From assembly GCF_900182955.1 (NCBI RefSeq), contig NZ_FXUL01000033.1:1-58403 (forward strand): a stretch of DNA of 58,403 nt, in the 5' to 3' direction. How positions within the stretch are numbered: position 1 is the first letter of the stretch; every line of letters starts with the position of its first letter. The notes under the pieces are model-generated. The model was not told the origin of the DNA. It made no database searches and was given only the letters and a program-made list of their open reading frames with translations. Both the position numbers and the translations under genes were made by a program. Origin of the DNA: Noviherbaspirillum suwonense. GTDB lineage: Bacteria > Pseudomonadota > Gammaproteobacteria > Burkholderiales > Burkholderiaceae_D. Below are positions 1 to 58,403 of this stretch, one piece after another.

Positions 1-271
1 GGTTCCGCTGTGACACGGAACCGTCGCTCACTCAAAATACTGACAGTTGTGTTCTTGCGAACCTTTCTGTATTTCTTCTGCGTGAGCACTTGCTTTATAT
101 AACTTGAGCATTCCGGCATTGCTGCCGGTGCACTCCATCAAGTGCCCACACTTATCGGCTGTTAGTTGTTAAAGAACTTTCGATGTGGCAGAGCGTTGTG
201 TCTGCCTGTCGTTGCTGCTTATTCGTTACTGCCTCGCTTGCTGCTGTCTTGCTGCATCAGCGAGGAGGCGA
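1..271 (-). other. 16S rRNA operon leader (rRNA gene lies beyond the left edge)
   Basis: Read on the minus strand, this segment runs from a strong promoter toward the left edge and contains GTTCTTTAACAAC (165-177), which matches the boxA antitermination element of bacterial rRNA leaders. Positions 1-22 form a hairpin with 7-bp arms GGTTCCG/CGGAACC, as expected near a precursor-16S processing stem. There is no credible coding frame. The 16S gene itself is not in the window, so the assignment rests on boxA, the promoter and the leader character. Confidence 0.75.
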
Positions 272-300
272 ATTATAGAGAGGCTTTTTGCGCCCTGCAA
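272..300 (-). promoter_or_regulatory. rRNA-type sigma-70 promoter, leftward
   Basis: On the minus strand TTGCAG (295-300) is separated by exactly 17 nt from a perfect TATAAT (272-277). Upstream (301-345) is an A/T-rich tract resembling an UP element. Downstream of the -10 the bases are GC-rich, like the discriminator of stringently controlled rRNA promoters. It drives the boxA-bearing leader. Positions 301-403, between this promoter and the amidase gene, hold only the AT-rich tract. Confidence 0.8.
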
Positions 301-403
301 GCCCAAATTCAAGGATTTTTCAAAAAGTTTTTGCTCCTTGTTTTTTCGATAAGAACCGGTGGAAGCAGTCGTGCTCCACCGGGTTTCAATCGCTGGGAGG
401 CAA

Positions 404-1801
404 TCAGGCGGGATCGACCGGCAGCACCGGCTGACCGCCGCTCTCGATGTCGCGTCCGGCAGCCAGGCAAAGGTCTTCCCTGAAACGGCCGGCAACGAGC
501 TGGACGCCGACCGGGGTCTTTCCGCTAAAACCGGTCGATACGGTCAGCGCGGGTAATCCAAGCAAGGGCAAGCCAATCTGCGTCATCTGCGCGCTCCATA
601 CCCGCGCGTAGGAGGCATCATCCTTCAGGTCCAGGTTATCGGCGAATGGCAGCTCTGCCGACACCGGCAGCAGGACGACCGGATAATCGACCAGGAACAG
701 CTGCCACATCCGCAGGAGCGTCGCCCGCCGGACCAGCGCATGCGAAATGGCCGGCAGATCCAGTTGTTCGGCCAGCGCCTTGTGCCCAGCAAGTGCGGCC
801 AGCGCCCCGGGATCGTTTTCCTTCAACGCGGCCGCTTCCATGCCGGCATAGCCATCTCCCAGCCACAGTCTAATCTGCAGCTCGGCCGCCTCCTTCAGCG
901 GCGGAAGGTTGTCGACTTCATCGACCCGCCAGCCGCGCGCCCGTAGCCGTTCTGCGGCGTCACGGAGCGCCGACTCAACTTCCGGGGCCGTCTGCAGGCC
1001 GTCAGGCCGTATGCATAGTGCCGCCACCCGCGGCGCATCCGGCCCCTGCAGCGGCGCGGGCACCCACCACGGGTCCCGTGGATCATGCGCCGACAGCGCG
1101 GCCAGTCCCAGTTCGATATCCTCGATCGTGCGCGCGATCGGGCCGGACACGGCCGTCAGCTGCGGCCCGATCGCACGCTCCGGCAGGGCCGCGTTGTAAG
1201 CGGCGACGCGTCCCAGCGTCGGACGCAGGCCGTGCAGGCCACAGGCATACGCCGGATAGCGTACCGACCCCGCGATATCGGTGCCGTGCGCCAGGTGGCA
1301 AATACCGGCGGCGACAGCGGCGGCGGCCCCGCCGGAGGAACCGCCGGGCGTTAGCGCCGGATCGTGCGGGTTGCGGGTGCTGCCGTGAAGCTGGTTGCTG
1401 GTGAACCAGCGGTAGCTGAAAGCAGGCGTGTTGGTGCGACCCAGGATGAGCGCGCCGGCCTTGCGCAGGTTGTCCACGACCGGGCTGTTGGATTGGGCGA
1501 TCAGATCCTTTTGCAGGGTGACGCCGTTGGTCGTGGCGTAACCGGCCTGGTCCACATTGACTTTCACCGTGACTGGCACGCCCGCCAGGATGCCCAATGG
1601 CTCGTTGCGGGAGCGGGCCGCATCGGCGGAGTCGGCCTGGTTCAGCACATCGTCCGGGCGAAAATCGACCACGGCATTGATCGAAGGGTTGACGGCGGCA
1701 AGCCGGTCCAATGCGGCTTGCGCCAGTTCCCGAGCTGAAACATCGCCGGCCCGGAACATTGCTGTTGCCTGTGCTGCCGATAAGCGCCACAAATCAGACA
1801 T
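404..1801 (-). CDS. Amidase (amidase-signature family)
   Basis: Predicted cytoplasmic amide hydrolase of about 465 residues, a normal length for the family. The Ser-cisSer-Lys triad can be read: Lys about 80 in GVPVTVKVNVD, the glycine-serine loop GGSSGG about 153-158, and the nucleophile Ser about 179 in GTDIAGSVRYPA. The start at MSDLW is preferred because AGGAAG sits six bases upstream; an in-frame ATG six codons earlier lacks such a site. The substrate cannot be read from sequence; AtzF/GatA-like relatives act on very different amides. It is divergent from the small gene at 1945, and the 140-bp gap contains the palindrome TGTGCACA. Confidence 0.85.
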   Translation of the reverse strand: MSDLWRLSAAQATAMFRAGDVSARELAQAALDRLAAVNPSINAVVDFRPDDVLNQADSADAARSRNEPLGILAGVPVTVKVNVDQAGYATTNGVTLQKDLIAQSNSPVVDNLRKAGALILGRTNTPAFSYRWFTSNQLHGSTRNPHDPALTPGGSSGGAAAAVAAGICHLAHGTDIAGSVRYPAYACGLHGLRPTLGRVAAYNAALPERAIGPQLTAVSGPIARTIEDIELGLAALSAHDPRDPWWVPAPLQGPDAPRVAALCIRPDGLQTAPEVESALRDAAERLRARGWRVDEVDNLPPLKEAAELQIRLWLGDGYAGMEAAALKENDPGALAALAGHKALAEQLDLPAISHALVRRATLLRMWQLFLVDYPVVLLPVSAELPFADNLDLKDDASYARVWSAQMTQIGLPLLGLPALTVSTGFSGKTPVGVQLVAGRFREDLCLAAGRDIESGGQPVLPVDPA

Positions 1802-1944
1802 GTCTCTTCCTTTTCTCATTTATAGAGTTGTTTTATTGTTAATGTTGTGTGCACAGTTGTTTCTCGTCAAATCCCCCCATAAATTGTTCTATTTGCAACT
1901 ATTTTGATGCTACGATGGTTTTTCAAAAGGGGAGGAAACAAGCC

Positions 1945-2271
1945 ATGATGATCAAGATGCTGCTCGAAGAAGCCGGCCAGTATTTTTACTGCGAAGCCCG
2001 AAAAACGGCTCACCATGAATTTGAAGGCATTGTTCATTTCCTTCACAAGGTCGGCGACGGCAATGCCTTCGTGCGCGGCAAGACCCACCATGTCAAGACG
2101 ACCTTCGATGCCCGCAACGACGCGCTGACGGCCGCCGAGCGCTACGGGAAGCAGATTGCCATGCAGCTTGCGCAACCGTCGAAATTGCCGACCGACGGCG
2201 GATGCTTCGAACCGGGCGCGCAAAATGCCGGACGCATGTCCGCGGCGCCGCAGGAGAAATCTGCCTGTTAA
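1945..2271 (+). CDS. Conserved hypothetical protein
   Basis: A 108-residue soluble protein with no signal peptide or membrane segment. The start at MMIKML is supported by the strong ribosome-binding site AGGGGAGG about 10 bases upstream. The middle (HHEFEGIVHFLHKVGDGN, followed by a RARNDAL-like acidic/basic helix) looks like a compact alpha/beta fold, and the tail after about residue 80 is low in structure. I do not recognise the family. The opposite strand also has an open frame here, but it lacks a comparable ribosome-binding site. Confidence 0.6.
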   Translation: MMIKMLLEEAGQYFYCEARKTAHHEFEGIVHFLHKVGDGNAFVRGKTHHVKTTFDARNDALTAAERYGKQIAMQLAQPSKLPTDGGCFEPGAQNAGRMSAAPQEKSAC

Positions 2272-2331
2272 GCATGGCGATGGTCCGACGCGACCAGCCC
2301 GGGACCGGGCAAGTCGCGTCAACTGCCTAAC

Positions 2332-2775
2332 TCAGGGCGCCATTTGCAAACGTACCTCGCCGCCCGGGTAGGCGGCGCTGTGGACGTTCAGATACAGCTT
2401 GCCTTCCTTTAGTGCTTCGTACTGCGCATCGGTGAGCTTTGCGCCAGCGGGCACGCTGAAGGTCATCGGTGCGGTCTTGACGAGCGGCACGACAACCGGG
2501 CCGTTGGCTCCCCTTGCACCCTGGTGAATGTGCGCCATCGTCGGCTCCATGCCGGTCACGATCACCGCGCCGCTCACCGAGCGGTCGGAAGCGACCGAGA
2601 TGGTGCTGCGGCCTGAAGCCGACGTGGACACCGGCGGCACTTCCTGCGCACCCGTCAATGCGGGGCTGGTTTTCTCGGTGATGCCGCCGCCGCCTCCCAT
2701 TGAAGAACAGGCTGCGGCGAGCAATACGATGGCAGCAGCGGAAGCCAACCTGACTGTCTTGCTGAAATAATGCAT
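2332..2775 (-). CDS. CHRD-domain lipoprotein
   Basis: A 147-residue protein that starts with a lipoprotein signal peptide (lipobox LAAAC, Cys about 23) and a Gly-rich linker, then a single CHRD domain (about 38-147). The domain shows LTGAQEVPPV, MAHIHQG, and the C-terminal YLNVHSAAYPGGEVRLQ typical of the family. It is expected to be anchored in the outer membrane or periplasm. CHRD domains are beta-rich and of uncertain biochemical role. Convergent with the gene at 1945; a GGAG ribosome-binding site lies about 10 bases before the ATG. Confidence 0.85.
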   Translation of the reverse strand: MHYFSKTVRLASAAAIVLLAAACSSMGGGGGITEKTSPALTGAQEVPPVSTSASGRSTISVASDRSVSGAVIVTGMEPTMAHIHQGARGANGPVVVPLVKTAPMTFSVPAGAKLTDAQYEALKEGKLYLNVHSAAYPGGEVRLQMAP

Positions 2776-2894
2776 GTCATGTCTCCAGGAGTTCGAGTTA
2801 TTGGACGCGCCCGCAACGTGCCGACCTGCAGGGCGCGATTAGCGGACACCTTGCATACTACGCAACCCTTACGCTGTTGTCATGCGTACAAGCA

Positions 2895-5800
2895 TTAACC
2901 GTGCGTGGCGCCAGGCGTCGCTGGCGCCTCCTGCATGTCTGGTTTGCCATATCCACCGCCGCCCGGCGTCTCGATCACGAAGACATCGCCGGCATGCATG
3001 TCGGTGCTTGCGACAAAGCTGAATTCCTCCTCGCGTCCTTCGGCCCGGACCACGTAGTTGCGGCCGCAGGCGCCCGGTTCGCCCCCGGCGGCGCCGAATG
3101 GCGGAATCAGGCGGTTATTCGAGAGGATGGAAGCCGTCATTTTTTCCAAGAAACGTATCTTGCGTATGCTGCCGTTGCCGCCATGCCAGCGGCCCGGTCC
3201 GCCGGATCGCGGCCGGATTTCATAGCTCTCCAGCCGCACCGGATAGCGCCATTCGAGCACTTCGGGGTCGGTCAGGCGCGAATTGGTCATGTGTGTCTGG
3301 ACCACGTCCGTTCCGTCGAAGCCTTCGCCCGCGCCCGAGCCGCCGGAAATGGTCTCGTAATACTGATGCTGCGCATTGCCGAATGTGAAGTTGTTCATGG
3401 TGCCCGGCGAGGATGCCAGCGTCCCGAGGGCGCCGTAGAGCGCATTGGTGATGCAGCTCGATGTTTCGACATTGCCGGACACGACCGCGGCCGGGTAGCG
3501 CGGGTTGAGCATCGAGCCTTCGGGAATGATCACGTTCAGCGGCTTCAGGCAGCCGGCGTTGAGAGGGATGTCGTCATCGACGAGCGTCCGGAACACATAG
3601 AGAACGGCTGCCATGCAGATGGCGCTCGGCGCATTGAAGTTGTTGGGCAGCTGCGGCGAGGTGCCGGTGAAGTCGATGTCGGCAGTGCGTTCGGCATGAT
3701 GGACCCGGATCGCCACCCTGATCAGCGCGCCATTGTCGAGCCGGTATTCGAAGGAGGAATCGGCCAGCGTCGGGATGACGCGGCGCACCGCTTCCTCGGC
3801 ATTGTCCTGGACGTGGTTCATATAGGCCCGGACCACGTCCAGCCCGAAGTGCCCGACCATCTTCAGCAGCTCGTCGACGCCTTTCTGGTTGGCCGCGACC
3901 TGGGCCTGGAGGTCCGCCAGGTTCTGGCTGATATTACGCGCCGGGTAGCGGCCGGAGGACAGCAGCGCCACCGTTTCCGCTTCGAGCAAGCGTCCGGCGC
4001 TGACCAGCTTGAAATTATTGATCAGCACGCCCTCTTCTTCCACGACGGTGCTGTCCGGCGGCATAGAGCCCGGCGTGATGCCGCCGATGTCCGCATGGTG
4101 ACCCCGGGAGCCGACATAGAACAGCACATCGCGGCCGTTGGCGTCGAAGGCAGGGGTAATCACGGTCACGTCGGGCAGATGGGTGCCGCCGTGATAGGGA
4201 TCGTTGAGCATGTAAACATCGCCCGGCCGCATCCTGCCGGCATTTTCGCGCATGATGGTCTTGATGCTTTCACCCATCGACCCGAGGTGGACCGGGATGT
4301 GCGGCGCATTGGCAATCAGGTTGCCGCCAGCATCGAACAGCGCGCAGGAAAAATCCAGGCGCTCCTTGATGTTGACCGAGAAAGCCGTGTTCTGGAGGCG
4401 CAACCCCATCTGCTCGGCGATCGACATGAACAGGTTATTGAAGACTTCCAGCAGCACCGGGTCGGCCTCGGTGCCGATTGCGCGTCGCACCGGGCGCGCC
4501 TCGGTGCGGCGCATGACCAGGTGGTCGAGCGCGGTGACCTCGCCCGACCAGCCGGGCTCGACGATATTGGTCGCATTGCGTTCGGCGATGATGGCCGGCC
4601 CGCGCACCAGGTCGCCGGCGCGCATCTCCTCGCGCAGGTATAGCGCGGTCTCGTGCCACTGGCCGCACGAGAATAATTGCACGGTATCGGCAGCGACCAG
4701 CGGACCGTCGCGCGGGCCAATCTGCTCGGGCGTCGCCATGTCGCCATCCGACGCCCCGATGGCCTCGACCGAAATGGCTTCGACGACCAGCTCCCTGCCG
4801 CTCATCAGGAAGGAATAGCGCTTGCGGTAGGCCTCTTCGAACTGGCTACACATGGCGTCGATGCCGGCGAAGTCGACCACGATCGCCGAGTCGGTGCCGG
4901 CATAGCGCAGATGCGCGCGCTCCACGACCCGGATGCGGCCGGCGTCCATGCCCTGGGCGACGAGTCCCGCGCTGGCCCGCTGAGACAGCGCGGCCAGCTC
5001 GGCGCGGAGCCGTTCGGCCAGTTCTGCGTCCAGGCTGGCTTCGACCGCCTGCTCGAGCATGACGGTCTGGTCGGCCAGGCCCATGCCGTAGGCCGACAGC
5101 ACGCCCGCCAGCGGATGGGCGAAGACCCTAGTCATGCCCAGCGCATCCGCGGCCAGGCAGGCATGCTGGCCGCCGGCGCCGCCGAAGGTGGTCAGCGTGT
5201 AGCCGGTCACGTCATGGCCCCGCTGGACGGAGATGAACTTGATGGCGTTGGCCATGTTCCCTACCGCAATCTCGATATAGCCCTCGGCGACTTCCTCCGG
5301 CGTGCGCCGTTTTCCGGTGGCGCGATGGATTTCATCGGCGAGCGCGCTGAACTTGCGGACGACGACGTCGCGGTCGAGCGGCTGATCGGCATTGCTGCCG
5401 AACACGGCCGGAAAATAGGCGGGCTGGATCTTGCCCAGCATGACATTGCAGTCCGTGACGGTAAGCGGTCCGCCGCGCCGGTAGCAGGCTGGGCCGGGAT
5501 TCGCGCCGGCGCTGTCGGGCCCGACACGAAGACGGCTGCCATCGAAATGCAGGATGGAGCCACCGCCGGCGGCGACGGTATGGATGCTCATCATCGGGGC
5601 GCGCATGCGCACGCCGGCGACCTGGGTCTCGAACTCGCGCTCGAACTCGCCTGCATAGTGGGATACGTCGGTCGACGTGCCGCCCATGTCGAAGCCGATG
5701 ATGCGGTCGAAGCCGGCGGTTTTCGCGGTGCGCACCATGCCGACGATGCCGCCGGCGGGACCGGAAAGGATGGAGTCCTTGCCCTGGAAGCTGCGGGCGT

Positions 5801-6566
5801 CGGTCAGTCCGCCGTTGCTTTGCATGAACAGCAGGCGCACGCCGTTCATCTGGCCGGCGACCTGGTCGACATAGCGGCGCAGTATCGGCGACAGGTAGGC
5901 GTCAACCACGGTGGTGTCGCCGCGGGACACGAATTTCATCATCGGGCTGACCTTGTGCGAGACCGATACCTGCGTGTAGCCGACCTCCCTGGCAATTGCC
6001 TCGACGCGCTGTTCATGTTCGGCGTAGCGGTAGCCATGCATCAGCACGATGGCGGCGGTCCGGTAGCCCGCCGCGTAACGTGTCTCCAGCGCTTGCCTGA
6101 CCGCGGCCTCGTCCAGCGGCAGGACCACCTTGCCGTGCGCGTCCAGCCGCTCGTCGACCTCGATGACTTCCCGGTAAAGCAGTTCGGGCAACACGATGTG
6201 CCGGTCGAACAGCCGGGGCCGGTTCTGGTAGGCGATGCGCAGCGCATCCCGGAAGCCGCGGGTCACCAGCAGCACCAGCGGCTCGCCCTTGCGCTCGAGC
6301 AGCGCATTGGTAGCCACTGTCGTGCCCATCTTTACCGCTTCGACCAGCGCCTGCGGGATGGCTTCGAATGCGTCCAGGCCCAGCATCTTCCTGATGCCGG
6401 CGACAGCCGCATCCGGGTATTGCTCGGGGTTTTCCGACAGCAGCTTATGGGTCTGCAGGCTGCCATCCGGGCGGCGGGCCACGATGTCGGTAAAGGTGCC
6501 GCCGCGGTCTATCCAGAACTGCCATCGTTTATCGGACTGGCCAAGTGAAACCGGCGTTTGCTTCAT
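2895..6566 (-). CDS. 5-oxoprolinase-type hydantoinase A/B fusion
   Basis: A 1223-residue protein matching full-length ATP-dependent 5-oxoprolinase. The N-terminal hydantoinase A half has the sugar-kinase-like phosphate loop [13 protein letters not shown] (about 19-31) and the second loop [11 protein letters not shown] (about 292-302). The hydantoinase B half begins near residue 700 ([15 protein letters not shown]) and ends with TPGGGGYG. The family cleaves cyclic amides such as 5-oxo-L-proline or hydantoins using ATP. It is divergent from the TRAP operon at 6811, so the TRAP substrate may be the cyclic amide or its product. Hydantoin or N-methylhydantoin specificity is possible. Confidence 0.88.
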
Positions 6567-6810
6567 GTGCTTGTCTCCGTCTTGATGAAAGGCTGGCAGC
6601 GCGGGGGGCGCTTCAGGATAGTCTGACGCGCATTATGCCAACAAAATTCTATTAACTTGTATACGTTTTATTTGATAATTTATTTACATACTGTTTTTAT
6701 AAATTCCGGCATCCGTTGCGAATAATGTGGTCGGCAGCCTTCGTAGAGGGGAACAAGATGCAAATTTTTTCCACCTAGCCCAGGCTCATTCACCTAGCCA
6801 GGAGACAAAG
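6567..6810. promoter_or_regulatory. Divergent promoter region, oxoprolinase/TRAP
   Basis: A 244-bp AT-rich divergent intergenic region. TTGTATACG at 6657-6665 carries the GTATAC core seen in many GntR/FCD operators. The nearest regulator is the MarR-like gene at 9849, so the cognate protein is unknown. Confidence 0.4.
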
Positions 6811-7785
6811 ATGATCACTAAACGCAGCCTGTTCATTGCTATCGCACTAATGGGCGCTTATTGCACAGCCGGTGCCCAGACCACATGGGACTTTCCCACC
6901 GGTTATTCCGCCAACAGTTTCCAAACTGAAAACGTGGTCCAGTTCGCCAAGGATGTCGAGAAGGCAAGCGGCGGCAAGCTCACGATGACGGTGCATGTGA
7001 ACGGCTCCCTGTACAAGGCCAACGAAATCAAGCGCGCCGTGCAGACCGGGCAGGCGCAGATCGGCGAATTCCTTCTTTCCGGCGCTGCCAATGAAAACCC
7101 GCTGTTCGGCGTCGATGCAGTTCCCTTCCTCGCCAGCAGCTACGCGGACGCCAGGCGGCTGTCCGAATCGTCCCGTCCCGCGGTCGAGAAGGCGCTGGCA
7201 ACGCAGGGGCTGAAGCTGCTGTTCGTCTCGCCCTGGCCGGGACAGAGCCTGTATTCAATCAAGCCCGTGGCGTCGGTTGCCGACCTGCGCGGCACCAAGA
7301 TGCGCACCTATAACCCGGCGACCAACCGCATCGCGCAATTGATGAAGGCGCAACCGGCGACCATACAGCTGGCGGAACTGGGGCAGGCGCTGGCGACCGG
7401 CGCGGTAGACAATTTCCTGACCTCGAATGCGAGCGGCGTCGAAAACAAGCTGTACGAACAGGTCAAGCATTTTTACGAGGTCAATGCCTGGTTTCCAAAG
7501 AATGCGATCGTCGTCAGCCAGAAGGCATTTGACGGCTTGAACCCCGCCGCGCAGGAAGCGGTGGTGAACGCGGCCAGGGAAGCGGAAGTCCGCGCCTGGA
7601 AAGTCAGCCAGCAAAAGAGCACCGAGTTCACCGCACAGCTTGCCGCCAACGGCATGAAGGTCGCGGTGCCAGGGCCGGCGTTCCAGGCCGAGCTGAAGAC
7701 GATAGGCGACGCCATGACTGCCGAGTGGATCAAGACCGCAGGCGAACAGGGCCGGCAAATCGTCGAGGCCTACCGGAAGAATTAA
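6811..7785 (+). CDS. dctP: TRAP transporter solute-binding protein (DctP family)
   Basis: A 324-residue periplasmic substrate-binding protein. The start at MITKRS follows GGAG with eight bases spacing. The signal peptide ends near AGA-QTTWDF. The body has DctP features: ASGGKLTMTVHVNGSLYKANEIKRAVQTGQAQIGEF near the N terminus, the PWPGQSLYSIKPV segment, and LRGTKMRTYNPATNRI with the conserved arginine that usually binds the substrate carboxylate. First gene of a dctP-dctQ-dctM operon, divergent from the oxoprolinase. The substrate is probably an organic acid, perhaps pyroglutamate or a related compound (inference from context). Confidence 0.9.
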   Translation: MITKRSLFIAIALMGAYCTAGAQTTWDFPTGYSANSFQTENVVQFAKDVEKASGGKLTMTVHVNGSLYKANEIKRAVQTGQAQIGEFLLSGAANENPLFGVDAVPFLASSYADARRLSESSRPAVEKALATQGLKLLFVSPWPGQSLYSIKPVASVADLRGTKMRTYNPATNRIAQLMKAQPATIQLAELGQALATGAVDNFLTSNASGVENKLYEQVKHFYEVNAWFPKNAIVVSQKAFDGLNPAAQEAVVNAAREAEVRAWKVSQQKSTEFTAQLAANGMKVAVPGPAFQAELKTIGDAMTAEWIKTAGEQGRQIVEAYRKN

Positions 7786-7795
7786 GGACGCCATA

Positions 7796-7826
7796 AAAGC
7801 CATCTCCCGCAGATGGCTTTTTTATT
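7796..7826 (+). terminator. Intrinsic terminator/attenuator after dctP
   Basis: Perfect 10-bp stem AAAGCCATCT/AGATGGCTTT with a 5-nt loop (7806-7810), then TTTATT. It lies between dctP and dctQ, so it probably reduces expression of the membrane subunits relative to the binding protein. Confidence 0.8.
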
Positions 7827-7905
7827 GGGCTGAAATAAGCAGACCGCAGTACCGAAGGATTTTTTCCGCCCTGAAACGGCGCACGGCATTTCACAAGAGG
7901 CAAAA

Positions 7906-8418
7906 ATGCGAAACCTGTTAGACCGCTTTTACCAGGGGCTGCTTTATCTGGCGGCCCTGTCCATGGTTGTTACGCTGCTGGCGATACTGATCGGCGTCGC
8001 CGCCCGCGAATTCAGCCTGGACCTGCCCGGCCTCGACGCCTATGCCGGCTATTCCATCGCCGCCTCGCTGTTTCTGGCGCTGCCGGCGACGCTACGCAAT
8101 GGCGACCATATCCGCGTGACCCTGCTGCTGGGGAAGCTGCGCGGCACGCCGCGCAAGGTGCTGGACTACTGGTGCCTGCTATCGGCCACTGGGCTGACCG
8201 GCTATCTGGCCTGGTATGCGGCGCGGCTGGTCTATGTGTCCTATGCAACCCACGACATATCGGGCGGCGCCGACGCGACGCCCTTGTGGATTCCGCAGGT
8301 GGCGATGGCCGTGGGCGCGTTCGGGCTGGCGCTGGCCTTTGTCGAAGACCTGGTCCTGAAGCTGTCAGGCGAGGAAGTGAATGTGGATCCCGCGGCCGAA
8401 ATGGCCCGCACCGAGTAG
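7906..8418 (+). CDS. dctQ: TRAP transporter small permease (DctQ)
   Basis: A 170-residue inner-membrane protein with four predicted hydrophobic segments (about 13-35, 48-64, 90-112, 128-150), the usual topology of DctQ subunits. The loop ATLRNGDHIRVTLL is a DctQ hallmark. It pairs with the DctM permease that begins ten bases after its stop, so the two are almost certainly cotranslated. A ribosome-binding site-like AAGAGGCAAAA precedes the ATG. Confidence 0.88.
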   Translation: MRNLLDRFYQGLLYLAALSMVVTLLAILIGVAAREFSLDLPGLDAYAGYSIAASLFLALPATLRNGDHIRVTLLLGKLRGTPRKVLDYWCLLSATGLTGYLAWYAARLVYVSYATHDISGGADATPLWIPQVAMAVGAFGLALAFVEDLVLKLSGEEVNVDPAAEMARTE

Positions 8419-8428
8419 GAGCAATACA

Positions 8429-9724
8429 ATGGAACTGATGATTACCTTCCTGCTGATCGGGCTGCTGCTCGCGGTATTGGGCTCCGGACTCTGGATAGGC
8501 CTGTCCTTGCTTGGCGTGGCCGTATTCGCGATGGAAACGCTGACCAGCCGCCCGACCGGCGACAGCATGGCGCTCACCATCTGGGGTTCGACGTCCAGCT
8601 GGACCCTGACCGCGCTGCCGCTGTTTCTATGGATGGGAGAAATCCTGTTCCGCAGCAAGCTGTCCGAGGACATGTTTCGCGGGCTGGCGCCCTGGCTGGA
8701 GCGGCTGCCGGGCCGCCTTCTCCATGTCAACATCATCGGCTGCGCCATCTTTGCGGCAGTGTCGGGCTCGTCGGCGGCCACCTGCGCCACCATCGGCAAG
8801 ATCGCCTTGCCCGAACTGAAGAAGCGCGGCTACCCGGACGACATCGCCATCGGCACGCTGGCCGGCGCCGGCACGCTGGGCCTGCTGATTCCGCCGTCCA
8901 TCATCATGATCGTCTATGGCGTGGCAGCCAACGTATCAATCGCCAAGCTGTTCCTGGCCGGCGTGCTGCCGGGCATCATGCTGGCGCTGCTGTTCATGGG
9001 ATACGTGATGGTGTGGTCGCTGCTGCATCCCGGCGCCATCCCGGCAGCGGGCGAACGCACTAGCCTGCGCGAGAAATTGCATGCGTCGCGCCACCTGATC
9101 CCGGTCGTCAGCCTGATCTGCCTGGTCCTCGGCTCGATCTATTCCGGCGTGGCCACCGCGACCGAGGCGGCTGCGTTCGGCGTCGCCGGCTCGCTGCTGC
9201 TGTCGAAGGTCGAAGGGACGCTGAACTGGAAGACCCTGAAGGAAGGTCTGCTGGGCGCCACGCGCATTTATTGCATGATCGGACTGATCCTTGCCGGAGC
9301 CGCCTTTCTCACCCTGGCCATGGGTTTCATCGGCCTGCCCCGGCACCTGGCCGAGTTCGTCGGTTCCCTGAACCTGTCGCCGTTCATGCTGATCCTGGCG
9401 CTGATCGTTTTTTTCGTGGTGCTGGGCTGCTTCCTCGACGGCATTTCGATGGTGGTGCTGACCATATCGGTGCTGCTGCCGACGGTGGAAAAGGCCGGCA
9501 TCGACCTCGTCTGGTTCGGCATTTTCATCGTGCTGGTGGTGGAGATGGCGCAGATCACGCCGCCGGTCGGCTTCAATCTGTTCGTGCTGCAGAGCCTGAC
9601 CAAAAAGGAGATCAGCACGATTGCCCGAAATGCGCTCCCGCTGTTCTTCCTGATGCTGGCGGCGGTTCTGCTGGTGTATTTTGTTCCAGGTATTGTTACC
9701 ATGCTGCCGCAGCAGATGCGATAA
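8429..9724 (+). CDS. dctM: TRAP transporter large permease (DctM)
   Basis: A 431-residue integral membrane protein with about 12 hydrophobic segments, the catalytic sodium-dependent subunit of a TRAP system. Typical motifs are AAVSGSSAATCATIGKIALPELKKRGY (about 105-131) and LGLLIPPSIIMIVYGVAANVSI. The C-terminal half has LGCFLDGISMVVLT and EMAQITPPVGFNLFVLQSLT. The start at MELMITF is supported by AGGAG overlapping the dctQ stop region. Length and motifs are normal. Confidence 0.92.
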   Translation: MELMITFLLIGLLLAVLGSGLWIGLSLLGVAVFAMETLTSRPTGDSMALTIWGSTSSWTLTALPLFLWMGEILFRSKLSEDMFRGLAPWLERLPGRLLHVNIIGCAIFAAVSGSSAATCATIGKIALPELKKRGYPDDIAIGTLAGAGTLGLLIPPSIIMIVYGVAANVSIAKLFLAGVLPGIMLALLFMGYVMVWSLLHPGAIPAAGERTSLREKLHASRHLIPVVSLICLVLGSIYSGVATATEAAAFGVAGSLLLSKVEGTLNWKTLKEGLLGATRIYCMIGLILAGAAFLTLAMGFIGLPRHLAEFVGSLNLSPFMLILALIVFFVVLGCFLDGISMVVLTISVLLPTVEKAGIDLVWFGIFIVLVVEMAQITPPVGFNLFVLQSLTKKEISTIARNALPLFFLMLAAVLLVYFVPGIVTMLPQQMR

Positions 9725-9848
9725 GCATTGCTGCCCGGTCACTGGCCGGGCGCCAGGACAATGACCGGGTGGCCGCTCCAGCACCGGAAAGCGCCGGCTC
9801 CTGCGGATCGCATGGGCCGGCCCGGCGTTCACCAGGAGTCCAGCAGCC

Positions 9849-10424
9849 ATGCCCAAGCAAAAGAGCGCCAATGGCGCGAATCAGCACAGCGCCGACGCGG
9901 CGAAGCCGGCCTCGTTATCCGGCAAGGCCGCCATCGTCTCGTCGGCGCACCTGGCCTCGGGACGCAGCGCCGAACTGAGCGAGTTCGAGTTCGGGATGAT
10001 CATCGCGAGCAATGCGTTCAACCGCTGGGCGGTGCGCTGCATGACGGCGGCGGGCGTCAACGACATGACGATTACCGACGTGCTGGTGCTTCACCACATC
10101 AATCACCGGGCGCGAGAGAAAAAACTCGCGGACATCGCCTTCATCCTGAATATCGAAGACACCCATGTCGTCAATTATTCGCTGAAGAAATTGCAGGCGC
10201 TCGGCCTGGTGAAGACCGAGAAGCGTGGCAAGGAAGTCCTGTATTCGACCAACGAAGAAGGCCAGGCCCTGTGCCAGCGCTATTACGAAATCCGCGAGCA
10301 GGTCCTGGTGTCGGGGCTGACCGGAAGCGGCACCGAGGGTTTCGAGCTCAGCGAACTGGCGCGTTTCCTGCGCGTGCTGTCCGGCCTGTACGAGCAGGCG
10401 GCCCGCGCCGCCACGTCGCTGTGA
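9849..10424 (+). CDS. MarR-like winged-helix transcriptional regulator
   Basis: A 191-residue protein. The first 45 residues are polar and low-complexity; the rest is a winged helix resembling MarR-family proteins. NDMTITDVLVLHHINHRAREKKLADIAFILNIEDTHVVNYSLKKLQALGLVKTEKRGKEVLYSTNEEG contains the recognition helix and wing. It follows dctM by about 125 bp in the same direction and may control the TRAP/oxoprolinase genes, though a separate promoter is likely. The ligand is unknown. Confidence 0.8.
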   Translation: MPKQKSANGANQHSADAAKPASLSGKAAIVSSAHLASGRSAELSEFEFGMIIASNAFNRWAVRCMTAAGVNDMTITDVLVLHHINHRAREKKLADIAFILNIEDTHVVNYSLKKLQALGLVKTEKRGKEVLYSTNEEGQALCQRYYEIREQVLVSGLTGSGTEGFELSELARFLRVLSGLYEQAARAATSL

Positions 10425-10438
10425 GATGCGTAGGGCCA

Positions 10439-10508
10439 GCTTTGACTCGCCGGCTTTGACTCGCCGGCTGTCACTCGCCGGCCATTACTCGCCTTCCTTT
10501 ACTCGAAC
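10439..10508. repeat. 14-bp degenerate tandem repeat, about five copies
   Basis: Units start at 10439, 10453, 10467, 10481 and 10495. The first two are identical (GCTTTGACTCGCCG), the third differs at a few positions, and the last two are degenerate. The last unit covers the 3' end and stop codon of the alcohol dehydrogenase gene, so the array looks like an expansion of that gene end. It fills the gap between two convergent genes. Confidence 0.8.
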
Positions 10509-11611
10509 AGGATGACGCCGCGCGCCATATTGCGGCCGGCCTGCATGTCGGCGAAGGCTTGCGGCGCCTCGTCGATGGTGTAAGTGCGGCTGATCAATTC
10601 ATCCAGCTTCAGCCGGTGCGTCCGGTAAAGGCCGATCAGCCGCGGGAAATCCTCGCGCGGCCGGGCCGAACCGAAGTAGCTGCCGGTCAGGGTTTTTTCG
10701 CCGAAAGTCAGCGTGGCGGTGCGTATCGAGGTCATGTCCTTCTGGTTTGCCACCCCTACCACCACTGCGGTGCCGCCCTTGCGCAGCACGCCGTAAGCCT
10801 GCGCGGCAATCTCGCCGAGGCCGACGCATTCGAATGCATAGTCGGCGCCGCCTTCGGTCAGGCGGATGATGGCCTTGACCGGGTTTTCCTCGGCGGCGCT
10901 GTTGATCACGTGAGTGGCGCCGAACTCGCGCGCCGCCTCCAGCTTGGCATCCGATGTGTCGACGGCGACGATCATCCGCGCGCCGGAAATCGCGCAGCCC
11001 TGGATCGCATTGAGGCCGACGCCGCCGCAGCCGAAGATCACCGCGACCGAGCCGGCGTCCACTTTCGCGGTGTTGACCGCCGCGCCGTAGCCGGTCATCA
11101 CGCCGCAGCCGATCAGGGCGGCCTTGTCGAGCGGCATCTGCTGGTCTACCTTGACGACATTGTCGATGTGCAGCGTGGCGTATTCCGCCATCACGCCGCA
11201 ACCGGAGAAGACATTGAGCCGGTTGCCGGCAAGGTCGCGTGTGCGCACCGTGCCGTCGGGCAGGCTGATCGCGGCCTTCGCGGCCTGGTCGCACAGTTGC
11301 GGCCGGCCGGTCTGGCAATAGCGGCACTTGCCGCACATGCTGACGAAGGAGCTGACGACATGGTCGCCCACCTTGTAATCGGAAACGCCGTCGCCGACGG
11401 CCACGATGCGGCCGGCGCCTTCGTGGCCCAGCACCACGGGTGGCGGGAAGGGAATGGTGCCATTGGTGGCCGACAGGTCGCTGTGGCAGACGCCGCAGGC
11501 CGCCAGCTTGATCATGACCTCGCCGTAGCGCGGCGGCTCGACGATGATTTCTTCTACCGTGACCGGGGCATTGATCTCGCGGCAGACGACCGCCTTCGCT
11601 CGTTGTTCCAT
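10499..11611 (-). CDS. Zinc-dependent alcohol dehydrogenase (MDR superfamily)
   Basis: A 370-residue NAD-linked dehydrogenase of the class I/III zinc alcohol dehydrogenase type. Catalytic zinc ligands are visible as Cys about 40 in GVCHSD, His in GHEGAGRIV and a later Cys in SGCGVMAEYA. The structural zinc loop CGKCRYC...C (about 93-108) is complete. The Rossmann motif GCGGVGLNAIQG lies near 196. The length and the conserved FGSARPREDFPRL segment place it with NDMA- or NAD-dependent alcohol/formaldehyde dehydrogenases. It stands alone, convergent with the MarR-like gene. Confidence 0.9.
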   Translation of the reverse strand: MEQRAKAVVCREINAPVTVEEIIVEPPRYGEVMIKLAACGVCHSDLSATNGTIPFPPPVVLGHEGAGRIVAVGDGVSDYKVGDHVVSSFVSMCGKCRYCQTGRPQLCDQAAKAAISLPDGTVRTRDLAGNRLNVFSGCGVMAEYATLHIDNVVKVDQQMPLDKAALIGCGVMTGYGAAVNTAKVDAGSVAVIFGCGGVGLNAIQGCAISGARMIVAVDTSDAKLEAAREFGATHVINSAAEENPVKAIIRLTEGGADYAFECVGLGEIAAQAYGVLRKGGTAVVVGVANQKDMTSIRTATLTFGEKTLTGSYFGSARPREDFPRLIGLYRTHRLKLDELISRTYTIDEAPQAFADMQAGRNMARGVILFE

Positions 11612-11921
11612 GGGATTTCCTGTAGTGGGTCAAAGTCACGCGCCGCTGCGCCGCGTGCGTTCAGCCAGACCTTAATTGCAACGCAGTCAGATTGTCAATT
11701 GCCGGCCTGCCGCCCGCGTGCGGGTCCGGCGCGTGGAGGATGCGGCAGCGACCCGCGGGGGCGGCGGGACCAGTCCACCGTCGCGCCGGCCCAGGCACCG
11801 GGAAAGCCGGGCACACTGCTGATGACCGCCTGTTTGACACGCCTTCGGCCAGCATGGATACTCGCCAGCTCGATCCAAAACCATGATGGCATCGCCATCC
11901 ACCGTCCGGAGCGTCACAGGC
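11612..11921. other. Intergenic region, no gene seen
   Basis: A 310-bp gap between divergent genes. Open frames on both strands are short and lack ribosome-binding sites. It presumably carries the promoters for the alcohol dehydrogenase and for the gene at 11922. Confidence 0.5.
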
Positions 11922-12365
11922 ATGTCAGAAGCGGCTGTCCCTGTCCTGATACGTAATCCCTGCCCGCCGGGAGCGTGCGAGTGCAACCTCGACAGCCTGC
12001 TGTCGGACCCGTCCGGCGACAAGCGGATTCTCGCGCTGACCAGGGAAGAGGAAAAGCGGCTGCTGGCACGGCTCGAAGCGGTCAGCACCTTGCCGGAACT
12101 CAAGCGCATGCTCGACCGGATGCGGCAATTGCTGGGAATCGAATTGCGGATCGAGCCGGGTCCGAATGAGGTCCGCACCACGCGCGGCTTCCAGATACAG
12201 GTCGCCGAGCGGCCGGGACTGTGCCGCAAGACCCGCCAGGCGATACCGGCCGCCATCCGCCGCTGCCTGGACAACCATCCCGACGTCGGCTATGCCATCC
12301 TCGACGAATACGGCCTGTTCGCGCGGCACGATGGCGATGCGCCGCCGGCCGGCGAGCGTCGCTGA
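11922..12365 (+). CDS. Conserved hypothetical protein
   Basis: A 147-residue soluble protein. The N terminus is Cys/Pro-rich (NPCPPGACECNLDSLL), followed by a charged helix-rich section (LTREEEKRLLARLEAVSTLPELKRMLDRMRQLLG) and then IEPGPNEVRTTRGFQIQVAER. The CxC-type cluster could bind a metal, but that is a guess. The start at MSEAAV is chosen because it begins the conserved-looking part; an ATG 13 codons upstream is also possible. Followed after 82 bp by the DUF3014 gene in the same direction. Confidence 0.6.
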   Translation: MSEAAVPVLIRNPCPPGACECNLDSLLSDPSGDKRILALTREEEKRLLARLEAVSTLPELKRMLDRMRQLLGIELRIEPGPNEVRTTRGFQIQVAERPGLCRKTRQAIPAAIRRCLDNHPDVGYAILDEYGLFARHDGDAPPAGERR

Positions 12366-12447
12366 ACGCGAGCGGAACCAAGCGTTTCGTGCTGCAATCG
12401 AAGCTACTGCGGCGGCAGTGCCGTCAAGTCACTAGCAGGGCAACGAT

Positions 12448-13245
12448 ATGAAACGAACCTATACCACCGGCGTCGCGGTCGCGATCGCCGCGGCGACCGT
12501 GGCGGGCTTTTTTTACCTGACCAAGACACCGCCGTCGCCGCCGGAAGCGCAGGTGACGGCGCCGGCCCCATCCGCGCAGGTCGACGCCAGGCCGGTGGAG
12601 CCGGCCATCCTCCATCCGCTACCGGAGGTGCCGGCGGCGCAGCTGCCGCCGCTCGACAGCAGCGACGACACGGTGCGCGACGCGCTCGTGAATTATTTCG
12701 GCCGGCAGTCGGTGCAGCAGCTGTTCGGGCTGGACAGCATGGTCCGCCACATGGTGGCGACCATCGACAACCTGCCGCGCGAAACCGTCGCCACCCGGCT
12801 GCTGCCGACCAAGCCGGTGCCCGGCGCATTCATCGTCGGCAAGTCCGGCGGCGACACCACCATTGCGCCAGCCAATGCCGCGCGTTACCTGCCCTATGTC
12901 GAACTGGCTAGGCGCACCGATGCCGCCCAGCTGGTCAGCCTGTATATCAATTTTTATCCGCTGTTCCAGGCGGCGTACGTGGACCTTGGCTATCCGAAGG
13001 GGTATTTCAATGACCGCCTGGTCGAGGTGATCGACCACCTGCTGGCAGCGCCGACCGCGGACGGGCCGCTGAAGCTGACCCAGCCGCACATCGTCTATAA
13101 ATTCGCCGACCCCCAGCTCGAGCGCGCTTCGGCCGGGCACAAGATCATGCTGCGCATGGGCAGCCAGAACGCGCTGGTGGTCAAGGCCAAGCTGCGCGAG
13201 ATCCGCGCCGAACTGGTGCGGGGCGCGGCGCCGGCGCGGCAGTAG
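12448..13245 (+). CDS. DUF3014 family protein
   Basis: A 265-residue protein with one N-terminal membrane anchor (about 8-25) followed by a Pro/Ala-rich periplasmic linker (about 28-65). The DUF3014 body opens with LPPLDSSDDTVRDALVNYFG and contains IDNLPRETVATRLLPTKPVPGAF and PHIVYKFADPQLERASAGHKIMLRMG. The family is common in proteobacteria and has no established function. The protein should face the periplasm. Confidence 0.85.
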   Translation: MKRTYTTGVAVAIAAATVAGFFYLTKTPPSPPEAQVTAPAPSAQVDARPVEPAILHPLPEVPAAQLPPLDSSDDTVRDALVNYFGRQSVQQLFGLDSMVRHMVATIDNLPRETVATRLLPTKPVPGAFIVGKSGGDTTIAPANAARYLPYVELARRTDAAQLVSLYINFYPLFQAAYVDLGYPKGYFNDRLVEVIDHLLAAPTADGPLKLTQPHIVYKFADPQLERASAGHKIMLRMGSQNALVVKAKLREIRAELVRGAAPARQ

Positions 13246-13354
13246 GACGGCGGCGTCCCGGCGAGGGTCCTGGCCGGAATCACCGGCAGGCCTCCCGAGG
13301 ACGAAGGCGCGGCGCTGCGCGCCCGTCTCCGCCCTCTCCCGGCCGCTGCGGCGC

Positions 13355-14341
13355 TTACTCGACCTTGCCTATCTTCTGCACCACGTCCTTCATCTTGCGC
13401 GCGTCGGCGTCGATGTAGGCCTGAAACTCCGGCGTGTCGACATACAGCAGCGGGCTGCCGGCCGACGAGATGGTCTGGCGCACGGCCGGATCGTCCGCCG
13501 CGGCGCGGGCGGCGGCGCGCAGCCGGGCCACGATGGCGTCCGGCGTCGCCGCGGGCACGAACAGGCCAGACCATTGCGCGAACTCGACAGGGTAACCGGC
13601 TTCCTTCAGGCTGGGCACGCCCGGCAGCGCCGCCAGCGGCGCATTGCCCCAGTGCGCCAGCGCCCGCACCTTGCCCGCCTTGATATGCTGCAGCACGCTG
13701 GCCGGCCCGGTCGACACCGCGTCGACCTGGCCGCTCAGCAGGGCCAGCACGGCGGGGCCGGCGCCGGTGTAAGGCACGTGCAGCATGCGAAAATCGGCAT
13801 TCTGCTTGAGCATTTCCATCGGCACATGCATGGTGCCGTAATTGCCCGATGAACTGTAGCTGTAGGCGCCTGGCTTCGCCCGCATGGCGGCGACGAATTC
13901 CTTGAGATTTTTCCATGGACTGTCGGCGCGCACGACAAGGACGGTCGGGTCGGCGGTAAAGCGGGCGATCGGCTTGAGCTGCGACAGCTGGTACAGCGGC
14001 TCCTGCCCCAGCACCTTGGCGGCTTCCGGAAGGATGGAAATCGACGACAGCGTCATCAGGAGCGTGTAGCCGTCCCCGGCAGCTCTCGCCACCTGCGCCA
14101 TGCCGATCGCACCGCCGGCGCCGCCCTTGTTTTCCACGATGACGCTTTGCTTGAGCTCGCGGCCGAGCGCCACCGCGACCGGCCGGCCCACCGTGTCGGC
14201 GACGCCGCCGGGCGGGAATGGCACCACCATGGTGATGGGCTTGCTCGGCCAGTTGTCCTGCGCGTGCCCGGCAATGGGCGTGATGACCACGATGGCCGCC
14301 AACACCGCGGCTGTCGTCGAGATTTGTGCTGCTAGTTTCAT
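13355..14341 (-). CDS. Bug-family tripartite tricarboxylate solute-binding protein
   Basis: A 328-residue periplasmic binding protein with a signal peptide ending near GHAQDNWP. It shows the family pattern WPSKPITMVVPFPPGGVADTVGRPVA and VIVENKGGAGGAIGMAQVARAAGDGYTLL. The start at MKLAAQ follows GGAGACACGC, a good ribosome-binding site. No TctA or TctB gene is adjacent, so it is an orphan receptor that may share a transporter encoded elsewhere or act as a sensor ligand. It lies about 90 bp downstream of the SDR gene on the same strand and is probably cotranscribed. Confidence 0.9.
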   Translation of the reverse strand: MKLAAQISTTAAVLAAIVVITPIAGHAQDNWPSKPITMVVPFPPGGVADTVGRPVAVALGRELKQSVIVENKGGAGGAIGMAQVARAAGDGYTLLMTLSSISILPEAAKVLGQEPLYQLSQLKPIARFTADPTVLVVRADSPWKNLKEFVAAMRAKPGAYSYSSSGNYGTMHVPMEMLKQNADFRMLHVPYTGAGPAVLALLSGQVDAVSTGPASVLQHIKAGKVRALAHWGNAPLAALPGVPSLKEAGYPVEFAQWSGLFVPAATPDAIVARLRAAARAAADDPAVRQTISSAGSPLLYVDTPEFQAYIDADARKMKDVVQKIGKVE

Positions 14342-14432
14342 GCGTGTCTCCTGCTTGTTTGCTGACATAAGAATGCCCTGCCAGGCGTCATGCGCCTGGA
14401 GGGCGGAACGGTTTTGCTCTGTGATGGTGCGA

Positions 14433-15197
14433 TCAGGTGCGCTGGATGTCCGACGCGCCGAGGAAGATGCGGTTCCAGGTGGGACTGATCACGATCTCGT
14501 TGATGCAGGCATGGGCCGGCATCTCGGCGATGAAGCGGATGGTGCGCCCGATATCCTCGGGCTGCAGCATGCGGGCACGCTCTTCGGCCGACGGCGGCAC
14601 CGGGCGCTTGTCGAGTATCGGCGTCGCCACCTCGGCCGGACATACGGCGCAGGCGCGGATGCCGTTGACGCATTCTTCCTGGTTCAGGTGCGCAGTCATC
14701 GCGACGACTGCATGCTTGGCCGCGTTGTAGGCGGGGCCGGTCATGTAGGTGTCGTACTTGCCCGACCAGGACGAGATGTTGATGACGAGCCCGCTGCGGG
14801 CGGCGCGCATCGCCGGCAGCACTGCCGATATGCAGTAGTAACTGCCGTCGAGATTGACCCGGATGACCTCGTTCCAGCCGGCTGTCGACTGGGTCTTCCA
14901 GAAGCGGTTGGGGACATTCAGGCCGGCGCTATTGACCAGGATGTCAACGCGGCCATGCCGCCCCAGTATGGCCTGCGCGACCCGGTTGACCGCGTCGGCG
15001 TCGCTGACGTCGAGCTCCTCGACCTCCGCCCTGCCGCCGCTGGCCTGTATGGCGTCGGCATGCGCCTGCAGCAGCTCGCGCCTGCGGCCCGACATGACGA
15101 CCGTGGCGCCTGCCTGCGCCAGCGCTTCGGCGGCGGCCAGCCCGATGCCGGAACCTGCGCCGGTAACCCAGGCGACCTGGTCCTGTAGTGATTTCAT
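14433..15197 (-). CDS. Short-chain dehydrogenase/reductase
   Basis: A 254-residue NAD(P)-dependent oxidoreductase of the classical SDR type. The cofactor motif TGAGSGIG is near residues 12-19, NSAG near 86, and the catalytic Ser/Tyr/Lys appear in NISSWSGKYDTYMTGPAYNAAKHA. The start at MKSLQD is preferred because GGAG lies eight bases upstream. The downstream Bug protein suggests the substrate is related to an imported carboxylate (inference). The exact substrate is unknown. Confidence 0.9.
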   Translation of the reverse strand: MKSLQDQVAWVTGAGSGIGLAAAEALAQAGATVVMSGRRRELLQAHADAIQASGGRAEVEELDVSDADAVNRVAQAILGRHGRVDILVNSAGLNVPNRFWKTQSTAGWNEVIRVNLDGSYYCISAVLPAMRAARSGLVINISSWSGKYDTYMTGPAYNAAKHAVVAMTAHLNQEECVNGIRACAVCPAEVATPILDKRPVPPSAEERARMLQPEDIGRTIRFIAEMPAHACINEIVISPTWNRIFLGASDIQRT

Positions 15198-15412
15198 TGT
15201 TATCTCCATCGTTGTCATTGTTTTGCGTTACCGCGGTATTGTATCCGCGCGCGCGGAAGCCTGAAGCTTGTCCGGAATGGAATTGCGGTGCAGATGCCGC
15301 GGTCCGCCGACGCCAATGGCGTTCATAATGGCTGCTCGCACCGGCGCATCCCGTCGTTAATGATGATGCCGGCAACCCACCCAGATCCGTTTTGTCCCGA
15401 GTCCGCCTTTCC

Positions 15413-16354
15413 ATGAACCTGCCCCTGCTGCCAGACCTGCCGCCCCATACCCTGGCCATCAGGATAGGCTGCGCGCTCCATTACGATGTCGATGAACCGG
15501 CGCCGATGCTGCTGATGGTGCAGCCGCGCCTGGCTACCGGCCAGGAGCTGGTGGCGCAGCAGTTCAGCATCGACACCGGCGTGGAAATCGAGCAGCTGCG
15601 CGACTCGCACGGCAATCATCTGCTGCGGATGATGCTGCTTCCCGGCGCGAACCGGCTGCAGCATGACGCGGTGCTGTTCGTCAGCGCCGAGGCGCGGGAT
15701 ACGACCACCAGGCCGCTGCATGAACCGGTGTTTACGGCCGCGACATTGCCGATGGACGTGCTGCGCTATACCCGGCCCAGCCGGTTTTGCGAGTCCGACA
15801 AGCTGGGTGCGCGGGCGTCGGAATTGTTTGGCCATCATGTTCCGGGGCTGGCCACGGCCCGGGCCATTTGCGAATGGACCCACCGGCATCTCGAATACCG
15901 GTACGGCTCGGGCGACCCGTCGCTGTCTGCCTGCGGCGCGATCGACCGCGGCTACGGCGTCTGCCGCGACTTTGCCCATGTGATGGTGGCGCTATGCCGC
16001 GCGCTGGACATACCGGCCCGTTACGTGGCTGGCTACATGCCGCTGTTTCAGGCGGACGATTCCGACATCGGCCTGGATTTCCATGCCTATGTCGAAGCCT
16101 GGATAGACGGCGGCTGGCAGGTCTTCGACCCGCGTCACAACCGGCCGCATGTGGGCCGGGTAAAAATCGCGCATGGCATGGACGCTGTCGACTGCGCTTT
16201 TGCGACGATTTACGGCCAGGCCAGCACCGCCTATTTCCAGGTCTGGTCCTATCCGGTCGACCATCAGCGGGAGCGGGTCGGCGACCCGGTGCAGATGCCG
16301 GACTATGCGGCCGGCGCGGCTAGCGCCGCCGGCGTTGGCGGAAGCGGCAGCTAG
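15413..16354 (+). CDS. Transglutaminase-like cysteine peptidase-fold protein
   Basis: A 313-residue cytoplasmic protein. An N-terminal beta-rich domain (about 1-140; RIGCALHYDVDEPAPMLLMVQPR) precedes a transglutaminase-like core. The triad is visible: Cys in GYGVCRDFAHVMVALCRALDIPARYVAGY, His in GLDFHAYVEAW, and Asp in VFDPRHN. Relatives are often annotated as transglutaminase or protease and are sometimes linked to peptide-ester processing. It converges on the HTH gene at 16368. The last 20 residues are Ala/Gly-rich and probably disordered. Confidence 0.85.
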   Translation: MNLPLLPDLPPHTLAIRIGCALHYDVDEPAPMLLMVQPRLATGQELVAQQFSIDTGVEIEQLRDSHGNHLLRMMLLPGANRLQHDAVLFVSAEARDTTTRPLHEPVFTAATLPMDVLRYTRPSRFCESDKLGARASELFGHHVPGLATARAICEWTHRHLEYRYGSGDPSLSACGAIDRGYGVCRDFAHVMVALCRALDIPARYVAGYMPLFQADDSDIGLDFHAYVEAWIDGGWQVFDPRHNRPHVGRVKIAHGMDAVDCAFATIYGQASTAYFQVWSYPVDHQRERVGDPVQMPDYAAGAASAAGVGGSGS

Positions 16355-16367
16355 CGCCCGCATACGC

Positions 16368-16814
16368 CTAGCGCGGTTTCCCTGCGTCGGATGCATCGCC
16401 GACCTGCGCGTCCTGGCTCTCCGGCGGCTGGTGCAGGCTGCCGCCGGCGTCCAGCCACTGCTCCAGTTCGAGCAGGTTGGCTGCGCTGATGCCACGCTCG
16501 CGCAGCGCCAGCCGCTGGATATGCCCGCTCCTGTATGCCTGCGCCACCTCCTCGCGGTTGCTGAATTCAAGCCAGCGCAGCAGGCTGGCGAGCCGCTCGT
16601 TCAGGCCGTCGGTCCAGACCGGCTTCCTGCCGTTCTTGCGGCGGCTGGCCCGGAGGTAGAGATGTCGCGCCCGCGACGCCGTCATGCCCAGCGCTTCGCC
16701 TGCCGCCTTGAAGGTCATGCCGCCATCGCGCAGCGCCATCACCTGGTCTTCCAGGTGGTGCACCGGATCGATCAGGACGGTCTCTTCCCCTTGCGCCTTG
16801 TCGGATGTCTTCAT
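16368..16814 (-). CDS. Helix-turn-helix hypothetical protein
   Basis: A 148-residue protein with one predicted helix-turn-helix (LRDGGMTFKAAGEALGMTASRARHLYLRASRR, about 27-58) followed by a second helical region (RLASLLRWLEFSNREEVAQAYRSG). The start at MKTSDK is preferred because its ATG overlaps the TGA of the small upstream frame as ATGA, a sign of translational coupling. It has no ligand-binding domain and could be a sigma-like or nucleoid-associated DNA-binding protein; I do not recognise the family. Confidence 0.65.
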   Translation of the reverse strand: MKTSDKAQGEETVLIDPVHHLEDQVMALRDGGMTFKAAGEALGMTASRARHLYLRASRRKNGRKPVWTDGLNERLASLLRWLEFSNREEVAQAYRSGHIQRLALRERGISAANLLELEQWLDAGGSLHQPPESQDAQVGDASDAGKPR

Positions 16815-16987
16815 TGGATGTCGGGCCGGCACGCGGCGCATCCCGGTTCACGGAGCGTGAACCGGCCGCCATCGCGTCCGTGCCGCTTGCGCCGCTGGCG
16901 CATGTGCATGCCAGGCCAAGCTTCCGGCAGGTCCTGTCCGTGCGCCGGGTCTCCCGACCGATGTCGTCGATCCAGGCGAGAATTCAT
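16811..16987 (-). CDS. Small basic hypothetical protein coupled to the HTH gene
   Basis: A possible 58-residue protein starting at MNSRLD with AGGAG eight bases upstream (a second ATG lies two codons earlier). It is rich in Arg, His and Gly and ends with a CxxC motif (GCAACRPDIQ). Its TGA overlaps the ATG of the next gene. The good ribosome-binding site and the overlap argue that it is translated, but low sequence complexity leaves doubt. It could be a leader peptide for the HTH gene. Confidence 0.4.
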   Translation of the reverse strand: MNSRLDRRHRSGDPAHGQDLPEAWPGMHMRQRRKRHGRDGGRFTLREPGCAACRPDIQ

Positions 16988-17314
16988 GCGCATTGCTCCT
17001 CTTTCATATTGTTGGCGATGAAACAGGGCAAGGACGGCGGCCTTGCAACCACCGGCGCGAAATGCAGGCCGCCATGCAAGACTTCCCGCCGGGAACTGGG
17101 TCACAATGCCAGGGCGCGGCATGGACAGCGATGCCGGCAAAGGCATGGTAGGGAGCCCCGGCGGTACCCGGATTTCCTTGCCAAAGCGGCATTGTGTCCG
17201 AAGCGCCAGACCCGGTCTGTAACGTTGCGGACATAGCGCTGAATTTTGTTGAATGGCGTCCCGGATGCAGGCCCCGCGGCGCGCCGGATGTGCGTTTTAT
17301 AAGGAATACCGGAT
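16988..17314. other. Intergenic region, no gene seen
   Basis: A 327-bp gap between divergent genes. Open frames are short and inconsistent in codon character. It presumably holds promoters for the HTH pair and for the membrane protein at 17315. Confidence 0.45.
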
Positions 17315-17656
17315 ATGGAGTTGCTGCCCTGGCCATCGATCGCCTTTTACTGCGCGTTCGGCATCTTCGTTTATTACCAGCGCCTGTATGCGCAGGTCTA
17401 CGCGGATGACGGCTGGACCAAGCTGCTATTGACGGGAATGGCGTTCGCCGGGATGCTGACCGGGTTCGTCTACTTGGTGTATTGCGGCTGGACGCTGGCC
17501 TGGTGGGTGCCGGTCATACCGCTGGGAATGAGTGCGCTGGCGACCATTCCCGCCATTCTGGTCGAACGGCTGGCGGGCAGGCTGGCGCTAGGCAGGATCG
17601 CGGTGCTGGCCTGGCCGCTGTGCGCCTACCTGATGTTTCATACGCTGCGTGCCTGA
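17315..17656 (+). CDS. Small integral membrane protein
   Basis: A 113-residue protein with three to four hydrophobic segments (about 7-22, 36-58, 62-82, 92-110) and almost no soluble domain. AAGGAA lies about ten bases before the ATG. No family is recognised. The downstream small gene is on the opposite strand and convergent. Confidence 0.7.
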   Translation: MELLPWPSIAFYCAFGIFVYYQRLYAQVYADDGWTKLLLTGMAFAGMLTGFVYLVYCGWTLAWWVPVIPLGMSALATIPAILVERLAGRLALGRIAVLAWPLCAYLMFHTLRA

Positions 17657-17668
17657 AGCCCCGCGCCT

Positions 17669-17869
17669 TTATTGCGTGGAAACGCTGTCGAGCTCGACCG
17701 AACCGGCCTGCGCATAGCGCTTGTCCAGCGGCGGCAGCTCCAGTTCGCAGTATTTGACGCCGAGCGCGGAGACGCACTCCTGGAAGGCATTCGCGTCGGC
17801 GGACTGCGCGAATACATAAATGATGTCGCCCGCCTGAACTTCGGTAGACGAAACTCGCATGGTGACCAT
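17669..17869 (-). CDS. Small hypothetical protein
   Basis: A 66-residue acidic protein (VQAGDIIYVFAQSADANAFQECVSALGVKYCELELPPLDKRYAQ) with two Cys residues and an alpha/beta pattern. AGGGG is placed about eight bases before the first ATG, and another in-frame ATG lies three codons in. It is downstream of the diguanylate cyclase on the opposite side of the 17.9-kb gap. Function unknown. Confidence 0.6.
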   Translation of the reverse strand: MVTMRVSSTEVQAGDIIYVFAQSADANAFQECVSALGVKYCELELPPLDKRYAQAGSVELDSVSTQ

Positions 17870-17961
17870 TATCGTTCCCCTGTTACAGTGACCCGATCTC
17901 TTAGTCTAGCATGGTCTTTTGACTAACATGCGGCCGCGGCCGCCGGCCGGGCGATGCGCAT

Positions 17962-19632
17962 TCAGGCCGCTGCCGCCGTCCGCATGTCGGGATGAAAAAA
18001 GCGGTAACACTCCCTGCCATCGCGCTTGGCGCGATAGAGCGCGCAGTCGGCGTCCTGCAGCAGGCGCTCGGCCATGTCGCCATCCTGCGGATACAGGCTG
18101 ATGCCGATCGAGGCGCTCGGCCGCAGGATATGGCTACCGGTCTCGGTGAGCACGGTATGCGGCGCATTCAACGCCTGCAGCAGCTTTTCGGCGATGGCGC
18201 CGGCCGAATCCGCGCCCCGGCTGCACTCGGCCAGGATGACGAATTCATCGCCGCCCAGGCGGGCCACGACGTCGTCCGGCCGGACGCTGCGCTTGAGCCG
18301 CGCCGCAATTTCCGTCAGCAGCATGTCGCCCGCCTTGTGCCCGAGGCTGTCGTTGATGACCTTGAAGCGGTCGAGGTCGATAAAGAAGACTGCGCAGCCG
18401 GCGCCGCCCCGGCGGTCCTGGGTGCGCTGCAGCAGCCGCGCTTCCAGCACCGCGCGGTTCGCCAGCCCGGTCAGGTGGTCATGCGTGGCCATGTGTTCGA
18501 GCGCCCTGGCATTGCGCACGTCGCGGGTCACGTCGCGGGTCGCGCCGCGATAGCCGACGAAAACGCCGTCGTCGAAGATGGGTTCCCCGGAAATGCGGAT
18601 GTGACGGACCACGCCGGGATAGCCGGCCAGGCCGACCGAATAGACCTTGTCGCGGAATGGCCGGCATGCCGTCACGCTGTCGCGGCATTCGATGAAGCCC
18701 GGTTCGCGCGCATCGAGCGCAAAGGTTTCCAGCGAAGTGCCCAGCAGGTCCGCGGGGCGCAGGCCGAGTCGGGCCTGGATGCCGTCCGACAGGAAACTGA
18801 AGCATCCGTGCCGGTCGGTTTCCCAGTACCAGTCCGAAGACAGCGAAGTCAGGCTGCGGAATTGCTGCTCGCGGCGCGCAAGCTCGCGCTCGGCCGTCAG
18901 CTGCTGGGTGATGTCGCGGCCGACGGCCACGTACCCGGTGCTTTTCCCGGTATGCGGATCGCGCAGGGTGCGGCTATTGATACCCAGCCAGATCCAGCGC
19001 CCGTCCTTGTGCCTGACCCGCATGCTGTGCAGGCCCGCGCCGGCCTGGCCTGCCGCCTCGGCATTGCGCGCCTGTTTCATGGCTGCCAGGTCCGACGGGT
19101 GCAGGTAGCTCAGCACATTGGTCCCGACCATCTCTGCCGGGGTGTAGCCGAGGATTTCCTGGTGGGACGGCGACACGTACAGGTAGGTGTGATGCATGTC
19201 GCTGCAGGCGATCAGGTCGCGCGCATTTTCCGTCAGGAGCCGATGCTCCGCTTCAAGTTGCGTCAGCCTGGTCTCCACCGCGTGTTGCTCGGAAAGGTCG
19301 ATGAATGCGCCTGTCAGCCTGACCGCGCCGTTTTCCTTCGACAGCCGCGGCGTGCCGGCATCCCTGATCCAGCGATAACTGCCGTCGCCCGCGGCAATCC
19401 GGTAGTCCACCGCGAACCGCCGCTGCGCTGCCCGCGCGTCGCGCCTGGCTTGCAGCACGCGCTCTGCGTCGTCCGGGTGGACCTGTCGCATCCAGTCGGA
19501 CAGGGCAAGGCCTTCGGCGGCTGGCAGCTGCCACGTGCCGTCATGGTCCAGGAAAGTAAAACAATCCTGGTCGTCCATCTCCCAGAAGGCGATGTTGGCC
19601 CCACGGCCACAATGCGATGACAGATTTTCCAT
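17962..19632 (-). CDS. PAS-PAS-PAS diguanylate cyclase
   Basis: A 556-residue soluble signalling protein. Three PAS/PAC modules occupy about 1-375 (conserved pieces VHPDDAERVLQARRD, ILGYTPAEMVGTNVLSYLHPSD and YVAVGRDITQQLTAERELARRE). A complete GGDEF domain follows (about 380-540; active-site LGGDEF at 459-464). An inhibitory I-site RPDD sits exactly five residues before GGDEF, so feedback inhibition by cyclic di-GMP is expected. There is no EAL domain. The start at MENLSS has AGGTG upstream; an ATG 17 codons earlier is possible. No membrane segments, so the signal is probably cytoplasmic. Confidence 0.92.
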   Translation of the reverse strand: MENLSSHCGRGANIAFWEMDDQDCFTFLDHDGTWQLPAAEGLALSDWMRQVHPDDAERVLQARRDARAAQRRFAVDYRIAAGDGSYRWIRDAGTPRLSKENGAVRLTGAFIDLSEQHAVETRLTQLEAEHRLLTENARDLIACSDMHHTYLYVSPSHQEILGYTPAEMVGTNVLSYLHPSDLAAMKQARNAEAAGQAGAGLHSMRVRHKDGRWIWLGINSRTLRDPHTGKSTGYVAVGRDITQQLTAERELARREQQFRSLTSLSSDWYWETDRHGCFSFLSDGIQARLGLRPADLLGTSLETFALDAREPGFIECRDSVTACRPFRDKVYSVGLAGYPGVVRHIRISGEPIFDDGVFVGYRGATRDVTRDVRNARALEHMATHDHLTGLANRAVLEARLLQRTQDRRGGAGCAVFFIDLDRFKVINDSLGHKAGDMLLTEIAARLKRSVRPDDVVARLGGDEFVILAECSRGADSAGAIAEKLLQALNAPHTVLTETGSHILRPSASIGISLYPQDGDMAERLLQDADCALYRAKRDGRECYRFFHPDMRTAAAA

Positions 19633-20031
19633 GTCCAAGCACCTGTAATGCCCATGCCAGCCGTGTGCGTCCACTCTGCCCACCCCGGGCGTTCCGTGAA
19701 GACGGCCTGTGCTGCTGCAGCCTGCATCGGGCGGTGGTCAACTACCCAGCGGCCACGGTTGCTGCTCCGCGGCCGTATCTCCAGTCACCCGGTTCTGCGA
19801 CCGGGTTGAAATGTTGCGCGATGTTAACGCGATTAGCCTTTTATTGCCATAAGAAAATATCGCTGGCCAGACCTTCGGCGCTGCGGGATCGTGGGCCGGG
19901 CAGCGGGCTGTGGCTGCCCATGCTGCCGACAGTGTCATTCCCTGACATCCGTTTGCCTGTGAACAAACTCGGCGCGGCGGCCCGGGCAGACAATCGATCC
20001 CCTCCGATTCCCCGCCCAACAAAGGATATTC
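19633..20031. other. Divergent intergenic region
   Basis: About 400 bp between the cyclase gene and iorA, with no credible gene. A hairpin with 7-bp arms ACCCGGT/ACCGGGT lies at 19787-19806. AT-rich sequence around 19820-19860 is the likely iorA promoter region, but no clear -35/-10 pair is claimed. Confidence 0.5.
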
Positions 20032-20508
20032 ATGCCTGCTTTTACACTTAACGGCAATTCCACCACGCTGGATTTGCCGGACGATATGCCCCTGCTCTGG
20101 GCAATCCGCGACGTGGCCGGCCTGACCGGCACCAAGTTCGGCTGCGGCATCGCCCAGTGCGGCGCCTGCACCGTCCATGTGGACGGCGCGCCGGTCAGGT
20201 CCTGCGTCACGCCGCTGTCGGCAGTCGCCGGCAAAAAGGTCGTCACCATCGAAGCGATCGAACAGGATCCGGTCGGCCAGAGGGTCCAGGCCGCCTGGCG
20301 CGAGATCGATGTCGTGCAGTGCGGCTATTGCCAGTCCGGCCAGGTCATGTCGGCCACTGCGCTGCTGCACGACAAGCCCAATCCCAGCGACGCCGACATC
20401 GATACGGCCATGGCGGGCAATATCTGCCGCTGCGGTACCTACAGCCGCATCCGCGCCGCCATCAAGATCGCCGCTGCCAAGCCAACTTCCCAGGAGCCGC
20501 GTTCATGA
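20032..20508 (+). CDS. iorA: IorA-like [2Fe-2S] subunit of a molybdenum hydroxylase
   Basis: A 158-residue small subunit of the xanthine-oxidase family. It has a plant-type ferredoxin cluster [15 protein letters not shown]...C (about 38-59) and the C-terminal cluster CGYCQSGQ...CRCGTY (about 99-138). It passes electrons from the molybdopterin subunit encoded next, whose ATG overlaps its TGA. The two-subunit layout without a FAD subunit matches isoquinoline 1-oxidoreductase and related aldehyde dehydrogenases. The true substrate is uncertain. AAAGGA lies before the start. Confidence 0.9.
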
Positions 20509-22739
20509 GCGCCCGTAACCAACCTATGCCGCCGTCGCCGTCGCGACGCAACTTCCTGCGTGTCGGCGCCGCCGCGGGCGGCGGCCTGCTGGTCGGCTTC
20601 AGCCTGGCCGGATGCAAGCCCGAGAAACGCAACGAGACACCACCGGAAGCCGCGGTCGGCAAGGCCGCCAGCAAGGCTGCCGAGGAAGCGCCCGGCCTGG
20701 AGCATGGCGCGTTCATCCGCATCGACCGCACCGGCGCGGTGACGCTGATCATGCACAAGGTCGAGATGGGCCAGGGCACGTTTACGTCGATGCCGATGCT
20801 GCTGGCCGAGGAACTGGAAGTCGACCTTTCGAAGGTCAAGCTCGAGCAGGCGCCAGCCGACAACAGCCTCTACAGCGACCCGCTGCTCGGCGGACAGGTG
20901 ACCGGCGGCTCGACATCGGTGCGCGCTGCCTGGGAGCCGCTGCGGCAGGCAGGCGCCGCGGCCCGACTGGTGCTGGTCGACGCCGCCGCGCAGGCATGGA
21001 ATGTCAAGGCCGGCGAATGCACGGCGAAGAACGGCGTGGTGACCCATGCCGCGAGCGGGCGCAGCATGCATTACGGCGAGCTGGTGGATGCGGCCAGCAA
21101 GCTGCCCGTGCCCAAGGTGATCGTGCTGAAGAAAGCCTCCGACTTCACCTTGATCGGGAAGAAGCATGCGCGGCTCGACAGCCCGGAAAAGGTCAATGGC
21201 CAGGCCAAGTTCGGCATCGACGTCAGGCTGCCCAACATGCTGGTCGCCACGGTCGCCGCGTCGCCGGTGCCGGGCGGCATGCTGCAGTCGGCCGACGAAA
21301 CGAAGGCCATGGCGGTCAAGGGCGTGCGGCAGGTCCTGAAGATAGACAATGCCGTCGCGGTCGTGGCCGAGCACATGTGGGCGGCCAAGCAGGGCCTGGC
21401 GGCGCTGGAGCCGGTCTGGTCCGACGGCCAGCATGCGGCGATGACCACCGCCACCATCGTCGCCGACATGAAGAACGCCGCCGAGTCGGGCAAGGGCGCG
21501 GCGGTGGCGCGCAACGACGGCGACGTATCCAAGCCGGCGCCGCAGGGCGGCCGGGTGATCGAAGCCGTCTATGAAATGCCTTTCCTGGCGCATGCCACGA
21601 TGGAGCCGATGAATTGCACGGTCGACCTCCGGGCCGACGGCTGCGATCTTTACGTCGGCACACAGGTGCCGACGTTCGCGCAAGGCGCGGCGGCCAAGCT
21701 GACCGGCCTGCCGCCGGAAAAAGTGCGCGTTCACAACCATTATCTCGGCGGCGGCTTCGGGCGCCGGCTGGAGGTGGATTTCATCGCCCAGGCGGTGGCC
21801 TTCGCCAAACAGGTCAAGCAGCCGGTGAAGTTCGTCTGGACCCGCGAGGAGGATGTGCAGCATGACATGTACCGTCCGTATTATTACGACCGTCTCAGCG
21901 CCACGCTGGATGACAAGGGCAAGCCGCTGTCCTGGTCGCACCGGGTCACCGGTTCGTCGATCATGGCGCGCTTCGCGCCGCCGGCGGTGAAGGACGGGGT
22001 CGATCCGGATGCGGTCGAAGGCGCCAAGGACATGCCGTACGCGATACCGAATGTCCGGGTCGAGTATGTCCGGCACGAACCGCCGGTGCCGACCGCGTTC
22101 TGGCGTGGCGTCGGACCGACGCACAACATCTTCGTGGTCGAAAGCTTCATCGATGAACTGGCGGCTGCGTCGAAACAGGATCCGCTCACTTTCCGCCGCG
22201 ACCTGCTGGACAAGTCGCCGCGCATGCGCGCCGTGCTCAACCTGGCGGCCGAGAAGGCAAGCTGGGACAAGCCGCTCCAGCCCATCCCCGGGCGCCGGGT
22301 CGGGCGCGGGCTGTCGACGCAGTTCGCGTTCGGCAGCTACATGGCGCAGGTGGCGGAAGTATCGGTCGGCGATGACGGCGAGGTGCGGGTCCACCGCGTG
22401 GTCTGCGCGGTCGACTGCGGCCAGGTGGTGAATCCGGATACCGTCGTGGCGCAGATCGAGAGCGGCGTCATCTTCGGCCTGACGGCAGCCTTATGGAATG
22501 AGATCACCTTCGACAAGGGCCGCGTGCAGCAGTCGAACTTCCATGACTACCGGATGATGCGCATGAACGAAGCGCCGCGCATCGAAGTCCACATCGCCCA
22601 GAGCAGCGATGCGCCGGGCGGCATCGGCGAGCCGGGCACGGCGGCCGCCGCGCCCGCGCTGGCCAATGCGGTCTATGCGGCCACTGGGCAGCGGCAGCGC
22701 AAGCTGCCTATCGTGGCTGCACAGTTGAAAAAGGCGTAA
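20505..22739 (+). CDS. iorB: IorB-like molybdopterin-binding subunit, Tat-exported
   Basis: A 744-residue large subunit. The start is set by the 4-bp ATGA overlap with iorA. A twin-arginine signal ([19 protein letters not shown]) begins at residue 13, and a Cys follows at about 36, so the enzyme should act in the periplasm. The aldehyde oxidase fold is clear: [47 protein letters not shown], and the C-terminal [18 protein letters not shown] with the active-site glutamate region. No cytochrome c gene is adjacent, so its electron acceptor is unknown. Confidence 0.9.
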
Positions 22740-22740
22740 A

Positions 22741-22770
22741 AAAAGCACTGCGGCGACGCAGTGCTTTTCT
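22741..22770 (+). terminator. Intrinsic terminator after iorAB
   Basis: Perfect 11-bp stem AAAAGCACTGC/GCAGTGCTTTT with a 6-nt loop (22752-22757), beginning two bases after the iorB stop. The A/T flanks make it usable in both directions, which suits the convergent small gene at 22789. Confidence 0.85.
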
Positions 22771-22788
22771 TCCCGGCTTGCGGCGCTG

Positions 22789-22953
22789 TCAGGCCGTCGC
22801 GGTTAGTGGCTGGCCTTTTACCGCGTTGCGGTACTTGGCCCGGGCCGCAGCCCGCCGCACTGCTTCGCGCTCCTGGTTGCCCTGCCTGATTTCCTTGCGC
22901 TCTTGCTTGCCGCGTAACTGTGCCTGATTCTTGTTGCCGACGCGTTGGGTCAT
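22789..22953 (-). CDS. Short basic protein of unknown function
   Basis: A 54-residue open frame starting MTQRVGNKNQAQLRGKQE and ending GQPLTATA. It is rich in Arg, Lys, Gln and Ala and predicted as one long helix. GGAG sits eight bases before the ATG, and the iorAB terminator lies just after its stop. Its composition recalls small stress-induced or nucleic-acid-binding proteins. It is next to csbD-like and oriented away from it. Confidence 0.6.
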   Translation of the reverse strand: MTQRVGNKNQAQLRGKQERKEIRQGNQEREAVRRAAARAKYRNAVKGQPLTATA

Positions 22954-23208
22954 GTTAGCTGCTCCGTTGGTGATGGTCGCAGCAGGATAAGGGGAAACGA
23001 TGCCTGTCTACAATAGGACTTCCGGCAGAGTGTTCGTAGGATTCGGGGAAGTAGTCATCCGGCCCAGTCAGGATGGCCGGGCCAAAAAAGTCCGTAAAAG
23101 TCCTACGTCATCAATAGTAATTGTCCTATCCGCGACGGAAATGCACGCGCCTATGCTGCATTTGGCAGCGCACTGTGCGATGTGCCGTTATCGACAAAGG
23201 AGATCATC

Positions 23209-23382
23209 ATGAACAAGGACCAGGTCAAAGGGGCTGTCAAGGATGCTGTCGGCAAGGTGCAAACCAAGGCAGGTGAGGCCATGGGCAGCAACAAGCAGCA
23301 AGCCAAGGGCATGGCCAAACAGGCCGAGGGCAAGGCACAGAAGGCGGTCGGCAATGTGAAGGACGCTGGCAAGAACCGGTAG
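23209..23382 (+). CDS. CsbD-family stress protein
   Basis: A 57-residue protein, MNKDQVKGAVKDAVGKVQ followed by two further KxxGKAxxxxG-type repeats, the usual CsbD composition (Lys, Ala, Gly, Gln). AAGGAG lies seven bases before the ATG. CsbD proteins are small, hydrophilic and induced by general stress; their mechanism is unknown. A strong terminator follows within 30 bp, so the gene is monocistronic. About 255 bp upstream of it carry no gene and presumably hold its promoter. Confidence 0.9.
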   Translation: MNKDQVKGAVKDAVGKVQTKAGEAMGSNKQQAKGMAKQAEGKAQKAVGNVKDAGKNR

Positions 23383-23406
23383 ACGGTCGAGCCAGTCCAA
23401 AGTGCA

Positions 23407-23431
23407 CGGCGGCTGCGGCCGCCGTTTTTTT
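23407..23431 (+). terminator. Intrinsic terminator after csbD-like gene
   Basis: Perfect 7-bp stem CGGCGGC/GCCGCCG with loop TGCG, then seven T residues (23425-23431). Confidence 0.9.
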
Positions 23432-23595
23432 GCGCGCGGATTCGCTTGAGCTGCTCATCTACAGGCAGGTTGCCAAGTGGGAGGCGAGCAAGGTTTGCCG
23501 CTGCCGGCGGCGGCCGAGCGCGGTAAATGGCTTGCATGGCTTATATTTAGGTGGATTGAGACATCGATCCATGCCTTGCCGATACGCCAACCTCC

Positions 23596-24156
23596 ATGAC
23601 CAAGCCAGAACTCCCCCGCGTCGTTTCCTATAATTTTGCCGTCGTCCAGCCTGCGCGCGGCCTGCCCGGAATCGGGCTGAGCCTGCACCTCCTGCTCAGA
23701 GGCGATGCCGGCGGTGAGACCAGGACCTTCCTGCAACTGGAAAAGCGCCAGGTGTGGGTGCTGCGCGATGCCTGCGCCGCCGCCAGCATTGACCATCCTG
23801 ACCAGTACGCATCGTTCCTTGCCAAGACGCGCGCGGCGCATCAGCTCAATTACGGCGACAAGTTCCTGAAAACGCTTCCCTCGACCGATCCATACGCAAA
23901 TTTCCATCGGCGCTGGAACGAGCTGGCTATTCCGGCCGAGTTCCTGACCGCCATGCACCCGGCCCAAACAGGCGTACTGTCGACCGCCACCCTCTCCCGC
24001 GGCGGGATGGTATGCGGATTTAGGATGAAACATGGCGAGACCTTGGCGTTTTTCCTGCCTGACGACCTGGCTTTCCAGATGGTCGACACCATAGACCAGG
24101 CCGTGTGGGCCGCGGAATGGGAACGCGATGAGCGGCTGGATGACGCTGACTCATGA
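23596..24156 (+). CDS. Conserved hypothetical protein next to the replication origin
   Basis: A 186-residue soluble protein with no signal or membrane segment. Readable features include a Pro/Gly turn (PARGLPGIGLSLHLLLRG), an acidic C-terminal helix (MVDTIDQAVWAAEWERDERLDD), and a mixed alpha/beta middle (FLKTLPSTDPYANFHRRWNELAIP). The ribosome-binding site is weak. It ends 16 bp before the first iteron and an inverted repeat ATGAGT/ACTCAT covers its stop. I do not recognise it; position suggests it is part of the replicon backbone. Confidence 0.65.
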   Translation: MTKPELPRVVSYNFAVVQPARGLPGIGLSLHLLLRGDAGGETRTFLQLEKRQVWVLRDACAAASIDHPDQYASFLAKTRAAHQLNYGDKFLKTLPSTDPYANFHRRWNELAIPAEFLTAMHPAQTGVLSTATLSRGGMVCGFRMKHGETLAFFLPDDLAFQMVDTIDQAVWAAEWERDERLDDADS

Positions 24157-24171
24157 GTGGAAATACTCATA

Positions 24172-24951
24172 GGTGAGACGATCTGTGAACGACCGGCGAA
24201 ATGCTCGCGAACGCTTGGTGAGTAAATTTGTGAACGTGGCGCGCGTCTTGTCGCTACGTCGGCCGGCCGGCGATCATGGCGCAGTTCTATGGGCAAAAAC
24301 GATCCAGGAATGCCGGCCACGGGATGGTTGCCCGGTCTAAAAGCCAGGGCAACCAGTTTTCGGCCGACTGGGAAGTGTCCATGGTGAGATGAATTGTGAA
24401 CATCCGGTGGTCGTCGGATAGCTCGAGCTGCTTATGGTGAGAGCTTCTGTGAAGTAGAACCGGTTGTAGCGATTTGTTCCGTCCTCCTCCAGCTAAGGTG
24501 AGCAAAGTTGTGAACCAGATCAGATAACTGTCGCTTGTCCGCCGGAGCGCATGCCATCAAACAACTTAAGGTGAGCGTTTTTGTGAACGTAGCCTGTCCG
24601 GGGACACGACCGTCTTCAAAGGTGAGCGAATTTGTGAACGCTTGCAGTGGATTGGGTTTTGTTGATGCCTCTTTTCCAGGGAATCATCGAGCAAAGGTGA
24701 GAACTTATGTGAAATCGCACAAATGTGATGTGGTAGGACAAACCTTCATGCTCAGTCGCAGCCCTCGCCTATTTTGGCCACCATGAAAATAGAAGGTGAG
24801 CGATTCTGTGAACTGTTAGGTGTTCGGCCACCAGTTAAAGCAATGTATTCCCGCTAAGGTGAGAATAATTGTGAAGCCCGGAAAGACATCAGCCTGTGTA
24901 GCCGCCACCGTTCACCCCCCTGTAGCCGCAATGGTGAGCAAATTTGTGAAC
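24172..24951 (+). repeat. Dispersed iteron cluster, 11 copies
   Basis: Nineteen-bp repeats with consensus GGTGAGNNNNNNTGTGAAC, all in one orientation, starting at 24172, 24217, 24383, 24436, 24497, 24570, 24621, 24696, 24795, 24858 and 24933. GGTGAG and TGTGAA are invariant; the last base is C in eight copies. Start-to-start distances of 53, 63, 73 and 75 bp are near whole helical turns; others (45, 61, 99) are less regular and one gap is 166 bp. Confidence 0.9.
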
Positions 24952-25228
24952 CTGTTACCTAAACTGCCGCAATTTTGCAGGACTTATGAGCATCTATTTC
25001 TAAAAAAGTAGCTAGAAAGCAATTATTAGCCGTTCAACTTACGGGAAAAGGCCCGTTCTTCCGTACTTGCAAGTCTGTATAAGCAATCGAATCAGGCAAC
25101 CGGGTGCAAATTGTTGTATCCAGCGACGCTCGGGATCATTGAGAGAACTTAGTAGTAAACCCTTGTAAACCTTAAATACCTTGAGGAACACCGCACACCC
25201 CCGTCCCATATGGGTCTCCGCGCGATCG

Positions 25229-25377
25229 GGTGAGAAACTATGTGAACTCGGGTGAGCTTCCATGTGAACATGCGTGAGGGAAAAAGTGAAGCGGGCCGCA
25301 ATATGGTGAGAAGCTTTGTGAACTCACGTGAGTGGACAAGTGAACCATGCCGTACAAAGGTGAGAACTGTTGTGAAC
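25229..25377 (+). repeat. Tight iteron cluster, 6 copies
   Basis: Copies of the same 19-mer start at 25229, 25251, 25273, 25305, 25327 and 25359, giving start-to-start distances of 22, 22, 32, 22 and 32 bp, that is two or three helical turns. The third and fifth copies are variants beginning CGTGAG and ending AGTGAA, so strong and weak sites alternate. The same face of the helix would be presented to the initiator. Confidence 0.9.
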
Positions 25378-25408
25378 ACCACATTCCGAGGTCGTTTCAG
25401 CAGGCATG

Positions 25409-25442
25409 GTGAATCCGCAACGCTCTGGCATTCACCGGTGAA
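25409..25442. promoter_or_regulatory. Inverted iteron half-sites upstream of rep (probable autoregulatory operator)
   Basis: GGTGAAT (25409-25415) is followed after 14 bp by ATTCACC (25430-25436), which abuts GGTGAA (25437-25442). The last two form the perfect 12-bp palindrome TTCACCGGTGAA (25431-25442). The arms resemble the GGTGAG half of the iteron. In related plasmids, initiator dimers repress their own promoter through such inverted half-sites. It ends 56 bp before the rep start. Confidence 0.65.
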
Positions 25443-25498
25443 ATTCCGGTTGCATGCAGCTCACCATATAGGCATCATGAGATTTTCCCAGAATCACA

Positions 25499-26857
25499 AT
25501 GCGTCGCATGGCTACAGTAAAACGTGCAAAGAAAAAGGCGACGACGACAGCTGTCGCCATCGCCGATCAGCCTGAACTGCTGACTTCCGAATTCCGCAAG
25601 GCCAATGATGCGATCGGTTTTCGGGTTGTCGAGGGCAAGTTCTCGCTGCTGTCCAGGCGTATCTACAACGCCTTCATTTTCCGCGCGCAGGAAGTGGGTA
25701 AGACCGGCGTGGAAGCGCCGGCGGACGTTCCGGGATTCGAGGAATACTACTGGATACGCATGTCGGACCTGTGCGCAAACACCGAGTACACCAGCCGCGA
25801 CTACGAGTTTTTCAAGGAGCATGCGGAAGCGCTGCAAAACATCAAGGTCGAGGCTACTTCGGACAAGATGTGGGCAAGCGAACGGTTGCTGGCTGGCCTG
25901 ACCATCTTCAATACCTCGGGACTGCGCAACAAGGGCGGCACGGTCTACATCGGCTTCGCGTTCCCACCCCAGGTCCGGGAAAAGGTGTTGAAGCCGGATA
26001 CCTATACCAAGCTCAGTTTGTACTACCAGGCAGTGCTGCGCAGCGCGCACAGTCTTGCGCTGTACGAAGTCTGCCGGCGGTATGCAACCAGTCCGTCTCA
26101 CCTGACCAATCGCGACAGCTGGCAGGAGTGGTACCACGTGCTGTCCGGAAACTCGATCAAGGACGTGGTGTTGCCGGAGTACAAATACTTCAAGCGCGAC
26201 ATGATCCTGAAGGCGCTTGCCGAGATCAACAGCGTCACCGATATCGATGTCGAACTCATCGAGACCAAGAAAGGCCGCAAGGTCGAGGACATCCAGTTCC
26301 GTGTCCAGCTGAAAGCGCAGGCGTCGCTGTTGGAGACCGGCGCAGCCATCGTCATCGATTCCTCGATTATCGAACGCATGCTCAGGCTGGGAATCTCCGA
26401 GGCGGACGCAAAAGAGTATTACTCGAACCACGAAGAAAAAGCCCTGCTCGCGACGATCGATTTTGTCGAAAAGCGGATCCGCAAGGGACCGAACGTCGAC
26501 GCGCCCGCCGGCTATTTCCGCACTGCGCTGCAGAAGGGCTTTGCGACGACTGCGCCTGTCGCGCAGCCGCTCGACAAGCCCAAGCAGCCAAGCAAGCCGA
26601 GAAAAGGCTTCCGGGAGCGCTTCATCGCGGCCCGGAACCAGGAAGCGCTGCGTTATTACGCCGAGCTGTCGGCGCAGGAGCAGACCGCACTGTATGCGGA
26701 ATTTTCAAGCGACGCGGATCGCAGCCTGCGGCCGCACCTGAAAAAAGGCCTGAATTCGCCGCTGATCAGCGCCGCGTTCGGTGGCTGGCTGGCATCCCGG
26801 ACCTGGGGAGAAGTCACGGATGCCGCGGTGCTCGATTTCGCGGAACTGGAAGGATAG
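25499..26857 (+). CDS. Replication initiator, Rep_3/RepB superfamily
   Basis: A 452-residue initiator. After a Lys/Arg-rich N terminus (about 1-20) come two winged-helix domains: SEFRKANDAIGFRVVEGKFSLLSRRIYNAFIFRAQE, then SLYYQAVLRSAHSLALYEVCRRYATSPSHLTNRDSWQEWYHVLSG, the classic Rep_3 pattern. The C-terminal 120 residues (KKGRKVEDIQFRVQLKAQASLL and on) are an extension. It should bind the upstream iterons and open the origin. The start could also be the ATG three codons later (MATVKR). Convergent with parB 30 bp downstream. Similar proteins initiate Burkholderiales secondary chromosomes and megaplasmids. Confidence 0.9.
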   Translation: MRRMATVKRAKKKATTTAVAIADQPELLTSEFRKANDAIGFRVVEGKFSLLSRRIYNAFIFRAQEVGKTGVEAPADVPGFEEYYWIRMSDLCANTEYTSRDYEFFKEHAEALQNIKVEATSDKMWASERLLAGLTIFNTSGLRNKGGTVYIGFAFPPQVREKVLKPDTYTKLSLYYQAVLRSAHSLALYEVCRRYATSPSHLTNRDSWQEWYHVLSGNSIKDVVLPEYKYFKRDMILKALAEINSVTDIDVELIETKKGRKVEDIQFRVQLKAQASLLETGAAIVIDSSIIERMLRLGISEADAKEYYSNHEEKALLATIDFVEKRIRKGPNVDAPAGYFRTALQKGFATTAPVAQPLDKPKQPSKPRKGFRERFIAARNQEALRYYAELSAQEQTALYAEFSSDADRSLRPHLKKGLNSPLISAAFGGWLASRTWGEVTDAAVLDFAELEG

Positions 26858-26887
26858 TAATTGTTGATTTAATGCAATAATTCATCG

Positions 26888-27955
26888 CTAATCCGGCTTG
26901 GCGGCGTTTTCAACGGGCTTTGCAGCCGGTTCGGCAAGGGTGTCTGCCATCGCTTTCTTGACCGCATTGACGATGTTCGCGCGCAGGCCTTCAGGCGCAT
27001 TTGCCAGGTCGATTTTCAGGCGACCGTCTTCGAATTCACGTATGGAGCCCAGACGCGTGTTTCCCCATTGCAAAGGGTAAGCGCGCGACCGTTCCCGGGT
27101 AAGCGGCTCATGGGCTTTTCGTTCGCGCATCCGCTCGAGGTCACGCACCGATAACTTTTCGGCGATCACTTGCTCGGCGATGGATTCCAGCGCTGTTTCA
27201 TCCACCAGCTTGGACAACTGTCGCATCTCCTGGGCGACGCGGATGCCGAAGCTGGCAGGCCGGGTCCGGACGATGTTGAGCACCCGGGGCGGGAGGTCGA
27301 GCACGGCAAGGGTCTTGGACACCGTGCCCTGCTTGATGTTGAGATGCTCGGCAATGTGATCCTGGCCGCGGTACGTGCCGTCATCCAGCATCGTTCTCCA
27401 GGAGAGCGCGTTGTCCAGGATCGTCTGGTCGTTACGCTCCTCGTTCAAGAGCAGGGAGAGCCGGTAAGCCTCCAGGTCCGACAGCGGCTCGACGATGGAC
27501 GCCAGTATTGTCGTCCGGCCCAGGCTGATCAACGCCCGCTTGCGGTATCGTCCCTCGATCAGCAGATAAGCGCCCGGCGTGTCAGGGTCCGGCATCGCGA
27601 CTGCAGGCACGCGCTGGCCGTCCCGTGCAATCGTGGTCGCCATCTCATCAATGCGCGCAGGATCGTAGACCTGGCGTGCATTGCGTGGATGGTCCTTGAC
27701 CAGGGCGATTGGCAGAGCCCGTACTACGTAATCCTCGCTGGCGGGCGCCTGTACCGAGGCTGGGGGCGCTGGCGCCCTGCTATCCAAGCCGGCTTCAGCA
27801 GTCGCCGTCTTCGTCTCCGCTTCCTGCGCCCGTTGCAGCTTGACCCGGCTCATCGCAACGACCAGATCCGCATTTTCGAACTTGTCCTTGGATTGCACAG
27901 TCTGGTCGGCGACGCTCGGGTTCAGCCTGTCGTACAACCCCTTTTTTTTGCTCAT
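26888..27955 (-). CDS. parB: ParB-family partition protein
   Basis: A 355-residue centromere-binding protein. The ParB/Srx-like domain (about 78-180) contains DHPRNARQVYDPARIDEMATTIARDGQRVPAVA and IEGRYRKRALISLG, a variant of the GERRxxA box used for CTP binding. A helix-turn-helix follows (IAEHLNIKQGTVSKTLAVLDLPPRVL, about 195-225). The N-terminal 75 residues are linker-like. Its ATG overlaps the parA stop as ATGA, so the pair is translationally coupled. It faces rep tail-to-tail. Confidence 0.92.
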   Translation of the reverse strand: MSKKKGLYDRLNPSVADQTVQSKDKFENADLVVAMSRVKLQRAQEAETKTATAEAGLDSRAPAPPASVQAPASEDYVVRALPIALVKDHPRNARQVYDPARIDEMATTIARDGQRVPAVAMPDPDTPGAYLLIEGRYRKRALISLGRTTILASIVEPLSDLEAYRLSLLLNEERNDQTILDNALSWRTMLDDGTYRGQDHIAEHLNIKQGTVSKTLAVLDLPPRVLNIVRTRPASFGIRVAQEMRQLSKLVDETALESIAEQVIAEKLSVRDLERMRERKAHEPLTRERSRAYPLQWGNTRLGSIREFEDGRLKIDLANAPEGLRANIVNAVKKAMADTLAEPAAKPVENAAKPD

Positions 27956-28650
27956 TTCCTGCCCTTGGTCTTGATCTTGGGAACCTGCAGTTTTAAGGTG
28001 GCGACGATCTCGTCGAACAAGTTTTCGATCTCGAGGATGGCCGTCTTCGCGCTGCTGCCGAAGTAATGGACCGAATCCCCTGTCAGCATCGCTTCGACAA
28101 ACGCGGTGCGCTGGTGCAATCGCGTCTTGAATAGCGGCGCACTTTCGCGCATCGTCGCCATGCTGGTCAGCGAGTGGCGCGACATGGCAAGATTGGCAAT
28201 GACGTTGGAACCGAGCAATCGTATCTGGAGTTCCGGGTTGACCGCAGCAGCCCGCTCGGCAAGTTCCAGCAGGTCAGTCGACGCCCAAAGATCTCCTGGC
28301 TTTGGCACGATGGGGACGATCGCCAGATCGGCGATCATCAGCATGACCTGCGGTATCGGCGAATCGACCGAGGGCGGGCAGTCGACGAAGATCAGATCGT
28401 AATCGTCCACGTACTGTTTGACTTCCTGCGCAATCTTGGCCTCCGCCATCGCCAGTCCCATCACGCGGATCTTGTGCGCCTGCCCTTCTTCTGCCTGGGC
28501 AACCCATTTCGTCGCCGTTCCCTGCTTGTCTGCATCGATCAGCAAGGTTTTGAAACCTCTACGGACGGCGGTCCCGGCCAGATGCACTGCAGCGGTGGTC
28601 TTCCCAGCGCCGCCCTTCTGATTTGTGACGATGATGAGTTTGGCTGGCAT
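27952..28650 (-). CDS. parA: ParA-family partition ATPase
   Basis: A 232-residue deviant Walker-type ATPase. The P-loop KGGAGKTT (about 12-19) carries the signature Lys at its start; Walker A' (LLIDADKQGTATKW) and Walker B (YDLIFVDCPPSVDSP) follow. It lacks the N-terminal DNA-binding domain of P1-type ParA, so it is the short form, and its own promoter is more likely controlled by ParB or by ParA through other contacts. With ParB it should segregate the replicon. Confidence 0.92.
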   Translation of the reverse strand: MPAKLIIVTNQKGGAGKTTAAVHLAGTAVRRGFKTLLIDADKQGTATKWVAQAEEGQAHKIRVMGLAMAEAKIAQEVKQYVDDYDLIFVDCPPSVDSPIPQVMLMIADLAIVPIVPKPGDLWASTDLLELAERAAAVNPELQIRLLGSNVIANLAMSRHSLTSMATMRESAPLFKTRLHQRTAFVEAMLTGDSVHYFGSSAKTAILEIENLFDEIVATLKLQVPKIKTKGRK

Positions 28651-28661
28651 GGTTAGATTTT

Positions 28662-28705
28662 AGAATTTAATTCTTTCTTATACTAAAAACCGTATTTAAA
28701 ATCAA
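28662..28705 (-). promoter_or_regulatory. parAB promoter with overlapping palindrome
   Basis: On the minus strand TTGATT (28700-28705) and TATAAG (28677-28682) are separated by exactly 17 bp. Just downstream of the -10, the 13-bp palindrome AGAATTTAATTCT (28662-28674) overlaps the expected transcription start, where an operator for autoregulation would lie. The parA ATG is 12 bp further on. Confidence 0.65.
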
Positions 28706-29562
28706 TGATGCGCTACGTTTTGTTGGGTTGCTATCCATAACAAGTCGGCTTCTTGCTCTTGAACTGTTAAGAGTAAAGGGGTTTAAGGGTTATGTAAGCT
28801 TCCGAGCCGGGGCAGGAACACGCGTTGTGCGATATAGGGGTCTTTGGTCCGAGGCTAAATAGAATTCTTTGCCGTCTTCGGAGCGCGTCTGGCGATTGAT
28901 ATTCCCTGGGGAATATTGACCACCGAGTTTAGCTCTGAAAATTAAACCTACTTGGCACGGGCTCAATTTTTTCAATGGTTTGGAAACTCAGCCGCATCAT
29001 CGAGTGGAAAGCGGTATCGGGCAACAGCTAGATACAAACGAAGAACGCAGAAAAATCGTAGTTACATTCTGTTTGCAGAAACAGCTCTAGGCTGAGTCAA
29101 AAAATCAACTCTGTCGCTGGGGCTATGGCTATGGCTATGGCTGTAGATCTAGTGAGTTCTATCCTTGGCAGGAGATCTAGCTGCTTTTACTACGCCGGCG
29201 CTGTTCTCTAATGCGTGTTGGAAACTGTCGGCAGCGTCCACATATTTAAGATGTTTTAGTGAGCCCTTACGCAAGGCATCATTCTGGCTAAAGGTAGCAA
29301 CCTTCGTTGTGAGCCACCATGGACAAGGTTTTATTCCCCGGTGAATATCGCGATCGGGAGAAATTTCCTGAATATTTGGCTGGGAAGCCGGCTCTGCTTC
29401 AGCGGTAAGCCGATCCGCAAATCAGGGATCTTTAACCCTAAAACTAAGATTCACAACCAGTTCACAATCCTGAGCCGAGCAGGCAATTCTCCTGACTCGT
29501 TTTCCTGGAAGACTTTTCCAATTCTTGCAACCTTCTGGCTCGCTAGAAATCCGCGTGGTCAC
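28706..29562. other. Gene-free region between parA and the integrase; possible parS sites
   Basis: About 860 bp without a credible gene. It holds two related palindromes, TATTCCC-TG-GGGAATA (28900-28915) and TATTCCC-CG-GTGAATA (29332-29347, one mismatch), plus an inverted repeat CTGTTT/AAACAG (29070-29085) and three GGCTAT units with a fourth variant (29121-29144). The palindromes are candidates for ParB-binding parS sites because of their position next to parAB. This is inference; the sequence does not match a parS motif I can recall with certainty. Confidence 0.5.
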
Positions 29563-31527
29563 CTAGTCTAGCGACCCGAGCGCCTCGAGCTTCTCCACTT
29601 CCCGGCTGCGCTTGTCCTTTTCGGTCGTTATATAAATAGATGTTGTCGTAAGCGACCGATGCCCTAAAAGGTCGCGTATCGTTTCAAGACCCATCCCGGC
29701 ATGTATGCCGTGCGTCGCGAAGGTATGCCTCAGCCAGTGCGTTGAAACGCGCCCAAACTTTGCGGCTCGCGCAGGATCTTCAGCCTGAATCTCGTTAGCA
29801 ACGTCCTCGAAAAATGTCTTGAGGACTTTGTAGATTCGTCCCGAAGACAACGGTGTTTCCACGCGCACGGCCTGTTTATCCCGGGGCACCGACGCGATCA
29901 ATGGCGCGTCGGGCGGCGCGTCTGCGAATGTCCGGTATCCCCTAGTCTGAAAGTAGCTTTCTATCTCCGCGACGATCAGGCGATTGAGTTGCACACGCCT
30001 GGTTTTACCGCCCTTTCCGAGCACAGCCAGTTCCCACTGGGCGTCCTGTTCTCCAGCCCGGACGAACGTAATCAAGTCACGTCGGTGCAATGCTGCAAGT
30101 TCCGAAAGGCGACATCCCGTGCTGTAGGCAAGTGCGAGGACAAACCGCAGCCGGTAATACCTTTGATCCTTTTGCATGGATCTCAGATAACGCTTTACCA
30201 CGCTCCAGTCTTCAAGCGTCAATGCCCGCGTAATGTCCATGCCCTCATTGCGCGCCGCCAGATGCGGCATGGCTTTAAATGGATTGTTGTGCAAATAATT
30301 CTGGTCGCACAGCCACTGCATCATGCCTTGTAAGATGACAAGCGCAGTGCGCTGTGAACTCTCGGAAAGTGCGCTTTCAAACGGACGCCAGCGCGAAGAA
30401 AACCGGTCGATGCCGCGCGGGCCTATCCAGTCGGCTTGTGCGATCCGGAAGTGCTGTTTCCATTGCTCGTCTGTTTCCCGTCCCAGTCGCCACAGGAAGT
30501 CACGGTAGGCAATGCAGTCCTCCACTGTCAGAGAGCTCAGCGCAGTCCTGGCTTCCAGCACAGACCAAAGCAAAAAACGCTCTGCTTCCTTGCGGTAGGC
30601 GCGCAAGGTATGACTGCCCGGCTTCCTGCGCGACAGCCAAACATTAATTGCCTCGAGGTCATTGCGTGCGCTGAGCGATGAACGCTCGGCCCTGTTCGAA
30701 CCCGTGGCGCCGCTTAATGCTTGCGGCACTTCGAATTGTTCGATCGGCACGATGCCGGGCCGGCGGGGCAGGGCGGGTACGGACGCCGGCAGTATCTGCA
30801 TGCGCGGCTGGATACTGCGTATGGACAGCGTCACCCCCAGCGCGTCAGCCGTTTCAGGAAGCATGAGCCACTCGACGATATAGCCGGCCGCCTTGATCCC
30901 GATGCGTGGGACCTTGGTGTACCACCGAAATCCATGGGCTTCGATCGTGTCGACGAGATCCCGCAATGTAATGATTCGGGCCGCGACCAGGCGGTTTGCG
31001 ATCGCCGGATCGAGCCAGCCAGCGACGCCATCATCCAGATGCGGATCGGCCTGGACGAGTGCCTCAAGCTGGTTGAGCACAGCGGCCTGCCGTTCGCGCA
31101 GCCGCTTGTTCCGCTTGAACCGCCTCTGCGCGCCTGGATCCGTCGCACCATATTCCTGTTCGAAAAGTTCGAGAAGTTCTCGTTCGGAAAACATCTGGTG
31201 CGGATCGCGCTCTTCGCGAAATTCATCCAGGTCAGGGCTTGCTCCTTCCTGCCTGGCGGCAAGCTTTTCGGGAGCCATGCGAATTACCCGAGCGCCAGCC
31301 GCATTGCCTGTCCGCCGCGCGGCGACAGTGAGCTGATCGACGATCCAGCCCAGCAGCGACTTCGCAACGCGCAGGTCAGTGGCGCCAGCCTGCGCCGCAT
31401 TTGTTTCGATATACCGTTCGGAGAGTTGCCTTAAGTCCAGGCCATCCAGATAGCCGCGGAAGAAAGCGAAGTGATGGCGACCAAGCTGTACAAGCACGGT
31501 TCCGCGGGAAATCCAGTTTGCCGGCAT
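29563..31527 (-). CDS. Large tyrosine recombinase of the replicon backbone
   Basis: A 654-residue site-specific recombinase. The first 300 residues are a non-catalytic extension (QLGRHHFAFFRGYLDGLDLRQLSERYIE; WLDPAIANRLVAARIITLRDLVDTIEAHG). A core-binding domain (about 300-410) and the catalytic domain follow. Catalytic residues are complete: Arg in STGCRLSELAALHRRDL, His-x-x-Arg in HWLRHTFATHG, His in DLLGHRSLTTT and Tyr in SIYITTEKDK. Proteins of this type accompany rep/parAB on Burkholderiales secondary replicons and probably resolve multimers. It is not flanked by phage genes. Confidence 0.88.
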   Translation of the reverse strand: MPANWISRGTVLVQLGRHHFAFFRGYLDGLDLRQLSERYIETNAAQAGATDLRVAKSLLGWIVDQLTVAARRTGNAAGARVIRMAPEKLAARQEGASPDLDEFREERDPHQMFSERELLELFEQEYGATDPGAQRRFKRNKRLRERQAAVLNQLEALVQADPHLDDGVAGWLDPAIANRLVAARIITLRDLVDTIEAHGFRWYTKVPRIGIKAAGYIVEWLMLPETADALGVTLSIRSIQPRMQILPASVPALPRRPGIVPIEQFEVPQALSGATGSNRAERSSLSARNDLEAINVWLSRRKPGSHTLRAYRKEAERFLLWSVLEARTALSSLTVEDCIAYRDFLWRLGRETDEQWKQHFRIAQADWIGPRGIDRFSSRWRPFESALSESSQRTALVILQGMMQWLCDQNYLHNNPFKAMPHLAARNEGMDITRALTLEDWSVVKRYLRSMQKDQRYYRLRFVLALAYSTGCRLSELAALHRRDLITFVRAGEQDAQWELAVLGKGGKTRRVQLNRLIVAEIESYFQTRGYRTFADAPPDAPLIASVPRDKQAVRVETPLSSGRIYKVLKTFFEDVANEIQAEDPARAAKFGRVSTHWLRHTFATHGIHAGMGLETIRDLLGHRSLTTTSIYITTEKDKRSREVEKLEALGSLD

Positions 31528-31951
31528 GAAATGGGAGAGGGAAGTCGTTGTTTTAAATAAGGAATTTGAATGTTACGCGAATGTAGGCGAAGAGCGCAAA
31601 TGATGAAACAGGGTATTTACGGATAAATAACGGTATATTGATAATTTCAGTAATCAATCCTTATCATTCTCATTTCGCCGTTCATGGCATACCAGGGAAA
31701 GCCTTACGTGAAGCCGGCTCCGATCCTTCCGGGTGTCACCTAAGTCCCACCGTCTTCCACATTCTCCCTACAGCGCTAATGGCAGCAGGCAGGCAGTGCC
31801 TCTGACTGGAGCGATGTTCGCGGCAACGACGTCATCCGTGAAACGGCTTTCCAAAACCGCCAGGCATCGTCAGGTATTCGGCCAGCAGTTCTACGACCGA
31901 AGGCAGGCGAACCCCGATACTTTCCCTAGGGCAAATCAGTGCTTCGGAAAC
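31528..31951. other. Intergenic region between integrase and exporter genes
   Basis: About 420 bp with no credible gene. The part near the integrase start (31610-31660) is AT-rich and could hold its promoter or a recombination site. The rest is ordinary in composition, and no clear terminator for the exporter operon was found. Confidence 0.5.
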
Positions 31952-34126
31952 TTATGCACCGATCTGTTCGGGACGCACGATAAAAGAATGAGCAAGAAGC
32001 GCTTCCTTGTGTTCCATCGTCCGGACATCGTCGATCACTTTCCCTCGGTCAATGACGATCACGCGATCTGCTGACAAGATGGTCTCGGGGCGGTGCGCGA
32101 CGATAATGCGGGTCATCCGGTTCTCGGAAATTGCAGCATTGACTGCTCTTTCTCGCGCCACATCCAGGTGGCTTGTCGCTTCATCGAGCAGCAAGATGAC
32201 CGGGTCGTTGTAGAGCGCGCGCGCAATCAGGACGCGCTGCTTCTGTCCTCCGGACAAGACGGTTCCCATATCGCCGATCAGCGTGTGATATCCCATCGGC
32301 ATGTTATTGATGTCCTCATGCACTGCTGCTAGTTCGGCACACTTTCTGACCCTGGCAGGGGAGGGCTTGTCCGCGAAGAAGCTGATGTTATCCGCAATGG
32401 AGCCGGCAAACAGGTGATCGTCCTGCAGCACCACGCCGATCATGGCGCGATAACGTTCCAATCCGACACGGTCGAGCGGACTTCCATCGATCAGCACATC
32501 ACCCGACGTCTGTTCGCGCAGGCTCGCAAGCACGCGGAGCAGGGTAGTCTTGCCGCAGCCGGAAATGCCGACGATGGCCACGCATTCTCCTGGTTCGATT
32601 CGAAAATTCAGGCCGTCCAGCACCCAGGGATCGTTTGCGCCATATCGGAATCGCAGGTTTCTTACTTCGACTGCGGGAGGCCTGGTTTGCCGCTCCTGCT
32701 CGAAAACGGGGGTTCGCGGCTCCGGCGCGGTCAATGCGATATCCGCCAGGCGTTCAGCATGCAACCGTAGAAGGTGAAGATCGAGCGCCTTGTTGATCAC
32801 TTCTGTCGCACGGCTCAGGAACTGGTCCTTATAGCTGAGAAACGCAAGCAGCATCCCGACGGAAAAGGTGTTTTGCAGTACGCGGTTTGCACCCAGCCAG
32901 ACGACCAGGATGGCAACCGTGCCGATCAGGAGGGAATTAATTGTTTTAAACGCCAGGGAAAGCTTCTGCGTCGTGATCTGGCGGTTTACGGTCTGGACCA
33001 ACAGATTGAGCCAGTGCGCACGGCGATTTTCCTGCGCATTGAATAGCTTGATGGTTTTTATGCCGCGCATGGTTTCCAGAAAATGACTGTCCCGTTTAGC
33101 GCCCCAGACAATGGACTCAATCGAGGCCTGTCGCAGCGGCGTGTACAGACCCCACCGCAAAAGGGCGTAGAGCAATGCGCCTGCAAGCACGACGGCGGCG
33201 AGGGCGGGCGCATAGATGAACATCACCACCAGGGTAATCAAGGACATCAGTCCGTCGAGCAGGATTTCGACCATGTCAGTCGTAATCGCCTGCAGGATCA
33301 CCTCCTGCGACCCAAATCGCGACATGACGTCGCCGATGTGGCGCGATTCGTAATAGCTCGCAGGTAGATTAATAAGATGGGTGAACAGATTCGCGCGGCC
33401 CATGACCTTCAAGGAACTGGAAATTGCAATGAGGGTCCATCCCCGCATTGCTGTCACTGCCACCCGGATAAAAAGGAGCAGCATGAAGCCCATCACAAGG
33501 GTAAGCAAGAGGTTGGCGTCTGCGGTGACCAGCGCTTCATCGACGACCCACTGCATGAAAAAGGGACTTATTACCGCAAACACCTCAATGGCAAGCGCCA
33601 TCAATGCAAGCATCCCGAGGGACTGCTTCAGGCCGACCATGCGCCCCAGGAGGCTGCTGATGCGGACGCGCGCCGCCGGTTTCATTTCATCGAACTGGGC
33701 TGTCGGCGTCAGTTCAAGCGCCACGCCGGTGAAATGCTGAAGGACCTCCGTGTTGGATACCCGGAGCACGCCGACGCCCGGATCGTGAATGACGATGCTG
33801 GCAGCGCCAGCATGCTTGAGAACGACGAAATGGTTCAGGTCCCAGTGCAAAATACAGGGCGCCTGCAACTGACGCAATTCCTCCACTTCCAAACGCAGCG
33901 GTCTCGATGCCAACCCGATCTTGTCGGCAATGCCGATCAGGTCTTTAAAGGTCGACCCCTTGAGCGACAGGCCAAATTGCCGGCGCAGCTCTCCCATGTC
34001 GACGTGATTGCCATGGTAGCCGGCAATCATCGCCAGGCAAACGAGACCGCACTCAGCCGCTTCCGTCTGCAGCATCATCGGCAGGGGCTTGCCCAAGCCA
34101 AGGTTGAGCTCGTCCAAGAGGCTCAT
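31952..34126 (-). CDS. C39 peptidase-containing peptide ABC exporter
   Basis: A 724-residue transporter with three modules. The N-terminal C39 peptidase (about 1-140) is intact: Gln in MLQTEAAECGLVCLAM, the catalytic Cys in the same segment, His in WDLNHFVVL and Asp in IHDPGVG. A six-helix membrane domain covers about 150-430. The ATPase (about 475-700) has Walker A GISGCGKTT, the signature LSGGQKQR and Walker B ILLLDEATSHLD. It should cleave double-glycine leaders and export the core peptide. The start at MSLLDEL overlaps the HlyD stop (ATGA). Partner precursor at 36631. Confidence 0.92.
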   Translation of the reverse strand: MSLLDELNLGLGKPLPMMLQTEAAECGLVCLAMIAGYHGNHVDMGELRRQFGLSLKGSTFKDLIGIADKIGLASRPLRLEVEELRQLQAPCILHWDLNHFVVLKHAGAASIVIHDPGVGVLRVSNTEVLQHFTGVALELTPTAQFDEMKPAARVRISSLLGRMVGLKQSLGMLALMALAIEVFAVISPFFMQWVVDEALVTADANLLLTLVMGFMLLLFIRVAVTAMRGWTLIAISSSLKVMGRANLFTHLINLPASYYESRHIGDVMSRFGSQEVILQAITTDMVEILLDGLMSLITLVVMFIYAPALAAVVLAGALLYALLRWGLYTPLRQASIESIVWGAKRDSHFLETMRGIKTIKLFNAQENRRAHWLNLLVQTVNRQITTQKLSLAFKTINSLLIGTVAILVVWLGANRVLQNTFSVGMLLAFLSYKDQFLSRATEVINKALDLHLLRLHAERLADIALTAPEPRTPVFEQERQTRPPAVEVRNLRFRYGANDPWVLDGLNFRIEPGECVAIVGISGCGKTTLLRVLASLREQTSGDVLIDGSPLDRVGLERYRAMIGVVLQDDHLFAGSIADNISFFADKPSPARVRKCAELAAVHEDINNMPMGYHTLIGDMGTVLSGGQKQRVLIARALYNDPVILLLDEATSHLDVARERAVNAAISENRMTRIIVAHRPETILSADRVIVIDRGKVIDDVRTMEHKEALLAHSFIVRPEQIGA

Positions 34127-35454
34127 CCGTTCCACTTTCCGGTAAAGGAGTAAAGAGGATCCAGCACCCATTCATACAAGCGACGCCGCTCCAGGACAAT
34201 ATCCGCGTCGAGTTGCATATTCGGCTGCAATCGCAAGGCCTTGCCGTAGGCTGTGACATCCTGTGTAGTCAAACGGACGGTCACGCGGTACACCGCCTCG
34301 GTGGAGCCAGGGGCGTTGACGAGTCCAGCGAGTTGCGGCGGCAGCTCCGCAGGGCTGATCGCCGACTTGGCGATGCTGGATATCGTTCCTTCGTAGTGGC
34401 CGAATTTCTGGTAAGGGTAGGCCTGGTAGCGAAGCAGTACACGCTGGCCCGCCTGCAAAAAACCAATTGCCCGGCTAGGCGCGTACAGGTGGGCTTCCAG
34501 CCGGGTGCCGGATGGGATGATGCTAAGCAAGGGCACCGCAGGTTTTACGCCGCCCCCCAATTCAACCTGCACGGCGCTCACCGTACCGTCCTGCGGCGCA
34601 GGCACCACTATCTCGCGCCGCGCTTCCGCTTCAGCCAACTCCTGGCCGATGACGGAAATGTTGCGGGCGATGCTGGCGTCCTGGGCCTGAAATTTTATCG
34701 GGAGATCCCGGAGTTCACCTTCGAGTCCAAGACGATCGCGCTGCAAGATCATGCGATTTCGCTCCAGCGCCCTCAGCTTGGCGGCCTGCTCGATCCGCGC
34801 TTCTGCAGCCGTCTGAAGCTGTTGCTGAGAGATGAATCCGCGGTCAACCAGGTCTTTCTGGCGTTCTTCCGTCTTGATTGCCAGTTGCAGACGCGACCGC
34901 TGCAGATCGATCTCCTCCTTGAGTTGAGCTTGCTCCAGGCTCAACGCGGTCAGCCGGTCAGTGATTGCTTTGGACTGCTGCTTCAATAACTGCTGGTTTT
35001 GACGTCCTTCCTGGAGCAGGCTCTCGCGTCGCGCTGCCATTGCCCGGGCGATACTGGCCTGCGTATCGCCCAGGTTGACGCTTTGCTGCTCCGTCGACAG
35101 GGCGACCAGGGGCTGTCCCTTGCGAACCGCATCGCCTTCCTTCACGAAAAAACTCGTCACGACGCCCGGCTGCGAGGCAAATACCCGTGCCACGCCTTGT
35201 TCCGGCACCAGCCAGCCCCCCACATGCGCTTTCCTGGCATAGCTGGCACAGAACAGCAGGGAAAGGATTCCAGCGGTGAGGACAAGGGCAATCGCCGTGA
35301 ACCATCGCTGGGACGGACGGGGCTTTAGGAGAACCGTGCCCAGCCATTGGGTCTGCTGCTCGACCAGAACCTGTGGCCGGAATAGGGAATCCTTGGGGGC
35401 CAGCGCTTTACCGGGGCCCGCATCGATGGCTTGTGTCCGGACCGAGCCTTCCAT
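34123..35454 (-). CDS. HlyD/CvaA-type periplasmic adaptor
   Basis: A 443-residue membrane fusion protein. One transmembrane helix near 50-72 (FTAIALVLTAGILSLLF) follows a short cytoplasmic N terminus. A lipoyl-like segment (VFASQPGVVTSFFVKEGDAVRKGQPL, about 90-115) and a long coiled coil (about 125-235, rich in Gln/Leu/Glu) come next. The beta-barrel region lies at the C terminus (VELGGGVKPAVPLLSIIPSGTRLEAHLYAPSRAIGFLQAGQRVLLRY). It should bridge the ABC exporter to an outer-membrane TolC-like channel, which is not encoded here. Two bases separate it from the upstream gene. Confidence 0.9.
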   Translation of the reverse strand: MEGSVRTQAIDAGPGKALAPKDSLFRPQVLVEQQTQWLGTVLLKPRPSQRWFTAIALVLTAGILSLLFCASYARKAHVGGWLVPEQGVARVFASQPGVVTSFFVKEGDAVRKGQPLVALSTEQQSVNLGDTQASIARAMAARRESLLQEGRQNQQLLKQQSKAITDRLTALSLEQAQLKEEIDLQRSRLQLAIKTEERQKDLVDRGFISQQQLQTAAEARIEQAAKLRALERNRMILQRDRLGLEGELRDLPIKFQAQDASIARNISVIGQELAEAEARREIVVPAPQDGTVSAVQVELGGGVKPAVPLLSIIPSGTRLEAHLYAPSRAIGFLQAGQRVLLRYQAYPYQKFGHYEGTISSIAKSAISPAELPPQLAGLVNAPGSTEAVYRVTVRLTTQDVTAYGKALRLQPNMQLDADIVLERRRLYEWVLDPLYSFTGKWNG

Positions 35455-35456
35455 AT

Positions 35457-36404
35457 CTATTCTTCGACCAGATAGTCACGGATCTCGTAGCTGACTTCAA
35501 TTGTCCGGGCAACCTTTTTGGTTGCGCACAATTTCCTGATCTTCGGATCCTTGAAATCTTTCAGCAGCGGCGGCCTCGGGGAATTGAAGAAATAGCCCGG
35601 GTCATTGGCGACGATGGGTTTGGCGATAAGGTCGAGTTCATCACGGCGGGTTACCGTCTGGACAATGCATGGCGCGTGAGTGATGCCCAGCTCGCTCAAT
35701 GCGCATGCGCGATGGTATCCATTATTAAGAACCAATCGACCGCTGTCGTCATCATGGATCGCATTCAGGAAATTCGAGCTGAATCCCACGACCAAACCGA
35801 TGACGCCGGCAATCTGCCCAAATGACTCATGACCTGAAATCTGGCCGGGTTTGAGCATCAGGGCTTCATGAAAGCGGAAGTCTGTAGAAGACGAGCGAAA
35901 GATATATCGCCTCGAATCCGCCTCCCTTATCTGGACGGGCGCCTGGTATTCCTCAAGCGGCAGACAGAAGCGAAACAAGGATGCAATATCCGCCGCCTGC
36001 CCAAGTCGGGACTTGAGCATTTCCACGAAATTGCGATTCACATGGTTTTGACATACCACCAGGCGATCGAGTTCGACCATCTTAATCGCGGTCGGCAGAC
36101 TTTCGAATGTATGCCGAAAGCGGGGATCAGCTGCAAGTTCCGCTGCACAATCATCGAGTTCCGATGGAAGCGAGAAAGTTTCTATCGCGTCCGCGATGTT
36201 TCTCTCGGTTCTCATGAGAAGTTCATAGTAATCGTTAGCGTTACGCCATTCATTTACCCTGTCGCTACGGATTCCATTTGCACCTTCTCGCCCAAGGTCA
36301 TCGACAAAGTCGAGGTATTTTTTCAGCGGAGGCTGGCCTAGAATCCATAATTCCTGCTGGCCGGCAGCTTGCGCCGCAGTCTCATGCCCGTTTTGGAACC
36401 TGTC
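35457..36404 (-). CDS. Hypothetical protein with ParB-like motif, in the peptide-export operon
   Basis: A 315-residue soluble protein with no known enzyme motif for peptide modification. The clearest feature is NNGYHRACALSELGITHAPCIVQTV (about 225-250), which resembles the G-x-HR-xx-AL-xx-G segment of ParB/Srx-fold proteins that bind or use nucleotides. The N terminus reads MDRFQNGHETAAQAAG. I chose this start because GGGAAG lies just upstream; in-frame ATGs at 36479 and 36515 would add a hydrophobic stretch. It sits two bases before the adaptor gene, so it probably belongs to the export or maturation machinery. Immunity is another possibility. Confidence 0.65.
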   Translation of the reverse strand, partial: DRFQNGHETAAQAAGQQELWILGQPPLKKYLDFVDDLGREGANGIRSDRVNEWRNANDYYELLMRTERNIADAIETFSLPSELDDCAAELAADPRFRHTFESLPTAIKMVELDRLVVCQNHVNRNFVEMLKSRLGQAADIASLFRFCLPLEEYQAPVQIREADSRRYIFRSSSTDFRFHEALMLKPGQISGHESFGQIAGVIGLVVGFSSNFLNAIHDDDSGRLVLNNGYHRACALSELGITHAPCIVQTVTRRDELDLIAKPIVANDPGYFFNSPRPPLLKDFKDPKIRKLCATKKVARTIEVSYEIRDYLVEE

Positions 36405-36540
36405 CATAAATCTTCCCGCTTGCGCATAAAAAGTTGATCTTGCGAACAGTAAAATGCATGCCTTTATCGGATAGATCATGTAATCCCCGGCGCCCAACAC
36501 CGAGGGTTCATTCACAAAGCCGGCAGGCGATTTACGGATA

Positions 36541-36581
36541 GTGCCGGGCCAAGCGTTTTGTCAGAACGCCTGGCCCGGTGC
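36541..36581 (-). terminator. Strong hairpin between precursor and exporter genes
   Basis: Arms of 17 nt (36541-36557 and 36565-36581) pair at 14 positions around a 7-nt loop. There is no T run on either strand, so it is not a classical terminator. Placed 50 bp after the precursor stop, it could be an RNA-stability or partial-termination element that lets the precursor be made in excess of the exporter. Confidence 0.65.
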
Positions 36582-36630
36582 GACTAGGGCCATCATTCAG
36601 ATTGCAACGGCCTTCCAGGCAAATACGGCT

Positions 36631-36813
36631 TTAGTACTTGTTATGGCTGTGGCTACGGCTGCGGCTGCCGCTCTGATTTTTGTTGCCATGATGCGAACCG
36701 CTTTTGCTTCTCCCTCCATGCCCGCGGGTATGTGACTTGGACCTGTCCTTGTCGCCGTACGCCTTATTCCCGCCATAAACATGTTCAAGTTCAGTACTGG
36801 TCAGATTTCTCAT
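36631..36813 (-). CDS. Double-glycine-leader peptide precursor with hydrophilic Ser/His/Arg-rich core
   Basis: A 60-residue precursor. The start is fixed by GGAG seven bases before the ATG of MRNLTS (six codons after an earlier ATG). The leader MRNLTSTELEHVYGG fits the double-glycine consensus: Leu at -12, Glu at -8, Leu at -7, Val at -4, Gly-Gly at -2/-1. Cleavage would release a 45-residue core with 10 Ser, 7 Gly, 6 His, 6 Lys, 5 Arg, 4 Asn, 2 Asp, 2 Tyr and one each of Ala, Thr and Gln; no Cys and one aliphatic residue. Net charge is about +9 without His. This differs from the hydrophobic or Cys-paired cores of known class II bacteriocins and microcins. Confidence 0.8.
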   Translation of the reverse strand: MRNLTSTELEHVYGGNKAYGDKDRSKSHTRGHGGRSKSGSHHGNKNQSGSRSRSHSHNKY

Positions 36814-36840
36814 AGCAGTCTCCATTTTCAAGATACAGAA

Positions 36841-36912
36841 GATGTCTGGTTCCTATAGACATCGGTTATCCGCTGCAAAAGGCTCTTGCAGCGGTCTTGC
36901 CTTTGAGGCAAG
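36841..36912 (-). promoter_or_regulatory. Three consecutive stem-loops in the precursor 5' leader
   Basis: Three perfect hairpins precede the precursor gene: GATGTCT/AGACATC (36841-36863, 7 bp), CGCTGCAA/TTGCAGCG (36871-36893, 8 bp) and CTTGCC/GGCAAG (36896-36912, 6 bp). They lie 28-99 bp upstream of the start codon and would be transcribed. Candidate roles are control of mRNA stability or translation. No known riboswitch class is recognised. Confidence 0.6.
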
Positions 36913-38064
36913 TTCTAGATGCGAAATGATTAAAAAAGAATCTGAATCAGAAGTCTGCTTTGTCGGAAGAAATAAAATCTGTGCAGGTGCCGCGAAACTT
37001 TTTGAAAAAAACGCGTCAATTAGCTGATCAAGGAATCTCTTTACGAGCAGGACTATTGCATTCATATCGTGACGAAAATTGTCGAGTGCAGTCATTTTTT
37101 AGCTATTTATACAAGAGCATCGACTCAGGATCGATGCATCAGCTTAATGCATGACGGTTTCTATCACTCATTTTGAATCAGTAAGACCACCTAATCAGGT
37201 TGATGGCGATTCTATAGAGAAGGTGGCCTGGTATTCGTTTTCTCGCTGAATTTCTTTATCCATGATTCCGCATTTCCATGGGATCAGAATGAATCGCTGA
37301 TTGAAAATTTTTTTGATATTCATCAAATGAAGATTTGATCCGCTATTTTTCGCGCCGGCATGCGGTTATTCACAGAAAAACTTGAAATCATTAACGCGAT
37401 TTTATTCATCCAAGCGAATAATTTGAGAAAATAGGAAAGGATGTTCAGTGAATATCAATCAATCTCCTATTGTCGAGTATTTCAGGAGTGCCGCCGGATA
37501 GCGGTCCGAATCCGGGGTGACATATTTGAAGTAAGGAAGAGCTAATTCAGCAGCGGCATTGACAGCTGTACCCTATCGATGGCAAATGCATTGCCAGCAT
37601 GACGCGGGAAGGAAGCGATATCGCCAGTAGGTAAAACCGTGGGGAGGTCAATCGGCTATCAAGCGACGCGAACTGATCCCGGCCCGTCCGTTACCTGCCG
37701 CGCCCAGATGCTCCTGGCTTTGGATTTTCTGGCTCGAAGATGGTGTAGAACGATGCGCGAACGTGCGGTTAGCAGTCTGCATAGGTCGTGCTCGCAAACC
37801 GATTTCCCGACAACCGCCAACGTTAAGTGTCGAGGCGCAGACGATCGCCGGTTTTGCTGAGTTTTGGGGGAGGGCGAGAAGGTCGGCCAGGCTGTCATAG
37901 TCATCCGGCCTGGCCTGGCTTGTCCTATGAACTTCGCTAGCGGGACGGGCGCTTACAAGGCGGGATAAATTCATGTAATGGCACTCGCCGATCAGCGCGG
38001 CGTGCTTGCCACTACCAGGCTGCCACAACGCACAAGTCGCCATGGCAGCCGATGAGCGCGACAA
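36913..38064. other. AT-richer gene-poor region
   Basis: About 1.15 kb with clearly lower GC than its neighbours, most marked at 36920-37450. Short frames exist on both strands (for example 36853-37095 minus and 37648-38064 minus), but none has a convincing ribosome-binding site or recognised family. The precursor promoter must lie at its left end; no clear -35/-10 pair is claimed. It looks like transferred or degenerated DNA. Confidence 0.55.
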
Positions 38065-39036
38065 TTATTCCGGCTGGACGCCAGCCTTTTCGATCACGCT
38101 CTTCCATTTGGCGATTTCAGCCGTCAGGAATTGACGATGCACTTCCGGCGTAGCACGGGTTTCCGCGACCGGCTCGGTGCCGAGTCCGGCGAAACGCTCG
38201 ATCACCAGCGGGTCTTTCAGCGCGACCTTCATTGCGCCGTTGAGCTTGGTGACGACATCGCCCGGCGTGCCTTTCGGCGCATACATGCCGTGCCAGACCG
38301 CCACCTCGAACGCCGGCAGGCCGGCTTCGCGGGTCGTCGGCAGGTCGGGCAGCACGGCCAGCCGCTTCGGCGTCGTCACTGCATAAGCCTTGATCTTGCC
38401 GGATTTGATATAGCTGGTGGTGTTCGTGGTCTGATCGCACATCAGGTCGACCTGTCCGCCCAGCAGGTCGTTCATTGCCGGGCCGGTGCCCTTGTACGGA
38501 ACCGTCGTCACCTTGGTGCTGATCGCGTCCTGCAGCAGCAGGCCGCACAGGTGCGAGGCCGAGCCGGTGCCGGCATTGGCCAGGTTGATGCTTTCCTTGT
38601 TGGCCTTGACGTAGCGGACCATTTCACCGAAATCCTTCGCCTGGAAATTCCCTTTGGCCACGACTGTCATCGGCACGTCGGTCACCAGGCCCAGCATCTC
38701 GAACCCGTTCAATGCGTCATACGGCAGCTTGCGATACAGGCTCGGGGCGGTCGAATGGCCGATGTGATGCAGCAGGACCATGTATCCGTCCGGCGCGGCG
38801 CGGGCAACGCGGGTCGCCGCGATCGTGCCGCCGGCGCCGACGGTGTTTTCCACGATGACCTGCTGGCCGAGCGTCTTGCTCATCGACTGCGCCAGCAGGC
38901 GGCCGACCACGTCGGTGGGTCCACCGGCGGCAAACGGGATGACCATCGTCACTGGCTTGGTCGGATAGGTTTGGGCGCCGGCCACGTTGGCCGCCAGGGC
39001 CAAGGTCACAAAGGCATAACGCAGTGGTGTCTTCAT
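38065..39036 (-). CDS. Bug-family tripartite tricarboxylate solute-binding protein
   Basis: A 323-residue periplasmic binding protein. The signal peptide ends at GAQTYPTKP. Family pattern: PTKPVTMVIPFAAGGPTDVVGRLLAQSMSKTLGQQVIVENTVGAGGTIAATRVARAAPDGYMVLLHHIGH. The start at MKTPLR follows GGAGACTGC. It is transcribed away from the Bug-TctB-TctA operon at 39348 and has no permease of its own, so it may lend alternative specificity to that transporter. The ligand is unknown. Confidence 0.9.
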   Translation of the reverse strand: MKTPLRYAFVTLALAANVAGAQTYPTKPVTMVIPFAAGGPTDVVGRLLAQSMSKTLGQQVIVENTVGAGGTIAATRVARAAPDGYMVLLHHIGHSTAPSLYRKLPYDALNGFEMLGLVTDVPMTVVAKGNFQAKDFGEMVRYVKANKESINLANAGTGSASHLCGLLLQDAISTKVTTVPYKGTGPAMNDLLGGQVDLMCDQTTNTTSYIKSGKIKAYAVTTPKRLAVLPDLPTTREAGLPAFEVAVWHGMYAPKGTPGDVVTKLNGAMKVALKDPLVIERFAGLGTEPVAETRATPEVHRQFLTAEIAKWKSVIEKAGVQPE

Positions 39037-39242
39037 GCAGTCTCCAATTTTATCGATGTGTTCGGAATGCGAGGCAGGGTAAGGTTCGCGTCCGCGGCGC
39101 GCACTGGTGCGCGCCGGGATTTCGCTAGTCCGAGACAATATTTCAAGTCCTGGCGAAATGCCAGTGTGGAAAGTACGGACAGTCACAAAACCGATGTGTT
39201 TGTTGATCGAAGCGGGAAACAGGGGGCGAAGCTGCATTCATA

Positions 39243-39279
39243 ATTTTGCATTCAAAATGTAATAGACATTATTTTGAAT
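39243..39279. promoter_or_regulatory. Operator-like site upstream of the first tct operon
   Basis: ATTTTG-CATT-CAAAAT (39243-39258) matches the motif found before two other units in this island. A second inverted arm, ATTTTGAAT (39271-39279), mirrors ATTCAAAAT (39250-39258), giving a perfect 9-bp inverted repeat separated by 12 bp. It lies about 70 bp before the Bug gene and 207 bp before the divergent Bug gene at 39036. A GntR/FCD regulator is the likely binder. Confidence 0.6.
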
Positions 39280-39347
39280 CCAAGGCATCATAAATCCACG
39301 GCATCGCCAGAGAATGCGGCCGGCTAAAACCACAATCCGGAGACTTC

Positions 39348-40349
39348 ATGCAAAAACTGTTTTTCGCCGCCGCAATGGCAGGCGCAGGCGTAGTCACATT
39401 CAGCACAGCCGCGCAGGCAGCCGACTGGCAGCCCACCCGTCCGATCGAATTCATCGCGTCCGCCGGCGCGGGCGGCGGCACAGATGTCTTCGCGCGTACG
39501 GTGCAGACCGCGATCAACAAGAACAAGCTGCTGCCGCAGTCCGTCATCGTGACCAACAAGGGCGGCGGCAGCGGCGCCGAAGCGTTTGTCTACGCAAAGA
39601 CCAATGCGAAGGACCCGTACAAGGTTTACTTCGGCACGCAGGATGTCTACCTGCTCCCGATCGGCTCGAAGCTGTCGTACACGCCGGCCGACCTGACGCC
39701 GGTGATTTCCATGCTGTTCGACCCCTTCCTGCTCTGGGTCCAGCCGGAATCCGGCATCACCGACGTCGCCAGCTTCGTCGCCAAGGCCAAGGCAAGCCCG
39801 AGCGGCTTCAAGGCAGGCGGCGCGAAAGCCAGGGAAGCGGACGAAACCCTGGTCTCGCTGATCAAGGGCGCAAGCGGCATCAATGCCCGCTACATTCCTT
39901 ACAAGAGCGGCAGCGAGGTGGCGACCCAGCTGGCCGGCAAGCATCTGGACTTCAACGTCAACAACCCGGCCGAAAGCGTCGAGCAATGGCGCGCCGGCGC
40001 GCAACGCCCGCTCTGCGTGTTCAGCGCCAAGCGCATGCCAGGCACGACGCCGGTGGGCGAGGGCAAGTCATGGTCGGACATTCCGACCTGCAAGGAAGCC
40101 GGCCTGAATGTGCGGCCGTTCGAGCAGCCGCGCACGATCTGGCTCGCGGCCAACATGGACCCGGACGTCGTGGCGTTCTACAAGGACCTGTTCAGGAAGG
40201 TCACGCAGACGCCTGAATGGAAATCCTACGTCGAACGGTCGGTGACGATACCCACCGTGATGGTGGACGAGGAGCTGCGTTCCTTCATTGCCACCGACAA
40301 GGCAGGCTACGAAGAGATTTTCGGCCGCAACGGCTGGTCCGCGCAGTAA
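39348..40349 (+). CDS. Bug-type solute-binding protein of the first TctABC system
   Basis: A 333-residue periplasmic receptor with a signal peptide ending at AQAADWQP. It has RPIEFIASAGAGGGTDVFARTVQTAINKNKLLPQSVIVTNKGGGSG, and a Cys pair in the lobe connecting region (PLCVFSAKR ... IPTCKEAGL) that it shares with the receptor at 46744. It starts an operon with tctB, tctA, a GntR gene, a crotonase-fold gene and a CoA-transferase gene. The substrate is an organic acid, not determinable here. Confidence 0.9.
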   Translation: MQKLFFAAAMAGAGVVTFSTAAQAADWQPTRPIEFIASAGAGGGTDVFARTVQTAINKNKLLPQSVIVTNKGGGSGAEAFVYAKTNAKDPYKVYFGTQDVYLLPIGSKLSYTPADLTPVISMLFDPFLLWVQPESGITDVASFVAKAKASPSGFKAGGAKAREADETLVSLIKGASGINARYIPYKSGSEVATQLAGKHLDFNVNNPAESVEQWRAGAQRPLCVFSAKRMPGTTPVGEGKSWSDIPTCKEAGLNVRPFEQPRTIWLAANMDPDVVAFYKDLFRKVTQTPEWKSYVERSVTIPTVMVDEELRSFIATDKAGYEEIFGRNGWSAQ

Positions 40350-40431
40350 CGGATACCGGGCGGGACTGCGGCGCTGGCCGCTGGTCCCGGTCCCGCATCG
40401 CTCCTTGTCCGCAACACAATGAGGTAACCGG

Positions 40432-40914
40432 ATGTTCAATACGCGCTTCGCAATGGAAGTCATTGCTGCATTGTTCACTGCCGCGGTCGGGCTGGTGTTC
40501 GCCTTCGGCGCGCTCAGGCACGGCATCGCCTGGACCGAGAACGGGCCGGCGGCAGGCTTCTTCCCTTTCTACATCGGCTGCCTGATCGTGCTCGGCAGCG
40601 TTGGCAACCTGGTGCAGGCCACGCTGGCCCGGCGCCGGCTGACGGGCGAGTTCATCCCGGCTGACCGGAAAAACGAGGTGCTCGTGTTCATGGGCTCGGT
40701 GCTTGCCTTCGCCGTCGCGGTGGCCTTCCTTGGCCTGTATGTGAGCACCGCGGCCTACCTGCTCGTCGTCGGCGTCTGGAAGGCGAAGCTGCGGCTGCCG
40801 CGTGCGCTGGCGCTCGGCCTGGGCACTGCCCTGTTCTTTTTTGTTTGTTTCGAATACGCGTTCAAGCTGCCGCTGCCGAAGGGGCCGCTGCTGGGCCTGT
40901 TCGGCATCTACTGA
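40432..40914 (+). CDS. tctB: TctB small permease
   Basis: A 160-residue membrane protein with four hydrophobic segments and the TctB landmarks ENGPAAGFFPFYIGCLIVLGSVGNLVQA and, at the end, FKLPLPKGPLLGLFGIY. It is the small subunit of the tripartite tricarboxylate transporter, which uses an ion gradient. It is separated from the receptor gene by about 80 bp and followed by tctA after about 25 bp. Confidence 0.9.
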   Translation: MFNTRFAMEVIAALFTAAVGLVFAFGALRHGIAWTENGPAAGFFPFYIGCLIVLGSVGNLVQATLARRRLTGEFIPADRKNEVLVFMGSVLAFAVAVAFLGLYVSTAAYLLVVGVWKAKLRLPRALALGLGTALFFFVCFEYAFKLPLPKGPLLGLFGIY

Positions 40915-40938
40915 CCGCAGGGGCGAGCGAGGAAAATC

Positions 40939-42456
40939 ATGGGCAACCTGCATTCACTGATGGACGGGTTCAGCATTGCGCTGACCTACCAGCATATCTT
41001 CATCATGGTCGCCGGCGTGCTGCTGGGGCTGGTGGTCGGCGTGCTGCCAGGCCTGGGCGCGCCGAACGGCGTGTCGCTGCTGCTGCCGCTCACCTTTACG
41101 ATGGACCCGGTCAGCGCCATCATCCTGCTGACCAGCATGTACTGGGGCGCGCTGTTCGGCGGCTCGACCACGTCCATCCTGTTCAACATCCCGGGCGAGC
41201 CGTCGTCGGTCGCCACGACCTTCGACGGCTATCCGATGGCGCAGGGCGGCGCGGCCGGCCGTGCGCTGACGCTGGCATTCGCGTCGGCCGGCTTCGGCGC
41301 GCTGATCGGCGTCGTGGTGATCACGCTGCTGTCCGGCTGGATGGCCGGGTTCGCGATGAAGTTCGGTCCGGCCGAATTCTTCGCGGTCTATTTCATCGCG
41401 TTCGCCGGCTTCATCGGCATGTCCAGCGGCTCGGCGTTCAAGACGGTGGTGTCGATGGCGCTGGGCTTCGGCCTGGCGACGGTGGGCATGGACACGGTGT
41501 CCGGCGCATCGCGGCTGACATTCGGCTTCGACAACCTGATTGCCGGCATCAGCTTCCTGATCGCCGTGATCGGCCTGTTCGGCTTCGGCGAGCTGCTGAT
41601 GACGATCGAGGAAGGCGCGAAATTCAAGGGCGTGCGGGCCAAGCTGACGCTGCGCGAGATCGGCAGCGCGCTGGCCGAATTGCCGCGCTACTGGAAGACG
41701 CTGCTGCGCAGCAGCGCGATCGGCTGCTGGATGGGCATCACCCCGGGCGGCCCGACCGCCGCGTCCTTCATGAGCTACGGCATCGCGCGCCGCATGGCGG
41801 GCAACAAGGCGGCGTTCGGCAAGGGCGCGCCGGAAGGCATCGTCGCGCCGGAAACCGCCGACCATTCCGCCGGCTCCTGCGCGCTACTGCCGATGCTGGC
41901 GCTTGGCATCCCGGGTTCCGCCACCGCGGCCGTGATGATGGGCGGCCTGATGATCTGGGGCCTGGCGCCCGGTCCCATGCTGTTCGTCGAGCGCCCGGAC
42001 TTCGTCTGGGGACTGATTGCCAGCATGTATATGGGCAACCTGATCGCAGTGGTGCTGGTGCTGGCGACCGTTCCCTTCTTCGCCGCCATGCTGCGCATCC
42101 CGTTCAACGTGATCGGGCCGGTCATCGTGGTGGTCTGCATCACCGGCGCCTTCACCGTGGCCGGCAAGGAATTCGACATCTACCTGGCGCTGGCCTTCGG
42201 CGTGCTGGGCTACCTGTTCAAGAAGCTCGACTATCCGCTGGCGCCGCTGGTGCTGGCCATGGTGCTCGGCGACAAGGCGGAAGACGCGTTCCGCCAGGCG
42301 ATGATTTCAGCGGAAGGGTCGGCCTCCATCTTCTGGTCCAACCCCCTGGTCACGACGATGATGCTGGTCGGCTTCGTGCTGCTAAGCCTGCCGCTGCTGT
42401 CGCTGGCCCGGCGCAGGAAGCCGGCGGCCACGGCTCTGGCCGAACAGTCGGCCTGA
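40939..42456 (+). CDS. tctA: TctA large permease
   Basis: A 505-residue membrane protein with about 12 segments. Hallmark loops are GVLPGLGAPNGVSLLLPLTFTMDP (about 34-57), FGGSTTSILFNIPGEPSSVATTFDGYPMAQGG (about 72-103) and GITPGGPTAASFMSYGIARRM. It closely parallels the second TctA at 48351 along its whole length, so the two operons probably arose by duplication of one ancestral transporter. A GAGGA ribosome-binding site precedes the ATG. Confidence 0.92.
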   Translation: MGNLHSLMDGFSIALTYQHIFIMVAGVLLGLVVGVLPGLGAPNGVSLLLPLTFTMDPVSAIILLTSMYWGALFGGSTTSILFNIPGEPSSVATTFDGYPMAQGGAAGRALTLAFASAGFGALIGVVVITLLSGWMAGFAMKFGPAEFFAVYFIAFAGFIGMSSGSAFKTVVSMALGFGLATVGMDTVSGASRLTFGFDNLIAGISFLIAVIGLFGFGELLMTIEEGAKFKGVRAKLTLREIGSALAELPRYWKTLLRSSAIGCWMGITPGGPTAASFMSYGIARRMAGNKAAFGKGAPEGIVAPETADHSAGSCALLPMLALGIPGSATAAVMMGGLMIWGLAPGPMLFVERPDFVWGLIASMYMGNLIAVVLVLATVPFFAAMLRIPFNVIGPVIVVVCITGAFTVAGKEFDIYLALAFGVLGYLFKKLDYPLAPLVLAMVLGDKAEDAFRQAMISAEGSASIFWSNPLVTTMMLVGFVLLSLPLLSLARRRKPAATALAEQSA

Positions 42457-42476
42457 CAGGAAGGAACGGGATATTC

Positions 42477-43169
42477 ATGGACATGCATCCTCAACACATC
42501 GTGCGCAGCAGCCTGCATGACATGCTGGTCAGCCACCTGCGCGAACTGATCCTGAAAGGCGAGCTGCGCCCCGGCGACAAGCTGCCTGAACAGATGCTGT
42601 GCGAGCGCTTCGGCGTGTCGCGGACGCCGATGCGGGAAGCGGTGAAGGTGCTTGCCGCGGAAGGCGTGCTGCGCCTGCAGCTCAATCGCGGCGCCATCGT
42701 GGCCGAAACCACGCCGCAGGATATCGAGGAACTGTTCCCCATCATGGCGGCGCTGGAAGCGGTTGCCGGAGAACAGGCCTGCCGCAAGGCGAGCGACGCG
42801 CAGATTGCGCAGCTGCGGGCGCTGCACAATGCGATGGTCGGCCATTACGAGGCCGGCGAGGAGGCTGCCTACCTGCGGCACAACCGACTGATCCATGAAG
42901 CCATTGTCGAGATGACAGGCAATGCCACGCTGGCCGGCATGTACCAGCAGATGCTGACCCGCATCCACTGCGTGCGCTTCACGATAGGCAAGACCGTCGA
43001 CCAGTGGAAGAAGGCCATCGCCGAGCATGAACAGATCGTGACCGCGCTGGAGCAGCGCGACGGCGCCAGGCTGGCCGAATTGCTCAAGGCGCACGTGCTG
43101 GAGACGACGGTGCGCATCACGCAGGACTACATCAACCGTTTGCCCGCTGCCGGCCGCGATGCCGCCTGA
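42477..43169 (+). CDS. GntR-family regulator, FCD subfamily
   Basis: A 230-residue regulator. The winged helix (about 8-75) shows LRELILKGELRPGDKLPEQMLCERFGVSRTPMREAVKVLAAEGVLRLQLNRGAIVAE. The FCD ligand domain (about 85-225) contains the metal-binding pattern RHNRLIHEAI...H...H expected for carboxylate sensing. It lies inside the first tct operon and is a candidate binder of the shared operator, with the second GntR at 49881 as the alternative. An ATG two codons later is also possible. Confidence 0.9.
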   Translation: MDMHPQHIVRSSLHDMLVSHLRELILKGELRPGDKLPEQMLCERFGVSRTPMREAVKVLAAEGVLRLQLNRGAIVAETTPQDIEELFPIMAALEAVAGEQACRKASDAQIAQLRALHNAMVGHYEAGEEAAYLRHNRLIHEAIVEMTGNATLAGMYQQMLTRIHCVRFTIGKTVDQWKKAIAEHEQIVTALEQRDGARLAELLKAHVLETTVRITQDYINRLPAAGRDAA

Positions 43170-43199
43170 GCGGGTGACGACTATCAACAAGGAGCGATT

Positions 43200-43976
43200 A
43201 TGAGTACAGGGGAAGTGCGCCTGAGCGTCAGTGATGGCATTGCAGCCATCCTGATCGACCGGCCGGCGGCACGCAATGCGATGACCTGGGCGATGTACCA
43301 GCAGCTCGGCGCCATTTGCGAGCAGCTCGGCAACAGCCCGGACGTCCGGGTCGCCACCATCCGCGGCGCCGGCGGCGAAGCGTTCGTCGCAGGCACCGAT
43401 ATCGAGCAGTTCCTGACGTTCAAGGACGGCGAGGACGGCATCGAATACGAGAAGAAAATCGACGCGATGATCGAGGCGATCGAGCGGCTGCCGATGCCGA
43501 CCGTGGCCATCGTCGAAGGCTATGCGATCGGCGGCGGTTTTGCGCTGTCGGCGGCCTGCGACTTCCGTATCGGCACCCCGGACGCATCGTTCGGCGTGCC
43601 GATCGCCAGGACCCTGGGCAACTGCCTGTCGATGGCCAATTACGCCCGCGTCGTTGCCGCGGTCGGCGCACCCCGGGCGAAGCGCCTGATGCTGCTGGCG
43701 GAGAGCCTGGGCGCGCAGGAAGCGCTGGACTGCGGCTTCCTGACGGAAATCGCACAGCCGGAAGAAATCGACGCGCGGGCGGCGGCGCTCTGCGGCCGCC
43801 TGGCGAAACATGCGCCGGTGACGATGCGCGCGTCGAAGGAAGCGATACGCCGCATCGTCGCGGCCGGCCTGCCCGATGGCAGCGACCTGATCAGGATGTG
43901 CTACGGCAGCCGGGACTTCCGGGCAGGCGTCGAGGCCTTCATGGAAAAGAAACGCCCGGTCTGGACCGGCAGCTGA
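43200..43976 (+). CDS. Crotonase-fold protein lacking both hydratase glutamates
   Basis: A 258-residue member of the enoyl-CoA hydratase/isomerase superfamily. The oxyanion-hole segments AFVAGTDIEQF and YAIGGGFALSAACDFRI are present. The two catalytic Glu residues of enoyl-CoA hydratase are replaced: Ala stands where GGGxE is expected, and Ile stands in the FGVPIARTLG segment where PE is expected. Hydration is therefore unlikely; isomerase, lyase, decarboxylase or thioesterase activity is more probable. It is followed about 75 bp later by a CoA-transferase gene. Confidence 0.88.
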   Translation: MSTGEVRLSVSDGIAAILIDRPAARNAMTWAMYQQLGAICEQLGNSPDVRVATIRGAGGEAFVAGTDIEQFLTFKDGEDGIEYEKKIDAMIEAIERLPMPTVAIVEGYAIGGGFALSAACDFRIGTPDASFGVPIARTLGNCLSMANYARVVAAVGAPRAKRLMLLAESLGAQEALDCGFLTEIAQPEEIDARAAALCGRLAKHAPVTMRASKEAIRRIVAAGLPDGSDLIRMCYGSRDFRAGVEAFMEKKRPVWTGS

Positions 43977-44049
43977 GCCGGCACCGAGCGGGCACTGAGC
44001 TAACACCAGGCGACCACCTGAAAACCACAACGAATAAAGGTAAATCGAG

Positions 44050-45270
44050 ATGACAGGACCTCTTGCAGGCATGCGCGTGATCGAACTGGCCCACATCATG
44101 TCGGGCCCGGTATGCGGCATGATGCTGGCCGACATGGGCGCGGACGTGATCAAGGTGGAAAAGACGCCGGACGGCGACGATTCGCGCCGCTTCGCGCCGG
44201 TGCTGGAATGCGGCGAGTCCGCGTCCTTCATGATCGTCAACCGCAACAAGCGCGGCATCGGCATCAACCTGAAGACCGAAGGCGGGCGCGCGGTGCTGGC
44301 GCGGCTGCTCAAGGATGCCGACGTGGTCACCGAGAATTACCGCGGCGGCACCATGGAGAAATTCGGCCTGGGCTATGAAGAGCTCAGGAAGCTCAATCCC
44401 GGCCTGATCTACTGCTGCATTTCCGGCTTCGGCCGCACCGGGCCGTATGCCGACAAGGGCGGCTTCGACCTGATCGCCCAGGGCATGAGCGGGCTGATGA
44501 GCATGACAGGCGAGGAAGGCCGTCCGCCGATCAAGGCCGGCTCGCCGGTGGCCGACATCAATGCCGGCATCCTGGCGGCGCTGGGCATCGCCGCCGCCTA
44601 TGCGGAAAAACTTCGCACCGGTCTCGGACAGGTGGTCGACACGTCGCTGTTCGAAGCCGGGCTGCAGCAGATGTACTGGCCGGCGGCAAACTATTTCGGC
44701 AACGGCACCATCCTGCCGAAGATGGGATCGGCCAACTCCACCAGCACGCCTTACCAGGCATTCCGCTCGCGCGACGGCTGGATCAATATCGGCGCGGCCA
44801 ACCAGGCCAACTACCAGCGCCTGGTCGAGGTGCTGGAGATGCCCGAACTGGCAACGGACGCGCGTTTCGTCACCAACCAGAACCGCATGGCGAACCGGGA
44901 CGCACTGGTCGCGCTGCTCACCGAGCGCCTGCAGACCCGCACCACCGACGAATGGATGGCCCTGTTCGACGTTGCCGGCCTGCCGGCCGGTCCGGTCCTG
45001 GAGATTCCCGATGCGCTGTCCCACCCGCAGGCGCTGGCGCGCGACATGATCGTCGAGACCGAGCATCCGGCGGCCGGCACGGTCAAGGGCATCGGCCTGC
45101 CGATCCGGTTTTCCAACGGCAAGAGCGAGGCCTGCCTGCCGGCGCCGATGCTGGGGCAGCATACCCGCGACGTGCTGATGGAAATCGGTTATTCGGCCGA
45201 GGAAGTCGACGCGCTGGTGCGCGCCAATGCGGTGCTGGCGAGTGCGGTGGCCGCCGGGGCCGAAGCATGA
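44050..45270 (+). CDS. CaiB/BaiF family (class III) CoA-transferase
   Basis: A 406-residue CoA-transferase. Family signatures are GMRVIELAHIMSGPVCGMMLADMGADVIKVEK (about 6-37), NRNKRGIGINLKTEGGRAVLARLLKDADVVTENYRGG, ISGFGRTGPYADKGGFDLIAQGMSG and VADINAG with the catalytic Asp near 174. It should move CoA from a donor thioester to a carboxylic acid substrate. With the neighbouring TctABC system and crotonase-fold protein, the likely route is uptake, CoA activation and further conversion of a carboxylate (inference). Confidence 0.92.
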   Translation: MTGPLAGMRVIELAHIMSGPVCGMMLADMGADVIKVEKTPDGDDSRRFAPVLECGESASFMIVNRNKRGIGINLKTEGGRAVLARLLKDADVVTENYRGGTMEKFGLGYEELRKLNPGLIYCCISGFGRTGPYADKGGFDLIAQGMSGLMSMTGEEGRPPIKAGSPVADINAGILAALGIAAAYAEKLRTGLGQVVDTSLFEAGLQQMYWPAANYFGNGTILPKMGSANSTSTPYQAFRSRDGWINIGAANQANYQRLVEVLEMPELATDARFVTNQNRMANRDALVALLTERLQTRTTDEWMALFDVAGLPAGPVLEIPDALSHPQALARDMIVETEHPAAGTVKGIGLPIRFSNGKSEACLPAPMLGQHTRDVLMEIGYSAEEVDALVRANAVLASAVAAGAEA

Positions 45271-45313
45271 TGCGCCGGCCGCCGGCGCGACGCGCATGGA
45301 CGGGAAGCCGGGG

Positions 45314-46534
45314 ATGACGCCGGCCGCCCCGGCCGGGGATGCGCTGCCGCGCGCCGCCGTGGTCTACCTGGCGCTGGCCTCCTTTGCCAGCGCGCTGTCG
45401 CTGCGCGTGACCGACGCCCAGCTGCCCCGGCTGGCCGAGGAGCTGGGCGTGTCGCTGGGCGACGCCGCCTACATCGTGACGACGTTCTCCATCGCCTATG
45501 GCGCGTCGCAGCTGTTCTTCGGTCCGCTGGGCGACCGGCATGGGAAATACCTGGTCGTCGCCTGGGCCTGCGTCGCCTGCGCGGTGACCGCGTCGCTCTG
45601 CGCGGTCGCGCCGGGCTACCAGATGCTGCTGCTGGGCCGCCTGCTGGCGGGCGCAACCGCGGGCGCGATCATTCCGCTGTCGATGGCCTGGCTGGGCGAT
45701 GTCGTCCCGTACGAGCAGCGGCAGCCGGTGCTGGCGCGCTTCCTCGCCGGCCAGATCCTGGGCCTGTCCTCGGGCATGCTGGTCGGCGGGTTCGCGTCAG
45801 ACTTCCTGAACTGGCGCGTGCCCTTCATCGGCATCGCGCTGCTGTTCGCCGGCATCGCGTCGGTGCTGCTGAAGATCAACGGCAGGCTGCCCGCCAGCGC
45901 CCGCATTGCGCGCAGGAGCGAGGGGCCGATGATGCGCCGCATCCTCGCGGATTTCGGCTACGTGCTCGGGCGGCCCTGGGCGCGCGTGGTGCTGACGACG
46001 GTTTTCCTGGAAGGGGCATTCGTCTACGGCGCATTCGCGTTCATTGCGTCCCACCTGCACCGCGTGCTGGGCATGTCGCTGTCCAGCGCGGGCATGGTCA
46101 TCATGCCGTTCGGACTCGGCGGGCTGCTGTTCGCGGCCGGCGCGAAAGCCATCGTGCCGCGGCTGGGCGAGCACGGCCTGGCACTGTGGGGCGGACTGAC
46201 CCTGGGCGCGGCGCTGCTGGGCATCAGCCTGGCGCCGTCGATGTGGTACGCGCTGGCCGGCTGCTTCGCGGCCGGCGTCGGCTTCTACATGCTGCATAAC
46301 ACGCTGCAGATCAACGCGACCCAGATGGCCAGCGACCGGCGCGGCGCCGCGGTCGCCGCATTCGCGTCCTGCTTCTACCTCGGCCAGTCGGTCGGCGTCG
46401 CCCTGGCCGGCGCGATGGTGGAGAGGGCGGGCACGTCGCTGGTGATTTTGCTTGGAAGCGCCGGCGTGCTGGCGGCGTCGTTCACCTTCAGCTTGCTGCG
46501 CCGCGCCCGGCCGGAGATCCCGGTGACCGGCTGA
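45314..46534 (+). CDS. Major facilitator superfamily transporter
   Basis: A 406-residue membrane carrier with 12 predicted segments. The loop GPLGDRHGKYLVVAWACV carries the MFS signature after helix 2. The start at MTPAAP is preferred because GGGAAG lies eight bases upstream; an ATG six codons earlier is possible. It begins 44 bp after the CoA-transferase stop, so it may be cotranscribed. Direction (import or export) and substrate are unknown. Similar carriers are often annotated as drug exporters. Confidence 0.88.
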   Translation: MTPAAPAGDALPRAAVVYLALASFASALSLRVTDAQLPRLAEELGVSLGDAAYIVTTFSIAYGASQLFFGPLGDRHGKYLVVAWACVACAVTASLCAVAPGYQMLLLGRLLAGATAGAIIPLSMAWLGDVVPYEQRQPVLARFLAGQILGLSSGMLVGGFASDFLNWRVPFIGIALLFAGIASVLLKINGRLPASARIARRSEGPMMRRILADFGYVLGRPWARVVLTTVFLEGAFVYGAFAFIASHLHRVLGMSLSSAGMVIMPFGLGGLLFAAGAKAIVPRLGEHGLALWGGLTLGAALLGISLAPSMWYALAGCFAAGVGFYMLHNTLQINATQMASDRRGAAVAAFASCFYLGQSVGVALAGAMVERAGTSLVILLGSAGVLAASFTFSLLRRARPEIPVTG

Positions 46535-46572
46535 AGGACGGAAAAAACGCTTTGCCCGCTACATCATTTCGG

Positions 46573-46588
46573 ATATTGTATTCAAAAT
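46573..46588. promoter_or_regulatory. Operator-like site upstream of the second tct operon
   Basis: ATATTG-TATT-CAAAAT at 46573-46588, one base different from the motif at 50788 in the left arm. It sits about 155 bp before the Bug gene at 46744, in a gap without other features. Confidence 0.55.
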
Positions 46589-46743
46589 GTAATCCGAGGA
46601 ATTGCCGGAATGGAAGTAGCGGTTGCCGTGGACCGGCCTGGAGGCAGCCGCTGCCGGGCCGGTCGAAACCACCCCGGCAGATCGCGGATTACTGATCGAC
46701 ACAACTAATTACAAGCTGCGGCCCGAGCCGCGAAGGAGACAAA

Positions 46744-47748
46744 ATGTTGAACCCATCGTTGAAATTCGCTGTTCCTCTCGCCCTGGTTTCGCTCGGCGCC
46801 GGCCTCGCCGGCACTGCGCATGCATGGGAGCCGACCAAGCCGGTCGAGATCGTCGTGCCATTCAGCGCCGGCGGCGCCACCGACCAGATGGCGCGCTCGA
46901 TCCAGGGCATCATCACCAAGCACAAGCTGATGAAGCAGGCCATCATCGTCCAGAACAAGGCCGGCGCCAGCGGAGCGGAAGGGCTGCTGGACGTGAAGGC
47001 GTCGGCGGGCGATCCGCACAAGCTGGTCGCTTCGTCGTCCGGGCTCTACACGGTGCCGCTGGCCACCGGGCTGCCGTTCAACTGGCAGGACCTGACCCCG
47101 GTCGCGATGGTCGCGCAGGACCAGTTCGTGCTGTGGGTGAACAGCGAGACGCCGTACAAGACTGCCGGCGAATACCTTGCCGCTGTCAAGAAAACGCCGG
47201 ATGTGTTCAAGATGGGCGGCACCAGCTCCAAGCGCGAGGACCACATCATCACCGCGCTGATGGAAAAGAAGGCCGGCGTCAAGTTCACCTATATCCCGTA
47301 CAAGGGCGGCGGCGAAGCGGCGACGCAGCTGTCGGGCAAGCATATCGATTCCAACATCAACAATCCGTCGGAATCGATCGCGCAATGGCGCGCCGGGCAG
47401 CACCGCGCGCTGTGCCTGTTCTCCGAGAAGCGCAGCGAGTACAAGGAAAAGGTCACCGACACCCAGAGCTGGGCGGACCTGCCGACCTGCAAGGAGCAGG
47501 GCCTGGACGTGCAGTATGAAATGCTGCGCGTGTTCATGCTGCCGGGCAAGGTGCCGGCCGACGCCGCGAAGTTCTACGAGGACCTGTTCCAGAAGGTCAT
47601 GGCCACGCCCGAGTGGAAGAGCTATCTCGAGAAGAATGCATTGAAGTCGACCGCGCTGGTGGGCCAGCCGCTCCGCGACTACCTGGCCAAGGATGAAAAA
47701 GCGCATCGCGAGATCATGAGCGCAGCCGGTTTCCTCGCGAAAAACTAG
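46744..47748 (+). CDS. Bug-type solute-binding protein of the second TctABC system
   Basis: A 334-residue periplasmic receptor, signal peptide ending at AHAWEPTK. It shares KPVEIVVPFSAGGATDQMARSIQGII, the Cys pair (ALCLFSEKR ... LPTCKEQGL) and overall layout with the receptor at 39348. AAGGAG precedes the ATG. First gene of a Bug-TctB-TctA operon. The differences between the two receptors suggest related but distinct ligands. Confidence 0.9.
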   Translation: MLNPSLKFAVPLALVSLGAGLAGTAHAWEPTKPVEIVVPFSAGGATDQMARSIQGIITKHKLMKQAIIVQNKAGASGAEGLLDVKASAGDPHKLVASSSGLYTVPLATGLPFNWQDLTPVAMVAQDQFVLWVNSETPYKTAGEYLAAVKKTPDVFKMGGTSSKREDHIITALMEKKAGVKFTYIPYKGGGEAATQLSGKHIDSNINNPSESIAQWRAGQHRALCLFSEKRSEYKEKVTDTQSWADLPTCKEQGLDVQYEMLRVFMLPGKVPADAAKFYEDLFQKVMATPEWKSYLEKNALKSTALVGQPLRDYLAKDEKAHREIMSAAGFLAKN

Positions 47749-47820
47749 GCTGCTGCCGCACCCATGCCGCAGCAGCGTCGCGCTGCGGCTTTCCCCACCT
47801 TTCATTCGACGTCCTTCATC

Positions 47821-48339
47821 ATGAGCACACAGCCTGAAGTCCACGAGGTCGACGAGCAGACCGAAACCGCCGTCACGCGACGAACCGCCGAACTGGCGGT
47901 GGGCGGCGTGCTGGCGCTGGTCGCCATCCTCGTCATGGTCAGCAATTACCAGCTTGGCGCCGGTTGGGCCAGCGACGGCCCCCAGGCCGGCTATTTCCCG
48001 TTCCGCCTCGGCCTCGCCATCTTCATCGGCAGCCTCGTCGTGCTCAGGCAGGCCTATGTGAGCAAGGACCGGTCGGCGTTTATCGAGAAGGGGCAGCTGC
48101 GCCTGGTGGCCACCGTACTGCTGCCGCTGATCGTCTTCGTCGCCGCGGTGCAGTTTACCGGCATCTACCTGGCCTCGGCCGTATTCATCGGCGCCTTCAT
48201 GATCTTCGTCGGGAAATTCAGCTGGTGGAAAGCGCTGGTGACCGGCTGTGCAACCTCGCTGGTGCTGTTCTGGATTTTCGAGGCCATGTTCCAGGTCCCC
48301 CTGCCCAAGGGTCCGCTCGAAGCATTTTTTGGATACTGA
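47821..48339 (+). CDS. tctB: TctB small permease
   Basis: A 172-residue membrane protein with four hydrophobic segments and the motif SDGPQAGYFPFRLGLAIFIGSLVVLRQA; it ends VPLPKGPLEAFFGY like the first TctB. An acidic N-terminal tail of about 25 residues (EVHEVDEQTETAV) is not present in the first copy. The start at MSTQPE is used; an upstream in-frame ATG would add 19 unlikely residues. Confidence 0.9.
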   Translation: MSTQPEVHEVDEQTETAVTRRTAELAVGGVLALVAILVMVSNYQLGAGWASDGPQAGYFPFRLGLAIFIGSLVVLRQAYVSKDRSAFIEKGQLRLVATVLLPLIVFVAAVQFTGIYLASAVFIGAFMIFVGKFSWWKALVTGCATSLVLFWIFEAMFQVPLPKGPLEAFFGY

Positions 48340-48350
48340 CAGGAGCCCAC

Positions 48351-49850
48351 ATGGATGATATTTCCCTATTGATTTCCGGGTTCTACACGGTATTGTCGTG
48401 GCAGAACCTCGGCCTGATGGCGATCGGCATTTTGCTGGGCATCGTCGTCGGCGTGCTGCCCGGCCTCGGCGGGCCCAACGGCGTGGCCATCCTGCTGCCG
48501 CTGACGTTCACGATGAACCCGACCTCGGCCATCATCCTGCTGTCCTGCATATACTGGGGCGCGCTGTTCGGCGGCGCCATTACCTCCATCCTGTTCAATA
48601 TCCCCGGCGAAGCCTGGTCGGTGGCGACCACGTTCGACGGCTACCCGATGGCGCAGCGGGGCAAGGCGGGCGAAGCCCTGACCAGCGCATTCACCGGCTC
48701 CTTCATCGGCGCGCTGGTGGGCGTGATCATGATCACCTTCCTCGCGCCGCTGGTGGCGAAATTCGCGCTGCGCTTCGGGCCGCCGGAATTCTTCGCGGTC
48801 TACTTCCTGACCTTCTGCAGCTTCATCGGCATGGGCAAGGAGCCGAAGGCGAAGATCGTCATCGCCATGTGCGTCGGCTTCGTGCTGGCGGCGGTCGGCA
48901 TGGACACGATTTCGGGCGAGCTGCGGATGACTTTCGGGATGGCGCCGCTCCTGCGCGGCTTCGACTTCCTGGTTGCCGTCATCGGCCTGTTCGGCATCAG
49001 CGAGATCCTGATGACGATGGAGGAGGGGCTGGCCTTCAAGGGCAAGCAGGCCAGGATAGACCTGAAGGTCGTTCTCAAGACCTGGGCCGGCATGCCGCGC
49101 TATTTCATGACGCTGATACGGTCGTCGCTGATCGGCTGCTGGCTGGGCGTGACCCCGGGCGGCGCCACCGCGGCATCGTTCATGGGCTACGGCGTCGCCA
49201 AGAAATTCTCCAAGGACCCGGACAGCTTCGGCAAAGGCAATGTCGAGGGCGTGCTTGCGCCGGAAACCGCCGCCCACGCGGCCGGCACCAGCGCGCTGCT
49301 GCCAATGCTGGCGCTGGGCATTCCCGGCTCGGCGACGGCGGCCGTGCTGCTGGGCGGTCTGATGATCTGGGGCCTGCAGCCGGGGCCGCTGCTCTTCGTC
49401 GAGCAGAAGGACTTTGTCTGGGGGCTGATCGCCAGCATGTACCTGGGCAATCTGGCGGGCCTGATCATCGTGCTGGCCTCGGTGCCGCTGTTCGCCGCGA
49501 TCCTGCGCATACCGTTTTCCATCATCGCGCCGGCCATCCTGGTGATCTGCGCGATCGGCGCATTCACCGTGCACAACGCGCAGTTCGATATCTGGCTGAT
49601 GCTGATCTTCGGCATCGTCGGCTATGTCTTCAAGAAGCTCGACTATCCGCTCGCGCCGATGGTGCTGGCGCTGGTGCTGGGCGACCGTGCCGAGGACGCG
49701 TTCCGGCAAAGCATGCTGGCGTCCAAGGGCGGGCTGGGCATCTTCTGGGCGAATGGCCTGGTCGGCACCATCATGACGCTGGCTGTCGCCGGCCTGGTCT
49801 GGTCGCTGATCGGCAGCCTGCGCGAGCGGATGCGGATGCGGACTGCCTGA
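48351..49850 (+). CDS. tctA: TctA large permease
   Basis: A 499-residue permease parallel to the one at 40939: GVLPGLGGPNGVAILLPLTFTMNP, FGGAITSILFNIPGEAWSVATTFDGYPMAQRG, GVTPGGATAASFMGYGVAKKF, and a C terminus ending in basic residues. AGGAG lies ten bases before the ATG. Completes the second Bug-TctB-TctA system. Confidence 0.92.
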   Translation: MDDISLLISGFYTVLSWQNLGLMAIGILLGIVVGVLPGLGGPNGVAILLPLTFTMNPTSAIILLSCIYWGALFGGAITSILFNIPGEAWSVATTFDGYPMAQRGKAGEALTSAFTGSFIGALVGVIMITFLAPLVAKFALRFGPPEFFAVYFLTFCSFIGMGKEPKAKIVIAMCVGFVLAAVGMDTISGELRMTFGMAPLLRGFDFLVAVIGLFGISEILMTMEEGLAFKGKQARIDLKVVLKTWAGMPRYFMTLIRSSLIGCWLGVTPGGATAASFMGYGVAKKFSKDPDSFGKGNVEGVLAPETAAHAAGTSALLPMLALGIPGSATAAVLLGGLMIWGLQPGPLLFVEQKDFVWGLIASMYLGNLAGLIIVLASVPLFAAILRIPFSIIAPAILVICAIGAFTVHNAQFDIWLMLIFGIVGYVFKKLDYPLAPMVLALVLGDRAEDAFRQSMLASKGGLGIFWANGLVGTIMTLAVAGLVWSLIGSLRERMRMRTA

Positions 49851-49880
49851 GCAGAAGGGCCAGGACGCCGCGCGCCGGCT

Positions 49881-50633
49881 TCAGGCGGCCGCGGTTGTCT
49901 TGTCGGACGCCGTTGACTTGCTATCGGCGGCGGCCGGAGCGCCGGCCAGGTCCCGGAGGATGGCGTCGCGTTTTTCCAGCAAGTGCTTGCGGAGGATGGC
50001 GCCCAGCCGCGGGCCGTCGCGGGTTTCGAGCGCCTTGATCATTTCCTCATGGTCCTGGATCGCGCTGTCCCATTTTCCGGCCTGGAAGTTGGACTTGAAG
50101 CGCAGCGCGAGCAGGCGGCGGTTGATCGACAGGTAGGTCTGGCGCAGCACCGAATTGCGGGCCGCCTCGTTGATCTTGTTATGGATGGTCTGGTTGCGGC
50201 TGTAATAGCCCGGCAAGTCGTTCTGCGCGCGGCAGGCGATCATCGCATAGTGCAGCGCCTTGATTTCCGCAATCTCGACCGGGGTGATTCGCATGGCCGC
50301 CAGTTCGCCGGACATTGCCTCCAGGCCGCTCATGACTTCAAAGCTTTCCCAGATTTCGGTGTCCGACATCCGCGAGACGAATGCGCCGCGGTTCGGGGCG
50401 ATATCGATCAGTCCTTCGGCCGCCAGCACCTTCATTGCCTCGCGCAGCGGGGTGCGTGAAATGCCCAGCGTTTCGCACAGTTCGCGTTCGTTGAGCTTCA
50501 TGCCGGGCGCAAGCGCGCCTTCGACGATCAGGTTGCGCAGATGGGTGACCACGGTGTCATGCAGGCGCATGCGCTCGACCTTGGTGACGGCCAGGAAACT
50601 GGATGGCGCGCTCTCGTTTTCTGTATTTTGCAT
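49881..50633 (-). CDS. GntR-family regulator, FCD subfamily
   Basis: A 250-residue regulator with winged helix LHDTVVTHLRNLIVEGALAPGMKLNERELCETLGISRTPLREAMKVLAAEGLIDIAPNRGAFVS and an FCD domain (about 95-225) with the helical pattern RNQTIHNKI...H. A polar tail rich in Ala, Lys and Thr follows. It converges on the second tct operon and is divergent from the aminotransferase gene; the operator-like site at 50788 lies between. It is the more likely controller of that promoter. Confidence 0.9.
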   Translation of the reverse strand: MQNTENESAPSSFLAVTKVERMRLHDTVVTHLRNLIVEGALAPGMKLNERELCETLGISRTPLREAMKVLAAEGLIDIAPNRGAFVSRMSDTEIWESFEVMSGLEAMSGELAAMRITPVEIAEIKALHYAMIACRAQNDLPGYYSRNQTIHNKINEAARNSVLRQTYLSINRRLLALRFKSNFQAGKWDSAIQDHEEMIKALETRDGPRLGAILRKHLLEKRDAILRDLAGAPAAADSKSTASDKTTAAA

Positions 50634-50787
50634 GCTAAACCTCCGAATCGCGGTATTTTAACCGAAGTTGTTACCCGGGCCAGGGTGACCACTAGTTGGC
50701 CTTGGTGTCAGAGAGTACGCCGTGCAAACAGGGCCTGGAGAATTAATTCAGAAAGCTGTTTACGGACAGCGAACGCTTTGTTAGAGT

Positions 50788-50803
50788 ATTTTGTATTCAA
50801 AAT
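50788..50803. promoter_or_regulatory. Operator-like site upstream of the aminotransferase gene
   Basis: ATTTTG-TATT-CAAAAT, with perfect 6-bp inverted arms around TATT. It ends 32 bp before the start codon of the aminotransferase gene at 50836. A weaker version, ATTTTG-CATG-CTAAAC (50625-50640), overlaps the start of the GntR gene and could serve autoregulation. Confidence 0.6.
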
Positions 50804-50835
50804 TCAAAGACTCGATCTAGGATAACAAGGACACC

Positions 50836-52056
50836 ATGCTGACTCTCGACTTCCATCCCGCCGGTCGCCACTTCCTGCAGATCCCGGGACCCAGCCCGGT
50901 GCCCGACCGCATACTCCGTGCGATGAGTTATCCGACCATCGACCATCGTGGCCCGGAATTCGGCGCGCTCGGGCTGAAGGTGCTGGCTGGCATCAAGAAG
51001 GTGTTCAAGACCGAGCAGCCGGTCATCATTTACCCGGCGTCCGGCACCGGCGCCTGGGAAGCGGCGCTGTGCAACGTGTTCAGCCCGGGCGACGCGGTGC
51101 TGATGTACGAGACAGGCCATTTCGCGACGCTCTGGAAGAAGATGGCCGAGGCGCTCGGCCTGAAGCCCGAGTTCCTGGGCGATCCGGGCATCGAGGGCTG
51201 GCGGCGCGGGGTGCAGGCCGACCGGATCGAGGCCCGGCTGCGCGAAGACAGCAGCCATGCGATCAAGGCGGTCTGCGTCGTCCACAACGAAACCTCGACC
51301 GGCGTGACGTCCGATATCGCCGCGGTCCGCCGCGCGATCGACGCCGCCGGCCATCCGGCGCTGCTGCTGGTCGACACCATTTCCGGCCTGGGCTCGGCGG
51401 ATTACCGGCACGATGAATGGGGCGTCGACGTTACCGTATCCGGCTCGCAGAAGGGCCTGATGCTGCCGCCGGGAATCAGTTTCAACGCAGTGTCGGAAAA
51501 AGCCATCGCCGCCAGCAAGTCGGCCCGGCTGCCGCGCGCATTCTGGGACTGGACCGAGATCATCGAGATGAACAAGACCGGCTACTGGCCGTACACGCCC
51601 AACACCAATCTGCTGTACGGATTGCACGAGGCGCTCGACATGATATTGGGCGAAGGGCTGGACAACGTGTTCCAGCGCCACCAGCGCCTGGCGGCCGCCT
51701 GCCGCGCCGCCGTCAATGCCTGGGGCCTCGAGATCCAGTGCGCCGACCCGGCCGTCTATTCGCCGGTGCTGACCGGCGTGATGACCCCGGAAGGCTTCGA
51801 CGCCGACGCGATCCGCCGCATCATCTATGATAATTTCAACATGTCGCTCGGCACCGGCCTGGGCAAGATGAAGGGCAAGATGTTCCGTATCGGCCATCTC
51901 GGCGAAGCCAATGAACTGACGCTGATGGCGACGCTGGCCGGCTGCGAGATGGGCCTGAAGCTGGCGGGCGTGCCAATTGCCGGCAGCGGCGTGAGCGCGG
52001 CGATGGAAAACCTGATGGCCGGGTCCATCGCGGCAGCGGACAGGAAGGCAGCCTGA
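50836..52056 (+). CDS. Serine-glyoxylate-type aminotransferase (class V)
   Basis: A 406-residue PLP enzyme. The N terminus FLQIPGPSPVPDRILRAMSYPTIDHRGPEF is the mark of serine-glyoxylate and related alanine-glyoxylate aminotransferases. The PLP lysine lies in VTVSGSQKGLMLPPG (about residue 201-215), and the PLP aspartate in LLLVDTISGLGSADY. The enzyme would convert glyoxylate plus serine (or alanine) to glycine plus hydroxypyruvate (or pyruvate). It is followed 128 bp later by a 2-hydroxyacid dehydrogenase gene, which could supply glyoxylate from glycolate (inference). Confidence 0.9.
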   Translation: MLTLDFHPAGRHFLQIPGPSPVPDRILRAMSYPTIDHRGPEFGALGLKVLAGIKKVFKTEQPVIIYPASGTGAWEAALCNVFSPGDAVLMYETGHFATLWKKMAEALGLKPEFLGDPGIEGWRRGVQADRIEARLREDSSHAIKAVCVVHNETSTGVTSDIAAVRRAIDAAGHPALLLVDTISGLGSADYRHDEWGVDVTVSGSQKGLMLPPGISFNAVSEKAIAASKSARLPRAFWDWTEIIEMNKTGYWPYTPNTNLLYGLHEALDMILGEGLDNVFQRHQRLAAACRAAVNAWGLEIQCADPAVYSPVLTGVMTPEGFDADAIRRIIYDNFNMSLGTGLGKMKGKMFRIGHLGEANELTLMATLAGCEMGLKLAGVPIAGSGVSAAMENLMAGSIAAADRKAA

Positions 52057-52184
52057 TCCAGGCGCGGCGGCGCATCGGCGCCGCCCTCACCGTCTTACCG
52101 TTTCACTGTTTCACTGTTTCACGGTTTCACAGTCGCAACGGCGCCGCCGTATCGCCCGCACCCAGCAAAAGGAAATTGGCAGCC

Positions 52185-55100
52185 ATGCATACCCAGCCCA
52201 TCCATTTCGTCCCAGCCGGCCCCGGACGCGCCGAGTCGCCGCTCGAACGGCACCTGCGGCAGGAAATGCAGGGCGAGGTGCTGTTCAGCCGGGCCGACCG
52301 CGGCCGTTATGCGACCGATGCGTCGATCTACCAGGTCATGCCGGTCGGCGTGGCCGTCCCGCGCAACCAGGAAGACCTGCTGCGCTGCCTCGACATCGCG
52401 CGCCACCACCGGGCCGCGGTGCTGGCGCGCGGCGCCGGCACCAGCCAGTGCGGCCAGACGGTGGGCGACGCGCTGGTGATCGACAACAGCAAGTGGCTCA
52501 ACCAGGTGATCGACTTCGACCCGGTCGCGATGACCGTGACGGTGGAGCCGGGCATGGTGCTCGATCATCTCAACGCCTGGCTCAAGCCGCATGGGCTGTG
52601 GTTCCCGGTCGACGTGTCGACCGCCGCCCAGTGCACGATCGGCGGCATGACGGGCAATAATTCCTGCGGCTCGCGCTCGATCGAATACGGCAACATGGTG
52701 CACAACGTGCTCGCCGTCGACGCGGTGCTGGCCGATGGCACGCAGGCCCGGTTCGGCGCGATGGCCGGCATGCCGCCGGCAGGCCGGGTGGGGGACATCG
52801 TTTCGGGCATCGAGCGGATCGCGCGGCGCGAGCGCAGCGAGATCGTCGAGCGGGTGCCCAAGGTGCTGCGGCGGGTCGCCGGCTACAACATCGACCTGTT
52901 CGACTGCCAGAACCCGCGCGCCTATACCGACGACGGCACGGCCAATCTCGCCCATATCCTGGTGGGCTCGGAAGGCACGCTGGCATACAGCCGCCAGGTC
53001 ACGCTGAAGCTGGCGCCGCTGCCGGGCAACAAGGTGCTGGGCGTGGTCAACTTCCCGACCTTCTACCAGGCCATGGACATGACCCAGCATATCGTCAGGC
53101 TGGGGCCGACCGCGGTCGAGCTGGTCGACCGGACCATGATCGACCTGGCGCTGACCAACCCGGCCTTCGAGCCTGTCATCCGCAAGGCGCTTGCCGGGCA
53201 TCCGCAGGCCATCCTGCTGGTCGAGTTCGCCGGCGACGACAAGGGAGCGCTGAAGGAAAAGCTGGACCGCCTCGCCGAGCTGATGAGCGACCTGGGGCTG
53301 CCGGGCGCCGTCGTGAAAATGCCGGATGCGAATGAACAGAAGGCCTTGTGGGAAGTGCGCAAGGCCGGGCTGAACATCATGATGAGCATGAAGGGCGACG
53401 GCAAGCCGGTGTCCTTCATCGAGGACTGCGCGGTGCCGCTCGAGCATCTCGCCGAATACACCAGCCGCCTGACCGATGTCTTCCACAAGTACGGCACCGA
53501 GGGCACCTGGTATGCCCATGCGAGCGTCGGCACGCTGCATGTGCGCCCGATCCTCGACATGCGGCGCGACGGCGCCCGCGACATGCGCGAGATCGCCGAG
53601 GTCGCGTCGGCGCTGGTGCGCGAGTACAAGGGCGCTTATTCGGGCGAGCATGGCGACGGACTGTGCCGCGGCGAATGGGTCGCGTGGCAATACGGTCCCC
53701 GGATCAACCAGGCGTTCAGCGAGATCAAGGACCTGTTCGACCCGGACAACCGCTTCAACCCCGACAAGATCGTGCGCCCGCCCAAGATGGACGACAAGCG
53801 CAATTTCCGTTTCGCGCCCGGCTACCGGGAACTGCCGCTCACGCCGGCGCTGGACTGGTCTGCCTGGAACGTCACCCGCGACCCGCTGACCGGCGAGGAA
53901 AGCGCGCCTGGAACCGGCTCCGACCGCAGCGGCGGCCTCGCCAAGGCAGTGGAGATGTGCAACAACAACGGGCACTGCCGCAAGTTCGATGCCGGCACCA
54001 TGTGTCCGAGCTACCGGGCCACCCGCGACGAAAAGCACGTGACCCGCGGCCGGGCAAACACGCTGCGGCTGGCGATTTCCGGCCAGCTGGGGGAAGACGG
54101 CCTGGCCAGCCAGGACGTCAAGGACGTGCTGGACCTCTGCGTTTCCTGCAAGGGCTGCAAGCGCGAATGCCCGACCGGCGTGGACATGGCCAAGATCAAG
54201 ATCGAGGCCCGCGCCGCCTGGACCCGCAAGCATGGCCTGTCGGCGCGCGACAAGCTGGTCGGTTTCATGCCGCGCTATGCGCCGTATGCAAGCAGGGTCG
54301 GCGGGCTGATGGCCGCGGCTGACCGGGCGCCGCGGCTCTCGGCCTGGCTCAAGGGCAAGCTGGGGCTGGCGTCGCAGCGGGCGTTTCCGCAATTCCGCAA
54401 GTCCTTTCTGTCGGGCGCAGGCGCAAACCGGCCTGCCGCGGCCGGCAGCAAGGAAGTCTTGCTGTTCGTCGACACCTTCAACAATTACATGGAGCCGGAA
54501 AACGCGGAAGCCGCGCGCCGCGTGCTCGAAGCCGCCGGCTACGCGGTGCACTTCAATACCCGGAACGGCGAGCGGCCGCTCTGCTGCGGCCGCACCTACC
54601 TGTCGGCGGGCCTGGTCGACCAGGCCAGGGCCGAAGCCAGGCGCACGCTGGACCAGCTGCTGCCCTATGTCGAGCGCGGCCTCGCCATCGTGGGGCTGGA
54701 GCCGTCCTGCCTGCTGTCGCTGCGGGACGAATTCCTGCATTACGGCTACGGCGCCGAAGCGGAGAAGCTGGCGGCATCGGCCTTCCTGTTCGAGGAATTC
54801 CTGGTGAGGGAAAAGGAAGCCGGCCGCCTGGCCCTGGACCTGCATGCGCTCGCCACGAGCCAGGCGCTGGTCCACGGACACTGCCACCAGAAGGCTTTCG
54901 ACGCGGTGCATCCGGTGCAGACCGTGCTGCGCTGGATACCCGGCCTGCAGGTTTCCGTGATCGAGTCGTCATGCTGCGGCATGGCGGGCAGCTTCGGCTA
55001 CGAGGCGGAGCATTACGCGGTGTCGCAGGCGATGGGCGAGCTGTCGCTCTTTCCGGCGGTGCGCAAGGCGGCGAGCGACACGCTGCTGGTCGCCGACGGC

Positions 55101-55208
55101 ACCAGCTGCCGGCACCAGATACACGACGGGACAGCCAGGAACGCGGTGCATGTCGCGCGCGTACTGGCCTCCTCGCTGCAGGCCGGCCCGGCAAGCGCGC
55201 TCGGCTGA
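52185..55208 (+). CDS. Large FAD/Fe-S 2-hydroxyacid dehydrogenase (fused oxidase and CCG-type Fe-S protein)
   Basis: A 1007-residue cytoplasmic or membrane-associated dehydrogenase. Order: FAD-binding domain (about 45-230; RGAGTSQCGQTVGDALVIDNSKWLNQV, GGMTGNNSCGSRSIEYGNMVHNV), FAD-oxidase C-terminal domain (to about 560), then a Fe-S region with CNNNGHCRKFDAGTMCPSYRAT and CVSCKGCKRECPTG, and two CCG domains (CCGRTYLSAGL, CCGMAGSFGY). This is the layout of D-lactate, D-2-hydroxyglutarate and glycolate-type dehydrogenases. The start at MHTQPI follows AAGGAA at 10 bases; an upstream TTG is less likely. Confidence 0.9.
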   Translation: MHTQPIHFVPAGPGRAESPLERHLRQEMQGEVLFSRADRGRYATDASIYQVMPVGVAVPRNQEDLLRCLDIARHHRAAVLARGAGTSQCGQTVGDALVIDNSKWLNQVIDFDPVAMTVTVEPGMVLDHLNAWLKPHGLWFPVDVSTAAQCTIGGMTGNNSCGSRSIEYGNMVHNVLAVDAVLADGTQARFGAMAGMPPAGRVGDIVSGIERIARRERSEIVERVPKVLRRVAGYNIDLFDCQNPRAYTDDGTANLAHILVGSEGTLAYSRQVTLKLAPLPGNKVLGVVNFPTFYQAMDMTQHIVRLGPTAVELVDRTMIDLALTNPAFEPVIRKALAGHPQAILLVEFAGDDKGALKEKLDRLAELMSDLGLPGAVVKMPDANEQKALWEVRKAGLNIMMSMKGDGKPVSFIEDCAVPLEHLAEYTSRLTDVFHKYGTEGTWYAHASVGTLHVRPILDMRRDGARDMREIAEVASALVREYKGAYSGEHGDGLCRGEWVAWQYGPRINQAFSEIKDLFDPDNRFNPDKIVRPPKMDDKRNFRFAPGYRELPLTPALDWSAWNVTRDPLTGEESAPGTGSDRSGGLAKAVEMCNNNGHCRKFDAGTMCPSYRATRDEKHVTRGRANTLRLAISGQLGEDGLASQDVKDVLDLCVSCKGCKRECPTGVDMAKIKIEARAAWTRKHGLSARDKLVGFMPRYAPYASRVGGLMAAADRAPRLSAWLKGKLGLASQRAFPQFRKSFLSGAGANRPAAAGSKEVLLFVDTFNNYMEPENAEAARRVLEAAGYAVHFNTRNGERPLCCGRTYLSAGLVDQARAEARRTLDQLLPYVERGLAIVGLEPSCLLSLRDEFLHYGYGAEAEKLAASAFLFEEFLVREKEAGRLALDLHALATSQALVHGHCHQKAFDAVHPVQTVLRWIPGLQVSVIESSCCGMAGSFGYEAEHYAVSQAMGELSLFPAVRKAASDTLLVADGTSCRHQIHDGTARNAVHVARVLASSLQAGPASALG

Positions 55209-55229
55209 AGTGGGACGCCGGCGGGCCCG

Positions 55230-55514
55230 TCAGGACCTGTCGGGCAGGTCGAGCTTGCCGGTCACGCTCAGCTTGTGTACGACAAGCTCGTCGATTTCCA
55301 GCCGCCTGATGCGCGCTTTCTTGACCGACAGCGAGCCGATCGCCAGCGCGCCCAGCGCCACCGCGCCGATCGCCAGCGCGCCGGTCGCCATCACGCCGAG
55401 CACGGTGCTGCCGATCGCCTGCGTGCCGATGGCGCGGGCGCCGATGGCCTGCTTGTCTATCCGGGATAAATGCGCAGGCGGCCGGTGCTTCGCAGCGCAG
55501 TGATTGAAAGGCAT
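55230..55514 (-). CDS. AIG-repeat small protein
   Basis: A 94-residue protein. Residues about 22-60 consist of short repeats with Ile/Leu-Gly every four to six residues (AIGARAIGTQAIG ... ALAIGAVALGALAIG), ending in a charged tail (KKARIRRLEIDELVVHKLSV). Such repeats are common in proteobacteria and may form a small beta-helix or membrane-associated segment. AGGAG lies about nine bases before the ATG. Convergent with the dehydrogenase at 52185. Function unknown. Confidence 0.75.
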   Translation of the reverse strand: MPFNHCAAKHRPPAHLSRIDKQAIGARAIGTQAIGSTVLGVMATGALAIGAVALGALAIGSLSVKKARIRRLEIDELVVHKLSVTGKLDLPDRS

Positions 55515-55644
55515 GATCGCTCCTGGTCGGTAGGGTGGGCCGGGTTATGAACGTTCAATGCTAATCCCGTCCGCAGCGCCGGCCTTGAACCCGCGCAGAA
55601 CATCGGACGCGCCGGCATGGCTGGCGGCAAGGCCCCGCTGCAGG

Positions 55645-56487
55645 TCAGCGCAGGGACTCGGGGACGGCAAGGGCTCCGCGCGCCGCCGCGTTTTCCATGC
55701 CCTGCACGCCGCGCCAGCTGGCGCCCTCGAAGCGCGCGCCGGTCAGCACGGCGTCGGCGAAGCGCGTATCGATCAATTCCGCGCCGCGCAGGTCGGCGCC
55801 GCTGAGGTCCGCGCCGCGCAGGTCCGCCGACGCGAACTCGGCGCCGGCCAGGTTGGCATTCATCAGCTTCGCGCCGCGCAGGTCGGCGAAGCTGAAATCG
55901 GCCCGCTTCAGGTCCGCGCCCGCCAGGTTGGCGTCGCGCAGGTCGGCCGAGGCGAAGCTTGCCCGCATCAGTCCCATCGACTGGTTCTTCATGTCGGCCG
56001 CGCCCTGCAGCCCGGCCAGGTTCGCGCCCCGCAGCCGCGCGCGCGACAGGTCGCCGATGAAGCGCGCGCCGGCCAGGTTCGCGCCGGCCAGGTTGGCGCC
56101 CTTGAGCTGCATCGAAAACATCATTGCGCCCGACAGGTTTGCGCCGCTGAAGTCCGCGCCTTCGCCGAAGCTGACGGTCAGGTTGCAGCCGGCAAGGTTG
56201 GCATGCTGGAGCTTGCTGCCGTTCAGCACCGCCGCGCCCAGGTTGGCGCCCTTGAAATCGATAGACGCCAGGTCCAGCCCGGACAGGTTCCTGGCATAGA
56301 AATCTGCCGGCGCGGCAGCCGTCGCCCCGGCCAGCCGCGACAGCACCTGCGCCCGGTCCAGCTTTTCGTAACCAGCCCATTCGGCCGCGCCCGCCGCGCC
56401 GGCTTGCGCCAGCAGCAGCGCCATCAGCAGCGCCATCAACAGGGAGCGCATGTGTTGGCTCGTGGGAAACAAGCGCCGGTTGGCCAT
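55645..56487 (-). CDS. Secreted pentapeptide-repeat protein
   Basis: A 280-residue protein with a signal peptide (hydrophobic about 14-34, ending near GAAGAAEW) and some 35 A(D/N)Lxx pentapeptide repeats from about 60 to 265 (GANLAGANLAGARF, ADLRGADLSGADLRGAEL). The repeats form a right-handed beta-helix. GAGGAG precedes the ATG; starts further upstream would block the signal peptide. It should be periplasmic or exported. Known members protect DNA gyrase, but an exported one is unlikely to. Its role is unknown. Confidence 0.85.
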   Translation of the reverse strand: MANRRLFPTSQHMRSLLMALLMALLLAQAGAAGAAEWAGYEKLDRAQVLSRLAGATAAAPADFYARNLSGLDLASIDFKGANLGAAVLNGSKLQHANLAGCNLTVSFGEGADFSGANLSGAMMFSMQLKGANLAGANLAGARFIGDLSRARLRGANLAGLQGAADMKNQSMGLMRASFASADLRDANLAGADLKRADFSFADLRGAKLMNANLAGAEFASADLRGADLSGADLRGAELIDTRFADAVLTGARFEGASWRGVQGMENAAARGALAVPESLR

Positions 56488-56973
56488 GACGGACTCCTCG
56501 GTCGGTGGGGAAAATGCGCCGCCTTTCCTGCTGCCTTGCGTCGATCCGGGTGGTCTGCGGGCAGCGACAGCGGCGTTGTCGGACTTCATAGTACAAAAAG
56601 ACATAATGCGTGCAGTCGCGCAGGAAATGAGTTTTTACACAACTTCTGATGACGGGCAAAGGCAGGTGAAACAGGCACGCATGGACACCGCCGCGGCGGA
56701 ACCGCAGGCTGCAGCGGGCGTCTGCGCAAAGGTAGCGCCCCGGACGCCCTGCCGCACGCTCTGCCGCATGCCGGGAAAAGCGGTGAGGACGACGGCCACC
56801 GGGCGCATGGCAGGCCGCGACCGTTGCCGTTCGGTCGCATGCGGGTCGATCCCCGGCTGACCGCTGCAATCATGCGTCAGGACAAGACCTCGTGCCGCCC
56901 GCCGCCCGACCGGGCGGCATCCCCGTAAAATTGTATTTACTATATCAAACGATAACTTACCGGGAGTAGCCGC
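56488..56973. other. Divergent intergenic region
   Basis: About 485 bp between the pentapeptide-repeat gene and the membrane protein. No credible gene is seen. AT-rich bases at 56930-56955 lie just upstream of the membrane-protein gene and are the probable promoter area. Confidence 0.5.
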
Positions 56974-57432
56974 ATGCCCAACACCGAGTCGATTGCCATC
57001 CGACAGCCCACGATGCAGTGGCCCATTGCCTTCGCCGCCGGCTTCGTTGCCGTGCTGGCGCTGCACCAGCCCATGCTCGGCCTGCTTTCCTCGCTCGGCA
57101 TCACCCAGGCGGTGCCGTATGCAAGCAAGGCGGTCGGGCCGCTGGGCGTGCCGCAGTTCATCTCGGCTGCCTTCTGGGGCGGGATCTGGGGCATGGTATT
57201 GCAGGCGGTGAGCCGCCGCTGGCCCGTCGGCGCGGGTTTCCTGCTGAAGTGCCTGATCTTCGGCATGATCTTTCCGACGCTGGTTGCCTGGTTCGTGGTC
57301 GCGCCCCTCAAGGGCCTGCCGATGGCCGGCGGATTCAAGGCCAACAACATGATCACCGGTCTTTGCGTCAATGCCGCCTGGGGACTGGGCGCCGGCATCC
57401 TGCTGGCGCTCTATCGCCGCAGCCGGCGCTAG
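56974..57432 (+). CDS. Conserved small membrane protein
   Basis: A 152-residue protein with four hydrophobic segments (about 15-45, 60-82, 88-108, 120-145) and a conserved-looking loop VPQFISAAFWGGIWGMVLQAVSRRW. CGGGAG lies nine bases before the ATG. No family is recognised with confidence. Upstream of, and possibly cotranscribed with, the dioxygenase gene. Confidence 0.7.
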   Translation: MPNTESIAIRQPTMQWPIAFAAGFVAVLALHQPMLGLLSSLGITQAVPYASKAVGPLGVPQFISAAFWGGIWGMVLQAVSRRWPVGAGFLLKCLIFGMIFPTLVAWFVVAPLKGLPMAGGFKANNMITGLCVNAAWGLGAGILLALYRRSRR

Positions 57433-57514
57433 TCGGCCGGCGGGGACGGCAAGGACAGCGGCAGGACGGCGAATCACGCTGATCCAGATGCAACGCCTAT
57501 TAAAGGATATCCCG

Positions 57515-58300
57515 ATGGAGCCCCTGCCTGTCCTATTCATTTCGCATGGCTCGCCGATGCTGGCGATCAGCGACAGCCCGGCCCGCCGCTTCCTCGAGTC
57601 GCTCGGACGTTCGCTGCCGCGGCCAACGTCCATCCTCGTCATCTCCGCGCACTGGGAGTCGGACGGCGCGCCGGCGGTCAGCCTGGCGCAGCAGCCGGCA
57701 ACCATCCATGACTTCCGCGGCTTCCCGCCCGAATTGTTTGCAATCGATTACCCGGCGCCGGGCGCGCCGGAACTGGCCGGCCATGCGGCGCAACTGCTGG
57801 AGCAGGCCGGCTATGCGGTCAAACGCAGCGCCGACCGCGGCCTGGACCATGGGGCCTGGGTGCCGCTGCGGCTGATGTACTTGCAGGCCGATATACCGGT
57901 CGCGCAACTGTCGCTGGTTCGCGGCGCCGGCCCGGCGGAACATGAAAGACTCGGCAGCGCGCTGTCCGCGCTGCGGCAGGAAGGCGTGCTGGTCGTCGGT
58001 TCGGGTTCGCTGACGCACAACCTGAACGAGTTTCGCGGCCAGGGAGTGGATGCGCCGGTGCCGTCCTGGGTCAGCGATTTCTCGGACTGGATGCATGCGA
58101 GGCTGCAGGCGCAGCAGCGGGATGCGCTGCTGGACTACCGGCGCGCCGCGCCCGACGGCGAGCGCAACCATCCGACCGAGGAACACCTTTTGCCGCTGTT
58201 CGTGGCAATGGGCGCGGCTGGCGCGGCAGCCAGGGCCGAGCGCATCCATGCGAGCTATGAATACGGCGTGCTGGCGATGGACGTCTACGCGTTTGCCTGA
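57515..58300 (+). CDS. DODA-type extradiol dioxygenase (LigB superfamily)
   Basis: A 261-residue enzyme of the DODA/YgiD type. Metal-binding residues appear in SHGSP (His about 10), VISAHWE (His about 45) and NHPTEEHLLP (His about 215-220). The first ATG supported by AAAGGA is at MEPLPV; two upstream in-frame ATGs are less likely. Known members open dihydroxyphenyl rings such as L-DOPA, though many bacterial copies have unknown substrates. No pathway partners are adjacent. Confidence 0.88.
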   Translation: MEPLPVLFISHGSPMLAISDSPARRFLESLGRSLPRPTSILVISAHWESDGAPAVSLAQQPATIHDFRGFPPELFAIDYPAPGAPELAGHAAQLLEQAGYAVKRSADRGLDHGAWVPLRLMYLQADIPVAQLSLVRGAGPAEHERLGSALSALRQEGVLVVGSGSLTHNLNEFRGQGVDAPVPSWVSDFSDWMHARLQAQQRDALLDYRRAAPDGERNHPTEEHLLPLFVAMGAAGAAARAERIHASYEYGVLAMDVYAFA

Positions 58301-58311
58301 AACCGGTCCTA

Positions 58312-58403
58312 GAGCCTGTTATGAACTAATGGACCGGTCTGGAAATCAATTGCGGGTACGGACACCCGTAAGCCTTATCCGAGCGACGTCAGCGATGAAG
58401 AAT
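58312..58403 (+). mobile_element. IS5-family insertion sequence, left end and transposase start (cut by window edge)
   Basis: From 58312 the sequence looks like an IS left end (GAGCCTGTTATGAACT), and frame 58367 onward translates as RKPYPSDVSDEE, the typical beginning of IS5-family (IS427/IS1031 group) transposases. No ATG, GTG or TTG lies in that frame between the stop at 58322 and Arg codon 58367, so the start may be an unusual codon or the copy may be degenerate. It begins 11 bp after the dioxygenase stop. The rest lies outside the window. Confidence 0.55.

Follow-up and report, generated by a model that had tools for sequence, protein, structure and literature searches.

A conserved peptide-export cassette in Noviherbaspirillum suwonense couples a Ser-spaced polycationic double-glycine peptide to a probable ParB/sulfiredoxin-fold protein

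What kind of peptide is exported from a C39-peptidase locus whose core looks so unlike a bacteriocin, and what is the role of the ParB-like-motif protein (ParB-motif protein hereafter) encoded between precursor and exporter? The locus lies in the window, i.e., the whole stretch of 58,403 nucleotides of Noviherbaspirillum suwonense analysed here, where a precursor, the ParB-motif protein, a HlyD adaptor and a C39 ABC exporter are encoded on the minus strand from 36813 to 31952 (Table 1). C39 ABC exporters cut their substrates after Gly-Gly and then export them. The exporter contains Peptidase_C39 (E 1.6e-35), ABC_membrane and ABC_tran domains in Pfam, and its residues 34-715 align with the solved structure of a bacteriocin transporter, 4ry2 (E 1.9e-90), while the adaptor matches HlyD families. 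Since the leader, the gene set and the core character come back in 13 other loci, the arrangement is not due to chance and the four-gene peptide-export locus proposed in the initial annotation is real. Its description as one tight minus-strand operon holds for the strand but not for the tightness: the ParB-motif reading frame (35457-36515) opens with GTG at 36515, but the homologs align from near residue 37, which places the likely start at 36407 and separates it from the precursor by 223 bases. Folded as a whole, the RNA of 36536-36634 gave -41.1 kcal/mol (z -3.38), and the intergenic stem-loop within it possibly balances expression of precursor and enzyme. The region upstream of the precursor folds at -48.8 kcal/mol (z -3.45) and is a possible regulatory region. 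An Rfam scan of the whole window yielded no family at the gathering threshold.

Table 1. Coordinates of the features of the peptide-export locus in the window
Feature	Position	Strand	Basis
C39-peptidase ABC exporter	31952..34171	-	Pfam; match to 4ry2
HlyD-family periplasmic adaptor	34123..35454	-	Pfam HlyD_3, E 8.7e-16
Probable ParB/sulfiredoxin-fold protein, NGYHR motif	35457..36407	-	homologs; PDB profiles; hhalign; function putative
Stem-loop, 14 bp, between precursor and ParB-motif gene	36544..36578	-	RNA fold
Double-glycine precursor peptide	36631..36813	-	translation; alignment of 13 precursors; Ser spacing test
Upstream region of precursor, stable stems (one of 11 bp)	36814..36990	-	RNA fold

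The 60-residue precursor consists, as first annotated, of a 15-residue double-glycine leader (MRNLTSTELEHVYGG) and a 45-residue core with ten Ser, six His, no Cys and a net charge of +9 (K+R minus D+E); unlike the window core, several other cores of the family do contain Cys. Leader and core are conserved across 13 aligned precursors, with M1, R2, L4, E8, V12 and G14 invariant in the leader, and at the sequence level the family presents a GG (or GA) leader with a conserved hydrophobic/Glu pattern near a C39-ABC exporter. The common trait of the cores is Ser spaced between Lys, Arg, His or Asn, not histidine: the number of core His varies from 0 to 7 among the homologs, so the metal binding through His that had been suggested is not supported and was rejected as a common function. 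In the window core, Ser often occupies alternate positions (Ser spacing test, p 0.0002). A significant Ser-x-Ser excess was observed in 12 of the 14 loci, the exceptions being Blastomonas (p 0.21 for its core alone) and G1350, whose Gly-Lys-rich core has six Ser and three adjacent Ser pairs; both exceptions count against the explanation preferred below. The per-core test omitted G1350 and G158, whose peptide is identical to that of G180. Across 12 pooled cores, Ser-x-Ser occurred 84 times and adjacent Ser-Ser 4 times, versus 31.8 and 32.6 expected, both in favour of that explanation. As near-copies of G137, G180 and G158 were left out of the pool together with the principal copy in G147; the second G147 copy was retained and G1350 included. 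Both types of Ser codon are used (AGY 106, TCN 27), another point in favour, and AGC makes up 104 of the 133; hexanucleotide repeat growth could be a partial source of the Ser spacing, a point against.

The cassette is present in 14 loci including the window, distributed over the window's own family, a second family of the same class and four alphaproteobacterial plasmids. Loss of the precursor from related loci had been named as a finding that would speak against the locus; checked on the four-gene cassette, the precursor is kept. In 294 genomes of the window's family (up to 22 candidates scored per genome), the precursor and a close ParB-motif homolog occur in the same 9 (Fisher p 2.5e-17, related genomes not being independent). 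With the window's own genome included, at least 1 of 399 genomes was positive in the order search and at least 3 of 398 in the phylum search (in both, up to five best candidates per genome scored), as were at least 2 of 274 in the class search (up to eight best); the f17 search gave at least 4 of 149 (up to 15 best). No homologous locus was found in the viral contigs searched. A plasmid search with the typed precursor returned 0 matches although four plasmids carry the cassette, which indicates that such searches are weak for low-complexity peptides. FemAB-like genes, which we count in favour of the preferred explanation, accompany the cassette in 2 of the 14 loci. FemAB-like proteins are related to aminoacyl-tRNA-dependent tailoring enzymes. 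Next to the Paracoccus cassette lies a DmeF gene, which would suggest a metal role.

Such Ser-basic cargo was found in 0 of 20 exporter loci without the ParB-motif gene (exporters 47-54% identical). These were the best exporter matches outside the cassette, of 66 listed for 145 genomes, except that one G069 match ranked just above the last chosen was left out; four of the loci (L085, L086, L091 and L095) end at contig ends. The leader pattern revealed credible GG peptides, judged by eye, in 14 of the 20, and the core comparison entered 17 comparator peptides from those 14 loci together with the G067 cargo; additional GG candidates from L088, L092 and L096 were not entered, nor were doubtful peptides in L086, L087, L088, L094, L097 and L101. 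In the exporter tree, 13 of the 14 cassette exporters lie on the same side of a branch supported at 100/100. Four of five plasmid exporter loci inspected served as tree comparators, L040 being left out. In Blastomonas, the same kind of peptide and ParB-motif protein accompany an exporter that the tree sets apart, on a long and uncertain branch; this exporter appears to differ from the others, yet the ParB-motif protein is kept. The divergent relative G067 has a different cargo of 168 residues, which counts against the preferred explanation.

The ParB-motif protein itself (reading frame 35457-36515) matched no Pfam or NCBIfam family. Among 16 members, none matches a ParB model in Pfam (stray weak matches only) and no HTH family, HTH_ParB included, was detected, in contrast to the partition ParB of the window (26888-27955), which carries HTH_ParB. 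Profile comparisons nevertheless suggest that it probably has a ParB/sulfiredoxin fold, a view that is supported but not proven. In a PDB search with profile A4 (E<=10), 11 of 13 matched sequences have the ParB fold, including 1vk1, which we take to be a member of it; SerK provided the top three matches, weak ones with E 0.013-0.025, and SbnI and ParB were also matched. Against ParB_N, hhalign gave E 3.1e-4 with A4, a value that none of 60 column-shuffled controls attained. Profile A2 counts against: it gave E 0.55 for SerK, with another chain ranked first, and only E 0.042 against ParB_N. The relation to the ParB superfamily centres on the motif region of ParB GERR and SerK DGHHR. A structure model built from a two-sequence alignment had a pLDDT of 31.3 and was unusable. 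In the alignment with SerK, the protein shares the [DN]G-x-HR motif and a following LG...P pattern; unlike the free serine kinases SerK and SbnI, it has approximately 160 extra N-terminal residues and a genomic link to a peptide precursor. In addition, the presumed catalytic residue of SerK, Glu30, aligns, in a weak alignment, to a position that varies among the 16 members, which argues against our preferred explanation. So does the substrate of SerK, which according to an excerpt of PMC5120207 is free serine and not serine within peptides.

Four lasso-type clusters, with predicted precursors that terminate in FPTTSP, also contain distant homologs, in favour of the preferred explanation. These clusters use another kind of exporter (ABC transporters, two of the four clusters tested), so that the ParB-motif protein is found in two unrelated peptide settings. 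Because it follows the Ser-basic cargo, is kept in Blastomonas and is present in lasso-type clusters, the initial view that the locus has no maturase is doubtful. Lanthipeptide and radical-SAM maturation were rejected, as no such enzyme is found among the four genes; the neighbours were partly scanned.

The explanation that we prefer, with roughly even prospects of being right, is a minimal exported-peptide cassette in which the ParB-motif protein is an NTP-dependent tailoring enzyme or chaperone for the precursor. A precursor whose polycationic core, with Ser placed between basic or polar residues, follows a double-glycine leader specific to the system would be acted on in the cytosol, before export, by the ParB/sulfiredoxin-fold protein. 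This protein would most likely modify side chains of the core in an NTP-dependent manner, with phosphorylation of Ser as the leading guess; alternatively, it may act as a switch-like chaperone. The exporter would then cut after Gly-Gly and export the product with HlyD and a presumed TolC encoded elsewhere in the genome. Outside the cell, the product may bind to surfaces or polyanions, take part in competition or serve as a signal.

Other readings have to be weighed against this one. The ParB-motif protein could be a nucleotide-dependent operon regulator or scaffold (a CTP/ATP switch) and the plain polycationic peptide be exported unmodified, which we consider unlikely. According to an excerpt of PMC12704722, the fold serves ParB and related proteins as a CTP-dependent DNA clamp, and further members with no known catalysis bind CTP, ATP or GTP; the variable position aligned with the SerK residue also fits this reading, but the missing HTH family, the association of the gene with cargo type rather than exporter type, and its presence beside a different kind of exporter in lasso-type clusters do not. 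For the product, a signalling or surface-matrix peptide, with secreted SK/SR repeats that attach to polyanions or act as the signal for a two-component system, is possible though doubtful, and would be compatible with the tailoring cassette. In Paracoccus and Rhodobacter, genes for a histidine kinase (annotated as ATP-binding protein) and a response regulator follow the exporter, the kinase domains being tested for Rhodobacter, and GG peptides act in Synechococcus biofilm development (PMC4997328, excerpt). However, inspection by eye of the first 50 residues of reading frames in five family loci revealed no two-component genes next to the cassette, and the ParB-motif protein is left unexplained.

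A bacteriocin- or microcin-type toxin locus, with a cationic peptide killing competitors and the ParB-motif protein conferring self-immunity, appears improbable. Class II microcins are exported with the same combination of GG leader, C39 exporter and HlyD, bacteriocin-like GG peptides occur near many related exporters, and neither the four genes nor the reading-frame starts inspected by eye in five loci offered a further immunity candidate. However, the window core has a hydrophobic (AVILMFWC) fraction of 0.02 versus 0.25-0.72 in the 17 comparator cores; hydrophilic and cationic, it lacks the hydrophobic or amphipathic core of a class II microcin, in agreement with the initial remark that it does not resemble a pore-forming bacteriocin. 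Three g12 cores, which end in a hydrophobic GLLGWLL tail, reach 0.19-0.21, a point against the tailoring explanation. The ParB-motif protein moreover resembles nucleotide-binding enzymes, and immunity would poorly explain its presence in the lasso-type clusters.

Compared with known C39/PCAT systems (class II microcins, PCAT1 and ComA), the window locus has the GG leader, C39-ABC exporter and HlyD adaptor in common but differs in its hydrophilic, Ser-spaced polycationic core, its linked ParB-motif protein and the lack of a noticed immunity gene. Silaffins (diatom silica peptides) and eukaryotic SR proteins have Ser mixed or alternating with Lys/Arg and are phosphorylated; being eukaryotic and without a GG leader, they are alike in make-up, and homology is not claimed. 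Known lasso peptide kinases have another, HPr-kinase-like fold. As described in an excerpt of a review (PMC9266682), in which "ParB" has 0 occurrences, the lasso peptide kinases PadeK, ThcoK and PsmK tailor Ser of the ribosomal precursor before leader removal, which provides an analogy for the proposed role. More tentatively, ParB/sulfiredoxin-fold proteins may form an unrecognised peptide-tailoring class (e.g., peptide Ser/Thr kinases) serving two unrelated ribosomal peptide types, the SK/SR-repeat peptides of C39 exporters and a lasso peptide, with a phosphorylated Ser-basic polyampholyte, silaffin/SR-domain-like in make-up, as the product here. Searches of the open PMC literature, judged by titles and abstract starts, found no description of such a system.

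Modification of the precursor by the ParB-motif protein would bring a new enzyme fold into ribosomal peptide biosynthesis and assign a function to one branch of ParB-fold proteins that is so far uncharacterised. A family of secreted bacterial SK/SR-repeat peptides would be defined, and an NG-x-HR protein together with a leader like MR-x-L...E...V-x-G[GA] would offer a handle for genome mining. Even if this is untrue, the occurrence of a ParB-fold protein in two peptide settings, coupled to the cargo, calls for explanation.

The initial annotation had described four minus-strand genes in the window, which were borne out by translation and domain matches. In the precursor, a double-glycine leader of 15 residues is followed by a 45-residue core that contains 10 Ser and 6 His, lacks Cys, and carries a net charge of +9. 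The exporter possesses C39, membrane, and ATPase domains and is matched over residues 34-715 by the solved bacteriocin transporter 4ry2 (E 1.9e-90), and the adaptor is HlyD-like; by family knowledge, export of the peptide and cleavage after the GG motif would be expected to follow. The ParB-motif protein had no match among Pfam or NCBIfam models, and the start placed by its homologs leaves 223 bases between the precursor and its gene. A 14-bp stem-loop is located in this interval (-41.1 kcal/mol for the stretch, z -3.38), and several other loci show long GC-rich stems in the same intergenic place when judged by eye without shuffle control. The segment upstream of the precursor is also more stably folded than its shuffles (z -3.45), with no Rfam match. 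The window is an entire contig of a 6.45 Mb genome, and the partition pair and tyrosine recombinase close by point to a plasmid or mobile element.

Features of the window and of related loci
Feature	Location	Strand	Remark
Precursor gene	window 36631-36813	-	
Start of ParB-motif gene	window near 36407	-	placed by homologs
Stable fold upstream of precursor	window 36814-36990		
ParA/ParB partition pair	window 26888-28650		near operon
Tyrosine recombinase (DUF3701)	window 29563-31527		near operon
FemAB-like gene, M. nodulans	L015:12790-13821		
FemAB-like gene, G1350	L104:9052-10080		between ParB-motif and HlyD genes
Intervening genes, Blastomonas	L017:2590-3698		2OG-Fe(II) oxygenase and second GG-type peptide of other composition
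HlyD and exporter genes, G180	L020:6442-9190		matched piecewise only
Degenerate second cassette, G147	L021:10836-12101		a further SK peptide alongside ParB-motif and HlyD gene fragments
Distant locus, G067	L026:8830-15173		ParB-motif gene between exporter and HlyD genes

A protein search detected the ParB-motif homolog in 10 of 294 genomes of the window's family, nine of which, including the window's own, had E < 1e-100 (1.8e-8 for the tenth, G067). Homologous cassettes were also observed on four plasmids (Paracoccus, Methylobacterium, Rhodobacter, and Blastomonas), in records containing a ParB-motif homolog, and one genome, G1350, was added by a class-wide search. Together with the window and eight close family members, these make up 14 cassette loci, all of which have a C39 ABC exporter, an HlyD gene, and a nearby basic-core peptide with a GG or GA leader. 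The cassette locus is real and conserved. Its arrangement varies: in Blastomonas the exporter and adaptor are oriented opposite to the rest, in G1350 an opposite-strand ORF without Pfam match separates the peptide from the ParB-motif gene, and in Paracoccus and Rhodobacter sensor-kinase and response-regulator genes lie downstream of the exporter (kinase domains tested for Rhodobacter). The piecewise matches in G180 would reflect either decay or sequencing error. The distant ParB-motif protein of G067 (25%) accompanies a different cargo, a 168-residue GG peptide rich in NSPQPR repeats, as well as a 434-residue protein without Pfam match.

The cores are distinguished by the spacing of Ser. Over 12 cores, 84 Ser pairs two residues apart were observed versus 31.8 expected from shuffles (maximum in 3000 shuffles, 45), adjacent pairs numbered 4 versus 32.6 expected, and spacings of 4 and 6 were likewise above expectation. 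Tested alone, 12 of 13 cores, several of them near-copies, had the Ser-x-Ser excess at p < 0.05, the Blastomonas core showing none that was significant (p 0.21). Eleven of 12 cores contain 21-36% Ser and 30-44% Lys/Arg/His; the exception is the Gly-rich G1350 core (15% and 18%), with three adjacent Ser pairs. Three cores, in group g12, end in a hydrophobic GLLGWLL tail. Since His ranges from 0 to 7 per core and several cores contain Cys, neither the His-richness nor the lack of Cys emphasized in the initial annotation defines the family. Serine codons over 12 genes are AGY (106) and TCN (27), and the use of both argues for selection on Ser, but AGC is in excess (104 of 133), so that repeat growth may also have contributed.

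The surprising part is that this Ser-spaced polycationic cargo is coupled to the ParB-motif protein. A precursor profile detected 9 of 294 genomes, the same ones that have a close ParB-motif homolog, with a Fisher p of 2.5e-17 that overstates the case because the profile was built from these same peptides, at most 22 candidates were scored per genome, and the genomes are related; the informative part of the reciprocity is the precursor's absence in the other 285. Among 20 comparator loci with exporters 47-54% identical and without a ParB-motif gene, no Ser-spaced basic cargo was found. Fourteen of these loci contained credible GG peptides, 17 of which entered the comparison and had a Ser+Lys+Arg+His fraction of 0.05-0.31, versus 0.53-0.79 in 13 cassette cores. 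In the exporter tree, a branch supported at 100/100 has 13 of the 14 cassette exporters on one side. That of Blastomonas is placed elsewhere, on a long branch whose position is flagged as unsure; if this placement holds, the peptide and ParB-motif protein were kept together while the exporter was exchanged.

Residues common to the 16 aligned ParB-motif proteins include G24, W54, Q120, R224, G230, H232, R233, and D284, and all 16 have an acidic E/D181. Their profile had 13 matches at E<=10 among all PDB sequences, and 11 of these have the ParB fold: three sequences each of SerK (E 0.013-0.025), SbnI, and 'ParB family protein', together with Spo0J and 1vk1 (the SerK-like PF0380). All 11 match ranges cover the N-G-x-H-R region. 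Against 18 ParB_N domains, hhalign gave E 3.1e-4 (probability 39%), reached by none of 60 column-shuffled controls (best 0.063). An 11-member profile gave 0.042 against ParB_N and, in the PDB, SerK at E 0.55, ranked below an unrelated chain. Because of the PDB matches and the shuffled controls, a ParB fold is likely, though not proven. The position of SerK Glu30, the catalytic residue, is not conserved in the ParB-motif proteins. According to excerpts of PMC12704722, this fold serves as the ATP-binding module of SerK, SbnI, and sulfiredoxin, SerK groups with many uncharacterised proteins, and a SerK-like protein binds CTP; part of PMC5120207 describes SerK as ADP-using and inactive on Ser within peptides.

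The best-supported reading is that the ParB-motif protein acts as a tailoring enzyme on the precursor, with roughly even chances of being correct; within this reading, a Ser/Thr kinase activity is a guess, and less likely than not. The FemAB-like genes of M. nodulans and G1350 share 57.5% identity, and a test of G067, the 20 comparators, and 11 further cassette loci other than the window showed no such gene. Aminoacyl-tRNA-dependent tailoring of Lys-rich peptides by their products is possible; excerpts of PMC12945691 describe aminoacyl-tRNA-dependent steps by FemABX-related enzymes in several natural products. As the initial annotation had proposed, the cassette appears to be undescribed, no account of it being found, judging by titles and the opening lines of abstracts, among the matches listed in the open PMC literature.

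In f17, another family searched, at least 4 of 149 genomes have a divergent ParB-motif homolog (29-31% identity), and all four (L030, L031, L035, and L036) adjoin a lasso-type set of transglutaminase-like and asparagine-synthetase-like proteins, assigned by Pfam for two loci and by similar ORF starts for the other two. The predicted precursors end in SETKAHNHGTLWDGVFPTTSP (SETRAHSHGTLWDGIFPTTSP in L035), and the predicted core, which like its ring from Ala1 to Asp9 is our own assignment, is near-identical across the four loci (AHNHGTLWDGVFPTTSP; AHSHGTLWDGIFPTTSP in L035). Since known lasso kinases phosphorylate the C-terminal Ser of the precursor, as stated in part of PMC9266682, a Ser/Thr-modifying role of the ParB-motif protein would fit both the cassette and the lasso-type settings.
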